DNA of 64,000 nt. Source: an uncultured Lachnospiraceae bacterium (GTDB lineage Bacteria > Bacillota > Clostridia > Lachnospirales > Lachnospiraceae). The position numbers and the translations under genes are program-made. Under the pieces are notes generated by a model that did not search any database, was not told the DNA's origin, and saw only the letters and a list, made by a program, of their open reading frames with translations. Location of the stretch: assembly GCA_947626745.1 (NCBI GenBank), contig CANQTF010000005.1, positions 62,001-126,000 of the forward strand. Direction: 5' to 3'. This document shows positions 1 to 64,000 of the stretch, in pieces. Each line of letters begins with the position of its first letter. The first letter of the stretch is position 1.

Positions 1-1
1 C

Positions 2-67
2 GACGATATGCACAAGATGCTGACGGGCGGGGAGGATATGCGGTATCTGTATCGCCTGTCGAAATAG
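2..67 (+). CDS. 3' end of an upstream gene, possibly the binding protein of the following ABC transporter (partial)
   Basis: Only 21 codons and the TAG stop lie inside the window; the frame is open to the window edge. The visible tail is short and polar and has no diagnostic motif, so the product cannot be identified from its own sequence. It ends 13 bases before a FecCD-type permease. In that family of clusters the preceding gene is often the substrate-binding lipoprotein, which is the only basis for the guess. Confidence 0.4.
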   Translation, partial: DDMHKMLTGGEDMRYLYRLSK

Positions 68-80
68 GACGGGAAAGAGG

Positions 81-1124
81 ATGAAGAGAGTGACAAACGA
101 CAAAATAGACAGACCGGACGGCGCGCTTTGCTTTGGCGTGCTGCTTATCCTGCTCGCGCTTCTGCTGCTGCTCAGTCTCGCCATAGGCAGCGTGCCCGTT
201 TCCGTGAAAGATATCCTGCGCAGCGTCGGCATGGGCGGCGGCAGCGTTTCCGATACCGTCCGCGATATCCTGTGGCAGATCCGCATGCCGCGGGCGCTGG
301 CGGCCCTGATACTGGGCGGCGCGCTGGGACTTGCGGGGTATCTTTTGCAGACCTTTTTCCACAATCCCATAGCGGGGCCCTTTGTGCTGGGGATCTCCTC
401 CGGCGCGAAGCTGACGGTCGCCCTTCTGACGGTATTTTTCCTCGGGAGGGGTGTCCGAGTCAGCTCATGGGGCATGATAGCGGCGGCCTTTGCGGGCGCC
501 GTCGCCGCGATGGGGGTGGTGCTTGTCATGTCCGGCAAAGTGGACAGTATGGCGATGCTCATTGTCAGCGGCGTCATGATCGGCTATATCTGCTCGGCGG
601 TCACGGATCTGGTCGTCACCTTCGCACAGGACGCCGACATCGTGAATCTGCACAATTGGTCGAAGGGCAGCTTCTCGGGCATCACGTGGGACAACGTTGC
701 GGTCATGGGGATCGTCGTGGCGGCGTCCGCAGCGGCCTCCCTGTGGCTGTCGAAACCGATCGGCGCGTATCAGCTCGGGGAGAGTTATGCGGCCGGCGTG
801 GGCGTTGACGTCCGGGCGCTGCGTTTCCTGTTGGTCCTTTTGTCGAGTATTCTGGCGGCGTGCATCACGGCGTTTGCCGGGCCGGTCTCTTTCGTCGGGA
901 TCGCCGTGCCGCATCTGGTCAAGGGTCTTTTCAGGACGGCGAAGCCGCTTGTCATGATACCGGCATGCTTCCTCGGCGGCGCGGTGTTTTGTCTCTTCTG
1001 CGACCTGCTGGCGAGGACGCTGTTCGCGCCCACGGAGCTGAGCATCAGTTCCGTGACGGCGGTGTTTGGCGCGCCGGTGGTGATCGCGGTCATGCTGAGA
1101 CGCAGGAGAGGGGGAGAGCGATGA
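81..1124 (+). CDS. FecCD-family ABC transporter permease (iron-siderophore/heme/cobalamin type)
   Basis: This 347-residue membrane protein is the translocation subunit of a metal-chelate importer of the FecCD/BtuC family. It has a first hydrophobic segment at about residues 16-37 and several more to the C-terminus. The family hallmark region lies at about 79-112, with LAGYLLQTFFHNPIAGPF followed by LGISSGA. Length is normal for the family (about 330-350). Its stop overlaps the start of the ATPase gene by four bases (ATGA), so the two are translationally coupled. The ligand cannot be told from sequence: iron-siderophore, heme and cobalamin importers share this fold, and the distant cobalamin cluster is not evidence for B12. 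Confidence 0.93.
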   Translation: MKRVTNDKIDRPDGALCFGVLLILLALLLLLSLAIGSVPVSVKDILRSVGMGGGSVSDTVRDILWQIRMPRALAALILGGALGLAGYLLQTFFHNPIAGPFVLGISSGAKLTVALLTVFFLGRGVRVSSWGMIAAAFAGAVAAMGVVLVMSGKVDSMAMLIVSGVMIGYICSAVTDLVVTFAQDADIVNLHNWSKGSFSGITWDNVAVMGIVVAASAAASLWLSKPIGAYQLGESYAAGVGVDVRALRFLLVLLSSILAACITAFAGPVSFVGIAVPHLVKGLFRTAKPLVMIPACFLGGAVFCLFCDLLARTLFAPTELSISSVTAVFGAPVVIAVMLRRRRGGER

Positions 1125-1888
1125 CGGAGTATCACATGCAGGTGAGACAGTTGACGGCCGGTTATCATGACGTTCCCGTGCTGCGCAACGTCACGATCGA
1201 GATCCCGCGGGGCGGGATCGTGACGCTGATCGGACCCAACGGAGCCGGCAAGTCCACGCTCCTTCGGAGTATCGCCGGACAGCTTGCGCCGACGGCGGGC
1301 TGCGTCCTGCTGGGGCAGGAGGATCTGTACGGCATGAGCAGACAGGAGCTGGCGCGGCGTATGGCGTCGGTCTTTACGGACAAGGTGCGCACGGAGCTGA
1401 TGACCTGCGAGGATGTGGTGGCGGGCGGCAGATACCCCTATACGGGGCGTTTCGGCATCCTGTCGGAGCAGGATCGGCGCATCGTGTACGACTCTATGGA
1501 AATAACACGTGTTCTCGATATCGGGCAGAGAGACTATAACAAGATCAGCGACGGGCAGAGACAGCGGGTGCTGCTCGCCCGGGCGCTCTGTCAGCAGCCG
1601 GAGATCATACTGCTCGACGAGCCGGTCTCCTATCTGGATATCCGCTATAAACTGGAATTTATGTCCGCCCTGCGGCGGCTTGCCGGAGAAAAGGGAATGA
1701 CGGTCGTTATGTCACTGCACGAGCTGGAGCTGGCCAGACACTTTTCCGACAGGGTGCTGTGCGTCAAGAACGGCTGTGTGGTGCGCTCCGGCCCGCCTGA
1801 ACGGATCTTTGGACAGGGCTATATGAGGGAGCTTTTTGATATCGGGGCGGAGTATGCCGACGGGACGGCGTGGGAGCGGCTGCTGTGA
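1121..1888 (+). CDS. ABC transporter ATP-binding protein, FepC/BtuD type
   Basis: This 255-residue ATPase powers the preceding permease. Walker A (GPNGAGKSTLL) is at residues 38-48. The signature is ISDGQRQRVLLARAL rather than LSGGQ, the Walker B region reads IILLDEPVSYLD, and the switch histidine is in MSLHELELA. The start is ATG 1121, which overlaps the permease stop as ATGA; the open frame extends further upstream only because it runs inside the permease gene. About 100 noncoding bases follow before the next gene, so the transporter operon probably ends here, although no clear terminator hairpin is visible. Confidence 0.93.
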   Translation: MTEYHMQVRQLTAGYHDVPVLRNVTIEIPRGGIVTLIGPNGAGKSTLLRSIAGQLAPTAGCVLLGQEDLYGMSRQELARRMASVFTDKVRTELMTCEDVVAGGRYPYTGRFGILSEQDRRIVYDSMEITRVLDIGQRDYNKISDGQRQRVLLARALCQQPEIILLDEPVSYLDIRYKLEFMSALRRLAGEKGMTVVMSLHELELARHFSDRVLCVKNGCVVRSGPPERIFGQGYMRELFDIGAEYADGTAWERLL

Positions 1889-1953
1889 GATAACAGGATA
1901 ATTTTTCTTGTGAATTTTTCATAAAATTTCTTTTCGTTGTGCGATAAATATGT

Positions 1954-1959
1954 TATAGT
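1954..1959 (+). promoter_or_regulatory. Putative -10 box (TATAGT) upstream of the polysaccharide deacetylase
   Basis: The AT-rich gap after the ABC ATPase contains TATAGT at 1954-1959, 34 bases before the deacetylase ATG. No good -35 is present at 16-18 bases; the best candidate is TTTTCG at 1931-1936. A GGAGCGAGAGG ribosome binding region precedes ATG 1993. Confidence 0.4.
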
Positions 1960-1992
1960 ATAAAAGAGTTTGATATTAAGGAGCGAGAGGTC

Positions 1993-2946
1993 ATGGCGCA
2001 GACAGATGCCGTTAAAAAGGACAAGCGCCGCAGACGGCGGCTGAGACTGCTGCTATTCGCGACTTTATTTTTCTCGACGGTGATCCTTATGATAGTGTGT
2101 GTTATTATGGGGATCAGGCTGCATACGGTGAAAGGCGAGCTGCGAGACACGCTTGCTCTGCTGCAGGATAGAACGGCCGTTACGGATCAGGCGGAGAACG
2201 CTGCACAGCGCACGGCGGAGGACGCCGAGGCGTCGCTCTATACGGTGTCCGGGGTAGAGGAGTACGAGAAGGCCGGCGTGGCCGCCGAAGATGCCGGGGA
2301 GGAAGCTGCGGACGAGCAGGTCCGCAAGGTGTATCTGACCTTTGACGACGGGCCGAGCAGCAATACGGGCAGGATCTTGGATATACTGGCCGATTACGAT
2401 GTGAAGGCCACATTCTTTGTGGTCGGGAGAGAGGAAGAAGAATATCGGGCGTTATATAATCGGATCGTGGACGAGGGGCATACCCTTGCGATGCATTCCT
2501 ACAGCCACAGATACAGCGAGATCTATCAGTCCGTGGAGAGCTACAGCGCAGACCTGAGCAGACTGCAGGAGTTCTTGTATGACACGACGGGCGTCTGGTG
2601 CAGATACTGCAGGTTTCCGGGAGGCAGCAGCAACACGGTCAGCCGTGTCGATATGCATGAGTTGATCGCCTATCTGGACGATCAGGACATGTCCTACTTT
2701 GACTGGAACATCTCCTCCGGAGATGCCGTCAGCACATACATCAGCCCTTCCGATATCATCAGGAACTGCACCGCGAAGCTGCAGGATTACGACGAGGCGA
2801 TCATACTGCTCCACGATGCCGCAGAGAAGGATTCCACCGTGGAGGCGCTGCCGGGGCTGATCGAGGCGATCGAGGCGATGGGTGATACGAAGATCCTTCC
2901 AATCACAGAGGATACGGAACGGATTCATCATATAAGCAATGAATAA
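1993..2946 (+). CDS. Membrane-anchored polysaccharide deacetylase (NodB/CE4 family)
   Basis: This 317-residue protein probably removes acetyl groups from N-acetylated cell-wall glycans outside the membrane. A basic N-terminus (KKDKRRRRR) precedes one membrane segment at about 15-40, then a linker, then a NodB domain at about 110-300. CE4 motifs are all visible: TFDDGPSS with the catalytic and metal Asp, HSYSH with two metal-binding His, RFPGGSSNT, FDWNISSGDA, and ILLHD near the end. It therefore looks catalytically intact. It is followed within a few bases by a bactofilin gene, suggesting that its activity is tied to a cytoskeletal scaffold. The natural substrate (peptidoglycan GlcNAc or MurNAc, or another polymer) cannot be decided. 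Confidence 0.9.
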   Translation: MAQTDAVKKDKRRRRRLRLLLFATLFFSTVILMIVCVIMGIRLHTVKGELRDTLALLQDRTAVTDQAENAAQRTAEDAEASLYTVSGVEEYEKAGVAAEDAGEEAADEQVRKVYLTFDDGPSSNTGRILDILADYDVKATFFVVGREEEEYRALYNRIVDEGHTLAMHSYSHRYSEIYQSVESYSADLSRLQEFLYDTTGVWCRYCRFPGGSSNTVSRVDMHELIAYLDDQDMSYFDWNISSGDAVSTYISPSDIIRNCTAKLQDYDEAIILLHDAAEKDSTVEALPGLIEAIEAMGDTKILPITEDTERIHHISNE

Positions 2947-2964
2947 AGAATGGAGGATATGAGA

Positions 2965-3873
2965 ATGGGCTTTTTCTCGGATTTGAAAGAAGACTTGTCT
3001 CAGGCTGTGAACGAACTGATGCCGGAGGAAGAACTGAATGCCGCCGTGGCGGACGCAGCTCCGGCCGCGGAAGAGCAGACTGCCGTGCAGGACGCAGAGG
3101 AACTTTCGGCGGCGGACGAGGCGTTGGATTCCCTGGATCTGAGCAGCATGCTCGACAGACTGGAAGAGCCGGATACGGCAGAAGAGCCGTTGGAGGAGGC
3201 CGTGATCTCGGCGGACGGGGAGGAGACGCAGGAAGCGGAGCCGATGCCGGAACTTGCGGAGGAACCGGCGCCGGAGATCGAGGAAGAACCGGCGGCGGAG
3301 ACGGAAGAGGCGTATGAGGCCGACAACATGATATCTGAAATGAGCGGAGAGGAAGAAGAGGTTATGGAAGAACAAACACAGGTACAGGCGCAGACAAACC
3401 GGGTAGCGGTAGACGAGACGGCGGTAGTGACGGAAGGAATGACAATTACAGGTGATATTATATCCGAGGGCTCTATGGAGCTGATCGGTACGGTCAACGG
3501 TAATCTGGATATTCTGGGCAAGCTGAACATCACGGGTACGATCCAAGGCGACTCCAAGGCGGCCGAGATCTTTGCGGAGGGCGCGAAGATCACAGGCGAG
3601 GTCAACAGCCAGGGCAGCGTCAAGATCGGACAGAGCTCCGTTGTGATCGGCAACATCACGGCTTCCAGCGCGGTGATCGCCGGGGCGGTCAAGGGCGATA
3701 TCGATGTGAGGGGTCCCGTTATTCTGGACACGACGGCGATCGTTATGGGCAATATCAAATCCAAGTCCGTACAGATCAACAACGGCGCGGTCATCGAGGG
3801 TATGTGCTCGCAGTGCTACGCGGACGTGAACCCGACGTCCTTCTTCGAGGAGTTCAAGAAGAAAAAAGGTTGA
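2965..3873 (+). CDS. Bactofilin-family cytoskeletal protein with a long acidic N-terminal region
   Basis: The C-terminal half, about residues 145-280, is a bactofilin domain: glycine- and valine-rich short beta repeats such as GSMELIGTVNGNLDILGK and GDIDVRGPVILDTTAIVM, which form a right-handed beta helix and polymerise without nucleotide. The first 140 residues are very rich in Glu, Ala and Pro and are probably disordered; typical bactofilins are much shorter, so this extension is unusual. I chose ATG 2965 because GGAGG at 2952-2956 sits 8 bases upstream; ATG 2950 and 2959 are in frame but overlap or lack that site. It sits directly behind the deacetylase and may localise it. Confidence 0.88.
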   Translation: MGFFSDLKEDLSQAVNELMPEEELNAAVADAAPAAEEQTAVQDAEELSAADEALDSLDLSSMLDRLEEPDTAEEPLEEAVISADGEETQEAEPMPELAEEPAPEIEEEPAAETEEAYEADNMISEMSGEEEEVMEEQTQVQAQTNRVAVDETAVVTEGMTITGDIISEGSMELIGTVNGNLDILGKLNITGTIQGDSKAAEIFAEGAKITGEVNSQGSVKIGQSSVVIGNITASSAVIAGAVKGDIDVRGPVILDTTAIVMGNIKSKSVQINNGAVIEGMCSQCYADVNPTSFFEEFKKKKG

Positions 3874-3904
3874 TATTCCAAAACTAAGAGCGGGAGAACA
3901 GGGT

Positions 3905-4600
3905 ATGCGGCGGATATTGTTGAAACTGAGCGGAGAGGCTTTGGCGGGTGAGAAGAAGACCGGCTTTGACGAGGAGACGGTGCGCGGCGTGGCCGTGCAG
4001 GTCAAGGAGTTGGTGGACGAAGGGATTCAGGTAGGCATCGTGATCGGCGGCGGCAATTTCTGGCGCGGACGTTCCAGCGGGAATATAGACAGGACGAAGG
4101 CGGATCAGATCGGTATGCTGGCTACGGTGATGAACTGTATCTATGTTTCCGAGATCTTTCGCTCGCTCGGCATGATGACGAGTATTTTGACGCCTTTTGA
4201 GTGCGGCTCGTTCACGAAGCTGTTCTCCAAGGACAGGGCAAATAAGTATTTTGCGAGGAATATGGTCGTCTTTTTCGCGGGCGGAACGGGCCACCCCTAT
4301 TTTTCGACGGACACGGGCGTCGTGCTGCGGGCGATCGAGGTGGAGGCGGATGTCATTCTGCTGGCGAAGGCCGTTGACGGCGTCTATGACGGCGATCCGC
4401 GCACCGATCCGAACGCAAAGAAATATGATGAGGTCTCCATTGATGAGGTCATCGAGAAGAACCTGCAGGTCGTGGATATGACTGCGTCTATTCTGGCGCG
4501 GGACAATAAGATGCCGATGTGGGTCTTCGGACTGAACGGGGAGAACAGCATCGTGAACACCATGAAGGGCAGCTTCAACGGCACCAAGGTGACCGTGTGA
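3905..4600 (+). CDS. pyrH: UMP kinase
   Basis: This 231-residue protein phosphorylates UMP to UDP in pyrimidine nucleotide synthesis. It is of the bacterial amino-acid-kinase-fold type: LLKLSGEALAG at the N-terminus, VIGGGNFWRG for the nucleotide-binding loop, and AKAVDGVYDGDP near the ATP site. Length is normal. It begins the conserved Firmicutes run pyrH-frr-uppS-cdsA-dxr-rseP. About 30 bases separate it from the bactofilin gene and 26 bases from frr, so co-transcription with frr is likely. Confidence 0.97.
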   Translation: MRRILLKLSGEALAGEKKTGFDEETVRGVAVQVKELVDEGIQVGIVIGGGNFWRGRSSGNIDRTKADQIGMLATVMNCIYVSEIFRSLGMMTSILTPFECGSFTKLFSKDRANKYFARNMVVFFAGGTGHPYFSTDTGVVLRAIEVEADVILLAKAVDGVYDGDPRTDPNAKKYDEVSIDEVIEKNLQVVDMTASILARDNKMPMWVFGLNGENSIVNTMKGSFNGTKVTV

Positions 4601-4626
4601 GCGAATCATAATCGGAGGATTACAGT

Positions 4627-5178
4627 ATGGATGCGAGATTAAAACCTTACGAGGAAAAGATGCAGAAGACTTACGATTATCTTGCGGGCGATCTCGGCGC
4701 TATCCGGGCAGGGCGCGCCAACCCGCATGTCCTCGATAAGATCAGGGTAGACTATTACGGGACGCCTACGCCGATCCAGCAGGTGGGCAATATCACCGTT
4801 CCCGAGCCGCGGGTCATTCAGATCGCGCCGTGGGAAAAGACGCTGATCAAGGAGATCGAGAAAGCGATCATGATGTCCGACGTCGGCATCACGCCGTCCA
4901 ATGACGGCACGCTGATCCGGCTCGTATTTCCGGAGCTGACGGAGGAGCGCCGTAAGGAGCTGGTCAAAGATGTCAAGAAGCGGGGCGAGGAGAGCAAGGT
5001 CGCGATCAGAAATACGAGACGCGACGGCAACGATGCTTTTAAGAAGCTGGGCAAGACGGAGGTCTCCGAGGACGAGATCAAGGAGCTGGAGGACGGTCTG
5101 CAGAAGCTGACGGACAAATATATCAAGGAGCTGGACAAGCTGGTTGAGGAGAAGTCCAAAGAGATCCTTACCGTGTAG
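4627..5178 (+). CDS. frr: Ribosome recycling factor
   Basis: This 183-residue protein, with EF-G, splits the post-termination ribosome. Recognisable features are IRAGRANPHVLDKI, VDYYGTPTPIQQVGNI, and the charged helical C-terminal half with RRDGNDAFKKL. Length matches the family (about 185). GGAGG precedes ATG 4627 with a good spacing. It is followed by a hairpin (see 5224-5257) before uppS, so part of the transcription from pyrH-frr may stop or be attenuated here. Confidence 0.98.
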   Translation: MDARLKPYEEKMQKTYDYLAGDLGAIRAGRANPHVLDKIRVDYYGTPTPIQQVGNITVPEPRVIQIAPWEKTLIKEIEKAIMMSDVGITPSNDGTLIRLVFPELTEERRKELVKDVKKRGEESKVAIRNTRRDGNDAFKKLGKTEVSEDEIKELEDGLQKLTDKYIKELDKLVEEKSKEILTV

Positions 5179-5223
5179 GAAGTCCGGGACGGCGGACGGT
5201 CAATTTCAGACAGAGGATAGAAG

Positions 5224-5257
5224 GGGATTGCGGAATGGGTGTTCCGCCGTCCCTTTT
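5224..5257 (+). terminator. Intrinsic terminator or attenuator between frr and uppS
   Basis: GGGA (5224-5227), TT, GCGGAA (5230-5235), a six-base loop, TTCCGC (5242-5247), CG, TCCC (5250-5253) then TTTT. The stem has a small symmetric internal loop and a short T run, so termination may be partial. uppS starts 26 bases later. Confidence 0.65.
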
Positions 5258-5283
5258 CCTAATGTTTCGAGCGGAGGAAGAAT

Positions 5284-6003
<720 letters not shown>

Positions 6004-6042
6004 CGGTGCGGCCGGCGCTCTGACGGAAACGGAGGGAAAAAG

Positions 6043-6936
6043 ATGTTTTGGACTAGGCTTGGCAGCGGTATCCTGCTTGTGGCGGCCGCCGTCATACTGA
6101 TCACGGCGGGAGGGCCGGTGCTCGCCGCCGCGTTATGTCTTATTTCCGTTACCGCCTACCGTGAGCTGGGCAGGGCGGTAGGTTTTATCACGGAAGATAA
6201 GAAAAAGCGGGCGTTGGAATATACGGGGATCACGCTCATCATACTTTATTATATCTGGATTTATTTTTCTACAGCGCTGTTTCCGAGCCGGCTCTCGGCG
6301 GCGGACGCGGGGCAGTTCTATGTGGGAGCGTATATCTACAGGGCGCTTGCGTTTGGCATGGCAGCGGCGTTCCTTGTATTTCTGTTCGTGTATGTGTTCC
6401 GCTTTCCGGTCTACCACGGCAGGGAAGTCATGGCGGCGTGTTTTTCCTTTCTGTATGCGCCGGTCATGCTGTCCTTTCTCTATCTGACCAGAGAGGGCTT
6501 CCTAATGGGAAAATATCTGGTCTGGTATATCTTCCTCTGCTCGTGGGGGAGCGATACGTGCGCCTACGCGGTGGGCGTGCTGATCGGGAAACACAAGATG
6601 ACGCCCAAGCTGAGTCCCAAGAAGTCGATCGAGGGCGCAGTGGGCGGCGTTGCGGGCGCGGCGCTTCTGTTCGCGCTGTACGCTTTCCTGACAGAGCGGT
6701 ATTGCGGCGTCTCGCAGCACGGTATCGGCATCGGCGCGGCGGCGGCGCTGGGCGCGGCGGGCGCCCTTGTGTCTATGGTGGGAGATCTGGCGGCTTCGGC
6801 TTTTAAGAGAGACTATGGGATCAAGGATTACGGCAAGCTGATCCCGGGGCATGGCGGCATCATGGACCGCTTTGACAGCGTGATCGTTGCGGCGCCGCTG
6901 ATCTTCATCGGCTTGTCGCTTATCATGATCGGATAA
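6043..6936 (+). CDS. cdsA: Phosphatidate cytidylyltransferase (CDP-diglyceride synthase)
   Basis: This 297-residue integral membrane enzyme converts phosphatidate and CTP to CDP-diacylglycerol, the precursor of phospholipids. Around eight hydrophobic segments run along the protein. The family signature is at the C-terminus: KDYGKLIPGHGGIMDRFDS, preceded by GDLAASAFKRD. Length is slightly above the 260-285 usual. It starts after GGAGGGAAAAAG and follows uppS by 39 bases in the usual order. Confidence 0.96.
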   Translation: MFWTRLGSGILLVAAAVILITAGGPVLAAALCLISVTAYRELGRAVGFITEDKKKRALEYTGITLIILYYIWIYFSTALFPSRLSAADAGQFYVGAYIYRALAFGMAAAFLVFLFVYVFRFPVYHGREVMAACFSFLYAPVMLSFLYLTREGFLMGKYLVWYIFLCSWGSDTCAYAVGVLIGKHKMTPKLSPKKSIEGAVGGVAGAALLFALYAFLTERYCGVSQHGIGIGAAAALGAAGALVSMVGDLAASAFKRDYGIKDYGKLIPGHGGIMDRFDSVIVAAPLIFIGLSLIMIG

Positions 6937-6966
6937 CTACGGGATTTACCGGCAGGAGAATACATA

Positions 6967-8124
6967 ATGAGTGTTATGAAAAAAATAGCAATACTCGGAT
7001 CTACAGGCTCTATCGGAACACAGACCCTTGAGATCGTGCGGAAGGAACCCGATCTTGCGGTGTCCGCGCTGGCGGCCGGCACGAATGCGGCGCTGCTGGA
7101 GCGGCAGGTGCGGGAATTTCGGCCGGCGTTGGCGGCCATGTGGACCGAGGAGGCCGCCCGCGATCTGCGGGAGCGTGTCAGGGATCTGCCCGTGCGCGTC
7201 GCATACGGCATGGAAGGGCTGCTGGAGGTGGCCGCTTACGAGGACGCGGAGGTATTGGTCACGGCGATCGTGGGAATGATAGGTATCAGGCCGACCATTG
7301 CCGCGATCGAACACGGCAAGACCATTGCGCTCGCCAACAAGGAGACTCTTGTGACGGCGGGGCATCTCATCATGCCGCTGGCGGCGGAGAAGGGAGTGCG
7401 GATCCTGCCCGTGGACAGTGAGCACAGCGCTATTTTTCAGTCCATGAACGGTGAGAACAGGGCGCGGGTGGAGCGTATCCTGCTGACGGCGTCCGGCGGA
7501 CCGTTCCGCGGCAGGAAAAAAGAAGAGCTGGCGGCCATGACGGTCGAGGACGCGCTGAAGCACCCGAACTGGTCCATGGGGAAGAAGGTCACCATAGACT
7601 CGGCCTCTCTCGTCAACAAGGGTTTGGAAGTAATGGAGGCCAAATGGCTGTTCGGCGTGGAACTGTCACAGATACAGGTCGTGGTACACCCCCAGAGCAT
7701 CATTCACTCGGCGGTGGAGTACGCGGACGGCGGTATCATGGCGCAGCTCGGCACACCGGATATGAAGCTGCCGATCCAGTATGCGCTTTTCTATCCGGAC
7801 AGGCGGCCGATGGACACCAAGCGGGTGGATCTCTTCGCGCTGGGGCAGCTTACCTTTGAGCGGCCGGATACGGACACGTTCCGAGGGCTTGCGCTCGCCT
7901 ATGAGGCGGCGGAGAGAGGCGGCACGCTGCCGACGGTGTTCAATGCCGCCAACGAGATGGCGGTGGCCCTCTTTCTGCAGAGGAAGATCTCCTTTCTGCA
8001 GATACCGGAGCTGATCGAGAGCTCGATGGCGCAGCATCGGGTATCGGAGAATCCTTCTGTGGAGAAGATATTGGAAGCGGAAGCGGAGACGCATGACTAT
8101 ATTAAACGGAAGTTTGGAGAGTAG
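6967..8124 (+). CDS. dxr: 1-deoxy-D-xylulose 5-phosphate reductoisomerase
   Basis: This 385-residue NADPH-dependent enzyme makes 2-C-methyl-D-erythritol 4-phosphate, the committed step of the non-mevalonate isoprenoid route. Motifs: NADPH loop GSTGSIGTQTLEIV, LANKETLV, the metal site PVDSEHSAIFQ, ASGGPFR, and NKGLEVMEA. ispG (11.1 kb) and ispF (43.5 kb) of the same pathway are also in the window. ATG 6967 has AGGAG nine bases upstream; ATG 6976 in frame is possible. Its 3' end may overlap the downstream protease frame. Confidence 0.98.
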   Translation: MSVMKKIAILGSTGSIGTQTLEIVRKEPDLAVSALAAGTNAALLERQVREFRPALAAMWTEEAARDLRERVRDLPVRVAYGMEGLLEVAAYEDAEVLVTAIVGMIGIRPTIAAIEHGKTIALANKETLVTAGHLIMPLAAEKGVRILPVDSEHSAIFQSMNGENRARVERILLTASGGPFRGRKKEELAAMTVEDALKHPNWSMGKKVTIDSASLVNKGLEVMEAKWLFGVELSQIQVVVHPQSIIHSAVEYADGGIMAQLGTPDMKLPIQYALFYPDRRPMDTKRVDLFALGQLTFERPDTDTFRGLALAYEAAERGGTLPTVFNAANEMAVALFLQRKISFLQIPELIESSMAQHRVSENPSVEKILEAEAETHDYIKRKFGE

Positions 8125-8128
8125 CGCT

Positions 8129-9211
8129 TTGATCAGAACGATTGTATTATTCCTCATTGTTTTTGGCGTGGTGGTGATCTCACACGAGTTCGGCCATTTT
8201 ATCATCGGGAGGCGTAACGGTATCCGCGTCGTTGAATTTGCGGTAGGGATGGGCCCGACCCTTTTCTCTTTCGAGAAGAACGGTGTGCGCTATTCCCTGA
8301 AGCTGCTGCCGTTCGGCGGCGCCTGTATGTTCGACGGGGAGGACGGCGTGACGGCGAAGGAGGACGGCGATGTCCGGCAGGACGAGGCCGGGGCGCAGGG
8401 CATGGCGTTCACGGAGGCCGGTGTGTGGAAGCGTATCGCGACCGTGTTCGCGGGGCCTTTTTTCAACTTTATCCTCGCCTTTGTGGTGGCGCTTGTGCTG
8501 ACGGCTTTTTCGGGTGCGGATCTTCCGGTGGTGGGCGGCGTCTCGGAGGGCTCGGCGGCGATGGAAGCCGGACTGCGGGAGGGCGACGTCATCACCCGGA
8601 TCGGTCATGAAAGGATCCATTTTTATCGGGAAGTCATGGTGATCTCCGCCATGAATCAGGGCGAGACTCTGACGATCCGCTACACCCGTGACGGGCAGGA
8701 GGGCGTTGCGACAGTGACGCCGCGGTACGATGAAAATGACGCCCGTTATTATATTGGGATCATGGGCGGCGGCGCATATCTGGACTGCAATCCGCTGCAG
8801 GTATTCCAGTATGCGTTCTATGAGGTGGAGTACTATGCCAAGACCACTTACAAGAGCCTTGTCATGCTGCTGCACGGGCAGGTCAGCAAGGACGATGTCT
8901 CCGGGCCGGTCGGCATCGCGCAGTTCGTGGGCGAGAGCTACGACAGCGCGAAAGAAAATTACGGCACATCTTCGGCCATTCTGACGATGCTGGAGATCGT
9001 GGTGCTTCTGTCCGTCAATCTCGGTATCCTGAACCTTCTGCCGCTTCCGGCGCTGGACGGCGGCAGACTGCTCTTTATGTTTGTGGAAGTGGTGCGCGGC
9101 AGACCGGTGTCCCCCGAGAAGGAGGGACTGGTTCATTTTGCCGGCCTGGTAGTGCTTATGGTGCTTATGGTGTTTATCATGTACAATGATATCATGAAGA
9201 TCGTGCATTAG
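8129..9211 (+). CDS. rseP: RIP metalloprotease RseP/RasP (site-2 protease)
   Basis: An intramembrane zinc protease that cleaves anti-sigma factors and remnant signal peptides within the membrane. The zinc site HEFGH lies in the first membrane helix, a PDZ domain follows at roughly residues 140-215, and the second metal motif NLLPLPALDGGRL is near the C-terminus before the last helix. I chose TTG 8129 because GGAGA at 8116-8120 is eight bases upstream and places HEFGH at about residue 17, as in relatives. The longer alternative starts at ATG 8093, overlaps dxr by 32 bases and has no evident ribosome binding site. Confidence 0.93.
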   Translation: MIRTIVLFLIVFGVVVISHEFGHFIIGRRNGIRVVEFAVGMGPTLFSFEKNGVRYSLKLLPFGGACMFDGEDGVTAKEDGDVRQDEAGAQGMAFTEAGVWKRIATVFAGPFFNFILAFVVALVLTAFSGADLPVVGGVSEGSAAMEAGLREGDVITRIGHERIHFYREVMVISAMNQGETLTIRYTRDGQEGVATVTPRYDENDARYYIGIMGGGAYLDCNPLQVFQYAFYEVEYYAKTTYKSLVMLLHGQVSKDDVSGPVGIAQFVGESYDSAKENYGTSSAILTMLEIVVLLSVNLGILNLLPLPALDGGRLLFMFVEVVRGRPVSPEKEGLVHFAGLVVLMVLMVFIMYNDIMKIVH

Positions 9212-9225
9212 ATCGCAGATTTCTG

Positions 9226-9282
9226 TTGCTTTGTTTTTGGTTATGCTGTATACTCGCTGTATCGGGGTTCGTTCTGAACCCC
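9226..9282 (+). promoter_or_regulatory. Promoter and leader hairpin before the phosphatase-kinase pair
   Basis: TTGCTT (9226-9231) and TATACT (9249-9254) are separated by 17 bases, a good vegetative promoter. It is followed by a perfect 7-bp hairpin, GGGGTTC (9264-9270) with GAACCCC (9276-9282), lacking a T run, in the 5' untranslated region. This suggests that the phosphatase and kinase have their own transcription start inside the housekeeping operon. Confidence 0.6.
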
Positions 9283-9362
9283 TTCGGGTATATGCTCCGG
9301 CGGGATTCCCGCAAGATTTCGGCTATGTACGGAGAGAACTGTAACGGAAGAGGAGGATGAAC

Positions 9363-10097
9363 TTGAACTATCTGACAAGTGTATATTGGGAGCGCGGTAT
9401 GGCGGCGGTCGATCAGGATTCGGTCGTGCTGCTGCAGACACTGACTGCGCGCGGCCGCGTGCTCATGGCGGCGGTCTGCGACGGCATGGGCGGCCCGGCA
9501 TACGGAGAGCGGGTGAGCGGCTATGTGACGCAGAGGCTGCAGGAGTGGTTCTATGAATCTCTGCTGCGCGCGATCCGAAAGAAAAAGCCTTACTGGGTCG
9601 TCAGGCGGTCGATGGACAGGCTGGTATTTCACATGCAGGAGCAGATCGCACTGTACGGTGCAAAGGCGGGCGTCTCTGCGGGTACGGCCATGACGGTCGC
9701 GGTCATGCGGGAGAAGACGTATCTGCTCTGGCATCTCGGAGACGGCAGGGCGTATCGGATCCGGACCGGAACGAAGGGCGCGCCCGGAAAAAGGATCGAA
9801 CGCCTGACGGCGGATCATATAAGCCGGAAGGGACAGCTGACCAAGTGTGTCGGGAGCTTTGGTTTTGCAAGGCCCGATTTTCGGCTGGGAACGCTGTGCG
9901 ACGGACAGGGGCTGCTCTTGTGCAGCGACGGCTTTTATCGTGCCGTGGACGAGGCGGAGCTGGCCGATGTGCTGGGAGCAGAACGGCTGAAGGAGGAGGA
10001 ACAGGCCGCCCGCAGACTGCGGGAGATCGGCGGCGCCTGTATACGCCGCGGAGAGCGGGATGACCTCTCGGCGGTGTACATACAGGTCAGGAGGTGA
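9363..10097 (+). CDS. PP2C-family protein serine/threonine phosphatase
   Basis: A soluble metal-dependent phosphatase of about 244 residues that probably reverses the action of the kinase encoded next to it. PP2C motifs are in order: DQDS near the N-terminus, VCDGMGGPAYGE, SAGTAMTVAV, LLWHLGDGRAYRI, LTADH, and LLLCSDGFYRAV. The metal-binding Asp residues are present. AGGAGG at 9351-9356 touches ATG 9357 directly but is six bases from the in-frame TTG 9363, so TTG is probably the true start. Compared with PrpC-type proteins it is the usual length. It lies between rseP and ispG, which are adjacent in many Firmicutes. Confidence 0.88.
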   Translation: MNYLTSVYWERGMAAVDQDSVVLLQTLTARGRVLMAAVCDGMGGPAYGERVSGYVTQRLQEWFYESLLRAIRKKKPYWVVRRSMDRLVFHMQEQIALYGAKAGVSAGTAMTVAVMREKTYLLWHLGDGRAYRIRTGTKGAPGKRIERLTADHISRKGQLTKCVGSFGFARPDFRLGTLCDGQGLLLCSDGFYRAVDEAELADVLGAERLKEEEQAARRLREIGGACIRRGERDDLSAVYIQVRR

Positions 10098-10103
10098 ATG
10101 AAA

Positions 10104-11066
10104 ATGGAAAATACGGAAGGCGCAAGGGCTTTTATCGGGAAATACAGCGTACTCAGGCTGCTGGGGAAAGGCGGCGAGGGCCGTGTGTATCTGGCGCGTG
10201 ACGAAGCTCTGCAGCGGCTCGTGGCAATCAAGGAGATCTGCCGCGGCGCGCAGGATCCGGCGCGGGAAAAGGAGCTGATGCGGGAGGCCGATGTCCTGCA
10301 GCGGCTCAGACACCCTATGCTGCCGGTGGTCTATGATCTGCTGTGGGAGGAAGGCTGGTATCTTGTGTTGGAGTACGTGCAGGGCATGACGCTTGGACGC
10401 TATATCGCACAAAACGGCTGCGTGCAGGAGGAACAGGCGCGGGATTGGGCGGCGCAGCTTCTGGACATCCTGCACTATCTCCACACAAGAAAAACACCTG
10501 TTATATATCGCGACCTGAAACCGGACAATATCCTGGTCTGTCAGGACGGGCGGCTGAAGCTGATCGATTTTGGGGCCGCTTGCCGCAGGACGTTCGGCGG
10601 GCGGCAGGAACACGGCATGGCGGCGACGCCGGGCTATGCGGCGCCGGAGCAGTTGGGCCGGCGCGGACGGCCGCCGGAATACCGGAGGGAGTGGGGAGCG
10701 GAAGCGGCTGCGCCGTGCCGGGAAGCGTATGCGGACGAGAGGAGCGACATTTATGCGTTCGGCAGAGTGCTGTACTACAGCGTTACGGGAGCCGATCCCT
10801 CGAGACCGCCCTACACCTCGCTCTCCATACGGGATTATCAGCCGATGCTGTCGGACGGGCTGGAGCGCGTGATCCGAAAGTGCATGGAGGAAGAACCGGA
10901 CCGGCGGTACAGGACGGCGTCGGAGGCGGCGCGGGAGCTGGAACGGTCCGCGGGGAGGAGGAGCCGGCTGCGCCGCAGGTCTTTTATCAAGGTGATCGAG
11001 AAACAGGTGTGGCTGACGGAGGGAGAACAGGAGCGGACGCAGCAGACCGCGATGCGGCCTTTTTAA
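10104..11066 (+). CDS. Serine/threonine protein kinase without transmembrane or PASTA domains
   Basis: A Hanks-type kinase of about 320 residues. Visible motifs: glycine loop LGKGGEGRVYLARD, VAIKEI lysine, catalytic loop YRDLKPDNIL (Tyr replaces the usual His of HRD), LIDFGAA metal motif, and ATPGYAAPEQ in the activation segment. The C-terminus is basic and ends without a membrane helix or PASTA repeats, unlike PrkC/Stk1, so it is a cytosolic kinase and not an obvious muropeptide sensor. AGGAGG at 10089-10094 overlaps the phosphatase stop and is nine bases from ATG 10104; ATG 10098 is also in frame. The tight coupling suggests a matched kinase-phosphatase switch. Confidence 0.9.
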   Translation: MENTEGARAFIGKYSVLRLLGKGGEGRVYLARDEALQRLVAIKEICRGAQDPAREKELMREADVLQRLRHPMLPVVYDLLWEEGWYLVLEYVQGMTLGRYIAQNGCVQEEQARDWAAQLLDILHYLHTRKTPVIYRDLKPDNILVCQDGRLKLIDFGAACRRTFGGRQEHGMAATPGYAAPEQLGRRGRPPEYRREWGAEAAAPCREAYADERSDIYAFGRVLYYSVTGADPSRPPYTSLSIRDYQPMLSDGLERVIRKCMEEEPDRRYRTASEAARELERSAGRRSRLRRRSFIKVIEKQVWLTEGEQERTQQTAMRPF

Positions 11067-11097
11067 AATTTTACGGCCACAGCATCTGTGATTATGA

Positions 11098-11103
11098 TAT
11101 AAT
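11098..11103 (+). promoter_or_regulatory. Putative -10 box (TATAAT) upstream of ispG
   Basis: The 71-base gap before ispG is AT-rich and contains a consensus TATAAT 35 bases before the start codon. No convincing -35 hexamer is seen at 16-18 bases. It suggests that ispG-polC can be transcribed separately from the kinase. Confidence 0.45.
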
Positions 11104-11137
11104 AACTCATAATACATGGTAACACACGGGAGGAAAA

Positions 11138-12199
11138 ATGATGCATCGTGAACATACGAGGACGGTACATATCGGAGACAGGGTGATAGGCGGGGGCAAT
11201 CCTATCCTGATCCAGTCCATGACCAATACAAGGACGGAGGATGTGGAGGCTACCGTGGCGCAGATCCTGCGCTTGGAACGGGCCGGCTGTGAGATCATAC
11301 GATGCACCGTGCCGACGATCGAGGCGGCCGAGGCGATCGGAAAGATCAGGCCGCGGATCCATATCCCGCTTGTGGCGGACATACATTTCGACTATAAGAT
11401 GGCGATAGCGGCCATTGAGAACGGGGCGGACAAGATCCGCATCAATCCGGGCAACATCGGGGACAGAGACAAGGTGGCGGCTGTTGTCTCAGCCGCCAGA
11501 GAGAGGAATATCCCGATCCGCGTGGGCGTCAACGGCGGCTCGCTGGAGCGGGAGCTGGTGGAGAAGTATCACGGCGTGACCGCGGAGGGGATCGTTGAGA
11601 GTGCCTTGGACAAGGTGGGCATCATAGAGGATCTCGGATACGACAATCTGGTCATCAGCATCAAATCCTCGGACGTGCTCATGTGCGTCCGCGCCCACGA
11701 GATACTCGCGGGCAGGACCGGCTATCCGCTGCACGTAGGCATCACGGAATCCGGCACGGTGACAAGCGGTAATATCAAGTCGTCGATCGGGCTCGCGCTG
11801 ATCCTGCATCAGGGCATCGGCGATACGATACGCGTGTCTCTGACAGGCGATCCCGCGGAGGAGATCAAGTCCGCCAAACTGATCCTGCGCACACTGGGAC
11901 TGCGGAAGGGCGGCATTGAAGTGGTTTCCTGTCCGACCTGCGGCAGGACGCGGATCGATCTGATCGGGCTGGCGAACCGGGTGGAGGAGATGGTGGCGGA
12001 TATCCCGCTGGACATCAAGGTAGCCGTTATGGGGTGCGCCGTCAACGGGCCGGGCGAGGCAAAGGAGGCCGACATCGGTATTGCCGGCGGCATCGGGGAG
12101 GGCCTTTTGATCAAGCGCGGCGAGATCGTGAAGAAGGTGCCGGAGGATCAGCTTCTCGCTGTGCTGCGGGAGGAACTTTTGAACTGGGATCGGGCGTAA
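11138..12199 (+). CDS. ispG: 4-hydroxy-3-methylbut-2-en-1-yl diphosphate synthase (flavodoxin)
   Basis: This 353-residue iron-sulfur enzyme reductively converts methylerythritol cyclodiphosphate to HMBPP in the non-mevalonate pathway. The N-terminal TIM barrel has GGGNPILIQSMTNT and PLVADIHFDY; the [4Fe-4S] ligands are in SCPTCGRTRIDL and VMGCAVNGPGEA. The length is the short, bacterial form. GGGAGG at 11128-11133 serves either ATG 11138 or ATG 11141. It belongs to the conserved cluster upstream of polC. Confidence 0.97.
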   Translation: MMHREHTRTVHIGDRVIGGGNPILIQSMTNTRTEDVEATVAQILRLERAGCEIIRCTVPTIEAAEAIGKIRPRIHIPLVADIHFDYKMAIAAIENGADKIRINPGNIGDRDKVAAVVSAARERNIPIRVGVNGGSLERELVEKYHGVTAEGIVESALDKVGIIEDLGYDNLVISIKSSDVLMCVRAHEILAGRTGYPLHVGITESGTVTSGNIKSSIGLALILHQGIGDTIRVSLTGDPAEEIKSAKLILRTLGLRKGGIEVVSCPTCGRTRIDLIGLANRVEEMVADIPLDIKVAVMGCAVNGPGEAKEADIGIAGGIGEGLLIKRGEIVKKVPEDQLLAVLREELLNWDRA

Positions 12200-12214
12200 A
12201 TGTAGGAAAGGTGC

Positions 12215-15200
12215 ATGGCACGGATGAGTAAAAAATTTTTTGAAGTGTTTCCGACACTGAAATTGGATACGGGGCTGAGCGATCTCTATGAACAGACCAC
12301 GGTGGATAAGGTGTCTTCCACGAGGCGCAAGGATTTTCTGCGCATCTACATCTCCTCGGACAGACTGATCCAGAAAGAGGACATCTTCCGGGTGGAGGGG
12401 GAGATCAAGAAGCAGTTTTTCCCGAATGCTCCCGTAACGGTCAAGCTTTACGAGAGGTTTCATCTGTCCGCACAGTATACGCCGAGGAAGCTGACGGATA
12501 TCTACCGCGACAGCATTTTGGCGGAACTGCGGGCGTACTCGCCGGTGGAGTATAGCATGTTCAAGAACGCGGATATCGCCTTCGAGGAAGATGACAGGCT
12601 GCTTCTGACCGTCGAGGACACGGTGCCCGGCAGGAGCAGGGCGGAGGAGCTGCTGCGCATTCTGGAAAAGATCTATCATGAGCGCTGCGGGCTGGCCGTG
12701 GACATACAGATCGCCTATAAAGAGAAGGCGGAGGGAAAATACAGGAAAGAGGACGAACGCCGGATCGCCATGCAGGTAGCCGAGATCTCCGCCAGAGCGG
12801 GGTATCGAACGCCGATGACCGGCGCAGCGGCGCACGAGGAGCGGGACAATATAATAACGCCTGATATAAATGATGCCGGAAGTACACCGGAGGAAACGCG
12901 AAGGACGACCCGGCGGCAGCCCGCACAGCCGGGTGGCGCACGGGAGCGGCAGCCGGAGGCGAAGCGCCCTCTTAAGCGCTCCGATGCGCCCGATGTGGTG
13001 TACGGCAGGGATTTTGACGAGGAAGCCATGCCTATGAGCGATATCATAGGGGAGATGGGCGAAGTCGTCATACGCGGCAGGATCATTCATACGGACGAGC
13101 GGGACATCAGGAATGAACGGACGATCCTGTTCTATGACGTGACGGACTATACCGACACGATGACGATCAAGATCTTCGTGCAGAATGAGCAGAAAGATGA
13201 AATAACAGGCGCTATCGGAATGGGATCGTTCATCAAAGTCAAGGGCGTGGCGGCGACGGACAAGTTTGACAACGAGCTGACGATAGGCTCTATCGCGGGG
13301 ATCAAGAAGATACCGGACTTTACGGTGTCACGCACGGACACGAGCGTGCGCAAGCGCGTCGAACTGCACTGTCACACCAAGATGAGCGATATGGACGGGG
13401 TCTCCGAGGCAAAAGATATCGTGAAGCGCGCCTATCAGTGGGGGCATCCGGCTATCGCCATAACGGATCACGGGGTGGTGCAGGCTTTTCCCGATGCCAA
13501 CCATGTCTGGGAGGATCTGTGGAAGGAGGAGAAGAACAGGCGTAAGGAGGCGGGCGATCCCGACCCCGACAAACAGGATTTCTTCAAGGTGATCTACGGC
13601 GTGGAGGCTTACTTTGTGGACGATCTCCACGAGATCGCCACCAACGAAAAGGGGCAGGATTTCGGGCAGGATTTTGTGGTGTTTGACATTGAGACGACGG
13701 GCTTGTCCCCGGTGGAGAACCGCATCATAGAGATCGGCGCGGTAAAAGTGCAGGGCGGCCGGATCACCGATCGCTTTTCCGTCTTTGTCAATCCGGAGGT
13801 GCCGATCCCCTTTGAGATAGAGAAGCTGACGAGCATACGGGACGACATGGTAGTGGACGCCGAGAAGATCGAGAGCGTCCTGCCGGCCTTCCTCGCTTTC
13901 AGCGAGGGTTGTATGCTGGTGGCGCACAATGCCGAGTTTGATATGAGTTTTATCACAGAAAACTGTGACAGGCAGGGGATCCGGCATGATTTTACCTATG
14001 TGGACACGATGAATCTGGCGCGCGTGATGCTGCCCGGACAGAGCAGACATACGCTGGACGCGGTCGCCAAGACACTGGGCGTCTCCCTGCAGCATCATCA
14101 CAGAGCCGTGGACGATGCGGAGGCCACCGCCGAGATCTTTGTCAAACTGATCGCGATGATGGAGAAGGACGGCATCACGACGCTTAGGCAGATCAATGAG
14201 AAAGGCAAGGCCAGTCCCGACATCATCAAACGTCTGCCGACCTATCACGGGATCATTCTGGCGAAGAACAACGTCGGGCGCATGAACCTGTATCGGCTGG
14301 TCTCTATGTCGCATCTTGCTTACTATGCCAGAAGACCGCGCATTCCCAAGAGCCTTCTGAATCAGTACAGGGAGGGTCTGATCGTGGGGAGCGCCTGTGA
14401 GGCGGGGGAGCTGTACCGCGCGCTTCTGGAGGGAAAATCGGAAACAGAGATCGCAAGGCTGGTCAGCTTCTATGATTATCTGGAGATCCAGCCGCTCGGC
14501 AACAACAAATATATGATCGCGTCCGACAGATTGCCGAACATCAACTCCATGGAAGACATCATGGAAGTCAATCGGAAGGTCGTGCGTCTGGGGGAGCAGT
14601 TCCGCAAGCCTGTCGTTGCGACGTGCGACGTGCATTTTTTAAATCCGGAGGACGAGATCTACCGGCGCATCATCATGGCGGGGCAGGGCTTCCCCGACGC
14701 GGACGATCAGGCGCCGCTCTTCTTCAGGACGACGGAGGAGATGCTGGGGGAGTTTGCCTATCTGGGGAGCGACAAGGCGGAGGAGGTAGTGATCACCAAC
14801 ACGAACCTCATCGCGGACATGATCGAGTGTATGTCCCCGGTGCGCCCCGACAAGTGCCCGCCCGTCATCGAGGACAGCGACAGACAGCTCACCGAGATCT
14901 GCTACAACAGGGCGCATGAGCTGTACGGCGAGACGCTCCCGAAGATCGTGGAGGAGAGGCTGGAGAAGGAGCTGCACTCTATCATATCAAACGGGTTTGC
15001 GGTGATGTACATTATCGCCCAGAAGCTCGTGTGGAAATCGGTGGAGGATGGCTATCTGGTGGGATCCAGAGGCTCTGTCGGCAGCTCCTTTGTGGCAAAT
15101 ATGGCGGGGATCACGGAGGTAAATTCCTTAAGCCCTCATTATCTGTGCCCCAAATGCCACTATTACGACTTTGACTCCGAGGAAGTCAGGGCCTACAGCG

Positions 15201-16756
15201 GCGGCGCCGGCTGCGACATGCCGGACAAGAAGTGTCCTGTCTGCGGCGAGCCGCTCCGAAAAGAAGGCTTTGACATCCCCTTTGAGACTTTCCTCGGATT
15301 TAAAGGCGACAAAGAGCCGGATATCGACCTGAATTTTTCGGGCGAGTACCAGAGCAAGGCGCACAAGTACACGGAGGTGATCTTCGGCAGCGGACAGACG
15401 TACCGCGCCGGTACGATAGCCACGCTGGCGGACAAGACCGCTTTCGGCTATGTCAGGAAATATTATGAGGAGCGCGGCAAACATAAGCGGGTGTGCGAGA
15501 TCAACCGCATCGTCACGGGCTGTACCGGCATCAGGCGGAGTACGGGACAGCACCCCGGCGGCATCGTCGTGCTGCCGGTGGGGGAGGACATCAACTCCTT
15601 TACCCCGGTGCAGCACCCGGCGAACGACATGACGACGGACATCATCACCACGCACTTTGATTATCATTCCATAGACCACAACCTGTTGAAGCTCGATATC
15701 CTCGGACACGATGATCCGACGATGATCCGTATGCTGCAGGACCTGACGGGGATCGATCCCGTCGCCATACCGTTGGACGATCCGGGCGTCATGTCCCTCT
15801 TTTCCTCTACGGAGGCGCTCGGCATAACGCCGGATCAGATCGGCGGGTGTAAGCTGGGCTGTCTTGGCATACCGGAGTTCGGCACGGACTTTGTGATCCA
15901 GATGGTCATTGACGCGAAGCCCAAATGCTTTACGGACTTGGTGCGCATCTCGGGGCTGTCCCACGGGACGGACGTGTGGCTGGGAAATGCGCAGACGCTG
16001 ATCGAGGAGGGCAAGGCGACTATCTCCACGGCGATCTGCTGTCGTGACGATATTATGATCTATCTGATCCAGATGGGCGTAGACCCGGCGCTCTCCTTCA
16101 CGATCATGGAGAGCGTGCGCAAGGGCAAAGGACTGAAGCCGGAGTGGGAGGAGGCCATGCTGGCGGCCAATGTGCCGGACTGGTATATCTGGTCCTGCAA
16201 GAAGATCAAATATATGTTCCCGAAAGCCCATGCGGCCGCCTACGTCATGATGGCGTGGCGCATCGCATACTTCAAGATCAACTATCCGCTCGCCTATTAT
16301 GCGGCTTATTTCAGTATCCGCGCCTCGGCGTTCTCCTACGAGCTGATGTGCCAGGGACAGGCGCATCTAGAGGCTCTTATGGCGGACTACAAGCGCAGGA
16401 GCGACACGCTGTCCAAGAAAGAACAGGACACCTATAAGGATATGAAGATCGTGCAGGAAATGTATGCGAGAGGATATGATTTTGTGCCGATCGATATTTT
16501 CAGGGCGCAGTCCCGCGCGTTTCAGATCGTGGACGGCAAGCTGATGCCCTCTATCGACAGCATCGACGGCATCGGGCAGCAGGCCTCGGACGCTATCGTG
16601 GAGGCGGCGAAGGACGGCCCGTTCCTCTCCAAGGACGATTTCAGGCAGCGCACCAAGGCGTCCAAGACAGTGGTGGATCTGATGAGCGATCTCGGGCTTT
16701 TAGGGAATCTGCCGGAATCCAACCAGATCAGCCTGTTTGATTTTGTGGGCGCGTAA
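12215..16756 (+). CDS. polC: DNA polymerase III PolC-type, alpha subunit with built-in proofreading exonuclease
   Basis: The 1513-residue replicative polymerase of low-GC Gram-positives. Order of domains: an N-terminal domain with a variable Arg/Pro linker near residues 200-250, an OB fold near 270-360, the PHP domain beginning around 382 (VELHCHTKMSD), a DEDD exonuclease inserted at about 488 (VVFDIETTGLSP) to 650, the rest of PHP, a four-Cys zinc module around 977-1018 (CPKCHYYDF and CPVCGEPL), and the catalytic Asp motif EPDIDLNFSG near 1035. It ends with the fingers and helix-hairpin-helix region. All key motifs are present. In most relatives rimP follows directly; here about 7 kb intervene. 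Confidence 0.98.
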   Translation: MARMSKKFFEVFPTLKLDTGLSDLYEQTTVDKVSSTRRKDFLRIYISSDRLIQKEDIFRVEGEIKKQFFPNAPVTVKLYERFHLSAQYTPRKLTDIYRDSILAELRAYSPVEYSMFKNADIAFEEDDRLLLTVEDTVPGRSRAEELLRILEKIYHERCGLAVDIQIAYKEKAEGKYRKEDERRIAMQVAEISARAGYRTPMTGAAAHEERDNIITPDINDAGSTPEETRRTTRRQPAQPGGARERQPEAKRPLKRSDAPDVVYGRDFDEEAMPMSDIIGEMGEVVIRGRIIHTDERDIRNERTILFYDVTDYTDTMTIKIFVQNEQKDEITGAIGMGSFIKVKGVAATDKFDNELTIGSIAGIKKIPDFTVSRTDTSVRKRVELHCHTKMSDMDGVSEAKDIVKRAYQWGHPAIAITDHGVVQAFPDANHVWEDLWKEEKNRRKEAGDPDPDKQDFFKVIYGVEAYFVDDLHEIATNEKGQDFGQDFVVFDIETTGLSPVENRIIEIGAVKVQGGRITDRFSVFVNPEVPIPFEIEKLTSIRDDMVVDAEKIESVLPAFLAFSEGCMLVAHNAEFDMSFITENCDRQGIRHDFTYVDTMNLARVMLPGQSRHTLDAVAKTLGVSLQHHHRAVDDAEATAEIFVKLIAMMEKDGITTLRQINEKGKASPDIIKRLPTYHGIILAKNNVGRMNLYRLVSMSHLAYYARRPRIPKSLLNQYREGLIVGSACEAGELYRALLEGKSETEIARLVSFYDYLEIQPLGNNKYMIASDRLPNINSMEDIMEVNRKVVRLGEQFRKPVVATCDVHFLNPEDEIYRRIIMAGQGFPDADDQAPLFFRTTEEMLGEFAYLGSDKAEEVVITNTNLIADMIECMSPVRPDKCPPVIEDSDRQLTEICYNRAHELYGETLPKIVEERLEKELHSIISNGFAVMYIIAQKLVWKSVEDGYLVGSRGSVGSSFVANMAGITEVNSLSPHYLCPKCHYYDFDSEEVRAYSGGAGCDMPDKKCPVCGEPLRKEGFDIPFETFLGFKGDKEPDIDLNFSGEYQSKAHKYTEVIFGSGQTYRAGTIATLADKTAFGYVRKYYEERGKHKRVCEINRIVTGCTGIRRSTGQHPGGIVVLPVGEDINSFTPVQHPANDMTTDIITTHFDYHSIDHNLLKLDILGHDDPTMIRMLQDLTGIDPVAIPLDDPGVMSLFSSTEALGITPDQIGGCKLGCLGIPEFGTDFVIQMVIDAKPKCFTDLVRISGLSHGTDVWLGNAQTLIEEGKATISTAICCRDDIMIYLIQMGVDPALSFTIMESVRKGKGLKPEWEEAMLAANVPDWYIWSCKKIKYMFPKAHAAAYVMMAWRIAYFKINYPLAYYAAYFSIRASAFSYELMCQGQAHLEALMADYKRRSDTLSKKEQDTYKDMKIVQEMYARGYDFVPIDIFRAQSRAFQIVDGKLMPSIDSIDGIGQQASDAIVEAAKDGPFLSKDDFRQRTKASKTVVDLMSDLGLLGNLPESNQISLFDFVGA

Positions 16757-16795
16757 CAGAAATCCGCTGGAAAAATTTCCCGCTGTTACAGTTAT

Positions 16796-16842
16796 AAAAA
16801 TGCCGTTGAGTTTGACTTAAAACATGATATACTATAAATAAC
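16796..16842 (+). promoter_or_regulatory. Promoter of the Rpn nuclease gene (copy 1 of a duplicated promoter)
   Basis: TTGAGT (16806-16811) and TATACT (16828-16833) are spaced by 16 bases. The whole 47-base block recurs at 17952-17998 with only five differences, all inside the spacer between the two hexamers, so both hexamers are preserved. Confidence 0.7.
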
Positions 16843-16881
16843 CGCAGGGTTTCTGCGGCGATCACCAAACGAGGATCATAC

Positions 16882-17754
16882 ATGAGCAACAAGGCGAGAA
16901 TCCGCGAAGAGGCGAAAAAACTGAATCCGATCGACGATCTGATGTTCCGGACAATGGCGGAAGATGAAAAATTCTGTGAGGAGATCCTGCGGGTCATTCT
17001 TGGCGACGCCGCACTGACCGTTCTGGAATCGACAGCCCAGTATGCCGGGACCAATCCGCAGGGACGCTCCGTTATCCTTGATGCGAAATGCGTGCTGGGA
17101 GACGGAAGAAAGATCGACATTGAAGTGCAGAGAGCCGACGACGATGACCACCAGAGACGTGTGCGTTACAACGGCGCTGTCCTTACGACAAACATCACCG
17201 ACCCCGGCACGAAATTTAAGGATGTCCCGGATGTATGTGTCGTCTTTATCTCCCGTTTCGACATGTTTCACGGCAATCTTCCCTTGTATCATGTAGACCG
17301 TGTTATAAGGGAAAACGGCCAAGTGGTCGATAACGGTTTTGAAGAGATCTACGTCAATGCCAAAGTCAAAGACGGATCGGACGTATCGGAACTGATGGAA
17401 GTATTCGTCAACGATACTGCCTACAACAATAAATTCCCTATCACATCCGGCAGCAAACGCCGGTACAAGGAGACGGAGGAGGGTCAGCAGACTATGTGCG
17501 AGATTATGGACAGGATTGCCAGAGAAGAACGCAGCGAAGGCCGTGAAGAAGGACGCAGGGAAGGGCGCAGGGAAGGACGCAGGGAAGGGCGCAAGGAAGG
17601 GCGTAAGGAAGGACGGATTGAAGGAGTAGCCCGTATCAACAGGCTCAACTCCATTCTGATCGATCTGGGCAGATTTGACGACATGAAACGCGCCGCCAAG
17701 GACCAGGCGTATCAGGCGCAGCTGATACTCGAACTTCTGCCTGAGGAAGCGTAG
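16882..17754 (+). CDS. Rpn-family PD-(D/E)XK nuclease (recombination-promoting nuclease/putative transposase), full length
   Basis: A 290-residue Rpn/YhgA-type nuclease. The N-terminal part (about 1-180) carries the nuclease fold: [11 protein letters not shown], then [18 protein letters not shown], where Asp and Glu-x-Gln form the active-site signature of this family. Residues about 218-249 are eight tetrapeptide units of the (R/K)EGR type, encoded by 12-base tandem repeats, followed by a short conserved helical tail. A strong ribosome binding site (GGAGGAGGG, 17475-17483) lies ten bases before an in-frame ATG at 17494, so an 86-residue C-terminal product is probably translated separately. 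In E. coli such intragenic products (RpnS) inhibit the toxic full-length protein (RpnL) and the pair acts against phage; the same role here is inferred. Confidence 0.85.
17494..17754 (+). CDS. Putative intragenic antitoxin (RpnS-like C-terminal product of the Rpn gene)
   Basis: This in-frame internal reading frame starts at ATG 17494 ([12 protein letters not shown]), ten bases after GGAGGAGGG, a far stronger site than most in this window. The product would be 86 residues: a short helix, the 12-base-repeat-encoded charged segment, and the conserved tail [15 protein letters not shown]. The site and the ATG are both conserved in the detached copy at 18.6 kb, where no nuclease domain remains to explain them. 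Separate translation is inferred from sequence only. Confidence 0.5.
17533..17628 (+). repeat. 12-base tandem repeats in the Rpn tail, eight units
   Basis: Eight in-frame units of 12 bases encode [12 protein letters not shown] x3, KEGR x2 and IEGV. The detached copy at 18658-18717 has five units; the 36-base difference is exactly three units, so the number varies without shifting the frame. Confidence 0.85.
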
Positions 17755-17768
17755 CTACGAACCCGACA

Positions 17769-17810
17769 GATCCGGTGTGTTCCAAGAACGAATGCACCGG
17801 ATCTTTTATT
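17769..17810 (+). terminator. Rho-independent terminator after the Rpn gene
   Basis: GATCCGGTG (17769-17777) pairs perfectly with CACCGGATC (17795-17803), leaving a 17-base loop, followed by TTTTATT. It lies 15 bases after the Rpn stop codon. Confidence 0.75.
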
Positions 17811-17812
17811 CC

Positions 17813-17904
17813 CGCGAGCAATGAGCCAAGTGCCGTGCTTGCACGAGCATTTGGCGAATGCCGCGAGGGTCAAATACCCCGTCAGCTTGCTGCGGGGTAT
17901 TTGA
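17813..17904 (+). repeat. Structured two-hairpin element, copy A
   Basis: The 18-base block CGCGAGCAATGAGCCAAG (17813-17830) and the 17-base block TTTGGCGAATGCCGCGA (17850-17866) are identical to blocks of copy B at 49.7 kb. They pair into one stem: CGCG/CGCG, a bulged A, GC/GC, an internal loop with apposed GA/GA, then GCCAAG/TTTGGC. The inner 19 bases form TGC-CGTG, loop CTTG, CACG-(A)-GCA. A second hairpin follows, TCAAATACCCCG (17870-17881) with CGGGGTATTTGA (17893-17904), perfect over 12 pairs. With 17905-17951 this accounts for the noncoding stretch 17755-18055. I cannot name the element. Confidence 0.75.
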
Positions 17905-17951
17905 TTTATGCCATACACAACTTTTTCCTCCTCTGTAAGCACTTCCATGTT

Positions 17952-17998
17952 AAAAATGCCGTTGAGTTTGGGGGAAATCATGATATACTATAAATAAC
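17952..17998 (+). promoter_or_regulatory. Second copy of the Rpn promoter, now in front of the toxin-antitoxin pair
   Basis: This block aligns without gaps to 16796-16842 and differs at five positions, all between the -35 (TTGAGT) and -10 (TATACT) boxes. It lies 57 bases before the antitoxin start. It marks the left end of what remains of a second Rpn gene copy. Confidence 0.7.
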
Positions 17999-18055
17999 AA
18001 TGTATGCAGACTATATATGGAGCAAACGATATGTTGTTATAAGAGGTGGTAAGCT

Positions 18056-18271
18056 ATGAGCAGCAGAGAAAAAGTAATGCAATTATTAAATGTAATCGAT
18101 GATGAAAAAATGGTTTATGTTCTCAATATTTTAGAGAATTTAACGTGCTTTGCAGAAATCCCAAACAGTGAGACGATTGCAGCTTTTCATGAGGGTGATG
18201 ATATGTTGGCAGACGGAACAGGAAGAAGATACAGCAGTACATCGGCTCTTTTTGCTGATTTAGAGGCATAG
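18056..18271 (+). CDS. Type II antitoxin partner of the YafQ-like toxin
   Basis: A 71-residue acidic protein encoded one base before the toxin gene, the usual arrangement for a RelB/DinJ-type antitoxin. The N-terminal half is helical (REKVMQLLNVIDDEKMVYVL), and the C-terminal part (NSETIAAFHEGDDML to SSTSALFADLEA) resembles the toxin-wrapping tails of RelB-like antitoxins. No ribbon-helix-helix DNA-binding pattern is obvious, so autoregulation is uncertain. AGAGGTGG precedes ATG 18056. Codon use is markedly AT-richer than the neighbouring genes, which suggests acquisition from elsewhere. Confidence 0.75.
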   Translation: MSSREKVMQLLNVIDDEKMVYVLNILENLTCFAEIPNSETIAAFHEGDDMLADGTGRRYSSTSALFADLEA

Positions 18272-18272
18272 G

Positions 18273-18545
18273 ATGTTAGAAATCACACCCACCGGCCAAT
18301 TTAAGAAAGACTTTAAAGCATGTAAAAAACGCGGTTATGACATGGAACTGTTGCAGCAGACTATAGATATTTTGGCAATCCCGGCATCATTGCCGGAAAA
18401 GAATAAAGACCATCGTTTAATAGGAAATTATATCAATAAACGAGAGTGTCATATCATGCCGGATTGGCTGCTGATATATCGTATAGAAAATAGCAGACTC
18501 ATATTATATAGAACCGGCACACATGCAGACTTATTTAACGAATAA
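18273..18545 (+). CDS. YafQ-family mRNA interferase toxin (type II TA)
   Basis: A 90-residue RelE-superfamily ribosome-dependent mRNase. It has the YafQ signature almost complete: QFKKDFKACKKRGYDM at the N-terminus, DHRLIGNY, RECHIMPDWLLIYR and YRTGTHADLF at the C-terminus. The His and Asp residues that serve in catalysis in YafQ (DH, CHIMPD, THADLF) are all present, so the toxin looks active. It starts one base after the antitoxin stop. The base composition is AT-rich like the antitoxin. The toxin gene ends 14 bases before a near-identical repeat of the Rpn tail begins. Confidence 0.88.
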   Translation: MLEITPTGQFKKDFKACKKRGYDMELLQQTIDILAIPASLPEKNKDHRLIGNYINKRECHIMPDWLLIYRIENSRLILYRTGTHADLFNE

Positions 18546-18559
18546 AACCGGTAGGAATC

Positions 18560-18843
18560 TCCCTATCACATCCGGCAGCAAACGCCGGTACAAGGAGACG
18601 GAGGAGGGTCAGCAGGCTATGTGCGAGATTATGGAAAGAATTGCCATGGAAGAACGCAGCGAAGGCCGTGAAGAAGGACGCAAGGAAGGGCGTAAGGAAG
18701 GACGGATTGAAGGGGTAGCCCGTATCAACAGGCTCAACTCCATTCTGATCGATCTGGGCAGATTTGACGACATGAAACGGGCCGCCAAGGACCAGGCGTA
18801 TCAGGCGCAGCTGATACTCGAACTTCTGCCTGAGGAAGCGTAA
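18560..18843 (+). repeat. Direct repeat of the Rpn 3' end (copy 2; copy 1 at 17435-17754)
   Basis: Copy 1 and copy 2 start at TCCCTATCACATCCGG and run to the stop codon. Apart from the loss of three 12-base units, I count about eight to ten substitutions in 284 bases. Together with the promoter copy at 17952 it shows that a second Rpn gene once stood here and that its promoter-proximal 560 bases are now the toxin-antitoxin module. Confidence 0.9.
18619..18843 (+). CDS. Stand-alone Rpn C-terminal fragment (orphan RpnS-like protein)
   Basis: This frame encodes only the Rpn tail: MCEIMERIAMEE, five EGR-type units, then [15 protein letters not shown] and [10 protein letters not shown], 74 residues. 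GGAGGAGGG at 18600-18608 is ten bases before ATG 18619, exactly as in the full-length gene. The frame is open upstream to ATG 18523 inside the toxin gene, but the residues there have no counterpart in Rpn before position 18560. It may be a decaying remnant or a functional free inhibitor of the neighbouring nuclease; the intact start site and frame favour expression. Confidence 0.6.
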   Translation: MCEIMERIAMEERSEGREEGRKEGRKEGRIEGVARINRLNSILIDLGRFDDMKRAAKDQAYQAQLILELLPEEA

Positions 18844-18855
18844 AATCTATATATA

Positions 18856-18891
18856 TGACCAAGTTTCACGGTTTCTTGGTCACGATTTTTT
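18856..18891 (+). terminator. Rho-independent terminator closing the Rpn/TA region
   Basis: TGACCAAG (18856-18863) pairs with CTTGGTCA (18875-18882), with an 11-base loop, followed by CGATTTTTT. It separates the toxin region from the surface-protein gene. The rest of 18892-19063 shows nothing else clear apart from AAAGGAGG before ATG 19064. Confidence 0.75.
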
Positions 18892-19063
18892 CACAATTTT
18901 TCTGAATATGGCTATTGATTTGGGACGGCGGCGGTGATAAACTTTTCTGGATATGAGTATGTTCGTGCAGCGCAGCCCCGGCGGCTGCGGCAGAATGATT
19001 ATTTTGGGATAAGCAGATCCGGCGGGCCAAAGGACCGTCGGCTCTGTAAAGGAGGCTCTTACA

Positions 19064-19447
19064 ATGCGGTATCGGATCAGACAATATCTTGCGGGCTTAC
19101 TTGCCGCAGCGCTGATGATCGCCATGCTGCCTGCGGCGGCATTTGCGGAGGACGGCGCGGGGAAAGACGCCCCGGCACAGGTGCAGGAGTGGATCGACGC
19201 CCTTCCGGCTGCGGAGGAGATCACGGCGGAGAACCGGAGCGAAGTGAGAGGGCAGCTGGACGCCATAGAGGCGGCGATGGGAGAAATGACGGAGGAGGAA
19301 AAGGCGACGCTGGATACCGCCCGGTATGAGGCGGCGTCCGCAGCCCTGTCTGATACGAACGGTGAGGGAGAGCCGGGCGGCACGGAGACGGACCCGGACG
19401 ACGGTTCGGGAAACGATGCGAACGGGGGGGGGCACAGACCCCGCTGA
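19064..19447 (+). CDS. N-terminal fragment of a surface protein: signal peptide and first helical module (frameshifted at G9)
   Basis: This 127-residue frame starts after AAAGGAGG with a clear signal peptide (MRYRIRQYLAGLLAAALMIAMLP, cut near AAAFAED). It continues with a helical module (VQEWIDALPAAEEITAENRS to DTARYEAASAAL) and a Gly/Asp-rich linker. It then runs into nine G residues (19424-19432) and stops a few codons later (HRPR). The linker composition (TDPDDGSGNDANGG) continues seamlessly as GTDPADGDIGTDPGDGD in the other frame, so the true gene is 19064-23594 with one G fewer. The protein would then be about 1509 residues. Confidence 0.8.
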   Translation: MRYRIRQYLAGLLAAALMIAMLPAAAFAEDGAGKDAPAQVQEWIDALPAAEEITAENRSEVRGQLDAIEAAMGEMTEEEKATLDTARYEAASAALSDTNGEGEPGGTETDPDDGSGNDANGGGHRPR

Positions 19448-22400
19448 CGGCGATATAGGCACAGACCCCGGTGACGGCGATCCGGGCACGGATCCCGACA
19501 GTGATATGGGCTTGGACGGCGGCTCCGGTACGGATCCGGATAGCACCATAGATCCGGACAGCGTCACGGCTCCGGGCGCGAATGAGGAAATTCTGGCGCG
19601 GGTGCAGGAGCTGATCGACGCCCTTCCGGCTGCGGAGGAGATCACGGAGGAGAACCGCGCGGAAGTGCAGGAACAGTTGGAGGCCATAGAGGCGGCTCTG
19701 GGGGAGCTGACCGACGAGGATAAGGCTATGCTGGACCTTGCCCGCTACGATGCCGCCGCCGCAGCGCTGTCCGCCGTACACAGGCCGAGGCGGAGACAGA
19801 GCGCGGCGAGGAACGGCTCTGTGTCGTATCTGGACGCAAACGGCAGGACGCAGACCTGCTCTGCCTATACGACGGTCTCGAATCAGACCGAATGGAACGG
19901 CGGCTGGTATGTCCTGGAGGGAAACGTTACCATCTCCGACCGGATTGAGGTAAAGGGCGACGTCAGTCTGATTTTGGCGAACGGCTGCACCCTGACGGCG
20001 AGCAAAGGCATTGGTGTGAAAGAGAATAACAGCCTGACAATTTATGCCCAGTCTGCGGATGAGGGGACCATGGGGGCGCTGAAGGCGGGGCCTGGTGATA
20101 AGCGGTTCGCTGGGATTGGCGGCAGCGAGAGTGATAGTGGGGGCACAATTACGATCAACGGGGGCTGTGTCACCGCAACGGGAGGCTCGCAAGCCGCAGG
20201 GATCGGCGGCGGAAGCAGTGAAGGTGGCGCTGGCGGTATCATCACGATCAACGGGGGTTCCGTTACTGCAACAGCCAATGATGGCGCCGGGATCGGCGGC
20301 GGATACTGTGGAGACGTCAAAAACGGAGCGCAGGGCACAATTACGATCACCGGAGGCATCGTCAGTACCAACGGTTGTATTGGAGACGGGCTTAATGCCA
20401 GTGGCAGCACGGTCACGATCAGCGGGGGCTCTGTCACCGCAAAGGATATCAGAGTCAGTACATGGGGTGGCTTGACGGGCACCTTCTCCACCGGCACAAA
20501 CGGAAAAGCCGTGCTCCATATTTCCAATAGTATTTGGGATAAGAAAAATAAGAGCAGTTGGAGCGGCATTATTTTTGAGGGAAATGAGGGTCAGGTGTAC
20601 GGCACGCCGACACCCGACTTTAATTTTGAGGTAAAGAGCGGGGAGACGCTGAACGTGCAGAAAGATCATCCGCTGCACATCGCAAGCGGCGTAACGCTGA
20701 CCAACAGGGGCGTCATCCGTGTCGGCAGCGAGGATGACTATGACGGTACACTCACGAATGACGGGTCGGTCGTCAATGAGGGGACCATCGACGTCTGGGG
20801 ACCGCTCACCTATGGCGAGACGAGGATCAACAACCAAAACGGCGGTCAGATCATCTATCATCTCAATCTGGATATTGCCGCGCCGAGCTTTGCGGATGCG
20901 CCCTACGGTTCGCAACCGTCCGCGCAGACGGTTAGGATGACGAATAACAACAGGAACGAGGTCACGATCTCCAAGGTGGAGATTTCGGGGCAAGATAAGG
21001 ACAGCTTTGCGTTCGAGAATACGGGCAGCGCGAACAAAAGTCTGGCCGTGGGCGTCACCGACACATCCTGGACGATCCGGCCCAAAGCGGGTTTGGACGT
21101 CGGAACATATCAGGCGGAAGTCACCGCCACTTATCAGAGCGACGGCACTGACAGAACCTCCACGGCGGAACTGTCCTTTACTGTCACGAAGGCGGAGCCT
21201 ACGGTCACGGCAGCGGCTGCCCGAAAGGGCGGCGGGGCGCCGACCTACGGAGACGACATCACCCTCACCGCCACGGTGAGCGCGTCGGGGAGTATCAAGG
21301 AGGGCGATCTGGTCAATGCGGACAGCAAGGTGACTTTTTATGTCGACGGCACACAGCTGGGCGATCCCGTGCCGCTTACCAAAGGGGGAACGGCCGGACA
21401 GGGCACGGCGTCCCTGGAGATAGCCGGTACGTCCCCGGAGCTGCGGCACAGGCTGTTTGGGGAGAGCGGGAGCGTCTCTGTCACTGCCGTATACAGCGGG
21501 AATGGGAAGTTTGAGAAGGAGAGCAGCGGCGCCGCGGTCGTGAACGTGGCAAAGCGGGAGCTGCGTTACACGGTCACCGCCGCAGATAAGACATACGACG
21601 GGAGCGCGGCGGTAGAGGTCACGCTGCAGCCGGAGGAAGTTTTGCAGGGCGACACCGTGACCCTTACGGCGACAGGCAGCGTAACCATGCCAACAGGCGG
21701 CGCGGCCGGGAAGAAGGCGGGGGACGTGGGAGAATATACGACGGTTCGTCTGTCCGACATCCGGGCGGGCGGTGCGGACGGGAAGTATTACAAGCCTGTC
21801 GTCCCCGCGTCCGACGTGACGCTTACAGGGTCCGTCAACATCGGCATGGCAAAGGCACAGGCCGCGGCCGCTCCCACGGAGAACGAGTTGACCTACAACG
21901 GCTCATGGCAGACGCTGGTGACTGCCGGAAAGGCCGAGGGCGGCGTCATGAAATATTATGCGGGTGCAGAAGCGCCGGCTGCAGACAGCGCCGACTGGCA
22001 GGAGAGTGTCTTGGCCCTCACGGGACAGGACGCCGGGGACTATACGGTCTGGTACTATGTGGACGGCGACGCCAACCACACAGACACAGTCCCTGTATCC
22101 CTTACCGTCACGATCGATCGGGCAGAGCCTGTTCTGTCTGTCGCGCCCGTGCCGGCTGTATTGACTTATGACGGCACGGATCAGGCACTGGTGACGGCGG
22201 GAACGGCGGCGGGAGGCAGTCTGCGTTACTATGTGGGCCAAGAAGCCCCGGCGGGAGGCAGCGCGGCCTGGAGAACAGAGAGCGCGGCTGTCACGGGCAG
22301 GAATGCCGGTACCTACACGGTCTGGTACTATATTGTGGGCAGCAAAAACTATAAGGACAGCGCCGTTTCATACGTCACCGTCACCATCGGCAAGGCGGAG

Positions 22401-23594
22401 GGGGAGGGCAGCGTCTCCATGAAGGGCTATTCCTGCAATGACGACAGCGTGGAACCCGAAGCGGACTCCCGGACCAACGGCACAGGGAATGTGACCTTCT
22501 CCTATAAGGAAGAGGGGCAGCCCGACACGGCGTACAGCGGAAGCAAGCCTGTCACGGCAGGAAGCTATACGGTCAAGGCGGTGTTTGGGGAGACGGGCAA
22601 TTACAAGGCGGTTACAGCGACGGCGGACTTTACCGTCACCCACCGTTTCGACGGCGACTGGCAGAAGGATGCGGACGGGTATCTTCACGGCTGTTCCTGC
22701 AGTACCGATCTGCGCCTGTTGGAGAGCGGACTGACCGAGGTGCCGGATGGCCTGAAAGGGAAAGAAGGACTGGACAGCGTGGAGCAGATCGCCGCCGCGC
22801 TGCGCCAGGAGGCCGGGAAGGCGGGCGTCGCGGCATCGGCGGGCAACAGCGCCATCTATGACGTGAAACTCCAGAGCAGGAAAAGCGGCGCGGACTGGGA
22901 AGAAGTGACAGAGGAGGACTTTCCTGAGGAAGGGATCACCGTCAGACTGCCTTATCCTGCCGGAACGAACGCCCGCTATGCCTTTACCGTGATCCACATG
23001 ATTGCAAGCGGTCCCGACGCCGGGCAGACGGAGAGACCGGCGGTCGTTAACGGTGCGGAGAATATCAGCTTTACGGTGAAGAGCCTGTCGCCTTTCTGCG
23101 TCGTCTGGACAGCGCCGCCGGAGAGCCGGGACGAAGACGAGGATACGGAGTCGGAACAGGAGAACGGTATCGCCGATAGGCAGTACGCAGCGCCTCTGCA
23201 GACGGCAGCGGAGCCGGAGCAGGAAGAAGCCGTTCCTGAAGGGGCGGAAGAGAGCTCAGCCGTTAAGGGCGGTAAGACACAGAAAGGAGCCGGAGCGGGA
23301 GAGTCTGCCGCGGTCAGCGGTAACGGGATCGAAGAGAGCGGCAGGGTCGATGCAGCCGCACAGACGGAGACGGCAAAAGACGGCGGGGTGATGAAAAACG
23401 GGGGAGACGACGGACAGCCGGAGGTATCAGGCAGCGCTTACGGGGACAGCCGTTTCTGGCGTTTCCTGCCGCTTGCGCTTCTGCCGGCGCTCCTTATCCT
23501 GATCCTTATTCTGCTGATCCTCAGAAAACGGCATGCCGACGGGGAAGATCGACGGGAAGAGGAGGAACGGATCGATTCTTTTGATAAGAAATAG
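19326..23594 (+). CDS. Main part of the repeat-rich surface protein: helical module, beta-helix and Ig/MBG-like domains, C-terminal membrane anchor
   Basis: The downstream frame of the frameshifted surface protein; its genuine sequence begins at the G tract, and ATG 19326 is only the first in-frame start. Order: Asp-rich linker, a second helical module (VQELIDALPAAEEITEENRA) nearly repeating the one in the N-terminal fragment, then a beta-helix region around 20.1-20.5 kb with repeated TINGGxVTATG and IGGG motifs. Next come several Ig/MBG-like units (LTYNGSWQTLVTAG, LTYDGTDQALVTAG, AGTYTVWYY) and a low-complexity stretch with AVSGNGIEESG. A hydrophobic helix (PLALLPALLILILILLIL) and basic tail close it. 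No LPxTG sorting motif is seen. The role is probably adhesion or surface display; the ligand is unknown. Confidence 0.8.
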   Translation: MRRRPQPCLIRTVRESRAARRRTRTTVRETMRTGGGTDPADGDIGTDPGDGDPGTDPDSDMGLDGGSGTDPDSTIDPDSVTAPGANEEILARVQELIDALPAAEEITEENRAEVQEQLEAIEAALGELTDEDKAMLDLARYDAAAAALSAVHRPRRRQSAARNGSVSYLDANGRTQTCSAYTTVSNQTEWNGGWYVLEGNVTISDRIEVKGDVSLILANGCTLTASKGIGVKENNSLTIYAQSADEGTMGALKAGPGDKRFAGIGGSESDSGGTITINGGCVTATGGSQAAGIGGGSSEGGAGGIITINGGSVTATANDGAGIGGGYCGDVKNGAQGTITITGGIVSTNGCIGDGLNASGSTVTISGGSVTAKDIRVSTWGGLTGTFSTGTNGKAVLHISNSIWDKKNKSSWSGIIFEGNEGQVYGTPTPDFNFEVKSGETLNVQKDHPLHIASGVTLTNRGVIRVGSEDDYDGTLTNDGSVVNEGTIDVWGPLTYGETRINNQNGGQIIYHLNLDIAAPSFADAPYGSQPSAQTVRMTNNNRNEVTISKVEISGQDKDSFAFENTGSANKSLAVGVTDTSWTIRPKAGLDVGTYQAEVTATYQSDGTDRTSTAELSFTVTKAEPTVTAAAARKGGGAPTYGDDITLTATVSASGSIKEGDLVNADSKVTFYVDGTQLGDPVPLTKGGTAGQGTASLEIAGTSPELRHRLFGESGSVSVTAVYSGNGKFEKESSGAAVVNVAKRELRYTVTAADKTYDGSAAVEVTLQPEEVLQGDTVTLTATGSVTMPTGGAAGKKAGDVGEYTTVRLSDIRAGGADGKYYKPVVPASDVTLTGSVNIGMAKAQAAAAPTENELTYNGSWQTLVTAGKAEGGVMKYYAGAEAPAADSADWQESVLALTGQDAGDYTVWYYVDGDANHTDTVPVSLTVTIDRAEPVLSVAPVPAVLTYDGTDQALVTAGTAAGGSLRYYVGQEAPAGGSAAWRTESAAVTGRNAGTYTVWYYIVGSKNYKDSAVSYVTVTIGKAEGEGSVSMKGYSCNDDSVEPEADSRTNGTGNVTFSYKEEGQPDTAYSGSKPVTAGSYTVKAVFGETGNYKAVTATADFTVTHRFDGDWQKDADGYLHGCSCSTDLRLLESGLTEVPDGLKGKEGLDSVEQIAAALRQEAGKAGVAASAGNSAIYDVKLQSRKSGADWEEVTEEDFPEEGITVRLPYPAGTNARYAFTVIHMIASGPDAGQTERPAVVNGAENISFTVKSLSPFCVVWTAPPESRDEDEDTESEQENGIADRQYAAPLQTAAEPEQEEAVPEGAEESSAVKGGKTQKGAGAGESAAVSGNGIEESGRVDAAAQTETAKDGGVMKNGGDDGQPEVSGSAYGDSRFWRFLPLALLPALLILILILLILRKRHADGEDRREEEERIDSFDKK
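19424..19432 (+). other. Nine-G homopolymer at the surface-protein frameshift (candidate phase-variation tract)
   Basis: G9 lies at the junction of the two frames. Removing one G (or adding two) joins signal peptide and body in one frame. It is the longest G run I noticed in the window and falls in a low-complexity linker where slippage is tolerated. A sequencing or assembly error in the homopolymer is the main alternative. Confidence 0.7.
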
Positions 23595-23654
23595 ACAGGT
23601 TTGGCAAATAATTGGCAAATAAATTTCAAAAAGTACTTGCATTCTCTGTGGAAA

Positions 23655-23660
23655 TATAAT
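23655..23660 (+). promoter_or_regulatory. Putative -10 box (TATAAT) of the tRNA-Glu gene
   Basis: A perfect TATAAT lies 24 bases before the tRNA. The upstream TTGCAT at 23637-23642 is only 12 bases away, too close for a standard -35; a weaker hexamer slightly upstream may be used. Confidence 0.45.
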
Positions 23661-23684
23661 AGAATAAGCAAGTGCTTATGAAAT

Positions 23685-23756
23685 GGCTCGTTGGTCAAGC
23701 GGTTAAGACGCCGCCCTCTCACGGCGGAAACAGGGGTTCGATTCCCCTACGAGCTG
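23685..23756 (+). tRNA. tRNA-Glu (anticodon CTC)
   Basis: A cloverleaf folds over 72 bases. The acceptor stem GGCTCGT pairs with ACGAGCT (first pair G-T), the anticodon stem is CCGCC/GGCGG with loop CTCTCAC giving anticodon CTC, and the T arm is CAGGG-GTTCGAT-TCCCCT-like with the conserved GTTCGA. CCA is not encoded. It sits at the right border of the inserted region between polC and rimP; tRNA genes are frequent integration sites, but I found no duplicated 3' tRNA end nearby. Confidence 0.93.
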
Positions 23757-23837
23757 TTATTTTTATGCAATTACCTCTTGCAAATCTGTGCAGGGCGTGC
23801 TACAATACAGGAAGTATTCAGAATAAGATTACGATAG

Positions 23838-23864
23838 AGAGTGGACTTGCGAGTCCACTCTTTT
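23838..23864 (+). terminator. Hairpin with T run in the rimP leader
   Basis: AGAGTGGACT (23838-23847) pairs perfectly with AGTCCACTCT (23852-23861) across a TGCG loop, with T residues following. It lies about 60 bases before rimP. It may terminate tRNA transcripts or act as an attenuator of the rimP-nusA operon; similar hairpins before rimP are common in Firmicutes as I recall, so it may be a conserved leader. Confidence 0.6.
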
Positions 23865-23924
23865 ATGTGATAGGAACGGCGTGTCCCGATAAGAGGGAAG
23901 CGCAGATGATCGAAGGAGGCGCAA

Positions 23925-24395
23925 ATGTCAAAGAGAGAGACATACGAATCCAGGACAGAACAGTTGTTATCTCCGATCGCGGAGAAGAACGGTGTGGAGA
24001 TATATGATGTGGAGTATGTCAAGGAAGGAAGAGACTGGTACCTGCGGGCCTACATCGACAAGCCGGAGGGCGTCAGCATCGACGACTGCGAGAATGTGAG
24101 CCGCGCGCTGTCGGATGCGCTGGACGAGGAAGACTTCATACCGGACGCCTACATTCTGGAAGTCAGCAGTCCGGGGCTTGGCAGGGCGCTCAAGAAAGAC
24201 CGGCATCTTGCGCGGAGTCTGGGCAAAGAGGTTGAGATCAAGACTTACAGTCCGGTCGACGGCAGGAAAGAATTTGCGGGAACGCTTAGAGCCTATGACG
24301 GCGGGACGGTCACTATCGCGCAGTCCGGCGACGGCGCGGAACGCATTTTTCAGAGATCGGAGATCGCGCAGATCAGGCTTGCGCTCGACTTTTAG
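23925..24395 (+). CDS. rimP: Ribosome maturation factor RimP
   Basis: This 156-residue protein helps assemble the 30S subunit. The two-domain pattern is clear: YDVEYVKEGRDWYLRAYID then the conserved VSSPGLGRALKK and a C-terminal SH3-like beta domain. It starts at ATG 23925 after GAAGGAGGCGCAA. It begins the conserved rimP-nusA-rnpM-ylxQ-infB-rbfA run. polC normally sits directly upstream; the separation here is the island described elsewhere. Confidence 0.95.
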   Translation: MSKRETYESRTEQLLSPIAEKNGVEIYDVEYVKEGRDWYLRAYIDKPEGVSIDDCENVSRALSDALDEEDFIPDAYILEVSSPGLGRALKKDRHLARSLGKEVEIKTYSPVDGRKEFAGTLRAYDGGTVTIAQSGDGAERIFQRSEIAQIRLALDF

Positions 24396-24482
24396 AAGCG
24401 GCTGACACGGCGGTGCGGCAGCTCGCCATAGAAACAGAACAGGAACGGAACACAGATCAGAGACATAGGAGGATAACGGAAA

Positions 24483-25703
24483 ATGAATCAGGAGTTAATG
24501 GAGGCACTGGACATTCTGGAAAAAGAGAAAGAGATCAGCAAAGAGACGCTCTTTGAAGCGATCGAGAACTCTCTTATCACAGCCTGCAAGAACCATTTCG
24601 GCAAGGCCGACAACGTCAAGGTGGAGATCGACAGGGAGACCTGCGATTTCCTTTGCTATGCCGAGAAAGAGGTAGTCGAGGAAGTCGAGGACAGCGTGCT
24701 GCAGATCTCTTTGGAGGACGCGCAGGAGATCTCCGAGAAGGCGAAGGTGGGCGACATCATCCGCGTGGAGATCAAATCCAAGGAATTTGGACGTATCGCG
24801 ACGCAGAACGCAAAGAACGTGATCCTGCAGAAGATCCGCGAGGAAGAGCGCAGCGTTATCTACAACCAGTATTATGAGAAGGAAAAGGATGTGGTCACGG
24901 GTATCGTGCAGCGTTATATCGGCAGGAACATATCCATCAATCTCGGCAAGGCGGACGCTATCTTAAACGAGAGCGAGCAGGTCAAAACAGAGCATTTCAG
25001 GCCGACCGAGAGGATCAAGGTATATATACTGGAGGTCAGGAATACGCCGAAGGGACCGAGGATCCTCGTAAGCCGTACCCACCCGGAGCTGGTAAAAAGG
25101 CTTTTTGAGTCCGAGGTGACGGAGATCAAGGACGGCACGGTGGAGATCATGAGCATCGCCAGAGAGGCCGGCAGCAGGACCAAGATCGCGGTGCGCTCCA
25201 ACAATCCGAATGTGGATGCGGTGGGCGCGTGCGTGGGCGTCAACGGCACGAGAGTAAACTCTATCGTCGATGAGCTGTGCGGCGAGAAGATCGACATCGT
25301 CAACTGGGATGAGAATCCGGGCAACCTGATCCAGAACGCGCTGTCGCCCGCCAAGATCGTGGCGGTGTTCGCGGATCCCGACGAGAAGACGGCGAAGGTG
25401 GTCGTGCCGGATTACCAGCTGTCGCTTGCCATCGGCAGGGAAGGACAGAACGCGAGACTGGCGGCTCGTCTGACGGGATACAAGATCGATATCAAGAGCG
25501 AGACACAGGCGAAGGATGCCCCCGGCTTCCGTTACGAAGATTATGTATATGACGATGAAGATTACGAGGACTATGAAGAAGGGGACTACGAAGAAGGCGA
25601 GTATGAGGAGGGCTATGAGGAAGACTATGAGACGGCCGATCCTGAAGAAGCCGAGTATGACACGGACGAGGAGATGTCCGCAGACGTAGAGGAAACCGAG
25701 TAG
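24483..25703 (+). CDS. nusA: Transcription termination/antitermination factor NusA
   Basis: A 406-residue RNA-polymerase-binding factor controlling pausing and termination. It has the N-terminal domain (MNQELMEALDILEKEK), an S1 domain around 135-200 (VVTGIVQRYIGRNISINLG), and two KH domains (VGACVGVNGTRV, LAIGREGQNARLAARLTG). The last 55 residues are a striking acidic and tyrosine-rich tail (EDYEEGDYEEGEYEEGYEE), not the acidic repeats of E. coli NusA, and there is no extra C-terminal folded domain. AGGAGGATAACGGAAA precedes the start. Confidence 0.97.
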   Translation: MNQELMEALDILEKEKEISKETLFEAIENSLITACKNHFGKADNVKVEIDRETCDFLCYAEKEVVEEVEDSVLQISLEDAQEISEKAKVGDIIRVEIKSKEFGRIATQNAKNVILQKIREEERSVIYNQYYEKEKDVVTGIVQRYIGRNISINLGKADAILNESEQVKTEHFRPTERIKVYILEVRNTPKGPRILVSRTHPELVKRLFESEVTEIKDGTVEIMSIAREAGSRTKIAVRSNNPNVDAVGACVGVNGTRVNSIVDELCGEKIDIVNWDENPGNLIQNALSPAKIVAVFADPDEKTAKVVVPDYQLSLAIGREGQNARLAARLTGYKIDIKSETQAKDAPGFRYEDYVYDDEDYEDYEEGDYEEGEYEEGYEEDYETADPEEAEYDTDEEMSADVEETE

Positions 25704-25730
25704 AAGCAGCCGTTTCGGGAGACGAGGATC

Positions 25731-26015
25731 ATGGCAAAAAAAATTCCCATGCGCCGGTGTGTGGGCTGTGGCGAGATGAAAAATAAGAAAGACATGATGC
25801 GTGTCTTAAAGACAGCGGACGACTCTGTCATTTTGGATAAGACCGGCAGAAAGAACGGCAGGGGCGCTTATCTGTGCATGGATCGGGAGTGCCTGAGAAA
25901 AGCCTGTAAGAACAGAGGCTTGGAGCGCTCTTTCAAGATGAGTATTCCGCATGAGATATATGAGAGTCTGGAAAAGGAGTTCGAGGAGGGCGAAGATGCA
26001 GGACAGACCGAATAG
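25731..26015 (+). CDS. rnpM: RNase P modulator RnpM / YlxR family RNA-binding protein
   Basis: A 94-residue basic protein of the YlxR (DUF448) family. The signature PMRRCVGCGEMKNKKDM is at the N-terminus, followed by GRGAYLCMDRECLRKACK. In Bacillus and relatives it binds RNase P RNA and modulates it. It is located between nusA and ylxQ as expected, and its 3' end overlaps the next gene by 20 bases. Confidence 0.93.
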   Translation: MAKKIPMRRCVGCGEMKNKKDMMRVLKTADDSVILDKTGRKNGRGAYLCMDRECLRKACKNRGLERSFKMSIPHEIYESLEKEFEEGEDAGQTE

Positions 26016-26319
26016 AGATCGGGCGTTATCTATGCTGGGTCTTGCCACCCGCTCCGGAAATGTTGCCAGTGGCGGATTTGCGACGGAGCAAGCGATCAAG
26101 CGCGGGAAAGCGCGTCTGGTCATCATAGCGAAGGATGCTTCGGACAACACGAAGAAGAAATTTGGCAATATGTGTGAGTTTTACAGAGTGCCCTATGTGC
26201 AGTACAGCGTCAAGGAGACGCTGGGGCATGCGATAGGCAGAGAGGAACGTACATGCCTCGCGGTTACGGACGAGGGCTTGGCAGATTCGATACGGAAGCA
26301 TTTGGTAGATTCGGAATAG
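25996..26319 (+). CDS. YlxQ, L7Ae/L30e-family putative RNA-binding protein
   Basis: A 107-residue protein of the L7Ae/L30e/Gadd45 fold: ALSMLGLATRSGNVASGG, then AIKRGKARLVIIAKDASDNT and a conserved second half. L7Ae-type proteins bind kink-turn RNA; the exact target of YlxQ is not established. I chose ATG 25996 with GAGGAGGG at 25983-25990, which overlaps the end of rnpM; the frame is open further upstream inside rnpM. Confidence 0.9.
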   Translation: MQDRPNRDRALSMLGLATRSGNVASGGFATEQAIKRGKARLVIIAKDASDNTKKKFGNMCEFYRVPYVQYSVKETLGHAIGREERTCLAVTDEGLADSIRKHLVDSE

Positions 26320-26334
26320 TTGGAGGTAGTGAGC

Positions 26335-29145
<2,811 letters not shown>

Positions 29146-29178
29146 TGCATAACACAAGTTATTTAAGGAGCATGGTCA

Positions 29179-29598
29179 ATGCGTAAAAACAGCGTGAAGA
29201 ATACACGGATCAACGGGGAAGTGCAGCGCGTGCTGGCGGAGCTCATCAGGGGCGGGATCAAGGATCCGCGGATCGCTCCGATGACTTCGGTGGTGTCGGT
29301 GGAGGTCGCTCCCGATTTAAAGACCTGCAAGGCGTGGATCAGCGTGCTCGGAGACGAAAAGGCACAGGAGGATACGCTTGCCGGGCTTAGGAGCGCGGAG
29401 GGCTATATCCGGAACCAGCTGGCACGGACGATCAATCTGCGCAATACGCCCCAGATCACCTTTATCATGGATCAGTCTATCGCGTACGGCGTCAATATGT
29501 CCAAGCTGATCGACGAAGTGGTGGAGAAGGACGAAGCGGCGGGGCAAAAAGAGAGCGCAGGGGAAGTTGGAACGGCAAAAAATGATGAGAATAATTGA
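29179..29598 (+). CDS. rbfA: 30S ribosome-binding factor A
   Basis: This 139-residue KH-like protein matures the 16S rRNA 5' end. Recognisable segments are NTRINGEVQRVLAELIRGGIKDPRI at the N-terminus (family core RI-x-EV/QREL-ADLI), then SVVSVEVAPDLKTCKAWISV and LARTINLRNTPQITF. The C-terminal tail is acidic and low in complexity. It overlaps the start of nrnA by about 17 bases, so the two are translationally coupled. Confidence 0.95.
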   Translation: MRKNSVKNTRINGEVQRVLAELIRGGIKDPRIAPMTSVVSVEVAPDLKTCKAWISVLGDEKAQEDTLAGLRSAEGYIRNQLARTINLRNTPQITFIMDQSIAYGVNMSKLIDEVVEKDEAAGQKESAGEVGTAKNDENN

Positions 29599-30535
29599 TG
29601 AATTGCGGGATGCAGAGTCCATAGCGATCAGCGGGCATCAGCGGCCGGACGGCGACTGCGTCGGCTCCGTGATGGGACTGTACCTCTATCTGAAAAAGGA
29701 GCTGCCCGGGGCCGTGATCGACGCCTATCTCGAGAGACCGGCGGATATTTTCGGCTGCATCAGCCATATTGAAGAAATTAAATCTGATTTTAATACCGAG
29801 CGGACCTACGATGCGTTCGTGGCGCTCGACACCGTGCCGGACCGCATGGGCGGCGCGTCGGATATCTACCTGAAAGCGCGCAAAAAGATCAATATCGATC
29901 ACCATGTCAGCAATCCCGGACACGGTGACGTGAGTGTGGTAGAGCCGGAGCGGAGCTCTACGGCGGAGCTTTTGTACGAGCTGATGGATCCGGAGAAGAT
30001 CGACGGGGAGATCGCCAAGGCGATCTACATCGGCATCATTCACGACACCGGCGTCCTGCGCTACTCCAACACGTCTCCGCGCACCCTGCAGATTACGGCG
30101 GAACTTATTAAATTTGGATTTGACTTTTCGCAGATCATAGAGGAGACCTTTTACGAGAGGACATACCGGCAGACGCAGATCATGGGCAGGGCCGTTCTGG
30201 AGAGTATGCGCCTCCTGCATGACCGCTGTATCGTCAGTGTGGTGAGCCGGCGCATGATGGAATTCTACCGGGTGACCTCCAAGGATCTGGACGGCATCGT
30301 GAATCAGCTCTTGTCGGTCAAGGGCGTTGACTGCGCGATCCTGATGCATGAGACGGGAACGCAGGAGTACAAGGTGAGTATGCGCTCAAAGGGCGCGGTG
30401 GATGTGGCGGCAGTGGCGGTGAAGTTTGGCGGCGGCGGCCATGTGCGCGCTGCGGGCTGCACGATGAACGGTACCTACCGTGACGGCATCAACAATCTCT
30501 GCGGGCTGATCGCGGAGCAGCTGAGGGATAAATAA
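29582..30535 (+). CDS. nrnA: DHH-family bifunctional oligoribonuclease/pAp phosphatase (NrnA type)
   Basis: A protein of about 317 residues that degrades nano-RNA and 3'-phosphoadenosine 5'-phosphate. DHH motifs: HQRPDGDCVGSV, ALDTVPDRMG, IDHHVSNPGHGD, GIIHDTGVLRYSN; DHHA1 domain with KFGGGGHVRAAGCTM at the C-terminus. The start is uncertain: ATG 29582 or 29585, or TTG 29567. Two short AT-rich stretches (about 29768-29800 and 30097-30130) stand out from the GC-rich gene. It lies between rbfA and truB, the usual Firmicutes context. Confidence 0.9.
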   Translation: MMRIIDELRDAESIAISGHQRPDGDCVGSVMGLYLYLKKELPGAVIDAYLERPADIFGCISHIEEIKSDFNTERTYDAFVALDTVPDRMGGASDIYLKARKKINIDHHVSNPGHGDVSVVEPERSSTAELLYELMDPEKIDGEIAKAIYIGIIHDTGVLRYSNTSPRTLQITAELIKFGFDFSQIIEETFYERTYRQTQIMGRAVLESMRLLHDRCIVSVVSRRMMEFYRVTSKDLDGIVNQLLSVKGVDCAILMHETGTQEYKVSMRSKGAVDVAAVAVKFGGGGHVRAAGCTMNGTYRDGINNLCGLIAEQLRDK

Positions 30536-30536
30536 C

Positions 30537-31451
30537 GTGTATAACGGAATCGTAAACGTGTATAAGGAACGGGGCTTTACCTCCCATGACGCGGTCGCTA
30601 AGCTCCGGGGAATATTAAAGATGAAGAAAATCGGGCATACAGGGACACTCGACCCGGAGGCGGTCGGCGTGCTTCCTGTATGTTTGGGTTCGGGCACAAA
30701 ACTCTGCGATATGCTCACGGATTGGGACAAGGAGTATATCGCCGTGATGCGTCTCGGCGTTGTCACGGACACACAGGATATGACGGGACAGGTCCTCGCA
30801 CGGTGCGGAGAGGAGAAGCTGAGGACGCTGACCGAAGCTGCGGTGCGGGAAGCGGTCATGAGCTTTGTGGGCGGCTACGATCAGATCCCGCCGATGTACT
30901 CCGCGTGCAAGGTGGACGGCAGGAAGCTGTATGAACTGGCGCGGGCGGGCAGGGAGGTGGAGCGGAAGCCGCGAAGGGTGTGTATCGAAGAGATAGAGAT
31001 CCTCCGCATGGCGCTGCCGCTTGTCACGATGCGCGTGGTGTGTTCTAAGGGAACTTATATCAGAACGCTCTGCCACGACATAGGCGGACGGCTTCCATGC
31101 GGCGGCGCTATGGAGGCGCTGACAAGAAGCAGGGTGGGAAGCTTCGGCATCGAGGACGCGCTGACATTGACGGAGCTGGAGAGGCTGCGCGATGAAAATA
31201 AAATAGCAGATGTTATAGTTTCGCCCGACAGGATCTTTGCGAGCTGCAGGGCCGTCACCGTGAACGAACAGGGGCGGCATATGGCGCAGAACGGCAACCG
31301 CCTGGGAGAAGCGCAGCTGGCGGGGCGGATGCATTTTGCGGATCGGGAACAGGTCAGGATCTACGACGGCAGCGGCAGATTTTACGGCATATACGGCTAC
31401 GAACAGGCGGCGCAGTCGCTGCGGCCGGTCAAGATGTTCCTGACGGAGTGA
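30537..31451 (+). CDS. truB: tRNA pseudouridine(55) synthase
   Basis: A 304-residue enzyme that modifies U55 in the T loop of tRNAs. The catalytic Asp is in GTLDPEAVGVLPVC; other motifs are NVYKERGFTSHDAV, GGYDQIPPMYSA and CSKGTYIRTLCHDIG. The start is GTG 30537, one base after the nrnA stop; GAGGGATAA lies upstream. Length is normal. It is followed by ribF with a 72-base gap. Confidence 0.96.
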   Translation: MYNGIVNVYKERGFTSHDAVAKLRGILKMKKIGHTGTLDPEAVGVLPVCLGSGTKLCDMLTDWDKEYIAVMRLGVVTDTQDMTGQVLARCGEEKLRTLTEAAVREAVMSFVGGYDQIPPMYSACKVDGRKLYELARAGREVERKPRRVCIEEIEILRMALPLVTMRVVCSKGTYIRTLCHDIGGRLPCGGAMEALTRSRVGSFGIEDALTLTELERLRDENKIADVIVSPDRIFASCRAVTVNEQGRHMAQNGNRLGEAQLAGRMHFADREQVRIYDGSGRFYGIYGYEQAAQSLRPVKMFLTE

Positions 31452-31523
31452 AGCCGCGTATCCCGCGGCGGGGCAGAGGCCGATGCGCGTCAAGAGCGGC
31501 CAGGGAACGGAGACGGATTAAGT

Positions 31524-32453
31524 ATGCAGATCATAGAGCGGACGACGGCGTTTTGGCTAAACGGAAAGAGCGCGGTCGCTATCGGCAAATTTGACGGTGT
31601 GCATCTCGGCCACCGGAAGCTGATCGACAGGATCACGGAGCAAAAAAAAGCGGGCCTGACCGCCACGGTATTTACCTTTGACACTTCGGCGGCGGCTTTT
31701 TTCGGCGGAGACGAGAAGGAGCTGACGACGCCGGCGGAAAAGAGGAGCATCTTTGCGGAGCTGGGCGTCGATGTCCTGATCGAGTTTCCTTTGAATAAGG
31801 AGACGGCGGCCACAGAGCCGGAAGAGTTTATACGGAAATATCTCGCCGCACAGATGCAGACGGCGTATATCTGTGCCGGCACGGATCTGTCTTTCGGCAG
31901 AAACGGCGCGGGCGGGTACGGACTGCTGGCGGAATACGCCGGCGTGTATGGCTATCGGACGGAGCTGATCGAGAAAGTCACCGTGGGCGGCGCGGCGGTC
32001 AGCTCCACCAGAGTGCGGGCGGCTGTGCGCGCGGGAGACATGGAGGCGGCGGCGCAGATGCTCGGGACGCCGTACAGCGTGAGCGGGACGGTGGTACACG
32101 GCAGACAGCTCGGCCGCACGATCGGTATGCCGACGGCAAACATCGTACCGGACGGCGCAAAGCTCCTGCCGCCGCACGGCGTCTACTATTCCAGAGCGGT
32201 CACGGGCGGCAGAGCGTACCGCAGCATATCCAACGTGGGCTGCAAGCCGACGGTCGATGCGCAGAGCGCCGTCGGGGTGGAGACTTATCTGTATGATTTC
32301 GACGATGACCTGTACGGCAGGGACATGAAAGTGGAGCTTCTCGCCTTTCGCAGACCGGAAATGAAGTTTGACGGTGTGGCGCAGCTCCGCGCCCGCATGG
32401 AAGCGGACATCGCGGCGGGAAAAGAGTACCGGGGAACAGTTTTTGGGGAATAG
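31524..32453 (+). CDS. ribF: Bifunctional riboflavin kinase/FAD synthetase
   Basis: A 309-residue enzyme that makes FMN then FAD. The N-terminal adenylyltransferase part has AIGKFDGVHLGHRKLI (HxGH nucleotide-binding motif); the C-terminal kinase part has GTVVHGRQLGRTIGMPTAN and VGVETYLYDFDDDLYG. It closes the conserved rimP-to-ribF cluster. A likely promoter for the next gene (TTGTCA 32458-32463, TAAAAT 32480-32485, 16-base spacing) starts just after its stop. Confidence 0.96.
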   Translation: MQIIERTTAFWLNGKSAVAIGKFDGVHLGHRKLIDRITEQKKAGLTATVFTFDTSAAAFFGGDEKELTTPAEKRSIFAELGVDVLIEFPLNKETAATEPEEFIRKYLAAQMQTAYICAGTDLSFGRNGAGGYGLLAEYAGVYGYRTELIEKVTVGGAAVSSTRVRAAVRAGDMEAAAQMLGTPYSVSGTVVHGRQLGRTIGMPTANIVPDGAKLLPPHGVYYSRAVTGGRAYRSISNVGCKPTVDAQSAVGVETYLYDFDDDLYGRDMKVELLAFRRPEMKFDGVAQLRARMEADIAAGKEYRGTVFGE

Positions 32454-32457
32454 GGCT

Positions 32458-32485
32458 TGTCAGCATACTATATTTTGTATAAAAT
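32458..32485 (+). promoter_or_regulatory. Putative promoter upstream of the Na/Pi cotransporter
   Basis: TTGTCA (32458-32463) and TAAAAT (32480-32485), 16 bases apart, in a 90-base AT-rich gap between ribF and the transporter. Confidence 0.45.
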
Positions 32486-32543
32486 AGGATTGTGTAGTTT
32501 TACGCGGGGAATCAGCACAGAGGCGAAGGGAAGCTGAAACGAG

Positions 32544-34172
32544 ATGAATCTATCTATCATTCTTTCTATGGCGGGCGGCTTGGGACTGTTCCTGTACGGT
32601 ATGCGGCTCATGAGCGACAGTATCGAGAAGGTCGCCGGCGCAAAACTGAGGGGCATACTGGAACGGCTGACGACGAACCGCTTCACGGGCATTTTTGTGG
32701 GTATGCTTTTCACCGCGGCGATACAGTCGTCTTCCGCCTGTACGGTCATGGTGGTCAGCTTTGTCAATTCCGGGCTGATGACGCTGACACAGGCGGCGGG
32801 CGTGATCTTCGGCGCGAACATCGGTACGACGATCACGGCCTTGCTCGTATCTTTTAAGTTAGAAAAAATAGCACCTGTTATATTACTCGCGGGCGTGCTG
32901 GTCGTCATGTTCTGCAAGAAACAGAAGATATCGCGCTGGGGCGAGGTCATCATCGGCTTCGGCGTCCTCTTCATGGGCCTGAGCACGATGTCCGGCGCTA
33001 TGGCGGGCATGAAGGATTCGCCCGCGGTCTTACATATGTTCGCGTCCCTGCGTTCTCCCATCCTTGCGGTCATTCTCGGCGCCGTGCTCACGGCGGTCAT
33101 TCAGAGTTCCTCGGTCACTGTCAGTATCATGGTGCTGCTCGCCAATCAAGGGCTTCTCAGCATGGATATCGGTCTGTACATCATCTTGGGCTGTAATATC
33201 GGCGCCTGTACGTCGGCGGTGCTGGCGTCCATGAACGGCAAGAAGGACGCCAAGCGGGCGGCTGCGATCCATTTGATCTTCAATGTGATCGGTACGGTCA
33301 TCGTGTTCGTGATATTTACCTTTGGGGTGCATCAGATCGTGCTCGCGCTCAGCGCGATGGCGGGGAACAATATGGGCCGTGTCATCGCTTACGCGCACAG
33401 CTTGATCAAGATATTCCAGGTCATCATCATGATGCCTTTTATCCAGGGCATTGTGAAGCTGACCTATCTTCTGATACCGGGCGACGACAGGAAGGTGGGT
33501 TACAGGGACAGCTATCAGTTGAAGTACATAGGCGAGAAAGTGCTTTTAAATCCCGCCACGGCCGTTGTGGAGGCAATCAAAGAGCTGGACCGCATGGCGT
33601 CTCTGGCTGACGAGAACCTCAACCGCGCCATGAATGCCCTGATGACGTTAGAGCAGGAGGATATCGAGGAAGTGCGTAACGTGGAGAAGAATATCGACTT
33701 CCTGAGCCACGCGATCACGCAGTACCTCGTCAAAATCAACCAGACGACCCTGCCGATCGAGGACCTGAAAAATATCGGCGCCCTGTTCCACGCCGTGAAC
33801 GATGTGGAGCGGATCGGCGATCACGCCGAGAGCATAGCGGACGCCGCGGAGCGCAGGATCAAGACCGGCGTCGGTTTCTCGAAGGAAGCGCAGAAGGAGC
33901 TGGGCGAGATGCTGAATATGGTGAATACGATACTGCGGTTTTCACTGGAAATGTTTGTGAAGAGCACGGAGGAGCACGTCGAGGATATCCTGAATCTGGA
34001 GGACGCCATCGACGAGAAGGAGAGAGAGCTGCAGGAGAAGCATATCGAGCGGCTTTCCGCCAACGAGTGCTCGCCCGAAGCGGGGGCGCTGTTCTCCGAT
34101 ATCGTCTCGATCCTGGAGAGGGTGGCGGATCACGCGGTCAATGTTGCCTTTGCCAACAACTACGGCGAGTAG
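32544..34172 (+). CDS. Na/Pi cotransporter family protein with C-terminal PhoU-like domain
   Basis: A 542-residue membrane protein of the NptA/PNaS family. The N-terminal half has two inverted Na_Pi repeats with the hallmark AAIQSSSACTVMVVS and AVIQSSSVTVSIMVLL, plus GLGLFLYGMRLMSDSI. The C-terminal part, about residues 340-540, is a helical PhoU-like domain (LFHAVNDVERIGDHAESIAD, ILERVADHAVNVAF). It probably exports or imports phosphate; direction and regulation cannot be read from sequence. It has its own upstream promoter and ends 77 bases before the EAL protein. Confidence 0.92.
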   Translation: MNLSIILSMAGGLGLFLYGMRLMSDSIEKVAGAKLRGILERLTTNRFTGIFVGMLFTAAIQSSSACTVMVVSFVNSGLMTLTQAAGVIFGANIGTTITALLVSFKLEKIAPVILLAGVLVVMFCKKQKISRWGEVIIGFGVLFMGLSTMSGAMAGMKDSPAVLHMFASLRSPILAVILGAVLTAVIQSSSVTVSIMVLLANQGLLSMDIGLYIILGCNIGACTSAVLASMNGKKDAKRAAAIHLIFNVIGTVIVFVIFTFGVHQIVLALSAMAGNNMGRVIAYAHSLIKIFQVIIMMPFIQGIVKLTYLLIPGDDRKVGYRDSYQLKYIGEKVLLNPATAVVEAIKELDRMASLADENLNRAMNALMTLEQEDIEEVRNVEKNIDFLSHAITQYLVKINQTTLPIEDLKNIGALFHAVNDVERIGDHAESIADAAERRIKTGVGFSKEAQKELGEMLNMVNTILRFSLEMFVKSTEEHVEDILNLEDAIDEKERELQEKHIERLSANECSPEAGALFSDIVSILERVADHAVNVAFANNYGE

Positions 34173-34249
34173 GGACGTTTGTCATAAGGGACTATATCCG
34201 CATGCTTCATAATATACTGTAACAGCTTTTGAAAATAAGGAGGCGCTCT

Positions 34250-36301
34250 ATGAGCGGTGTAAGAGAGAAGAAATTGGGCAGTCTGTACCGGAGGCGGGTC
34301 TGGCCGTCGGTTTTTGCCCTTATATTTTTTGCCGTTGCCTGTCTGGCGACGTTCGCGGTCTTCCTGTATCTGTTCGTTATGTGTATCATGGGGACGAAGG
34401 TGGTCGGACACTACGAGGACGCGCAGCGGGTGAGCGGTATTTTGAGCGCCCTCATGGACGGCGGCGATACGGTGGAGGAAGCTGCCGAGGAGATGCACGA
34501 TTACATACTGGGCAATCAGGATATCTGCGTCGTGGACAGAAACAGGAACATCGTGTTCCTGACGGGCGACTCGGAGCCTGATTTCACCAGAAAGCTGCAG
34601 TTCAAGGTGGGGCGCGAGTTCACGGCGGTGGCGGACAGCAAGAGCTTCCTTGCCCCCGACGAGGGGATGCGCACGATCCAATCCATACCCGTGAAGGATA
34701 TCGTGGGCAGCGTCTTCGACCCGATGGACGAGAAGGAGACGCGCACACAGTGGCTGGGCGAGACGGTGATACGTCAGGATTACTGGCTGCGCGTGCCGTT
34801 CAGAGATGAGACCTATGCGCTGTACGTCAAGAGCAGTTTACAGGCGCAGAGGCAGGATATCATCTATGTATATCTGTTCGGGTTTGGCGTCATGGCGCTT
34901 TTGCTGATCCCCATGGTCTTACTCTTTGTCAATACGATCCGCACGGCCGTTCTGCAGCGCAGGATGAGCCGCCTGATCTATCTGGATACGGTGACGGGAG
35001 GAAGGAACTGGCTGTTTTTTCAGAATTATGCACACAGGATCCTGTCCAGAATACGGAACAACAAGAAAGCGTTTGCGCTGGTGAACCTCCATTTGGAGCG
35101 CTACCAGAACTACCGCGCATGCTACGGCGTCAAGGCCGGCGATGAGCTTCTGGAGGCGATGAGCGGATTTTTGAATGCCCGTGTGGGAAAGAACGAATCC
35201 TTTGCCAGATATGAGGGCGCGGATTTCGGTATGCTGCTCGCGTGTACGGGCGAGAGTGAGAAAGAGCGTCAGGAGAACTGCAGGAAGCGTGTGCGCTCTC
35301 TGTTGGCGGAGCTGACAGGGCTGCGCCCGAACCAGAAGATCCATTTCCATGCGGGGATCGACATGATCCCGCCGTATGTAGACAAGGACGGTAAATGGTA
35401 TCACCGGAGAAAAGATGCCGATGTGGAGCAGCTGTACACCTATGCCAACGCGGCGAGGCTGGAGTCGGACACTGTGGAGGAACAGCGCATCCCCTTCTTT
35501 GATCAGGATATGCTGGGCAGACAGAAATGGGAGCGCTGGGTGGAGGACACGATGGAAACGGCGCTTCACAACGGGGAGTTTCAGGTGTATCTGCAGCCGA
35601 AGTACAGTCCCGCGAGCGGCAAGCTGGTGGGCGCGGAGGCGCTGGTGCGCTGGGTCAGCCTTTCCACGGGAATGATCACACCGAGCCATTTTATCCCGAT
35701 CTTCGAGCGGACCGGCTTCATCACGCAGCTCGATGATTACATGATCTCCAAGGTTGCCAAGATGCAGGCGGAGTGGATGATACAGGGCAGGAAGATGATA
35801 CCGATCTCCGTGAACGTGTCCCGTGCCCATTTTGCACAGGAAGGGCTGGCGGAGCATATCTGCGGGCTTGTGGACGCCTACGGGCCGGATCACGGGCTGA
35901 TCGAACTGGAAGTGACGGAGAGCGCGTTCTTTGATGACAAGGATATTCTGATCGAGACCGTCAAACAGCTTAAGGCGTACGGCTTCCGCGTGTCGATGGA
36001 CGATTTCGGCGCGGGCTATTCGTCGCTGAATTCCTTAAAGGATATTCCGCTGGACGTGCTGAAGCTGGACGGCGAATTTTTCCAAGGAGACGAGGAGGGC
36101 GCCAAGCGGGGCGAGATCGTCGTCAGGGAGGCGATCCGTCTGGCCAGGGATCTGGATATGTGCGTTGTCGCGGAGGGGATCGAGAAGAAAGAGCAGGTGG
36201 ATTTCCTGACGAGACAGGGCTGCGATATGATTCAGGGTTTTTACTATGCAAAGCCTATGCCGGTCGAAGAATTTGAGAAAAAAGTGGAAGAGGACGCATA
36301 G
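34250..36301 (+). CDS. Membrane EAL-domain protein with degenerate GGDEF domain (probable c-di-GMP phosphodiesterase)
   Basis: About 683 residues. Two membrane helices (near 15-50 and 205-230) flank a sensor region. A GGDEF-like domain follows (YLDTVTGGRNWLFF), but its active-site motif is YEGADF, so it is probably not a cyclase. The EAL domain (about 435-680) is complete: VGAEALVRW, EVTESAFF, DDFGAGYSSLNSL, VLKLDGEFF, VVAEGIE and QGFYYAKP, so c-di-GMP hydrolysis is likely. AAGGAGG at 34237-34243 is six bases before ATG 34250. Two bases separate it from the histidine kinase gene, so the two are surely co-expressed. Confidence 0.9.
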   Translation: MSGVREKKLGSLYRRRVWPSVFALIFFAVACLATFAVFLYLFVMCIMGTKVVGHYEDAQRVSGILSALMDGGDTVEEAAEEMHDYILGNQDICVVDRNRNIVFLTGDSEPDFTRKLQFKVGREFTAVADSKSFLAPDEGMRTIQSIPVKDIVGSVFDPMDEKETRTQWLGETVIRQDYWLRVPFRDETYALYVKSSLQAQRQDIIYVYLFGFGVMALLLIPMVLLFVNTIRTAVLQRRMSRLIYLDTVTGGRNWLFFQNYAHRILSRIRNNKKAFALVNLHLERYQNYRACYGVKAGDELLEAMSGFLNARVGKNESFARYEGADFGMLLACTGESEKERQENCRKRVRSLLAELTGLRPNQKIHFHAGIDMIPPYVDKDGKWYHRRKDADVEQLYTYANAARLESDTVEEQRIPFFDQDMLGRQKWERWVEDTMETALHNGEFQVYLQPKYSPASGKLVGAEALVRWVSLSTGMITPSHFIPIFERTGFITQLDDYMISKVAKMQAEWMIQGRKMIPISVNVSRAHFAQEGLAEHICGLVDAYGPDHGLIELEVTESAFFDDKDILIETVKQLKAYGFRVSMDDFGAGYSSLNSLKDIPLDVLKLDGEFFQGDEEGAKRGEIVVREAIRLARDLDMCVVAEGIEKKEQVDFLTRQGCDMIQGFYYAKPMPVEEFEKKVEEDA

Positions 36302-36303
36302 CG

Positions 36304-39300
36304 ATGCAGACATTTTTGATCATCATACAATTTGCGGGTATCATCATATTGTTTTCGGAGGCGCTCTATCTGGTGAACCAGAGACCCTCCAGACAGCAGA
36401 TCAGGCTGCTCCTCTTAATGAGCGCGCTTATCATTGACTTTACGGGGTATCTGTTCGTCCTGCAGGCCGCCACGCAGGAGCAGTCCCTGCAGGCGCTGAA
36501 ATTTTCCTATCTCGGCAGACCGATCGGCGTGCTGACGCTGTTTCTCTTCGTGATGGAGTACTGCAAGGTGAAGCTGCCGAAATGGGTGCCGGCGGCGCTG
36601 GGCGCTCTTCATATCGCGAGCATCATGCTGATTTTGACCTGCGACAGGCATAAGCTGTACTATGACAGCATCGCGTTTACGACGGACGGGTTGTTTCCGC
36701 ATCTTGTGCTCGGGGCGGGGCCGGTGTGCCTCATCTATTACGGCTGTATCGTAGTCTATGTGGTCCTGATGGTGTTGGCCTGTACCCGCAGATACCGCCA
36801 GTGGATCAATGAGGCGGAACGGCACAGGATACTGGCATTCTATGCAATCATCGCCATTATGCTCCTCGGCTGGGCAGGGCATCTCTTCGACTGGTTCGGC
36901 GGTTATGACTCCACCCTGATCACGGAGCTGATATCCGTCATCATACTGTCCTCCTATCTGTACAGGGATAAAGTGCTGGATACGCTGTCGATGGCGCAGG
37001 ATCAGGCGATCGACGAGCTGTCCGACGGTCTGGTGGTGCTGGATCACGACAATACGCTGATCTACAAGAACAAGAAGGCGGCGGAGCTCTATCCGTTAGA
37101 GAACAACGCGTCCCTGCCGGCGGTCATCGGCGAGTTGGACGACTGTATCATCAACAAGACGAACATAGAGCGCGACAACCGTGTATACGAGGTGCGCAGC
37201 CGTCTGCTCACCAAGCAGAATATGTATTTCGGTAAGATGTATGTGTTCAACGATATCACGGAGAGCTTTCATCATGCAAGAAACGCAAAGGAACAGGCGG
37301 ATATCATGAAGGGGCTCAAGGAGCGCGCGGAAGCGGCCAATCAGGCGAAGTCCACCTTTGTCTCCAACATCACCCACGAGATCAGGACGCCCATGAACGC
37401 CATTGTGGGCATGACGGAGATCCTGCTCAGGGAGGAGCTGTCGGAACAGGATAAAGGCTATCTGATGAATATCAAAAACTCCGGCAATGCGCTCTTGAAC
37501 ATCGTGAACGATATTCTGGATTTCTCCAAAATGGAGTCGGGCAAGATGGAGCTCGTGGAAGACGAGTACGATCCGATGCTCATGCTGAGCGATCTGAGCA
37601 TGATCTTCCTGACGCGTATCGGCAGCAAGGATATGGAGATCCTGTATGACATCGACGAGAGGCTGCCGCGCAGACTGTACGGCGACGGGCTGCGCATCAG
37701 GCAGATCATTATCAACATTGTCAACAACGCTATCAAGTTTACGGACAGCGGTTTTGTCAGGCTGCAGATCGGCGTGGGGAACGTAACCGGCGATCGCATG
37801 GAGCTTCTGGTGTCCGTGAAAGATACCGGACAGGGGATCAAAGAGGAGGATCTGGATAAGCTGTTCGGGTCTTTCCAGCAGGTTGACAGCAAGAAGAACA
37901 GGGGCAAGGAGGGGACGGGGCTCGGCCTGTCCATTTCCAAGCAGCTTGTGGAGATGATGGGCGGCAGCATCGGCGTGAAGAGCACTTACGGCGAGGGCAG
38001 CGAGTTTTACTTTAACATCATACAGAAGGTAACGGATCCCGCACCGGCCGCGGAGCTTCATGATAAGGAAGCGCAGAAGCACTTGAAGATCGGCGGCTGT
38101 TTTGGCAAGAAGTACCTGTGGGATGCGCTGGAGGAGCTGACAAAGCGGTACGGCGTCACGTGCGTGCCGTATGAGGAGTGGCGAAACACGAGAGAGCCGC
38201 TCGACTGCTTCTACATGGATAAGCAGTCTTACGATAAGCTGGCGGGTGATCTGGACAACTACAGTTCGCAGATGGGCGAACTCTATGTGCTGCACAATCC
38301 GCTGCTGGAGGAGTGCAACGCGGCAGGTGTGACCGCCGTCAACAAACCGCTCTACAGCCTGAATTTCTGCAGGACGATCAACCATGAATCGCTGTACGTG
38401 GGGCCGGAGACGGAGGACTATATGAACTTTACCGCGCCGGACGCGTCGATCCTCGTGGTGGACGACAACGAGATCAATCTGGAAGTCACGGACGGACTTT
38501 TGGAGCCGTTGCATATGCAGATCGATACGGCGGACAGCGGCAAGCGGGCGATCCAGATGATGGAGAAGAAGAAGTATCACATCATCTTCATGGATCACAT
38601 GATGCCCGTCATGGACGGTATCGAGACGACGGAGCGCATCAGACAGACGGACGACGAATACCACCGGACCGTTCCGATCATCGCGCTGACGGCAAACGCT
38701 CTCATGGATGCGCGCGAAAAATTCGCCAAGGCGGGCATGAATGATTTCGTGGCGAAGCCTATCGAGATGAAGGAGATCTGTAAATGTCTCAAAAAGTGGC
38801 TGCCGCCGGAGCTGGTCATAGCGGCCGATCCGGCCGGGCGGGAGAGTACGCAGCAGACGCCGGCCCCCAAGACCGGGCAGCCGGCAGCGGCAGCTGCGGC
38901 GCAGTCCGCACAGAAAAATGCGCTTCCGGATATTCCGGGGATCAACGCCGCCGACGGCATCAGGTATTCCGGCAGCGAGAAGATGTGGTATAAGCTGCTG
39001 GGGGATTTCTACAAGCTGATCGACGCCAAGGCGAACAAGCTGGAAAAATGCCTGGCGGACGGGCTGATCAGGGATTACACGATCGAGGTACACGCGCTGA
39101 AGAACACGGCCCGTATGGCGGGCGCGGCGCAGCTGTCCGAGTGGTTCCACCGCATGGAGGACTGCGGGAACGCCGGGGATATCGAGACGATCACCGTAGA
39201 GACGCCTAAGCTCTTAGCTGAGCTGAGAAGCTATAAGGAAGTGCTGCGGCCTTACGGGGAGGCCGGCAATCAGAACAGGCGGGAAGCGTCGAAGGAAGAG

Positions 39301-39507
39301 CTGGCGGAGCTCCTACGGAAGATGCACGACGCGATGGACGGCTTCGATCTGGACGGTGTGGACGATGCCATGCAGGAGTTAGAGAAGCTGCGCATCCCGG
39401 ACGACTGCACGGAGCTTATGGAATCGCTGCGCGTGGCGGTCGTAGACGTGATGATGGAAGAAGTCATGAATATTACGGACGAGATGATCCGGATCTTACA
39501 GGGATAG
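36304..39507 (+). CDS. Hybrid sensor histidine kinase: 7TM sensor, PAS-like, HisKA, HATPase, receiver and Hpt domains
   Basis: A 1067-residue membrane kinase. About seven hydrophobic segments occupy residues 1-220, then a PAS-like region (LVVLDHDNTLIYKNKKAAEL). The phospho-acceptor His358 lies in NITHEIRTPMNAIVGM; the ATPase has NIVNNAIKFTDSG, DTGQGIKEEDL and GTGLGLSISK. A receiver domain follows with acceptor Asp764 (IIFMDHMMPVMDG), then an Ala/Pro linker and an Hpt domain with His930 (VHALKNTARMAG). All four phosphorelay sites are present in one chain, but no separate response regulator is adjacent; the EAL protein encoded two bases upstream is the only nearby output candidate. Confidence 0.93.
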   Translation: MQTFLIIIQFAGIIILFSEALYLVNQRPSRQQIRLLLLMSALIIDFTGYLFVLQAATQEQSLQALKFSYLGRPIGVLTLFLFVMEYCKVKLPKWVPAALGALHIASIMLILTCDRHKLYYDSIAFTTDGLFPHLVLGAGPVCLIYYGCIVVYVVLMVLACTRRYRQWINEAERHRILAFYAIIAIMLLGWAGHLFDWFGGYDSTLITELISVIILSSYLYRDKVLDTLSMAQDQAIDELSDGLVVLDHDNTLIYKNKKAAELYPLENNASLPAVIGELDDCIINKTNIERDNRVYEVRSRLLTKQNMYFGKMYVFNDITESFHHARNAKEQADIMKGLKERAEAANQAKSTFVSNITHEIRTPMNAIVGMTEILLREELSEQDKGYLMNIKNSGNALLNIVNDILDFSKMESGKMELVEDEYDPMLMLSDLSMIFLTRIGSKDMEILYDIDERLPRRLYGDGLRIRQIIINIVNNAIKFTDSGFVRLQIGVGNVTGDRMELLVSVKDTGQGIKEEDLDKLFGSFQQVDSKKNRGKEGTGLGLSISKQLVEMMGGSIGVKSTYGEGSEFYFNIIQKVTDPAPAAELHDKEAQKHLKIGGCFGKKYLWDALEELTKRYGVTCVPYEEWRNTREPLDCFYMDKQSYDKLAGDLDNYSSQMGELYVLHNPLLEECNAAGVTAVNKPLYSLNFCRTINHESLYVGPETEDYMNFTAPDASILVVDDNEINLEVTDGLLEPLHMQIDTADSGKRAIQMMEKKKYHIIFMDHMMPVMDGIETTERIRQTDDEYHRTVPIIALTANALMDAREKFAKAGMNDFVAKPIEMKEICKCLKKWLPPELVIAADPAGRESTQQTPAPKTGQPAAAAAAQSAQKNALPDIPGINAADGIRYSGSEKMWYKLLGDFYKLIDAKANKLEKCLADGLIRDYTIEVHALKNTARMAGAAQLSEWFHRMEDCGNAGDIETITVETPKLLAELRSYKEVLRPYGEAGNQNRREASKEELAELLRKMHDAMDGFDLDGVDDAMQELEKLRIPDDCTELMESLRVAVVDVMMEEVMNITDEMIRILQG

Positions 39508-39529
39508 GGCCGGACATGGAGGAAGAACG

Positions 39530-39556
39530 AAAAAAGGGAGCGGCGCTCCCTTTTTT
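39530..39556. terminator. Bidirectional terminator between the histidine kinase and purC
   Basis: AAAAAAGGGAGC pairs with GCTCCCTTTTTT around a GGC loop. The A run and T run make it work for both convergent transcripts (kinase on +, purC on -). Confidence 0.9.
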
Positions 39557-39559
39557 GTT

Positions 39560-40438
39560 TTATCCTATCTGCAGCTTTTTGCCCGTCAGGAGCTCGTACC
39601 CCTGAAGATACTTGTCAATGGTCTTTTGCACGATGTCGTCCGGAAGCGTCCAGTCGTGCCCCTCGTTGGCTTTCAGCCAGTCTCGCGCAAACTGCTTGTC
39701 AAAGGAGGGCTGCGCATGGCCCGGTTCATAGCCCTCCGCGGGCCAGAAGCGGGAGCTGTCGGGCGTGAGCATCTCGTCGCCGAGGACGATGCGGCCGTCC
39801 TCGTCCAGACCGAATTCAAACTTGGTATCCGCGATGATGATACCGCGGGTCAGCGCATACGCCGCACATTTCTTGTAGAGGGCGATGGTGTAGTCGCGCA
39901 GCTTGGCGGCGTACGCCGCGCCCTTGCCGGGGAAGCGCGCCTCCAGATAATCCACGCTCTGTTCGTAGGAGATATTCTCGTCATGGTCGCCGATCTCAGC
40001 TTTGGTGGAAGGCGTGTAGATCGGCTCGGGCAGCTTGTCGGATTCCCGCAGACCCTCCGGCAGCTTTATGCCGCAGACGGTGCCGTCCTTCACATAGCTC
40101 GCCCAGCCGCTGCCGGTGATGTAGCCGCGCACGATGCACTCGATCGGCAGCATGTCCAGTTTGCGGCACAGCATACTGTTGCCGTTGAATCTGTCCTGTC
40201 TGAAAAATGGGGGCATGTCCTTGACATCTACGGAGATCATGTGGTTGGGGACGATGTCCTGCGTCATGTCGAACCAGAATTTGGACATCTGCGTCAGCAC
40301 TGCCCCCTTCTTGGTCACTTGGTTGTGCAGGATCACGTCAAAGCAGCTTATCCGGTCTGTCGCTACCATGATCAGACTGTCGCCGTTGTCGTAGATCTCG
40401 CGTACTTTTCCCTCTTTGATTGGTTTTAATTCGCTCAT
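39560..40438 (-). CDS. purC: Phosphoribosylaminoimidazole-succinocarboxamide synthase
   Basis: A 292-residue SAICAR synthetase of purine biosynthesis. Motifs: KEGKVREIY, ATDRISCFDVIL, IECIVRGYITGSGW, IADTKFEFG and GDEMLTPDSSRFW. The start is the ATG at 40438, with GGAGG five bases upstream on the minus strand; the open frame extends 42 bases further. It is the only clear minus-strand gene in the window, with no other purine gene next to it. It is convergent with the histidine kinase and divergent from the ECF transporter gene. Confidence 0.96.
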   Translation of the reverse strand: MSELKPIKEGKVREIYDNGDSLIMVATDRISCFDVILHNQVTKKGAVLTQMSKFWFDMTQDIVPNHMISVDVKDMPPFFRQDRFNGNSMLCRKLDMLPIECIVRGYITGSGWASYVKDGTVCGIKLPEGLRESDKLPEPIYTPSTKAEIGDHDENISYEQSVDYLEARFPGKGAAYAAKLRDYTIALYKKCAAYALTRGIIIADTKFEFGLDEDGRIVLGDEMLTPDSSRFWPAEGYEPGHAQPSFDKQFARDWLKANEGHDWTLPDDIVQKTIDKYLQGYELLTGKKLQIG

Positions 40439-40470
40439 AAACGCCTCCGTCGTATGTTCCTTTTGCGCAT

Positions 40471-40500
40471 AATATATCACAAGTAGCCCCCGATTGACAA
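40471..40500 (-). promoter_or_regulatory. Putative purC promoter
   Basis: On the minus strand TTGTCA (40500-40495) and TATATT (40476-40471) are 18 bases apart, 33 bases before the purC start codon. Confidence 0.55.
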
Positions 40501-40519
40501 GTATTCCCCGAAAAAGTTA

Positions 40520-40548
40520 TTGTCAACAAAATATCCTTGTGGTATTAT
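40520..40548 (+). promoter_or_regulatory. Promoter of the ECF transporter-coaX-coaBC genes
   Basis: TTGTCA (40520-40525) and TATTAT (40543-40548) with a 17-base spacer, about 50 bases before ATG 40600. It is divergent from the purC promoter, whose -35 lies 20 bases away. Confidence 0.65.
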
Positions 40549-40599
40549 GTCAGCGTATTGTATCTCATATATGAGAATAATAACAGGAGGATTTGTACC

Positions 40600-41424
40600 A
40601 TGAAAAATGAAAAGACTTACGAACTGGTGCTGACGGCACTGTTCACCGCCATAATCGTGATTATGGCATTCACACCGCTGGGATACATCCCGCTTGTCGT
40701 GATCAACGCGACGATCATTCATATCCCGGTCATCCTTGGAGCGCTATTTCTCGGACCGAAGAAAGGTGCATTTTTGGGATTCGTATTTGGTCTGACCAGC
40801 TTCATCAACAACACATTTAAGGCGGCAACGGCTTCGGCGTTTGTGTTTTCGCCCGTCCTTGCCTATAACGTGGTCGGCGTGTCCGGTATCTTTAAGAGCC
40901 TGTATATCTGCTTTGTGCCGAGGATATTGGTCGGCGTCGTCCCCTATTTTGTCTATCTTCTGATCCGCAGGGCGCTCGGAAGCGGCAAGGGCATAGGGAA
41001 GATCGTTGTCCATGCGGCTGCAGCCGTGATCCTGTTTATCTCTGTCAGGGCATTTTTGATACGTCTGTTCCCGGAGACGCTGAACGCGGCTGTATGTACC
41101 GTGATCGGCCTGATCGCGGGTATCCTGCTGATGCTCGTGCTCACGCTGAGCGGCAGCGGGAAAGAGAACGCCAGCGTTGCGCTTGCGTATGCGGGACTGG
41201 CGGGTGCGTTCACAAACACGCTGTTTGTCATGAGCGGCATTTTTATCTTATATAAAGAAGCGTACGCGGAGGCTGTCGGCGTGGCGGGAGAGGCCGTGCT
41301 CGACGTTATCATGGGCGTTGTGACGTTCAACGGTATCGTGGAAGCCGTCGTGGCGGCGGTCATCGTCGCGGGCGTCGGTTTTGCGCTGACTAAGATCAAA
41401 CCGATCTATTCCATGAAGAAATGA
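40600..41424 (+). CDS. ECF transporter S component, probably pantothenate-specific
   Basis: A 274-residue membrane protein with about six to seven hydrophobic segments and the ECF S-component N-terminal pattern (LVLTALFTAIIVIMAFTP, then HIPVILGALFLGPKKGAFLG). It would bind a vitamin and use the shared EcfA1-A2-T module encoded elsewhere. The two downstream genes, coaX and coaBC, start coenzyme A synthesis from pantothenate, so pantothenate is the most likely ligand; this is inference from context. I chose ATG 40600 because AGGAGG lies nine bases upstream. Confidence 0.85.
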   Translation: MKNEKTYELVLTALFTAIIVIMAFTPLGYIPLVVINATIIHIPVILGALFLGPKKGAFLGFVFGLTSFINNTFKAATASAFVFSPVLAYNVVGVSGIFKSLYICFVPRILVGVVPYFVYLLIRRALGSGKGIGKIVVHAAAAVILFISVRAFLIRLFPETLNAAVCTVIGLIAGILLMLVLTLSGSGKENASVALAYAGLAGAFTNTLFVMSGIFILYKEAYAEAVGVAGEAVLDVIMGVVTFNGIVEAVVAAVIVAGVGFALTKIKPIYSMKK

Positions 41425-41462
41425 GCCGCTGCAGGAATGCGCAGTGTGAAGGAGAGATTTCT

Positions 41463-42242
41463 ATGATTCTTGCGATCGACATAGGCAATACCAATATCGT
41501 GATCGGCTGTATCGAAGGGGAAGAGGTGAGGTTCGTGGAACGTGTGTCCACGAACCTCTCTAAAACGGAACTGGAGTATGTGGTGGAGTTCCGGACGCTC
41601 TTTGATCTGTACCGCATCAGTCTGGAGGACATAAGCGGCAGCATCATCTCATCGGTCGTGCCGCCCCTGAACAATATCGTGAAAGCGGCGCTGCAGAAGC
41701 TGTTCCATAAAGCGCCTCTCGTGGTAGGGCCGGGGGTAAAGACGGGCCTGAATATCCTGATGGACAATCCGGGGCAGCTCGGCTCGGATCTGGTGGTCAA
41801 CGCGGTCGCCGGACTGCACTATTACGGCGCGCCGATCATTATGATCGATATGGGAACGGCGACTACCATCAGCGTGGTGGACGACAGGAAAAACTATATC
41901 GGCGGCATGATACTGCCGGGCGTCAAGGTCTCCTTGGAATCGCTGGTAAACCGCACCTCGCAGCTTCCGCGCATCAGTCTGGACGCGCCGCGCAAGGTGA
42001 TCGGCAAAAACACGATCGAGTGTATGAAGAGCGGTATCGTGATGGGACAGGCGGCCTGTCTGGACGGCATGATCGAGAGGATATTTGACGAGCTGGGCTA
42101 CGAGGCGCCTGTGGTCGCCACGGGCGGCCTGTCCGGAAGCATCGTGCCGTACTGCAAGCGGAAGATCATCTATGACAACGAACTGACCCTGAAAGGACTC
42201 GGCATCATCTATCACAAAAACATGGAGGAGCCGAGAGGATAG
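41463..42242 (+). CDS. coaX: Type III pantothenate kinase
   Basis: A 259-residue kinase making 4'-phosphopantothenate. The acetate-kinase-fold motifs are ILAIDIGNTNIVIG at the N-terminus, IDMGTATTISVV (catalytic Asp) and GGMILPGVKVSLESL. ATG 41463 follows a GGAGAG site; upstream in-frame sequence has no good site. It sits between the putative vitamin transporter and coaBC. Confidence 0.96.
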   Translation: MILAIDIGNTNIVIGCIEGEEVRFVERVSTNLSKTELEYVVEFRTLFDLYRISLEDISGSIISSVVPPLNNIVKAALQKLFHKAPLVVGPGVKTGLNILMDNPGQLGSDLVVNAVAGLHYYGAPIIMIDMGTATTISVVDDRKNYIGGMILPGVKVSLESLVNRTSQLPRISLDAPRKVIGKNTIECMKSGIVMGQAACLDGMIERIFDELGYEAPVVATGGLSGSIVPYCKRKIIYDNELTLKGLGIIYHKNMEEPRG

Positions 42243-42298
42243 CGCGGACAGGAACGAAAGAGTACAGGGCGCAGTAAGATTTTTGAGGGAAAAATACT

Positions 42299-43519
42299 AT
42301 GATAGCAGGGAAAAAGGTCATTCTCGGCGTGACGGGATCCATCGCGGCATACAAGATCGCGTCTCTTGCAAGCATGCTGAAGAAGCAGGGTGCGGACGTG
42401 ACCGTCATCATGACACGGAACGCCGTCAATTTCATCAATCCGATCACGTTTGAGACACTCACGGGCAACCGGTGTCTTGTGGATACGTTTGACAGAAATT
42501 TTGAGTTTCAGGTGGAGCATGTCTCACTGGCAAAACAGGCGGACGTATTCCTCGTGGCGCCCGCGTCTGCAGACGTGATCGCCAAGGCTGCGCACGGGAT
42601 CGCGGACGATATGCTGACGACGACGCTGCTCGCCTGTACATGTCCGAAGCTCTTTGCGCCGGCGATGAATACGCGCATGTACCGCAACCCGATCGTGCAG
42701 GATAATATGAGGACGCTCGCGCGCTACGGCATGGAGGTGATCGCCCCCGCCGAGGGGTATCTGGCGTGCGGCGATACGGGAGAAGGCAAGATGCCCGAAC
42801 CGGAGACGCTATACCAGTATATCGCAAAGGCGCTGACGCCGAAGGACATGGACGGGTTAAAGGTGCTCGTGACGGCGGGACCGACGCAGGAAAAGATCGA
42901 TCCGGTGCGTTATATCAGCAACCACTCCACGGGAAAGATGGGATATGCCGTGGCCCGCGCTGCGATGATGCGCGGCGCCGAGGTGACGCTCATTTCCGGC
43001 AGGACGGACTTACAGCCGCCCGTCGGCGTGTACACCGTGCCCGTGGTGTCCGCGGCGGATATGGCACAGGCCGTCAAGGCGGCGGCGGACGCACAGGACA
43101 TCATCGTCAAGGCGGCGGCGGTGGCGGATTACCGTCCGGCACAGGCGGCGGAGGAGAAGCTGAAGAAAAAGGACGGGGAACTGGCGATCGCGCTGGAGCG
43201 CACGGAAGATATCCTTGCTTATCTGGGTACACACAGAAGGGCGGGACAGTTCCTGTGCGGTTTTTCCATGGAAACGGAACATATGGTGGAAAATTCCCGC
43301 GCAAAGCTGGAGAAGAAGAATATCGACATGATCGTTGCCAATAATCTGAAGCAGGAGGGCGCGGGCTTCGGCACGGACACGAATGCGGTGACGATCCTGA
43401 CGAAGGACGAGACGACAAAGCTGCCGCTTATGAGCAAGGAAGAGGTGGCGGACAGGCTTCTCGATCATATATTACGGGTATGGAAGGGCAAAGGTTATGC
43501 GGATCGGAATGGGATATGA
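42299..43519 (+). CDS. coaBC: Bifunctional phosphopantothenoylcysteine decarboxylase/phosphopantothenate-cysteine ligase
   Basis: A 406-residue fusion catalysing the next two steps of CoA synthesis. The N-terminal flavoprotein (CoaC) has [39 protein letters not shown] and [10 protein letters not shown]. The C-terminal CoaB part has [17 protein letters not shown] and [11 protein letters not shown]. Length is normal. It overlaps ispF by 23 bases. Confidence 0.96.
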
Positions 43520-44042
43520 CGTACATCGTCTCACACAGGACAGAAAACTGATCATGGGAGGGGTGGAGATCCCTTATGAGAAAGGGCTGCTCGGACATTC
43601 CGACGCGGACGTGCTGATACATGCCGTTATGGATGCCCTGCTCGGGGCTGCGGCCTTGGGGGATATCGGGAAGCATTTTCCGGACACCGATCCGGCGTAC
43701 AAGGATATTTCGTCTGTGCAGCTTCTGCGGCATGTGGGCGCGCTTTTGGAGGAGAACCGCTTCCTGATCGAGAACATCGACGCGACGATCATCGCACAGG
43801 CGCCGAAAATGCGCCCTTACATTGATAAGATGCGGGAAAATATTGCGGGCGCGCTGGGCATTGAAGCCGGACAGGTCAATGTCAAGGCGACCACCGAGGA
43901 AGGACTGGGATTCACCGGAAACGGCGAGGGGATCTCCGCACAGGCGGTCTGTATGCTCACCAGTCCGCGGGAGCTTGGCAGCGTTGATGTCACGGCGCGC
44001 GGCTGCGCGGGCTGCGACGGCTGTCCGAGGCAAGCCGATTGA
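43497..44042 (+). CDS. ispF: 2-C-methyl-D-erythritol 2,4-cyclodiphosphate synthase with a Cys-rich C-terminal extension
   Basis: The core (about 157 residues) is a normal IspF, the fifth enzyme of the non-mevalonate pathway: GMGYDVHRL and [19 protein letters not shown] hold the zinc ligands, and [12 protein letters not shown] binds CDP. After that the protein runs on for about 24 residues, ending [14 protein letters not shown], with three Cys in a CxxCxxC pattern. Typical IspF stops before this. The extension may bind metal or be neutral; no function is known. It starts inside the end of coaBC. Confidence 0.95.
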
Positions 44043-44118
44043 CAAATCTTCGCGTATGGCATATTTTATTTATGACTGCACAAGAAAACAGCGATATCTT
44101 GTATAGAAGGGATCTAAT

Positions 44119-44790
44119 ATGGGTTTTGTCAAAAACATCAAAGAGGAAATAAAACTCATACGCGAGCGCGACCCTGCGATACACTCCGCCATGGAGGTGT
44201 TTCTGTACCCCAGCTTCAAGGTGATGATCTACTACAGACTGGCCCACAGGCTGTATCTGAAGAAGCATTATTTTCTGGCGCGGTGGATCTCCCAGAAGGC
44301 GGTCCGCAAGACGGGGATCGAGATCCACCCCGGCGCGCAGATCGGCAAGGGCTTCTTTATCGACCACGGCAACGGCGTCATCATAGGCGAGACGACCGTG
44401 ATCGGCGACAACGTGACGCTGTATCAGGGCGTGACGCTGGGAGGCACAGGCAAGGAACAGGGCAAGCGGCACCCCACTATCGGCAACAACGTGATGATCA
44501 GTACGGGCGCGAAGGTGCTCGGCTCCTTTAAGATCGGGGATAACAGCAAGATCGGGGCGGGCAGTGTGGTGTTGGAGGAAGTGCCGCCCAACTCCACCGT
44601 GGTCGGCGTGCCGGGCCGGGTCGTGAAGCGCAACAACAGGCTGCTGCCGCAGGAGGAGCTGGATCAGATCGATCTGCCCGATCCCGTGCGGGAGGATATC
44701 ACCGGGCTGCAGCGCGCCAACGCGGAGCTGACCAACCGTCTGCTCGATCTGGAGCGCGAGATGAAGGAACTGAAGAAAACCAGAGAATGA
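44119..44790 (+). CDS. cysE: Serine O-acetyltransferase
   Basis: A 223-residue enzyme that makes O-acetylserine for cysteine synthesis. The N-terminal helical part is short (ERDPAIHSAMEVFL), and the C-terminal left-handed beta helix has hexapeptide repeats: IEIHPGAQIGKGFFIDHG, GVTLGGTGKEQGKRHPTI and GAGSVVLEEVPPNSTVVGVP. It stands just before cysS, a common Firmicutes arrangement, so cysteine supply and charging may be co-regulated. No T-box leader is visible in the 76-base gap upstream. Confidence 0.95.
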   Translation: MGFVKNIKEEIKLIRERDPAIHSAMEVFLYPSFKVMIYYRLAHRLYLKKHYFLARWISQKAVRKTGIEIHPGAQIGKGFFIDHGNGVIIGETTVIGDNVTLYQGVTLGGTGKEQGKRHPTIGNNVMISTGAKVLGSFKIGDNSKIGAGSVVLEEVPPNSTVVGVPGRVVKRNNRLLPQEELDQIDLPDPVREDITGLQRANAELTNRLLDLEREMKELKKTRE

Positions 44791-44821
44791 TCTGCCGGCA
44801 ATGTTCCGGGTAGGAGGAGTC

Positions 44822-46231
44822 ATGAAAGTATATAATACTTTGTCGAAGAGAAAAGAGGAATTTGTGCCGTTAAAGGACGGCGAGGTCAGCATGTACGTCT
44901 GCGGTCCCACCGTGTATAACCTGATCCATATCGGCAACGCAAGGCCGATGATCGTGTTTGATACGGCGAGGCGGTACATGGAGCACAAGGGATATACGGT
45001 CAATTATGTCTCCAATTTCACGGACGTGGACGACAAGATCATCAAGAAGGCAAACGAGGAGGGGGTAGATCCCGCCGTCATATCCGAGCGCTATATCGAA
45101 GAGTGCAAAAAAGATATGCGGGGACTCAACGTGAAGCCGGCCACCGTCCACCCCAAGGCGACCGAAGAGATCGACGGTATGATCGAGATGATACAGACGC
45201 TGCTCGATAAAGGGCATGCCTATGTGGCCGAGGACGGTACGGTGTATTTCAAGACGAGGAGCTTTCGGGATTACGGCAAGCTCTCGCACAAGAACCTTGA
45301 CGATCTGCGGGGCGGCGCCCGTTCGCTTCTGGTATCCGGCGAGGAACAGAAGCAGGATCCGCTGGATTTCGTGCTCTGGAAGCCGAAGAAGGAAGGAGAG
45401 CCGTACTGGGAATCGCCGTGGTGCCAGGGACGTCCCGGCTGGCATATCGAGTGCTCCGTCATGAGCAGGAAGTATCTCGGCGAAGAGATAGATATCCATG
45501 CGGGCGGCGAGGATCTTATCTTCCCGCATCATGAGAATGAGATCGCGCAGTCCGAGGCGGCAAACGGCAAGAAATTTGCCAACTACTGGCTGCACAACGC
45601 CTTCCTGAATATCGACAACAGGAAGATGTCCAAGTCTGCGGGCAATTTCTTTACGGTCAGGGACATCAGCGAAAGATATGATCTGCAGGTGCTGCGGTTC
45701 TTCATGCTTTCCGCGCACTACAGAAGCCCGCTGAACTTCAGCGAGGAGCTGATGGAGGCGGCGAAGAACGGTCTGGACCGCATCGTGAGCTGCGTCGGCA
45801 ATCTGAATTTCCTGTCGGACAAGGCGGCCGACGGCGAGATGACGAAAGAGGAGCGGGAGGCGGCCGGACAGGCCGAAGCGTATATCGCGCAGTTTGACGA
45901 GGCGATGGACGACGATTTCAACACGGCGGATGCCATCGCTGCGATCTTTGATCTGGTGAAGTTCGCCAACACGCACGTAACGGAGCGGTCCGGCAGGGCG
46001 TTTTTGCAGACGCTCAAAGAGGAGATCGTCATGCTGTCCGATATCTGCGGTCTGATCGTAGATAAGAAGGAAGAGATACTGGACGCCGATATCGAGGCGC
46101 TGATCAGGGAGCGGCAGGAGGCGCGGAAAGCCAAGGATTTTGCGAGGGCGGACGAGATCAGGGACACGCTTGCGGCGCAGGGCATCATTCTGGAAGATAC
46201 GCGCGAGGGAGTGAAATGGAAGAGAGCATAA
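44822..46231 (+). CDS. cysS: Cysteinyl-tRNA synthetase
   Basis: A 469-residue class I synthetase. MYVCGPTVYNLIHIGNARP holds a zinc Cys and the HIGH-like motif, GWHIECSVM and the HAGG-x-DL-x-FPHHENE region complete the site, and KMSKSAGNFF is the KMSKS loop. ATG 44822 follows GTAGGAGGAG; the frame is open 21 bases further upstream. It overlaps mrnC by 16 bases, in the usual order cysS-mrnC-rlmB. Confidence 0.97.
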   Translation: MKVYNTLSKRKEEFVPLKDGEVSMYVCGPTVYNLIHIGNARPMIVFDTARRYMEHKGYTVNYVSNFTDVDDKIIKKANEEGVDPAVISERYIEECKKDMRGLNVKPATVHPKATEEIDGMIEMIQTLLDKGHAYVAEDGTVYFKTRSFRDYGKLSHKNLDDLRGGARSLLVSGEEQKQDPLDFVLWKPKKEGEPYWESPWCQGRPGWHIECSVMSRKYLGEEIDIHAGGEDLIFPHHENEIAQSEAANGKKFANYWLHNAFLNIDNRKMSKSAGNFFTVRDISERYDLQVLRFFMLSAHYRSPLNFSEELMEAAKNGLDRIVSCVGNLNFLSDKAADGEMTKEEREAAGQAEAYIAQFDEAMDDDFNTADAIAAIFDLVKFANTHVTERSGRAFLQTLKEEIVMLSDICGLIVDKKEEILDADIEALIRERQEARKAKDFARADEIRDTLAAQGIILEDTREGVKWKRA

Positions 46232-46668
46232 CGATCCTGCAGGCGATCAAGCGAAAGTTCGACTGCAGAGAGACGGACATCAGGACATATTCCCCGTTGG
46301 CTCTGGCATATATCGGGGACGCCGTGTTCGATCTGGTGATCCGCACGATCGTGGTGGAGCAGGGAAATACGTCGGCCAACAAGCTGCACAGAAAAACGGT
46401 GGGTTATGTGAATGCCCGGGTGCAGGCGCAGATGATCGACGCGCTGCAGGACAGGCTGACAAAGGAGGAGGAGACGGTCTATCACCGCGGGCGGAACGCC
46501 AAATCCTACACGACCGCCAAAAACGCCTCCGCCCTGGAATACCGCAAAGCGACCGGTCTGGAGGCGCTGTGCGGTTATCTGTATCTGGACGGGCAGCAGG
46601 AGAGGCTTCTGGAGCTGATGCATCAGGCGATCCTTTCTGTGCAGAAGGAAGGGAAAGCGGAAAAGTAG
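46216..46668 (+). CDS. mrnC: Mini-ribonuclease III
   Basis: A 150-residue RNase III-like enzyme lacking a double-stranded-RNA-binding domain; in Bacillus it matures 23S rRNA. The catalytic motif is LALAYIGDAVFDLVIRT; further conserved parts are HRKTVGYVNARVQA and RRGRN-like YHRGRNAKSYTTAK. The start lies inside cysS. Confidence 0.94.
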   Translation: MEESITILQAIKRKFDCRETDIRTYSPLALAYIGDAVFDLVIRTIVVEQGNTSANKLHRKTVGYVNARVQAQMIDALQDRLTKEEETVYHRGRNAKSYTTAKNASALEYRKATGLEALCGYLYLDGQQERLLELMHQAILSVQKEGKAEK

Positions 46669-46705
46669 ATCCCTGCGGGATCGGTTTTCGGCAGCGAGGG
46701 ATATC

Positions 46706-47452
46706 ATGAGATATACGGAATTTACCATAGAGGGCAGAAATGCCGTGATCGAGGCGTTCCGCTCCGGCAAAACGATAGACAAATTGTTCATTTTGGACGG
46801 CTGTCAGGACGGTTCGGTCATGACGATCAGGCGGGAGGCTGCCAAGAGCGGCTGCCTGATCAAATATGTGCCGAGAGAACGTCTGGATCAAATGTCTGAG
46901 ACGGGAAAACATCAGGGCGTGATCGCCTATGCGGCGGCGTATGCCTATGCAGAGGTGGAAGACATTCTGGACAGGGCGAAGGAGAAAGGCGAACCGCCTT
47001 TTCTCTTTCTGTTGGACAATATCGAAGATCCACACAATCTCGGAGCGATCATACGCACGGCGAATCTGGCGGGCGCACACGGCGTCATCATACCCAAGAA
47101 TCGTGCGGCCGGCCTTACGGCGACGGTGGCGAAGGCCTCCGCCGGCGCGCTCAACTACACGCCCGTGGCGAAAGTGACCAATCTGGGACAGACGATAGAG
47201 GAATTAAAGAAGAAAGGGCTGTGGTTTGTCTGTGCGGATATGAAGGGCACACGGATGTACGAGCTGGACCTGAAAGGACCGATCGGCATGGTGATCGGTA
47301 ACGAGGGAAGCGGTGTCGGGAGACTGGTGAAGGAAAAATGCGATCTCGCCGCTTCGATCCCGATGCAGGGAGACATCGATTCCCTCAATGCCTCCGTGGC
47401 CGCCGGGGTACTCGCATATGAGATCGTCAGACAAAGGCTGGGCATAAAATGA
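46706..47452 (+). CDS. rlmB: 23S rRNA (guanosine(2251)-2'-O)-methyltransferase RlmB / TrmH family
   Basis: A 248-residue SPOUT methyltransferase. An N-terminal substrate-binding domain (EGRNAVIEAFRSGKTIDKLF) precedes the knotted domain with DNIEDPHNLGAIIRTANL, MVIGNEGSGVGRLVKEKCD and PMQGDIDSLNASVAAG. The pattern fits the family that methylates G2251 of 23S rRNA. The next gene begins one base after its stop, so coupling is likely. Confidence 0.95.
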   Translation: MRYTEFTIEGRNAVIEAFRSGKTIDKLFILDGCQDGSVMTIRREAAKSGCLIKYVPRERLDQMSETGKHQGVIAYAAAYAYAEVEDILDRAKEKGEPPFLFLLDNIEDPHNLGAIIRTANLAGAHGVIIPKNRAAGLTATVAKASAGALNYTPVAKVTNLGQTIEELKKKGLWFVCADMKGTRMYELDLKGPIGMVIGNEGSGVGRLVKEKCDLAASIPMQGDIDSLNASVAAGVLAYEIVRQRLGIK

Positions 47453-47453
47453 G

Positions 47454-48860
47454 ATGAAACGGGTCAATCAGATTTTGGTGGTTTTTATTTTTGCGCTGAC
47501 GGCAGTTCTGATAGCGGTGGCCGCGCTGCGGGCCTATGATGTCTACGAGACGGACAGGCGTCTTGCAAGAGAGCAGGAGGAGCTGGAGATCGCGCAGGTC
47601 TATGAAAGAAATAAAGAGGCCCAGAGCCGTGTGGGCGAGATGGAGGCAGAGATCTATGAACTGACAAAGGATAAGGAGGAGCTGCGGCGGTTTATAGACA
47701 ATATACAGAACGGGAAGCCCGCCGAGGATACGGCGGACGAGACGGCAGACGGTGCGGTATCGGGAAACGACGGCCTGTCGGAAAATGATGCCGAGGCGGC
47801 ATATGACGGTCAAACGGTATCCGGGAACGGCGCCGTGTCCGGCAACACGGTATCGGGGAACACGGTGTCCGGCAACACGGTATCCGGGAACACGGTATCC
47901 GGAAATACGGTATCGGGGAATACGGTGTCCGGCAACACGGTATCCGGGAATACGGTATCGGGCAACGCGGTATCCGAAAATACGGTATCCGGGAATGGGA
48001 CCGCCGGTCATATGACGCTGGCGGAGCGCAGACAGCTTCGCAGTTCTATGGAGGAGACACAGTCGGTCAATCGGGAGGACAGAGAGCATATCGCCGGCAG
48101 CCATATTGATTTTTCCGGAAAGAAGATCGCTTGTCTGGGGGACAGCATCACGGCGGCGTCCAATCTGGAAAATGAGGAGAACTATCAGCAGTACTCCTAT
48201 CCCTCGCAGCTAAAGGAAGTGCTTGGCGCCGAGGAAGTCTACAATCTGGGCATCGGCGGTTCCTCCATAGGCAGATACTGGCTGGAAGCATATGTGGACC
48301 GCTATCGGGAGATTCCGGAGGATGTGGATATCATTATCATAATGGGCGGCACGAACGACGGCTTCTGCGCTTCCGAGAAGGAGTTTGGCAGCTTGGACGA
48401 GAGGGCTTACCGCACCTTCTGCGGAGATCTGGACGAGCTGATGCGCGGGCTGCGCGAAGATTATCCCGATGCGGATATCTTTTTTGCCACACCGCTTCCG
48501 AATATCCTCCATGATTATCTGATGAGCGAGCGGGACTATCTGCTGCCGCAGCAGCGGTTTGCGGACGCGATCCTGACGCTGGCGGACGAGTACGGCTATC
48601 AGGTGGTCGATCTGTACAACGCCAACATACTGGACTCCCATGACGTCGATATCGTGACGGATTATATGCCGGACGGCGTACACGGCAATCATGAAGGCTA
48701 CAGGATCCTTGCGGAGCATTTCGCCTCCGAACTGATCCGGTACTACGAGATCGGGGAGAAAACGGTGTCCGGCAGCGATGCGGACGCGCTGTCCGAGAAC
48801 AGTGTGGGTGCCGTGTCCGGCGATCACGCGGACGCGGTGTCGGCGGATGCGCCCGACTGA
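47454..48860 (+). CDS. Membrane-anchored SGNH/GDSL hydrolase with VSGN tandem repeats
   Basis: A 468-residue protein with an N-terminal signal anchor (about 5-25), a coiled-coil-like segment (30-85), a repeat zone (about 120-182) and an SGNH hydrolase domain (about 215-430). Block I is IACLGDSITAAS with the nucleophile Ser, Gly is in GIGGSSIGRYW, the Asn block is GGTNDGF, and the Asp-His pair is in PDGVHGNHEGY. The repeat zone has TVSGN-type pentapeptides; the C-terminal tail has VSGSDADALSENSVGAVSG, the same theme. It probably acts outside the membrane on an acyl or acetyl ester, for example on a wall polymer; the substrate is not known. It separates rlmB from sigH. Confidence 0.85.
   Translation: MKRVNQILVVFIFALTAVLIAVAALRAYDVYETDRRLAREQEELEIAQVYERNKEAQSRVGEMEAEIYELTKDKEELRRFIDNIQNGKPAEDTADETADGAVSGNDGLSENDAEAAYDGQTVSGNGAVSGNTVSGNTVSGNTVSGNTVSGNTVSGNTVSGNTVSGNTVSGNAVSENTVSGNGTAGHMTLAERRQLRSSMEETQSVNREDREHIAGSHIDFSGKKIACLGDSITAASNLENEENYQQYSYPSQLKEVLGAEEVYNLGIGGSSIGRYWLEAYVDRYREIPEDVDIIIIMGGTNDGFCASEKEFGSLDERAYRTFCGDLDELMRGLREDYPDADIFFATPLPNILHDYLMSERDYLLPQQRFADAILTLADEYGYQVVDLYNANILDSHDVDIVTDYMPDGVHGNHEGYRILAEHFASELIRYYEIGEKTVSGSDADALSENSVGAVSGDHADAVSADAPD
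47847..47996 (+). repeat. 15-base tandem repeats encoding TVSGN pentapeptides
   Basis: Ten contiguous 15-base units (eight TVSGN, one AVSEN, one TVSGN), preceded by TVSGN-GAVSGN. Third codon positions differ between units, so the array is not brand new, although several units are identical. The unit length is a multiple of three, so number changes would alter linker length without breaking the frame. Confidence 0.9.
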
Positions 48861-48884
48861 CGGAAGGCGGATAGAAGGTCAGGC

Positions 48885-49523
48885 ATGGAAGACAGACGAA
48901 AGCAGGAATACGGACAATACAGTGACGAGGAGCTTATCGTCCGTCTCAGGGACGGGGACAGCGGCGTCACGGAATACCTTATGGACAAGTATAAAAATCT
49001 TGTCCGCAGCAAGGCAAAGTCCATGTATATACTCGGGGCAGACAGCGAGGATCTGATTCAGGAGGGCATGATCGGTCTGTTCAAGGCGCTGCGGGATTAC
49101 GACAGCGGCCGGGACGCGAGCTTTTTGACCTTTGCCGATCTGTGCGTGTCCAGACAGATGTACACGGCAGTGCAGACGTCCAGACGGCAAAAGCACATAC
49201 CGCTCAACACATATGTGCCCCTGTACGGAAACAGGGCCGAGGACTCGGAGGAAGAGTCGGAGATTCTGGCGAACGTGCTGGCGGCGCGCGCAGGACAGAG
49301 CCCGGAGGAAGTCCTGATCGACAGGGAAAATGCGGCGCAGCTGGAGCAGGAGATCGAAAGGGAGCTGAGCAGCTTTGAGAAGCAGGTGCTCGATCTGTAT
49401 CTGACCGGTATGCGTTACCAGCAGATCGCGAAGGTGCTGGGCCGGGACGAGAAGTCTACGGACAACGCGCTGCAGAGGATCAAGAGCAAGCTGAAAAAAC
49501 GTTTGAACAGGCAGCAGACTTGA
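48885..49523 (+). CDS. sigH: RNA polymerase sigma factor SigH (sigma-30) family
   Basis: A 212-residue group 3 sigma factor of the stationary-phase/sporulation-initiation type. Region 2 reads YSDEELIVRLRDGDSGVTEY, LIQEGMIGLFKALRDYD and SFLTFADLCVSRQMYTAV; region 4 ends with LTGMRYQQIAKVLGRDEKS. Its location after cysS-mrnC-rlmB matches Bacillus. In many Firmicutes rpmG-secE-nusG follow, but they are not here. The tRNA-Thr promoter -35 overlaps its stop codon. Confidence 0.93.
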   Translation: MEDRRKQEYGQYSDEELIVRLRDGDSGVTEYLMDKYKNLVRSKAKSMYILGADSEDLIQEGMIGLFKALRDYDSGRDASFLTFADLCVSRQMYTAVQTSRRQKHIPLNTYVPLYGNRAEDSEEESEILANVLAARAGQSPEEVLIDRENAAQLEQEIERELSSFEKQVLDLYLTGMRYQQIAKVLGRDEKSTDNALQRIKSKLKKRLNRQQT

Positions 49524-49549
49524 CAAAGCCGAAATGCCTATGCTATACT
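49520..49549 (+). promoter_or_regulatory. Promoter of tRNA-Thr
   Basis: A perfect TTGACA (49520-49525) and TATACT (49544-49549) with an 18-base spacer. The -35 overlaps the sigH stop codon. Confidence 0.8.
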
Positions 49550-49585
49550 ACAGTTCGGTGACCGGGCGCGGCCCGTCACCGGCAT

Positions 49586-49658
49586 GCTGCTGTAGCACAG
49601 TCGGTAGTGCGTCGCATTGGTAGTGCGGAGGTCACGGGTCCGATTCCCGTCAGCAGCT
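49586..49658 (+). tRNA. tRNA-Thr (anticodon GGT)
   Basis: The acceptor stem GCTGCTG pairs with CAGCAGC, the D arm is GCAC/GTGC, and the anticodon stem is TCGCA/TGCGG with loop TTGGTAG giving anticodon GGT. The T arm is ACGGG/CCCGT with TCCGATT. The discriminator is T and CCA is not encoded. A consensus promoter lies 37 bases upstream and a strong terminator follows, so it is its own transcription unit. Confidence 0.93.
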
Positions 49659-49662
49659 CGCC

Positions 49663-49689
49663 AAAAGCCCGGAGAAATCCGGGCTTTTT
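49663..49689 (+). terminator. Rho-independent terminator after tRNA-Thr
   Basis: AAAAGCCCGG pairs with CCGGGCTTTTT over a six-base AGAAAT loop, ending in five T residues. Confidence 0.9.
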
Positions 49690-49695
49690 CATGTA

Positions 49696-49784
49696 CGCGA
49701 GCAATGAGCCAAGCTGACAAGCCTGCTTGTCAATTTGGCGAATGCCGCGATAACGAGTGAAACCCGCAGAGCGTGTTTCAGCTC
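49696..49784 (+). repeat. Structured two-hairpin element, copy B
   Basis: The outer 18-base (49696-49713) and 17-base (49734-49750) blocks are identical to copy A at 17.8 kb, while the inner 20 bases differ but still pair: TGACAAG (49715-49721), loop CCTG, CTTGTCA (49726-49732). A second hairpin follows, CGAG-T-GAAAC (49754-49763) with GTTTC-A-GCTCG (49774-49784), then TTTT. Both copies stand just after a terminator and upstream of a gene. The remaining 49785-49898 is AT-rich leader for spoVAA. Confidence 0.75.
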
Positions 49785-49898
49785 GTTTTATGTTGCATTT
49801 CATGTTGCATATGTCTATATTTTCACGCAGAGTCTCCGCATAAAATCCCCACGAAAAAAGCATAATGATATTGTGTACGGACAGGAAAGGAAAAAGTT

Positions 49899-50534
49899 AT
49901 GTCAACCAATAAAGCGACAATCTACATTAAGGCGGAGCAGAATGTGGAGCTGCAGACGGAGGACGTCTTCGTCAAGGATATCGCCAAGATCGCCTGTGGC
50001 GATCCGCAGACGCTCGCCAAGGTGAAAGCCGTCAAGCTGCATCGTTTTCAGAAAGGACAGCCGAAAAGACAGGTCATCAGTCTGTTAAAGGTGATCGAGG
50101 AGATCGGCAAGGTATGCCCGAACGCCGATGTGCAGAGCCTCGGAGAGCCCGCCGTCATGGTGGAGTACATTGACGTGGACAGGCACAAAGGCCCGCTGCA
50201 GACTGCGAAGCTGGTCTTCGTGGCGCTTGTGAGCTTCTTCGGAACGGCCTTTACGATCATGGCTTTTCACAACGATATCGGGATCCATGAGGTGTTCTCC
50301 AAGATATATGAGATGGTGACAGGCAGCGCGGGGGACGGCTACGGGATCCTGGAGCTGTCCTACTCGGTGGGGCTGGCCGTCGGCATTATCGTCTTTTTCA
50401 ACCATATCGGGGGCAGGAGGATCACCAAGGATCCGACGCCTATCGAGGTCGAGATGCGCATCTACGAGGAGGACGTCAACAAGGCGCTCATTGAGACGGC
50501 GGACAGGGAGGGGAAGACCATTGATGTTTCTTAG
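49899..50534 (+). CDS. spoVAA: Stage V sporulation protein AA
   Basis: A 211-residue membrane protein of the SpoVA complex, which moves dipicolinic acid into the forespore and out during germination. A soluble N-terminal part (TIYIKAEQNVELQTEDVFVK, KPKRQVI-like, LLKVIEEIGKVCPNADVQ) is followed by two membrane helices (around 115-135 and 165-185). AGGAAAGGAAAAAGTT precedes the ATG. It overlaps spoVAB by 11 bases. Its presence is the clearest sign of a spore former. Confidence 0.9.
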   Translation: MSTNKATIYIKAEQNVELQTEDVFVKDIAKIACGDPQTLAKVKAVKLHRFQKGQPKRQVISLLKVIEEIGKVCPNADVQSLGEPAVMVEYIDVDRHKGPLQTAKLVFVALVSFFGTAFTIMAFHNDIGIHEVFSKIYEMVTGSAGDGYGILELSYSVGLAVGIIVFFNHIGGRRITKDPTPIEVEMRIYEEDVNKALIETADREGKTIDVS

Positions 50535-51021
50535 ACAGCTTCTGCTCGCCGTCATCGGGATAAGCAGCGGCCTGATCGTGTCGGCGGGCGTGTTCACGGT
50601 ATTGATCTCGGTGGGTCTTATCCCGCGTTTCGCGGGCAAGATGCACGTGGCGCGAAAGATCTTCGTGCTGGAGGAAATGGTGGTATTGGGTACACTGGCC
50701 GGCGGTTTCCTAAGCATATTCAGCGATTGGGGCATGATCGGCAGGTTCGTGCGGAAACACGCGCTGTTCGGGGAGAGCGCCACGGAGGGCGTGTGGCGGC
50801 TGATCGGGACTGCGATCCTCGTGGTATTCGGCGTGTTCGCGGGTATTTTCGTGGGCTGCCTTGCGTTGGCCATAGCGGAGATGCTCAACACGATACCGGT
50901 ATTCGCCAGAAGGATCGGGTTCCGGCACGGGTTAGGCATAGCGATCCTGGCGGTAGCCCTCGGGAAACTGGCCGGCAGCCTGATCTATTTTACGCAGCAG
51001 GTATATCTGCACGGCGGGTGA
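50524..51021 (+). CDS. spoVAB: Stage V sporulation protein AB
   Basis: A 165-residue integral membrane protein with four to five hydrophobic segments (LLLAVIGISSGLIVSAGVF, GTLAGGFLSIF, LIGTAILVVFGVFAGIFVG). SpoVAB accompanies SpoVAA in the operon and has no known enzymatic motif. ATG 50524 lies inside the end of spoVAA; GGGAGGGG is about 11 bases upstream. Confidence 0.88.
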   Translation: MFLRQLLLAVIGISSGLIVSAGVFTVLISVGLIPRFAGKMHVARKIFVLEEMVVLGTLAGGFLSIFSDWGMIGRFVRKHALFGESATEGVWRLIGTAILVVFGVFAGIFVGCLALAIAEMLNTIPVFARRIGFRHGLGIAILAVALGKLAGSLIYFTQQVYLHGG

Positions 51022-51065
51022 GGCAAAGGATATCTTATAGATGTAAACGGAAAGGAATAGCGGAT

Positions 51066-51554
51066 ATGACAGGGAACAAACAACAGCCGAAGACAGAACG
51101 GCAGAAAAAAGAGCAGGAATACAGACAGCACGTGGAGCAGGTGACGCCCAAGTACAGTCTGCCCTATCAGATGATCAAGGCCTTCGTTTTGGGCGGCCTG
51201 ATCTGTGTGCTGGGACAGGCGGTCCTGAATACGGCCACGCAGAAGCTTGGGCTGGACAAGGAGACGGCGGCCGCCTGGTGCTCCATGCTGCTCGTGCTGG
51301 CCAGCGTGCTGCTCACGGGCTTTAATATCTATCCGAAACTGGTGGAGTGGGGAGGCGCGGGGGCGCTCGTGCCGATCACGGGGTTTGCCAACTCCGTGGC
51401 GTCGGCGGCCATCGAGTATCAGAAGGAAGGGCAGGTATTCGGCATCGGCTGCAAGATCTTCACCATAGCCGGGCCGGTGATCCTGTTCGGTATCGTCACG
51501 AGCTGGGGACTGGGACTCTTATACTGGATCGGCACGCTGCTTAGCATCGCGTAG
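51066..51554 (+). CDS. spoVAC: Stage V sporulation protein AC
   Basis: A 162-residue SpoVAC/SpoVAE-family membrane protein, in Bacillus a mechanosensitive channel for dipicolinic acid. A polar N-terminus (KTERQKKEQEYRQHVEQV) is followed by hydrophobic segments with YQMIKAFVLGGLICVLGQ, LTGFNIYPKLVEWGGAG and VPITGFANSVASAAIEY. In most spore formers spoVAD and spoVAE(b) follow; here the next gene is cbiD, so the operon is cut short or split. Confidence 0.92.
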   Translation: MTGNKQQPKTERQKKEQEYRQHVEQVTPKYSLPYQMIKAFVLGGLICVLGQAVLNTATQKLGLDKETAAAWCSMLLVLASVLLTGFNIYPKLVEWGGAGALVPITGFANSVASAAIEYQKEGQVFGIGCKIFTIAGPVILFGIVTSWGLGLLYWIGTLLSIA

Positions 51555-51617
51555 CATGACCGTGCGGCCGTTTCCGGGCTTCTGTACAAAAAAGATGATT
51601 TTATGTCCGGAGAATGT

Positions 51618-51623
51618 TATAAT
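51618..51623 (+). promoter_or_regulatory. Putative -10 box (TATAAT) before the cobalamin cluster
   Basis: A consensus TATAAT lies 41 bases before cbiD; no good -35 is seen. The whole spoVAC-cbiD gap is 110 bases and contains no B12-box-like sequence (GCCACTG), so a standard cobalamin riboswitch is not visible. Confidence 0.45.
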
Positions 51624-51664
51624 GTGATAGATGCGAAAGAAGACATGACACGGACACGAAGCCT

Positions 51665-52813
51665 ATGGACCGCTATATTTACAGAGAGCAGAAAAAACTG
51701 AGGCTCGGCTACACGACGGGTGTCTGCGCGGCGGCGGCGGTAAAAGCGGCGGCGCAGATGCTCCTGACGGGCAGGGTCGTGGAGCAGACCGAGCTTGTGA
51801 CGCCAGGGGGGATCCCGCTCACGCTGCAGATCGAGAAGATCTCGGCCGGCAAAGACCGGGTACATTGCGCCGTCAGAAAAGATGCGGGCGACGACCCCGA
51901 CGTGACGGACGGCGTCTACATTTACGCCTGTGTGGAAAAGACGGACGGCGGCATGGAAGTAGACGGCGGCGAGGGCGTCGGCAGGGTGACGAGGCCCGGG
52001 CTGGATCAGCCTGTCGGCAGCGCGGCGATCAACTCCGTTCCCCGCCGTATGATGACGGCAGTGATGCAGGAGACAGCGGGCGATTGCGGCTATGAGGGCG
52101 GGCTGCGGGCCGTCATCTCTGTGCCGGAGGGCGCAGAGCTTGCAAAGCGCACGCTGAACGAAAAGCTGGGGATCACAGGCGGCATCTCGATACTCGGCAC
52201 ATCGGGGATCGTGGAGCCCATGAGCACACAGGCGCTGCTTGACACCATTCATGCGCAGGTCAGTATGTATGCCGCGCAGGGCGGCAGGGATCTTATCCTC
52301 ACGCCCGGCAATTACGGAGAGACTTTTCTGGCCGGTCAGCTTGGCTTGGATCTGGAGCATACGGTGAAGTGCGGCAATTTCATCGGCAGTACGATCGATA
52401 TGGCGTACGAGTTTAAGCTGCGCAGTCTGCTGCTGGTCGGTCATCTGGGAAAGCTCGTGAAGCTGGGGAGCGGCATTATGAATACCCACTCAGCTTATGC
52501 GGACGGCAGGATGGAGACGCTGGCGAGCTGTGTGCTGCTGGCGGGCGGCGACGCCGCGCTGGCGTGCAGTATGCTCTCCTGCGGCACGACGGACGAGGCG
52601 GTGGAACTGCTGCGGACGGCCTCTTTTCTGGAGAGGACGATGGTGCAGCTTATGCGCAGGATACACGCCGTGTTATCCGGGCGCGCGTGTGCGGGTCTTG
52701 CGGTGGAGGCGGTCGTCTTTTCCAACCGGTACGGGCTCCTCGGCATGACGGAGGGGGCGGAAGGGCTGATACGGTTACATAGAGCGGCGGCAGAGAAAGG
52801 CGAAAACGCATGA
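51665..52813 (+). CDS. cbiD: Cobalt-precorrin-5B (C1)-methyltransferase CbiD
   Basis: A 382-residue enzyme specific to the anaerobic (early cobalt insertion) cobalamin route. The N-terminus KLRLGYTTGVCAAAAVKAAA, then VTPGGIPLTL, and VGRVTRPGLDQPVGSAAINS and GGISILGTSGIVEPMS are typical. Length fits the family. It opens the cobalamin cluster 110 bases after spoVAC, behind a TATAAT box. Anaerobic enzymes CbiG, CbiH, CbiJ and CbiE-CbiT are also encoded here; CbiL, CbiC, CbiK, CbiB and CbiP are not in this window. Confidence 0.95.
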   Translation: MDRYIYREQKKLRLGYTTGVCAAAAVKAAAQMLLTGRVVEQTELVTPGGIPLTLQIEKISAGKDRVHCAVRKDAGDDPDVTDGVYIYACVEKTDGGMEVDGGEGVGRVTRPGLDQPVGSAAINSVPRRMMTAVMQETAGDCGYEGGLRAVISVPEGAELAKRTLNEKLGITGGISILGTSGIVEPMSTQALLDTIHAQVSMYAAQGGRDLILTPGNYGETFLAGQLGLDLEHTVKCGNFIGSTIDMAYEFKLRSLLLVGHLGKLVKLGSGIMNTHSAYADGRMETLASCVLLAGGDAALACSMLSCGTTDEAVELLRTASFLERTMVQLMRRIHAVLSGRACAGLAVEAVVFSNRYGLLGMTEGAEGLIRLHRAAAEKGENA

Positions 52814-52853
52814 GGGCGGCAGCGTCCGCTTTGCGGCGCCGGGAGGAACGGGA

Positions 52854-53633
52854 ATGGTAGATTTTGTCGGTGCTGGGCCGGGTGCGCCGGATCTGATCAC
52901 GGTGCGCGGCAGAGAATTGATCGAGGCTGCCGATTGTATCATATATGCGGGTTCGCTGGTGAATCCGGCGCTGTTGGATCATGCCGGAGAAGGCTGCCTC
53001 ATATATGACAGCGCCAAGATGCACTTGGAAGAGGTGATCGGCGTGATGGAGCGGATGGAGGCGCAGGGCAGGAATACCGTCAGGCTGCACACGGGCGATC
53101 CGTCTCTGTACGGGGCGGTCAGGGAGCAGATGGACGCTCTGCGGGAGAGAGGCATCGCTTTCCGGATCTGTCCGGGCGTCAGCAGCTTCTGCGGTGCGGC
53201 CGCAGCGCTGGAGGCGGAGTACACGCTGCCCGAAGTGAGCCAGAGCGTTATCATCACGCGCATGGAGGGCAGGACGGCTGTGCCCGACCGCGAAAAATTA
53301 CATCTGCTGGCAGAACACGGGGCGACGATGATCCTCTTTCTCAGCTGCGGCATGGCAGAGCAGGTGCAGCAGGAGCTGCTGCGCGGGGCGTACAAGCCCG
53401 AAACCCCCTGCGCTATCGTCTACAAGGCGACGTGGGAGGACGAAAAGGTGATCCGCGGCACGGTTGGAGAGTTATGTAAACTTGCGGCGGACAACGGCAT
53501 TGCGGGGACGGCGCTGATCGTGGTGGGCGATGTGCTGGGGGACGACTACGGGCTGTCCAAGCTGTATGACAGGCATTTCACGACGGCATACCGCAAGGGA
53601 GAGCCGTCCGATGACGATAAGAAGATATCGTGA
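52854..53633 (+). CDS. cbiF: Cobalt-precorrin-4 C11-methyltransferase CbiF (CobM)
   Basis: A 259-residue SAM-dependent uroporphyrin-III-C-methyltransferase-family enzyme. Motifs: VDFVGAGPGAPDLITVRG, LHTGDPSLYGAVREQMD and PGVSSFCGAAAAL, all typical of CbiF. GGGAGGAACGGGA precedes the ATG. The C-terminal GELCKLA is encoded by one copy of the TTATGTAAAC motif (53472-53481). Confidence 0.95.
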   Translation: MVDFVGAGPGAPDLITVRGRELIEAADCIIYAGSLVNPALLDHAGEGCLIYDSAKMHLEEVIGVMERMEAQGRNTVRLHTGDPSLYGAVREQMDALRERGIAFRICPGVSSFCGAAAALEAEYTLPEVSQSVIITRMEGRTAVPDREKLHLLAEHGATMILFLSCGMAEQVQQELLRGAYKPETPCAIVYKATWEDEKVIRGTVGELCKLAADNGIAGTALIVVGDVLGDDYGLSKLYDRHFTTAYRKGEPSDDDKKIS

Positions 53634-53655
53634 GACAGGAGAGGAGAGAAAGATC

Positions 53656-54600
53656 ATGAAACCGGTAAATCCAAGGGCAACACATGAGGCGAGAAGGCTT
53701 TTGCGCTATCTTTCCGCTATCGGCGGGCGGGGGATCGTCACGGGACAGCACACGCAGACCGTGGCGATGGAAGAGATCGAGGAGATCAGGCGGGTCACGG
53801 GCAAAGAACCGGCGCTCCGCGGCTTTGAGCTGCTTTCCTATTCCCCGAACATACGGTATGAGACGGGCGACGAGGCGTGCCGCACGGAGATCGACGAGAA
53901 CAGGAACACGCTGGAGCAGGCGCGCATCTTCGGGCGCAGCGGCGGCATCGTGACTTTTACATGGCACTGGTTTTCGCCGATAGGCGGCAGGGACAAGAGC
54001 TTCTACGCGAAGAACACGGACTTTGATCCGGCGAGGGTCCTTCTGCAGGGCACAGAGGAGCGGGCAGCGTTCTATCATGATCTGGATGTGATGGCGGGCT
54101 GTCTGATGCCTTTTCGGGACGAGGATATCCCGATCCTGTGGCGGCCGTTTCACGAGGCGGAGGGCGAGTGGTTCTGGTGGGGAAGAAAAGGACCCGCCGT
54201 GGCCGCCGGCCTGTATCGCATGATGTACGAGTATTTTGTGGAGGTGTATCATCTCGACAATCTTCTCTGGGTGTGGAACTGCCCTCTGCAGGAAGGATAT
54301 CCGGGCGACGACGTGGTGGATATCATCTCGCGCGATATCTATGCCGAGAAAGGCACGAGATCGGATTACCGCAGGGAGTACGAGGAGCTGGCCGCCCTCA
54401 CGCAGGAGGATAAGCCTGTGGCGCTGGCGGAGGTCGGTATCCTGCCGGATTTGGAGCAGCTCGCCAAGAGCCGCGTGCCCTGGTGCTATTTTATGACATG
54501 GAGCAAAGAGTTCATGCTGGGCGACGAGTACAACAGCCGCGAGTCGCTGCGGGCAGTCTATGAAAGCCCGTATGCGGTGACTTATCCCGCGGGCATATGA
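53656..54600 (+). CDS. Glycoside hydrolase family 26 protein (beta-mannanase-like), cytoplasmic
   Basis: A 314-residue TIM-barrel glycosidase. The GH26 pattern is clear: IVTGQHTQT, TFTWHWFSPIGG, WRPFHEAEGEWFWWG with the acid/base Glu, and ALAEVGILPD with the nucleophile Glu. It has no signal peptide or membrane segment, so it should act inside the cell on imported beta-mannosides or related oligosaccharides. It sits between cbiF and cbiG on the same strand with a 22-base gap upstream and a 40-base gap downstream, hence probably in their transcript. A role in cobalamin synthesis is not known; it may simply ride along. Confidence 0.9.
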   Translation: MKPVNPRATHEARRLLRYLSAIGGRGIVTGQHTQTVAMEEIEEIRRVTGKEPALRGFELLSYSPNIRYETGDEACRTEIDENRNTLEQARIFGRSGGIVTFTWHWFSPIGGRDKSFYAKNTDFDPARVLLQGTEERAAFYHDLDVMAGCLMPFRDEDIPILWRPFHEAEGEWFWWGRKGPAVAAGLYRMMYEYFVEVYHLDNLLWVWNCPLQEGYPGDDVVDIISRDIYAEKGTRSDYRREYEELAALTQEDKPVALAEVGILPDLEQLAKSRVPWCYFMTWSKEFMLGDEYNSRESLRAVYESPYAVTYPAGI

Positions 54601-54640
54601 CGGTCGGCGGCAGACCGGGATACATAGGGTAACGTGCGTT

Positions 54641-55693
54641 ATGAAACGAGTCGTGATCCTGTCCTACACGGAGCGGGGAGGACAACTGAATAGCAGACTC
54701 GCGCGTCTTCTGCGGGAAGGCGGCGACGTGGCGGTAAGCTGCCGTTTCGGGCAGGACTTCTCCTCGACGGCGCAGCTTCTGGAGGAGGAGTGGCGCTGCG
54801 CGGGCGCGTTCCTGTTTGTGGGCGCCGTGGGGATCGCCGTGCGGCACATCGCCCCTCTTCTGGAGGACAAGCTGCACGATCCGGCGGTGCTTGCGGCGGA
54901 CGAGGACGGCAGATTTCTGATCCCGGTGTTGTCGGGCCATGTGGGCGGCGGCGTGGCGCTGGCGCGTGAACTGGCGGACAAGATCGGCGCACAGGCCGTC
55001 ATCACTACGGCGACGGACGTGCGGGGGCGGTTTGCGGTGGACAGCTTTGCGGCGGCCAATCATCTGTGCGTTCCCGATCCCGCCGCTGTTCGGGAGATCT
55101 CCGCCGCCGTCCTGCGGAACACGGCGATAGAGCTGCGGACAGACATCCCCATTGCAGGAGAGGTCCCGGCGGGTCTGACGGTACGCCGGGAAGGGGCGTC
55201 TGCGGATATTGCAGTCGGTTATCCGGACGGGCGCGCGGCCTGTGTGCTGGCCCACCGTCCCTATATCGTGGGCGTCGGCTGTAAAAAAGGCAAAAGCGGC
55301 GCCGAGCTGTCTGCGTTCCTCGCCGAGGTCTGCAGACAAAACGGCATCGATGCGCGTCGCGTCGCGGCCGTAGCCTCTATCGACAAAAAGCGGGAGGAGA
55401 AGGGCATATGGGAGCTGGCGCGCGGACTGGGCGTACCCTATGAAGTCTTTGCGGCCGGGGAGCTGGCGCAGATCGAAGAAGAGGTGAGTCCCTCGGCCTT
55501 TGTGGAAAGCGCCGTGGGCGTGGACAACGTGTGCGAGCGCAGCGCGCTGTGTCTGGCAAAACGCTGGGCGGCGGGCGGCGTATATAAACTGGTGGCAAAA
55601 AAGCAGGTGCGGGACGGCATGACACTGGCGGTAGCGGCCTTTCGGCCGACGGCGTACCGTTTCCTGACAAGTGAGGAAAAGAAGTTATGTTAA
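54641..55693 (+). CDS. cbiG: Cobalt-precorrin-5A hydrolase CbiG
   Basis: A 350-residue anaerobic-pathway enzyme that opens the lactone ring and releases the C20 unit as acetaldehyde. The N-terminal domain has FLFVGAVGIAVRHIAPLLEDK and PVLSGHVGGGVALARELA; the C-terminal CbiG_C domain starts near YIVGVGCKKGKSG and has AVASIDKKREEKGI. It overlaps cbiH by seven bases; the overlap carries the near copy of the TTATGTAAAC motif. Confidence 0.95.
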   Translation: MKRVVILSYTERGGQLNSRLARLLREGGDVAVSCRFGQDFSSTAQLLEEEWRCAGAFLFVGAVGIAVRHIAPLLEDKLHDPAVLAADEDGRFLIPVLSGHVGGGVALARELADKIGAQAVITTATDVRGRFAVDSFAAANHLCVPDPAAVREISAAVLRNTAIELRTDIPIAGEVPAGLTVRREGASADIAVGYPDGRAACVLAHRPYIVGVGCKKGKSGAELSAFLAEVCRQNGIDARRVAAVASIDKKREEKGIWELARGLGVPYEVFAAGELAQIEEEVSPSAFVESAVGVDNVCERSALCLAKRWAAGGVYKLVAKKQVRDGMTLAVAAFRPTAYRFLTSEEKKLC

Positions 55694-56469
55694 CTATAGC
55701 GGGGATCGGACCGGGGAAAAGGGAAGGGATGACCGAGGAAGTCCTGTTGGCGCTTGCGCAGTGCGACTGCATCGTCGGCTACACGGTATATACGGAGCTG
55801 GTGCGTGCCCTGTTCCCCGACAAGGAATACTATGCGACGCCCATGACGCAGGAGACCGAGCGGTGTCTGTGGGCGATCGGACAGGCGCGGGCGGGCCGCG
55901 ATGTGGTGGTGGTGTGCGGCGGCGACGGCGGTGTGTACGGCATGGCGGGTCTGGTCTGCGAGCTGCTGGCGTCCGCCTCCTGTGGGGAAGATACGGCGGC
56001 GGACGGTGAGTGGGGCGGTCTGACCGACAGCGTCGGGCTGCGCATCCTGCCGGGGGTGACGGCGGCCCTCAGCGGAGCGGCGGTCTTGGGCGCGCCGCTT
56101 GCGCACGATTTTGCGGTGATCAGTCTCAGCGACAGGCTGACGCCGTGGGAATGTATCGAGAGACGGCTGCAGGCGGCGGCGATGGGCGACTTCGCGATCT
56201 GTCTGTACAATCCTGCCAGCAAAGGGCGGCCTGAGCATCTGCGGCGGGCCTGTGACGTGCTCCTGCACAGCGGATATGTGGAGGCGGACAGGATCTGCGG
56301 CGCGGTGCGCAATATCGGGAGAGAAGGGCAGGAACAGCGGATCATGACGCTCGGTGAGCTGCGGGATCATCCGGCGGATATGTTCACGACGGTGTACGTC
56401 GGCAGCAGCAGGACATTGCGGCTCGGAAAGTATATGGTGACGCCGCGGGGCTATCGGAGGTCGTCATGA
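55687..56469 (+). CDS. cbiH: Cobalt-factor III/precorrin-3B C17-methyltransferase CbiH (CobJ)
   Basis: A 260-residue SAM-dependent methyltransferase that contracts the ring. Motifs: IAGIGPGKREGMTEEVLLAL, VVVVCGGDGGVYGMAGL, ILPGVTAALSGAAVLGAPLA, and CLYNPASKGRPEHL. The ATG 55687 lies inside the end of cbiG, and the stop overlaps cbiJ as ATGA, so translation of cbiG-cbiH-cbiJ is coupled. Confidence 0.94.
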   Translation: MLTIAGIGPGKREGMTEEVLLALAQCDCIVGYTVYTELVRALFPDKEYYATPMTQETERCLWAIGQARAGRDVVVVCGGDGGVYGMAGLVCELLASASCGEDTAADGEWGGLTDSVGLRILPGVTAALSGAAVLGAPLAHDFAVISLSDRLTPWECIERRLQAAAMGDFAICLYNPASKGRPEHLRRACDVLLHSGYVEADRICGAVRNIGREGQEQRIMTLGELRDHPADMFTTVYVGSSRTLRLGKYMVTPRGYRRSS

Positions 56470-57290
56470 GCGGATTGATCGTGTTCGGCGGCACCAGCGA
56501 GGGCCGGCAGCTGTATGATTTCTGCGCCGAGAGGGGCATTCCGGCGCTTTTCTGCGTCGCGACGGATTATGGGTATGAGGTGTTGCACAAGGATAGGGCA
56601 GGGAGACCGGAGGTCCGCGTAGGCAGACTGACGCAGGAGGAGATGACGGCGCTTTTCCGGGCGGAAAAGCCGCGTCTCGTGATCGACGCCACGCATCCCT
56701 ATGCGGTACAGGCGACGGCTCATATACAGGGCGCGCTGCGCCGGTATGTCCCCGCTTCCGGCACGGCGGAGCCGCTCTACTGTCGGGTGGGAAGAGAGCT
56801 GGGCGGCCCGGCGGCGGCGGACGCCGCGGTATGCGCGGATATGGCACAGGCGGTCGCTTACCTGAACGGTACGGAAGGAAGGATCCTTGTCACCACGGGC
56901 AGCAAGGAAATTGAGATATTATGTAAACTAAATAACTATGCGGAGCGGGCCTATGTCAGGATCCTGCCCGACCCGGATGTCCTCAAAAGATTTCTGGACA
57001 GGGGCTTTCCGGCAGGACATATGCTCTGTATGCAGGGGCCTTTTACGGAGGCGGTGAACAGGGCGCTTCTGGAGCAGTACGACATCCGGTATCTGCTCAC
57101 CAAGCAGAGCGGCAAGGCGGGCGGCTACGAGGAAAAATGCAGGGCCGCCGAAGCTGCGGGCGTGCAGCCTGTCGTTATCCTGCCGCCGGACGATACGGCG
57201 GGCTGCAGCATAGAGGAGGCGCAGGAGCTGATCCTGCGGCGTTTTGATGCGGCGGCAGACTCTGCGCTGCCGGAGCGGCACGGCATATAA
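56466..57290 (+). CDS. cbiJ: Cobalt-precorrin-6A reductase CbiJ (CobK)
   Basis: A 274-residue NAD(P)H-dependent reductase. The N-terminus LIVFGGTSEGRQLYDF, DATHPYAVQATAHIQGAL, LVTTGSKEIEILCKLNNY and LTKQSGKAGGYEEKC are typical. The stretch encoding EILCKLNNY (56908-56940) is unusually AT-rich and contains a TTATGTAAAC copy. It is followed 29 bases later by the CbiET-CbiA fusion. Confidence 0.94.
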   Translation: MSGLIVFGGTSEGRQLYDFCAERGIPALFCVATDYGYEVLHKDRAGRPEVRVGRLTQEEMTALFRAEKPRLVIDATHPYAVQATAHIQGALRRYVPASGTAEPLYCRVGRELGGPAAADAAVCADMAQAVAYLNGTEGRILVTTGSKEIEILCKLNNYAERAYVRILPDPDVLKRFLDRGFPAGHMLCMQGPFTEAVNRALLEQYDIRYLLTKQSGKAGGYEEKCRAAEAAGVQPVVILPPDDTAGCSIEEAQELILRRFDAAADSALPERHGI

Positions 57291-57319
57291 GACGAAACAG
57301 GCGGGATCGGGAACGGAGC

Positions 57320-60019
57320 ATGGAAAAACAGACGAAGCGGATACGGAAAACAAGACGGCAACTGTATATCATCGGCGCGGGCATGGGAGATCCGCGCACG
57401 CTGACCACGGAGGCGAAGGAGGCCATTGCGGCGGCCCGGCTCCTCATCGGCGCGGAGAGGATCTTAGCGCCCTACAGGAACGGGAAGCGGTGTATCCCTG
57501 CGGGCCGGACAAGCGATATCGTGCGGATCCTGGAGGAGGAGTGTACGAAAGAAGAGGCCGCAGCGGTGGCGGTGCTCATGTCGGGCGACAGCGGATTCTT
57601 CAGCGGCACAAAACAGCTTCTGACGGCGCTGGCAGTGTCGCCGGGCAGACCCTATGTGCCCTGTGAAGGGATCACCTATCAGGTCACCGTCTTGGCGGGG
57701 ATCTCGTCACTGTCCTATTTCTGCGCGCGGATCGGCAGATCCTGGGAGGACGTGAAGATCGTCAATCTCCACGGCGCGAACGAGAATCTGTGGCAAGCCG
57801 TACTGACGCACGAGAAGGTGTTCGCCGTCACGGGAGGCGACATACAGGGACAGCTTAGAGGGCTTGCAGAGCGCGGCATGGGCGGCGCGCAGGGCTTTGT
57901 AGGAGAGAAGCTGTCCTATGACGAGGAGCATATCCGGCAGGGAACGGTGGAGCAGCTTGCCGCCTATTCGTATGACAATCCGGCCGTACTCTATCTGGAG
58001 AATCCCCGGGCGATCGGGACAAACCTGACCGGACTTCCGGACGACGGCTTCGTGCGCGGCAGGATCCCCATGACCAAGGCGGAGGTGCGCGCCGTGGTCA
58101 TGAGCAGACTGCGCATCAGGGAGAACGAGATCGTCTACGACATCGGCGCGGGGACGGGTTCCGTCTCGGTGGAGATGGCGCTTGCGGCTTCCGGAGGCAT
58201 GGTCTTTTCCATAGAAAAAGATGCCCAAGCGGTTGAGTTATGTAAACTCAACAAGGAGCGGTTTGGTTTACATAATATGAAAATTGTGGAGGGAACGGCG
58301 CCGGAAGCCCTGCACAGTCTGCCGGCGCCGTCCGTCGCCTTTATCGGCGGCAGCGGCGGACATCTGGAGGAGATCGTCGCCTGTCTGAAAGAAAAAAATC
58401 CGTATGTGCGTCTGGCGGTGAACGCGGTCACGGTGGAGAACGCGGAGCGGGCGCTCAGGCTGCTTGAAGGGGACGGTTTTACGGGCGCGGAGGCGGTACA
58501 GCTTCAGGTGAGCAGATACAGAAAGGCCGGGGAAAACCACATGGCGGCCGCGCAGAATCCGGTCACCGTCATCTCGGCGTCAGGCTGCGGCGGCGGACGG
58601 GAGGAGACCGTCCGAAGCGCCGCCGGAAACGCCGTGCTCATAGCCGGCAGCGGCAGCGGCAGCGGTAAGACGACGCTGGTGTGTGGGCTGCTCGGCGCGC
58701 TGCGCCGCCGGGGCATCGATCCGTGTACCTTTAAGTGCGGGCCGGACTACATCGATCCTTCCTTTCATGCGAGAGTCACCGGCGTCCCCTGCCGTAACCT
58801 CGATCCCTTTTTCACGAAAGGGGACGCCCTGCGGCGGATTTATGAGAGACATGTCCTGGCCCACGACATCGGCGTGATAGAGGGTGTTATGGGGTATTAT
58901 GACGGCCTGGGATTCACCGGGGAGGCCAGTACCTATGCCGTGGCAAAAGAACTGCAAGTTCCCGTGATCCTCGTCGTGGACTGCAGGGGAGCGGCCAATT
59001 CCGTGATGGCGTCCGTCGAGGGATTTCTCAGGCACAGGGAGCCAAGTTTCATAAAGGGCGTTATTTTTAACAGACTGGCGCCCGCGCTCTATGAACAGGC
59101 GGCACAGGCCGCGCGTGTACTGGGAATCGTGCCGTTAGGGTATCTGCCGGAGACGGCGGCGCTGAAGCTGGAGAGCAGACATCTCGGTCTGGTGACGGCG
59201 CAGGAGCTGGAGGACTTCGGGGAACTGGCCGAGCGGCTGCGGGAGGCTGTGGAGCATACCGTGGACGTGGACGGTATCCTGAGGCTGGCCGGCGTCTGCG
59301 GCAAGATGCCGCACCGCGCCGATGCGGGGCGAAAGAATGATATAACAAGTGTTACGGAAAAACAGGGGGAGAGCCGGCCGCTGTGCCGTATCGCCGTGGC
59401 GCGGGACGAGGCGTTCTGTTTCCTGTATGAGGACAATCTGCATTTCCTCGAGGAGCACGGCGCGCGCGTCGTGCCTTTCAGCCCGCTGCATGACAGCGCG
59501 CTGCCGGATTGCGACGCCCTCTATCTGAGCGGCGGGTATCCGGAGCTGTATGCGGAGGAGCTGGCGGAGAACGCTTCCATGCGGCAGGATATCAAGGATA
59601 AAATAACAGGCGGTATGCCTACGATAGCGGAGTGCGGCGGTTTTCTGTATCTGCACGAACGTTTGGAAGCGGCAGACGGACAGATGCGGCCGATGGCCGG
59701 CGTGATCGGAGCCGATGCCCTGAACGGCAGACGAAAAGGGCGTTTCGGCTACATTGAGGTGACGCTCGGGCAGGACTGTCTGCTCGGCACGGCGGGCGAC
59801 TCTTTCCGGGCGCATGAGTTCCACTACTGGGAGTCTGCGGCGGCGGGGGAGAGCCTTTTCGTGTACAGACCCGGAAACGGGGATACGTGGCGGGAAGGGG
59901 TCTGCACGGCTTCCCTGTATGCGGGTTTCCCGCATCTGTATTTCTGCGGAAGCCCGAAGGTGGGAGAGCATTTTATACAGGCTGCCGGAAAGTATGCGGC
60001 AGGACACGGGCGGGAGTGA
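57320..60019 (+). CDS. Fusion of CbiE and CbiT (precorrin-6Y/7 methyltransferase-decarboxylase) with CbiA (cobyrinate a,c-diamide synthase)
   Basis: One 899-residue chain carries three enzymes. Residues about 14-210 are CbiE (LYIIGAGMGDPRTLT, VLMSGDSGFFSG). About 235-415 is CbiT, with the SAM site VYDIGAGTGSVSVEMAL and FIGGSGGHLEEIV. After a Gly-rich linker, about 438-895 is CbiA: P-loop IAGSGSGSGKTTLVCGLL, KCGPDYIDPSFH, and the glutamine amidotransferase part with LYLSGGYPELY and AECGGFLYL (nucleophile Cys). CbiE-CbiT fusions are well known; joining CbiA to them is unusual in my experience. The frame is uninterrupted and all active-site motifs are present, so it is unlikely to be an artefact. 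Confidence 0.92.
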   Translation: MEKQTKRIRKTRRQLYIIGAGMGDPRTLTTEAKEAIAAARLLIGAERILAPYRNGKRCIPAGRTSDIVRILEEECTKEEAAAVAVLMSGDSGFFSGTKQLLTALAVSPGRPYVPCEGITYQVTVLAGISSLSYFCARIGRSWEDVKIVNLHGANENLWQAVLTHEKVFAVTGGDIQGQLRGLAERGMGGAQGFVGEKLSYDEEHIRQGTVEQLAAYSYDNPAVLYLENPRAIGTNLTGLPDDGFVRGRIPMTKAEVRAVVMSRLRIRENEIVYDIGAGTGSVSVEMALAASGGMVFSIEKDAQAVELCKLNKERFGLHNMKIVEGTAPEALHSLPAPSVAFIGGSGGHLEEIVACLKEKNPYVRLAVNAVTVENAERALRLLEGDGFTGAEAVQLQVSRYRKAGENHMAAAQNPVTVISASGCGGGREETVRSAAGNAVLIAGSGSGSGKTTLVCGLLGALRRRGIDPCTFKCGPDYIDPSFHARVTGVPCRNLDPFFTKGDALRRIYERHVLAHDIGVIEGVMGYYDGLGFTGEASTYAVAKELQVPVILVVDCRGAANSVMASVEGFLRHREPSFIKGVIFNRLAPALYEQAAQAARVLGIVPLGYLPETAALKLESRHLGLVTAQELEDFGELAERLREAVEHTVDVDGILRLAGVCGKMPHRADAGRKNDITSVTEKQGESRPLCRIAVARDEAFCFLYEDNLHFLEEHGARVVPFSPLHDSALPDCDALYLSGGYPELYAEELAENASMRQDIKDKITGGMPTIAECGGFLYLHERLEAADGQMRPMAGVIGADALNGRRKGRFGYIEVTLGQDCLLGTAGDSFRAHEFHYWESAAAGESLFVYRPGNGDTWREGVCTASLYAGFPHLYFCGSPKVGEHFIQAAGKYAAGHGRE

Positions 60020-60059
60020 CGGATACGACAAGCGAAGCGAACGAGGAAATTTGGAAAAA

Positions 60060-61127
60060 ATGACACGGGAAGAATTATGTAAACTAAAAATCGAACCGCT
60101 CGACACACACGCCATGGGGCGGGTCCGCGCCCGTCTGGACGGCATCGCCAAGCCGATCGACGGGCTGGGACAGTTTGAAAAGATGCTGGTGCAGATCGCG
60201 GGCGTGCAGGGAACAGCCGATATCGCTGCCGAGCGGCGGGCGGTCCTTGTCATGTGCGCCGACAACGGCATCGTGGCCGAGGGCGTGACCCAGACATCGG
60301 ACGCGGTGACGGCGGCGGTCTGCGAAAACATGGGGAGAGGGCGCTCCAGCGTCAACCGCATGGCGGCGGCGTGCGGCACGGACGTGCTGGTCACGGATAT
60401 CGGTGTCCGCCGCAGGATCGCAGGGGAAAATATCAGGGACCGCAAGATCAGGCCCGGCACGCTGAATTTTGCAGAAGGACCTGCCATGACGGAGCAGGAA
60501 GCGCTCGCAGCGCTCGAAGAGGGCGCAGCGTGGGTCAGGGAGTGCCGTGACCGGGGGTATCAGATCCTCGGTACGGGCGAGATGGGGATCGGCAATACGA
60601 CTACGGCGGCGGCGGTGGCCTGTGCGCTTCTCGGACTGCCGCCGGAAGAGATGACGGGCCGCGGGGCCGGGCTGAGCGACGAGGGGCTTATGCGCAAGCG
60701 GGCGGTGATCGCGCGGGCGATCGGGAAGTATCGCTTGCAGGAGGCGGACGCGCTGCGCGTGCTGGCCGCTGTGGGCGGTCTGGATATCGCGGGAATTGCA
60801 GGTGTTATTATTGGCGGGGCGCTGTGCCGCATTCCCATTGTGCTGGACGGCGTGATCACGGCGGCGGCGGCTCTCGTGGCCGACAGGCTCGTGCCCGGCG
60901 TCCGGCAGTATCTCCTTGCGTCCCATATAGGCAGAGAGCCGCTCTGCGGCGTCCTGCTGCAGGAGCTCGGTCTGCGCCCGGTCATCTGCGCGGATATGGC
61001 GCTCGGGGAGGGAACGGGCGCGGCGATGCTGTTCCCGCTGTTGGATATGGCGCTTGCCGTTTACCGTCTGAACGATTCTTTTGAACAGATGAAAATAGAG
61101 GTCTACAAGCGTTATCGGCAGCAGTAG
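60060..61127 (+). CDS. cobT: Nicotinate-nucleotide--dimethylbenzimidazole phosphoribosyltransferase
   Basis: A 355-residue enzyme that activates the lower-ligand base as alpha-ribazole phosphate. Motifs: DGLGQFEKMLVQIAG, VMCADNGIVAEGVTQ, GEMGIGNTTTAAA, GRGAGLSDEGL, and GGLDIAGIAGVIIGGA. The start is uncertain: ATG 60060, or TTG 60051 with GAGGA four bases upstream. Open sequence further upstream overlaps the fusion gene and is not part of the protein. The first codons include the TTATGTAAAC motif (EELCKL). Confidence 0.95.
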   Translation: MTREELCKLKIEPLDTHAMGRVRARLDGIAKPIDGLGQFEKMLVQIAGVQGTADIAAERRAVLVMCADNGIVAEGVTQTSDAVTAAVCENMGRGRSSVNRMAAACGTDVLVTDIGVRRRIAGENIRDRKIRPGTLNFAEGPAMTEQEALAALEEGAAWVRECRDRGYQILGTGEMGIGNTTTAAAVACALLGLPPEEMTGRGAGLSDEGLMRKRAVIARAIGKYRLQEADALRVLAAVGGLDIAGIAGVIIGGALCRIPIVLDGVITAAAALVADRLVPGVRQYLLASHIGREPLCGVLLQELGLRPVICADMALGEGTGAAMLFPLLDMALAVYRLNDSFEQMKIEVYKRYRQQ

Positions 61128-61152
61128 GGATCATGGAGAAGGAGAGGTGCGT

Positions 61153-61701
61153 ATGCTTACGGTCATTGCGGGCGTGAGCGCGAGCGGCAAGTCCGAATAT
61201 GCGGAAAGACGGGCGTTGGAGCTCTCGGGCGGCAGGAAGCTGTACTATGTGGCGACGATGCAGCCCAGCGGGGAGGAAGGCAGACAGCGCATCGCCAGGC
61301 ATCGGCGTCTGCGCGGCGGCAAAGGGTTCACGACCATAGAGTGTTATCGGGATATCGAGCGTGTGCTCGACCGCATCGGCGCGGACGTCTGCGGAGAGGC
61401 CACTATCCTTATGGAGTGCATGTCCAACCTGCTCGCCAACGAGATGTTTTCGCCGGCGGCCGAAGGGAGCGGCGATGCGGCGGAGAAGATCCTGACAGGG
61501 ATAACACGCCTGTCCGGACGGTGCAGACATCTTGTCGTCGTCACCAACGAAGTGTGCTCGGACGGCATCGTCTATGACAGGGGCACAGAGGTTTACATAA
61601 AATTACTGGGCACGATCAACCAAAAACTCACGGAGATGGCGGACGAGGCTGTGGAAGTGGTGTACTCCGTGCCGCTCTTCCTGAAAGGAAATCACACATG
61701 A
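61153..61701 (+). CDS. cobU: Adenosylcobinamide kinase/adenosylcobinamide-phosphate guanylyltransferase
   Basis: A 182-residue bifunctional enzyme that phosphorylates adenosylcobinamide and transfers GMP. The P-loop is GVSASGKSEYAE, followed by YYVATMQPSGEEGRQRIARH, and the MECMSNLLANEM and VTNEVCSDGIVYD motifs are typical of the CobU family, slightly divergent from the standard version. ATG 61153 has AAGGAGAGG eight to nine bases upstream; GTG 61147 is a less likely start. It overlaps cobS as ATGA. Confidence 0.92.
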   Translation: MLTVIAGVSASGKSEYAERRALELSGGRKLYYVATMQPSGEEGRQRIARHRRLRGGKGFTTIECYRDIERVLDRIGADVCGEATILMECMSNLLANEMFSPAAEGSGDAAEKILTGITRLSGRCRHLVVVTNEVCSDGIVYDRGTEVYIKLLGTINQKLTEMADEAVEVVYSVPLFLKGNHT

Positions 61702-62471
61702 AATCTATGATAAACGGCTTTTTTATCGCCTTTTCCATGTACTCCAAGATCCCTGTGCCCAAGGCGGAGTGGAATCGGCAGAACATGAAGTACGCGCTCT
61801 GCTTTTTTCCGATGATCGGGCTTGTCATCGGCGCGCTGCTCTGTGCATGGGGGGAGTTCTGCGTCGTTTCCCGGCTGCATCTCGGAACGATGTGCTTTGC
61901 GCTGACCGGCGCTGTGATCCCTGTTATCATAACGGGTGGTATTCATCTGGACGGCTTTTTGGATACGATGGACGCCCTGCATTCTTATGAGTCAAAAGAG
62001 AAGAGGCTGGCGATCCTGAAGGATCCGCATGTGGGCGCTTTTGCGGTGATTGCGGCGATCTGTTATTTCCTGCTGTATGCGGCGGGGCTGCAGCAGATGT
62101 GTACAGAGAGCCAGTTTTTTCTCTTGGGCTTCGGGTTTGTCATATCCAGAGCCTTAAGCGGCATGAGCCTTGTATGGTTTCCGGCGGCAAAGAAGGAAGG
62201 GACGCTCTACACCTTCGCCTCCGCGGCGGACAGGAAGACGGTGCGCTCCGTGCTCGTCACGATCCTTGCGCTGTGTTTTGCCGGCGTGCTGTGGATCGAT
62301 CTTGTGACGGGGGCCGTCATGCTGCTTGCGTCGCTGTGGGTCTGGACATACTATTACTATATGTCGGTAAAGCGCTTCGGCGGCATTACGGGGGATCTGG
62401 CAGGATTTTTCCTGTGCCTGAGCGAGTTGTCGAGCGTTCTGGTGATTGGGTTCTTAGGGAATATTATGTAA
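61698..62471 (+). CDS. cobS: Adenosylcobinamide-GDP ribazoletransferase (cobalamin synthase)
   Basis: A 257-residue integral membrane enzyme that joins the lower ligand to adenosylcobinamide-GDP. Motifs: FFIAFSMYSKIPVPKAEWN, GGIHLDGFLDTMDALHSYES (metal-binding Asp residues) and ILKDPHVGAFAVI. Six or so hydrophobic segments cover the rest. The stop codon lies inside a TTATGTAAAC copy. It closes the cobalamin genes. Confidence 0.95.
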   Translation: MKSMINGFFIAFSMYSKIPVPKAEWNRQNMKYALCFFPMIGLVIGALLCAWGEFCVVSRLHLGTMCFALTGAVIPVIITGGIHLDGFLDTMDALHSYESKEKRLAILKDPHVGAFAVIAAICYFLLYAAGLQQMCTESQFFLLGFGFVISRALSGMSLVWFPAAKKEGTLYTFASAADRKTVRSVLVTILALCFAGVLWIDLVTGAVMLLASLWVWTYYYYMSVKRFGGITGDLAGFFLCLSELSSVLVIGFLGNIM

Positions 62472-62494
62472 ACTGAAAAAGGAAGGAGAATACG

Positions 62495-64000
62495 ATGCAC
62501 GGCAAAAAACTGGTGGTGGGTATTCTGGCCCATGTGGACGCGGGCAAGACCACGCTGGCGGAAAGCATATTGTACAAGAGCGGTTCGATCCGCAGACTGG
62601 GGCGGGTGGATCACAGAGACACCTTTCTGGATACCGACAGTCAGGAGCGCGACCGCGGCATCACCATTTTTTCCAAACAGGCGCTCTTCTCATGGCGGGA
62701 CATGGAAGTCACGCTGTTAGACACGCCGGGACATGCGGATTTTTCCGCGGAGACGGAACGGACGCTGCAGGTGCTTGACTATGCCGTGCTCGTCGTCAGC
62801 GGCGCCGACGGCGTGCAGGGGCATGTGCCGACGCTCTGGCGGCTGCTCGGGCGGTACCGCGTCCCGACGTTTCTCTTTGTCAATAAGATGGACCGGCCGG
62901 ATACGGACGCGGCGGCGCTCATGGCGGAATTGAAGGGCAGACTCGATGAGCGGTGCGTGGCGTTCGGCGCGCGGGACACGGCGTTCTATGAGGAGATCGC
63001 GGTCTGCGATGAAGCGCTCTTGGAGCGGTATCTGGAAGCGGATCCGGTGAAGACGGCGGCTGTCGGGCAAGAGGCGGACGCAGCGCCCATAAGCCGGGAG
63101 ACGATCGCCTCCCTTGTGGCGCAGCGCAAGGTCTTTCCCTGCTATTTCGGGTCCGCGCTCAGGACAGAGGGCGTGACGGAGCTGCTGGACGGGCTGTATG
63201 CATACACGCGTATGCCGGACTATCCGGAGGCGTTCGGCGCGCGGGTCTACAAGATCGCCAGAGACGAGAAGGGCAGCCGTCTGACTTACGTGAAGATCAC
63301 GGGCGGGTCGCTGAAGGTGAAGGAGACGATCCGCACGCATGGCGGGGCAGAAGGGGCGGCGGAGGAGAAGATCGACCAGATACGTCTGTATTCCGGCAGC
63401 CGTTACACGGTGATCCCGGAGGCCGCGGCGGGAACGGTCTGTGCGCTGGCAGGGCCGCTTGCGACATTTTGCGGGGAAGGGCTCGGCAGGGAACAGGAAA
63501 ATACGATACCGCTGATTGCGCCCGTCATGACCTACCGCATCTTATTGCCGGAGGGCTGCGATGTGCATCAGGCCTATCAGAAGCTGTGTCAGCTTGAAGA
63601 GGAAGAGCCGCAGCTCCACATCGTCTGGCGGGAACAGGCAGGCGAACTGCAGGCGCAGTTCATGGGGGAAGTGCAGATCGAGATCTTAAAGAATCTCATC
63701 AGGCAGCGGTTTGCGCTGGAGACGGATTTCGACGAGGGGAGCATCGTCTATAAGGAGACGATTGCCGCGCCGGTGGAGGGTGTCGGCCACTATGAACCGC
63801 TCAGACATTATGCGGAAGTGCATCTGCTCCTTGCGCCGGGCGAGCCGGGGAGCGGGCTTGTCTTCGATACGCGGTGCAGCGAGGATATGCTGGACCGCAA
63901 CTGGCAGCGCCTTGTGCTGACGCATCTGCGGGAAAAAGAGCATCTTGGCGTCCTCACGGGTTCCCCGATCACGGATATGCGGATCACCCTCCTGGCGGGG
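62495..64000 (+). CDS. Translation-factor GTPase, Tet(M)/EF-G-like (3' end outside the window)
   Basis: At least 502 codons without a stop. The GTPase motifs are ILAHVDAGKTTLAE, DRGITIFSK, LLDTPGHADF and NKMDRP. Then come an EF-Tu-like domain II and EF-G-type domains III-IV (QFMGEVQIEILKNLI). The overall pattern fits the ribosomal-protection family that includes Tet(M)/Tet(W) and also many chromosomal relatives of unknown role. AAGGAAGGAG precedes ATG 62495, 23 bases after cobS. Tetracycline resistance cannot be claimed: the domain IV loops that dislodge the drug cannot be judged without alignment. Confidence 0.85.
   Translation, partial: MHGKKLVVGILAHVDAGKTTLAESILYKSGSIRRLGRVDHRDTFLDTDSQERDRGITIFSKQALFSWRDMEVTLLDTPGHADFSAETERTLQVLDYAVLVVSGADGVQGHVPTLWRLLGRYRVPTFLFVNKMDRPDTDAAALMAELKGRLDERCVAFGARDTAFYEEIAVCDEALLERYLEADPVKTAAVGQEADAAPISRETIASLVAQRKVFPCYFGSALRTEGVTELLDGLYAYTRMPDYPEAFGARVYKIARDEKGSRLTYVKITGGSLKVKETIRTHGGAEGAAEEKIDQIRLYSGSRYTVIPEAAAGTVCALAGPLATFCGEGLGREQENTIPLIAPVMTYRILLPEGCDVHQAYQKLCQLEEEEPQLHIVWREQAGELQAQFMGEVQIEILKNLIRQRFALETDFDEGSIVYKETIAAPVEGVGHYEPLRHYAEVHLLLAPGEPGSGLVFDTRCSEDMLDRNWQRLVLTHLREKEHLGVLTGSPITDMRITLLAG

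Follow-up and report, generated by a model that had tools for sequence, protein, structure and literature searches.

The 64-kb stretch of DNA analysed here (the window), from an uncultured gut bacterium of the Lachnospiraceae, carries, one after the other, a complete rpn toxin–antitoxin (TA) gene and a YafQ-type TA pair that has an rpn-type promoter in front of it and an rpn tail behind. The question that this raises is how one TA system came to lie among the parts of another, and whether the tail is a remnant or a gene. Our reading, which we hold to be probable with real room for doubt, is that this is a composite TA locus: unit 1 is rpn, and in unit 2 the nuclease half has been exchanged for the YafQ-type pair, with an rpn-type promoter on the 5' side and a free-standing rpnS on the 3' side.

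Layout of the two units

Judged by its sequence, unit 1 is an ordinary rpn gene, encoding a putative nuclease, RpnL, together with an internal antitoxin, RpnS. The complete gene (16882-17754, on the plus strand like all window features below; 290 aa) exceeds the cut-offs of both TIGR01784 (68.4 bits against 52.1; 8.4e-19) and PF12784 (34.3 bits against 27.4; 2.6e-8), and in an alignment of 10 homologues D67, E81 and Q83, which we take to be the PD-(D/E)XK catalytic residues, are invariant. Its internal rpnS (17494-17754), marked by the conserved GAGGAGGG and ATG, contains seven four-residue repeats.

Two segments of this unit recur downstream, and the dimensions given for them in an earlier note on this DNA proved accurate. 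That note described a promoter block differing at 5 of 47 bases, all in the spacer, and direct comparison agrees exactly: the block at 16796-16842 returns at 17952-17998 with five mismatches (16815-16818 and 16822) that fall without exception between TTGAGT and TATACT. In another comparison the pair spans 48 nt at 90%, and the blocks are annotated here as 16795-16842 (TTGAGT-16-TATACT, with TG before the -10 element) and 17951-17998 (identified by comparison with the first copy and by a score matrix). The gene tail, for which about eight to ten substitutions and three repeat units had been proposed, lies at 17435-17754 (320 nt) and 18560-18843 (284 nt), the copies differing by eight substitutions and by 36 gap positions that make up three 12-nt units. 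Between the second block and the second tail are 561 nt (17999-18559) with a GC content of 37%, against 592 nt (16843-17434) at 51% in the matching stretch of the first copy, the lengths and AT-richness being as the note had them; the whole window stands at 58%.

The spacer between the first tail and the second block (17755-17950) contains a terminator-like hairpin with a 15-bp stem (17768-17804), found by a consensus scan, and sequence like it also lies 3' of the rpn gene in one relative (G072) and of an rpn relic in another (G073 C9). It also contains a genus-wide dispersed repeat (17804-17913), of which this is the only full copy in the window's own genome, beside seven partial matches. After the second tail there is a hairpin with a T-run (18856-18891), whose loop of 11 accounts for its absence from the scan list. 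The tail itself was found at two places only in its own genome, with no third copy in an assembly of 49 contigs that is 83.5% complete. Within 16500-19200 no structured RNA was matched in Rfam up to an E-value of 0.5, and six proteins had no match to PADLOC models up to 0.1. A viral origin or spread of the locus was considered and set aside, as a search of viral contigs turned up neither relatives of the tail or antitoxin nor exact matches to the joint or the promoter pattern.

The intervening DNA encodes two proteins, their genes separated by 1 nt with the smaller gene first. The downstream gene (18273-18545, 90 aa) specifies a YafQ-family toxin, as had been recognised earlier, with a match to PF15738 YafQ_toxin of 1.2e-33 and 115.7 bits (cut-off 30) and a solved-structure match to the mRNA interferase YafQ 4ml2 (5.5e-16). 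It scores above the cut-off of the broader TIGR02385 RelE_StbE model (72.8 vs 27.9) and below that of TIGR00053, the YafQ subfamily (67.3 vs 87.25). H47, H60, D64, W65, H84 and F88 of this protein are presumably the counterparts of the catalytic residues of E. coli YafQ. The upstream gene (18056-18271) encodes a 71-aa protein that matches no family model in Pfam or NCBIfam, so that relatedness to DinJ was not recovered; we call it a putative antitoxin because its gene lies 1 nt 5' of the toxin gene and because its relatives in G028, L125 and L123 adjoin YafQ-like frames, that of L123 being shortened. In the mechanism that we envisage, the toxin would cut mRNA and the 71-aa protein would restrain it. 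The nesting of one TA system in the other stands as first described, in that the YafQ pair occupies the site of the nuclease half with an rpn-type promoter 5' and an rpn tail 3', and linked regulation of the two systems is possible.

The second tail and its counterparts elsewhere

The second tail (18560-18843) begins at rpn codon 185 and is 97% identical to the first. The earlier note saw it as an orphan tail, a view that has to be revised, since the signals for translating the internal antitoxin gene, the GAGGAGGG ribosome-binding site and the ATG, are still present in it. Behind its own Shine-Dalgarno sequence lies a 74-aa frame with four four-residue repeats (18619-18843), which has the C-terminal Rpn domain, ribosome-binding site and start of an RpnS. 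In the published Rpn work (PMC10327210), RpnS is described as the RpnL antitoxin, made from a start within rpn, and rpn can also be followed by separate copies of rpnS. A free-standing rpnS is the best reading of the second tail, which makes it a candidate antitoxin gene and more than a remnant. A sequence search of the PDB gave no solved-structure match for the RpnS tails.

It is less clear which toxin such a protein would serve. The free RpnS differs from the neighbouring RpnL in repeat number, four vs seven, a discrepancy that concerns cognacy only, and free and neighbouring RpnS differ in this respect in all three pairs examined: the free RpnS of G007 has one repeat unit fewer than its neighbour, and E. 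coli MG1655 ypaA has one more than rpnE. RpnS would be expected to bind and silence an RpnL with a matching number of repeats, and for E. coli RpnC the same study reports that one added repeat abolished inhibition (PMC10327210). Because of that result and the four-to-seven mismatch, the free RpnS of the window probably does not serve its neighbour and, by analogy with RpnC, may not act on the neighbouring Rpn.

The arrangement is not confined to the window. Several searches, one of them limited to an E-value of 1e-8, yielded at least 11 tail-only copies that were examined: that of the window, those of G048, G007, G047 and G006, two in G039 (A and B), the second copy of G072, G073 C9, G061 C21, and one in another genus (G454). 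This count excludes free rpnS-like frames belonging to more distant kinds of rpn, a third, small fragment in G007, and the C-terminal fragments in G028 C49 and G029 C61, which are 35-48 codons long. In seven of the 11, the genes immediately in front of the tail are TA-like and read in the same direction; counted by independent joints, TA-like genes precede the tail in four of eight cases. In G048, G047 and G006 the tail follows a PIN-like gene and a gene for a 68-aa protein, both damaged in G006, and in G007 it follows the 68-aa protein alone. All four share one joint, the G048 tail beginning at codon 185; among the 17 loci examined, G034, G015 and others have no tail where the PIN-like pair ends. 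The PIN-like call is a weak one (18.4 bits with PF01850, whose cut-off is 23.6).

G039 carries two TA modules in tandem rpn copies. At A an antitoxin-like gene and a truncated RelE/ParE-type toxin (15.4, below cut-off) stand before the tail; at B there is an antitoxin-like gene with a ParE-type toxin just above its cut-off (23.6 vs 23), and what remains of rpn there is its final 27 nt and the terminator. As the repeats are 97-100% identical, this event is likely to be recent. Two of the remaining copies have an opposite-strand gene beside them, Hol_Tox in G454 and, in front of the second copy of G072, Schlafen AlbA_2; no TA-like gene was seen beside the copies of G073 C9 and G061 C21. On these comparisons, the view that the exchange of the nuclease half for a TA pair belongs to a recurring pattern, with similar cases in G039, G048 and G007, stands.

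Read from the DNA (the tail protein query itself began at codon 185), the left ends of several tails are close together in window rpn coordinates, at 17435 for the window, about 17432 for the PIN-like unit, about 17437 for G454 and 17428 for G073 C9, and others lie at about 17359, 17386 and 17278. Beyond this cluster, the idea that tails begin at an internal rpnS transcription start found no support, in view of these last three ends and of E. coli ypaA, which starts at the ribosome-binding site.

The same set of copies bears on a rival account, which accepts the origin proposed here but takes the second tail for a dead scar, its free rpnS unmade or idle and heading for loss. We regard this as doubtful, though it has a good deal in its favour. 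Six of the 11 tails examined are broken (G047, G006, G039 A, G039 B, the second copy of G072 and G073 C9), and tail retention is therefore not generally selected. The repeat number of the window copy is unlike that of its neighbour, and the differences between the two tails (4.5 synonymous, 2.5 non-synonymous) are too few to show constraint, for which the evidence is weak; we accordingly dropped dN/dS as proof of function. Against a scar, the copies of the window, G048, G007, G061 C21 (which retains 52 nuclease codons) and G454 keep Shine-Dalgarno, ATG and open frame, and the G048 copy shows no excess of amino-acid changes, with a dN of 0.09-0.13 to four rpn tails, vs 0.10 between two rpn tails. 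Among the matches listed, all 13 close full-length nucleases retain their tail. G065 and G007 keep a TA antitoxin with the toxin truncated or gone; TA logic predicts that antitoxin halves outlast toxin halves, and the broken tails count against this. A candidate antitoxin gene remains our preferred description of the second tail.

Alternative states of the locus and the history of its promoter

Searching 77 genomes of the genus with 16700-19120 revealed simpler states of the polC-side locus in relatives, the states being taken from the matches listed. In G073, polC is followed by the promoter, a single rpn and then the flank that also lies behind the window's second tail. In G065, polC is followed by an rpn-type promoter, the YafQ antitoxin, ten toxin codons and the flank, with neither rpn nor tail. 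Among the matches listed, no genome but that of the window showed the composite, and the joint between YafQ and tail is known from one assembly only. The uninterrupted tandem rpn that the earlier note led us to expect in relatives did not appear: 13 close nuclease matches fall in 13 genomes, and in none of the 77 was a second one found.

The exchange probably took place by recombination at rpn units, the promoter blocks providing homology on the left of the YafQ pair and a new right joint forming near codon 185. A partial copy would then survive only if its antitoxin were kept, and it would be the toxin parts that go missing. Recombination could also work in the other direction: an event between the window's two blocks would yield what is seen on the left of G065, and one between its tails would yield G073. 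This fit is the main attraction of a second account, in which the composite came first and gave rise to the simple states by deletion, block recombination having removed rpn in G065 and tail recombination the YafQ pair in G073. We would not place it among the likely explanations, since the composite is restricted to one genome among the matches listed, the same data would follow from insertion into a simple ancestor, and in G065 most of the toxin and the whole tail are missing as well. The observed states fit a composite that arose first as well as one that arose last.

An assembly artefact, with two strains or loci merged in one contig, is very improbable. The genome is an incomplete draft in many contigs and the locus holds repeats; however, the spacer has the genome's only full dispersed-repeat copy, the tails differ by both substitutions and length, and similar composites occur in other assemblies.

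The promoter of unit 2 has a history of its own. Two patterns derived for the block found 10 and nine sites in the 77 genomes, or 18 distinct sites with one in G039 common to both, and each of the 18 lies in front of an rpn gene, a relic of one, or the YafQ pair described here; the reversed control gave no hits. A stricter pattern found five sites, and the patterns miss the more diverged block of the G070 rpn. A score matrix was derived from 11 such blocks, each in front of an rpn gene or relic and one of them belonging to the rpn of the window. With it, the rpn block of the window scores 54.0 and the YafQ block 42.4, all else in the window staying at or below 9.3; the YafQ blocks of relatives score 36.8 (G028) and 33.2 (G027), the rpn-type block of G065 scores 49.5, and away from the blocks the highest score across the window and 12 loci is 12.7. 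No block was found by the matrix at the distant YafQ relatives L123, L125, L091, L093 and L074. Both window blocks contain -35/-10-like elements, but that they are alike through convergence on a consensus promoter is scarcely credible given where the 18 sites lie, the empty controls and the distant YafQ relatives that have no block.

Among the TA exchanges the rpn-type promoter is kept only with YafQ, the promoter region of the G048 PIN-like unit scoring -2.0 and the G039 TA units showing no block above 6.2. In G028 a promoter–YafQ unit lies at another place with no rpn tail after it, and in G027 the block and the antitoxin start are present behind a similar-looking upstream flank, a contig end cutting the unit. 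The G028 unit argues that the block belongs to the TA unit and is not only what is left of a local second rpn, as the earlier note had assumed. The left part of the second window block equals that of the polC-side rpn block and its spacer resembles the G027 and G028 YafQ-unit blocks, so that it looks chimeric. Most likely the YafQ pair took the rpn promoter once and carries it, and this promoter history looks older than the local duplication.

A consensus scan of 16500-19200 found on the plus strand the two block promoters and a single terminator, after unit 1, and consequently no promoter or terminator within 17999-18559. The scan totals (four promoters, three terminators) show no excess over shuffled sequence (means 3.2 and 3.1), and our promoter reading therefore rests on conservation and not on the scan. 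One RNA starting from the promoter at 17962-17989 would carry antitoxin, toxin and RpnS.

Relation to known systems

Each part of the locus has a known likeness. As in the Rpn (COG5464) TA genes described in PMC10327210, the full rpn has an internal ribosome-binding site and ATG for an intragenic RpnS and variable four-residue repeats. As at ypaA/rpnES of E. coli MG1655 (PMC10327210), a second, free rpnS lies downstream of rpn; in the window, by contrast, a type II TA pair in the same orientation stands between the two. E. coli ypaA abuts rpnE and its homology starts 14 nt before the ATG, against about 60 nt in the window. YafQ–DinJ type II systems share the YafQ-family toxin, the small gene first and the 1-nt separation, but the window's putative antitoxin has no family match, and an rpn-type promoter and a third frame, rpnS, are added. 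Tandem rpn arrays formed by direct duplication (PMC10327210) resemble the window in their tandem direct repeats of rpn segments, whereas in the window the repeat units bear other TA modules in the place of the nuclease part. The open-access literature that we searched, in the sections seen, held no description of such nesting of a TA module in rpn.

A broader and more speculative proposal, which we consider less likely than not, is that in this clade rpn genes act as sockets, their toxin part being repeatedly swapped for YafQ, PIN-like or RelE/ParE modules as the intragenic antitoxin stays behind as the third gene of an operon. The alternating promoter and tail repeats would allow collapse to rpn or YafQ alone, and an RpnS with a shifted repeat number might guard against other Rpn alleles and not against the neighbour.

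Intragenic antitoxins, RpnS among them, have come to light only recently, and this locus offers a natural experiment in which the antitoxin half appears to have been split repeatedly from its toxin and coupled to other TA modules. It would allow one to test directly why free antitoxins persist or decay, whether repeat number sets specificity, and by what route TA systems come to be combined or exchanged at a single site.

Free rpnS-like frames beside other rpn genes

Free rpnS-like frames also lie directly 3′ of rpn in other rpn kinds of the same genus, at two of the loci read for comparison (L157:568-1625 and L158:28-2612), and one array among these other kinds has the order rpn-rpnS-rpn. In E. 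coli MG1655 (locus L209:4405-5502), ypaA, a free rpnS, and rpnE differ by one four-residue repeat.

A dispersed repeat behind rpn

The dispersed repeat of about 110 nt at 17804-17913 has, among the matches listed from the 77 genomes searched, counterparts in many genomes of the genus, with one full copy and several partial ones in the window's own genome. A copy also interrupts the rpn relic in C9 of the relative G073.

A G9 run in the adhesin-like gene

Within the gene at 19064-23594, nine consecutive G (19424-19432) lie close to the point where a signal-peptide-like reading frame (19064-19447) and a long adhesin-like frame (19326-23594) part. Because locus comparison places an identical run in the relatives G073 and G065 (L063:3036 and L064:2268), where the first frame likewise ends early, the sequences suggest programmed slippage or phase variation at the run, not a chance error.
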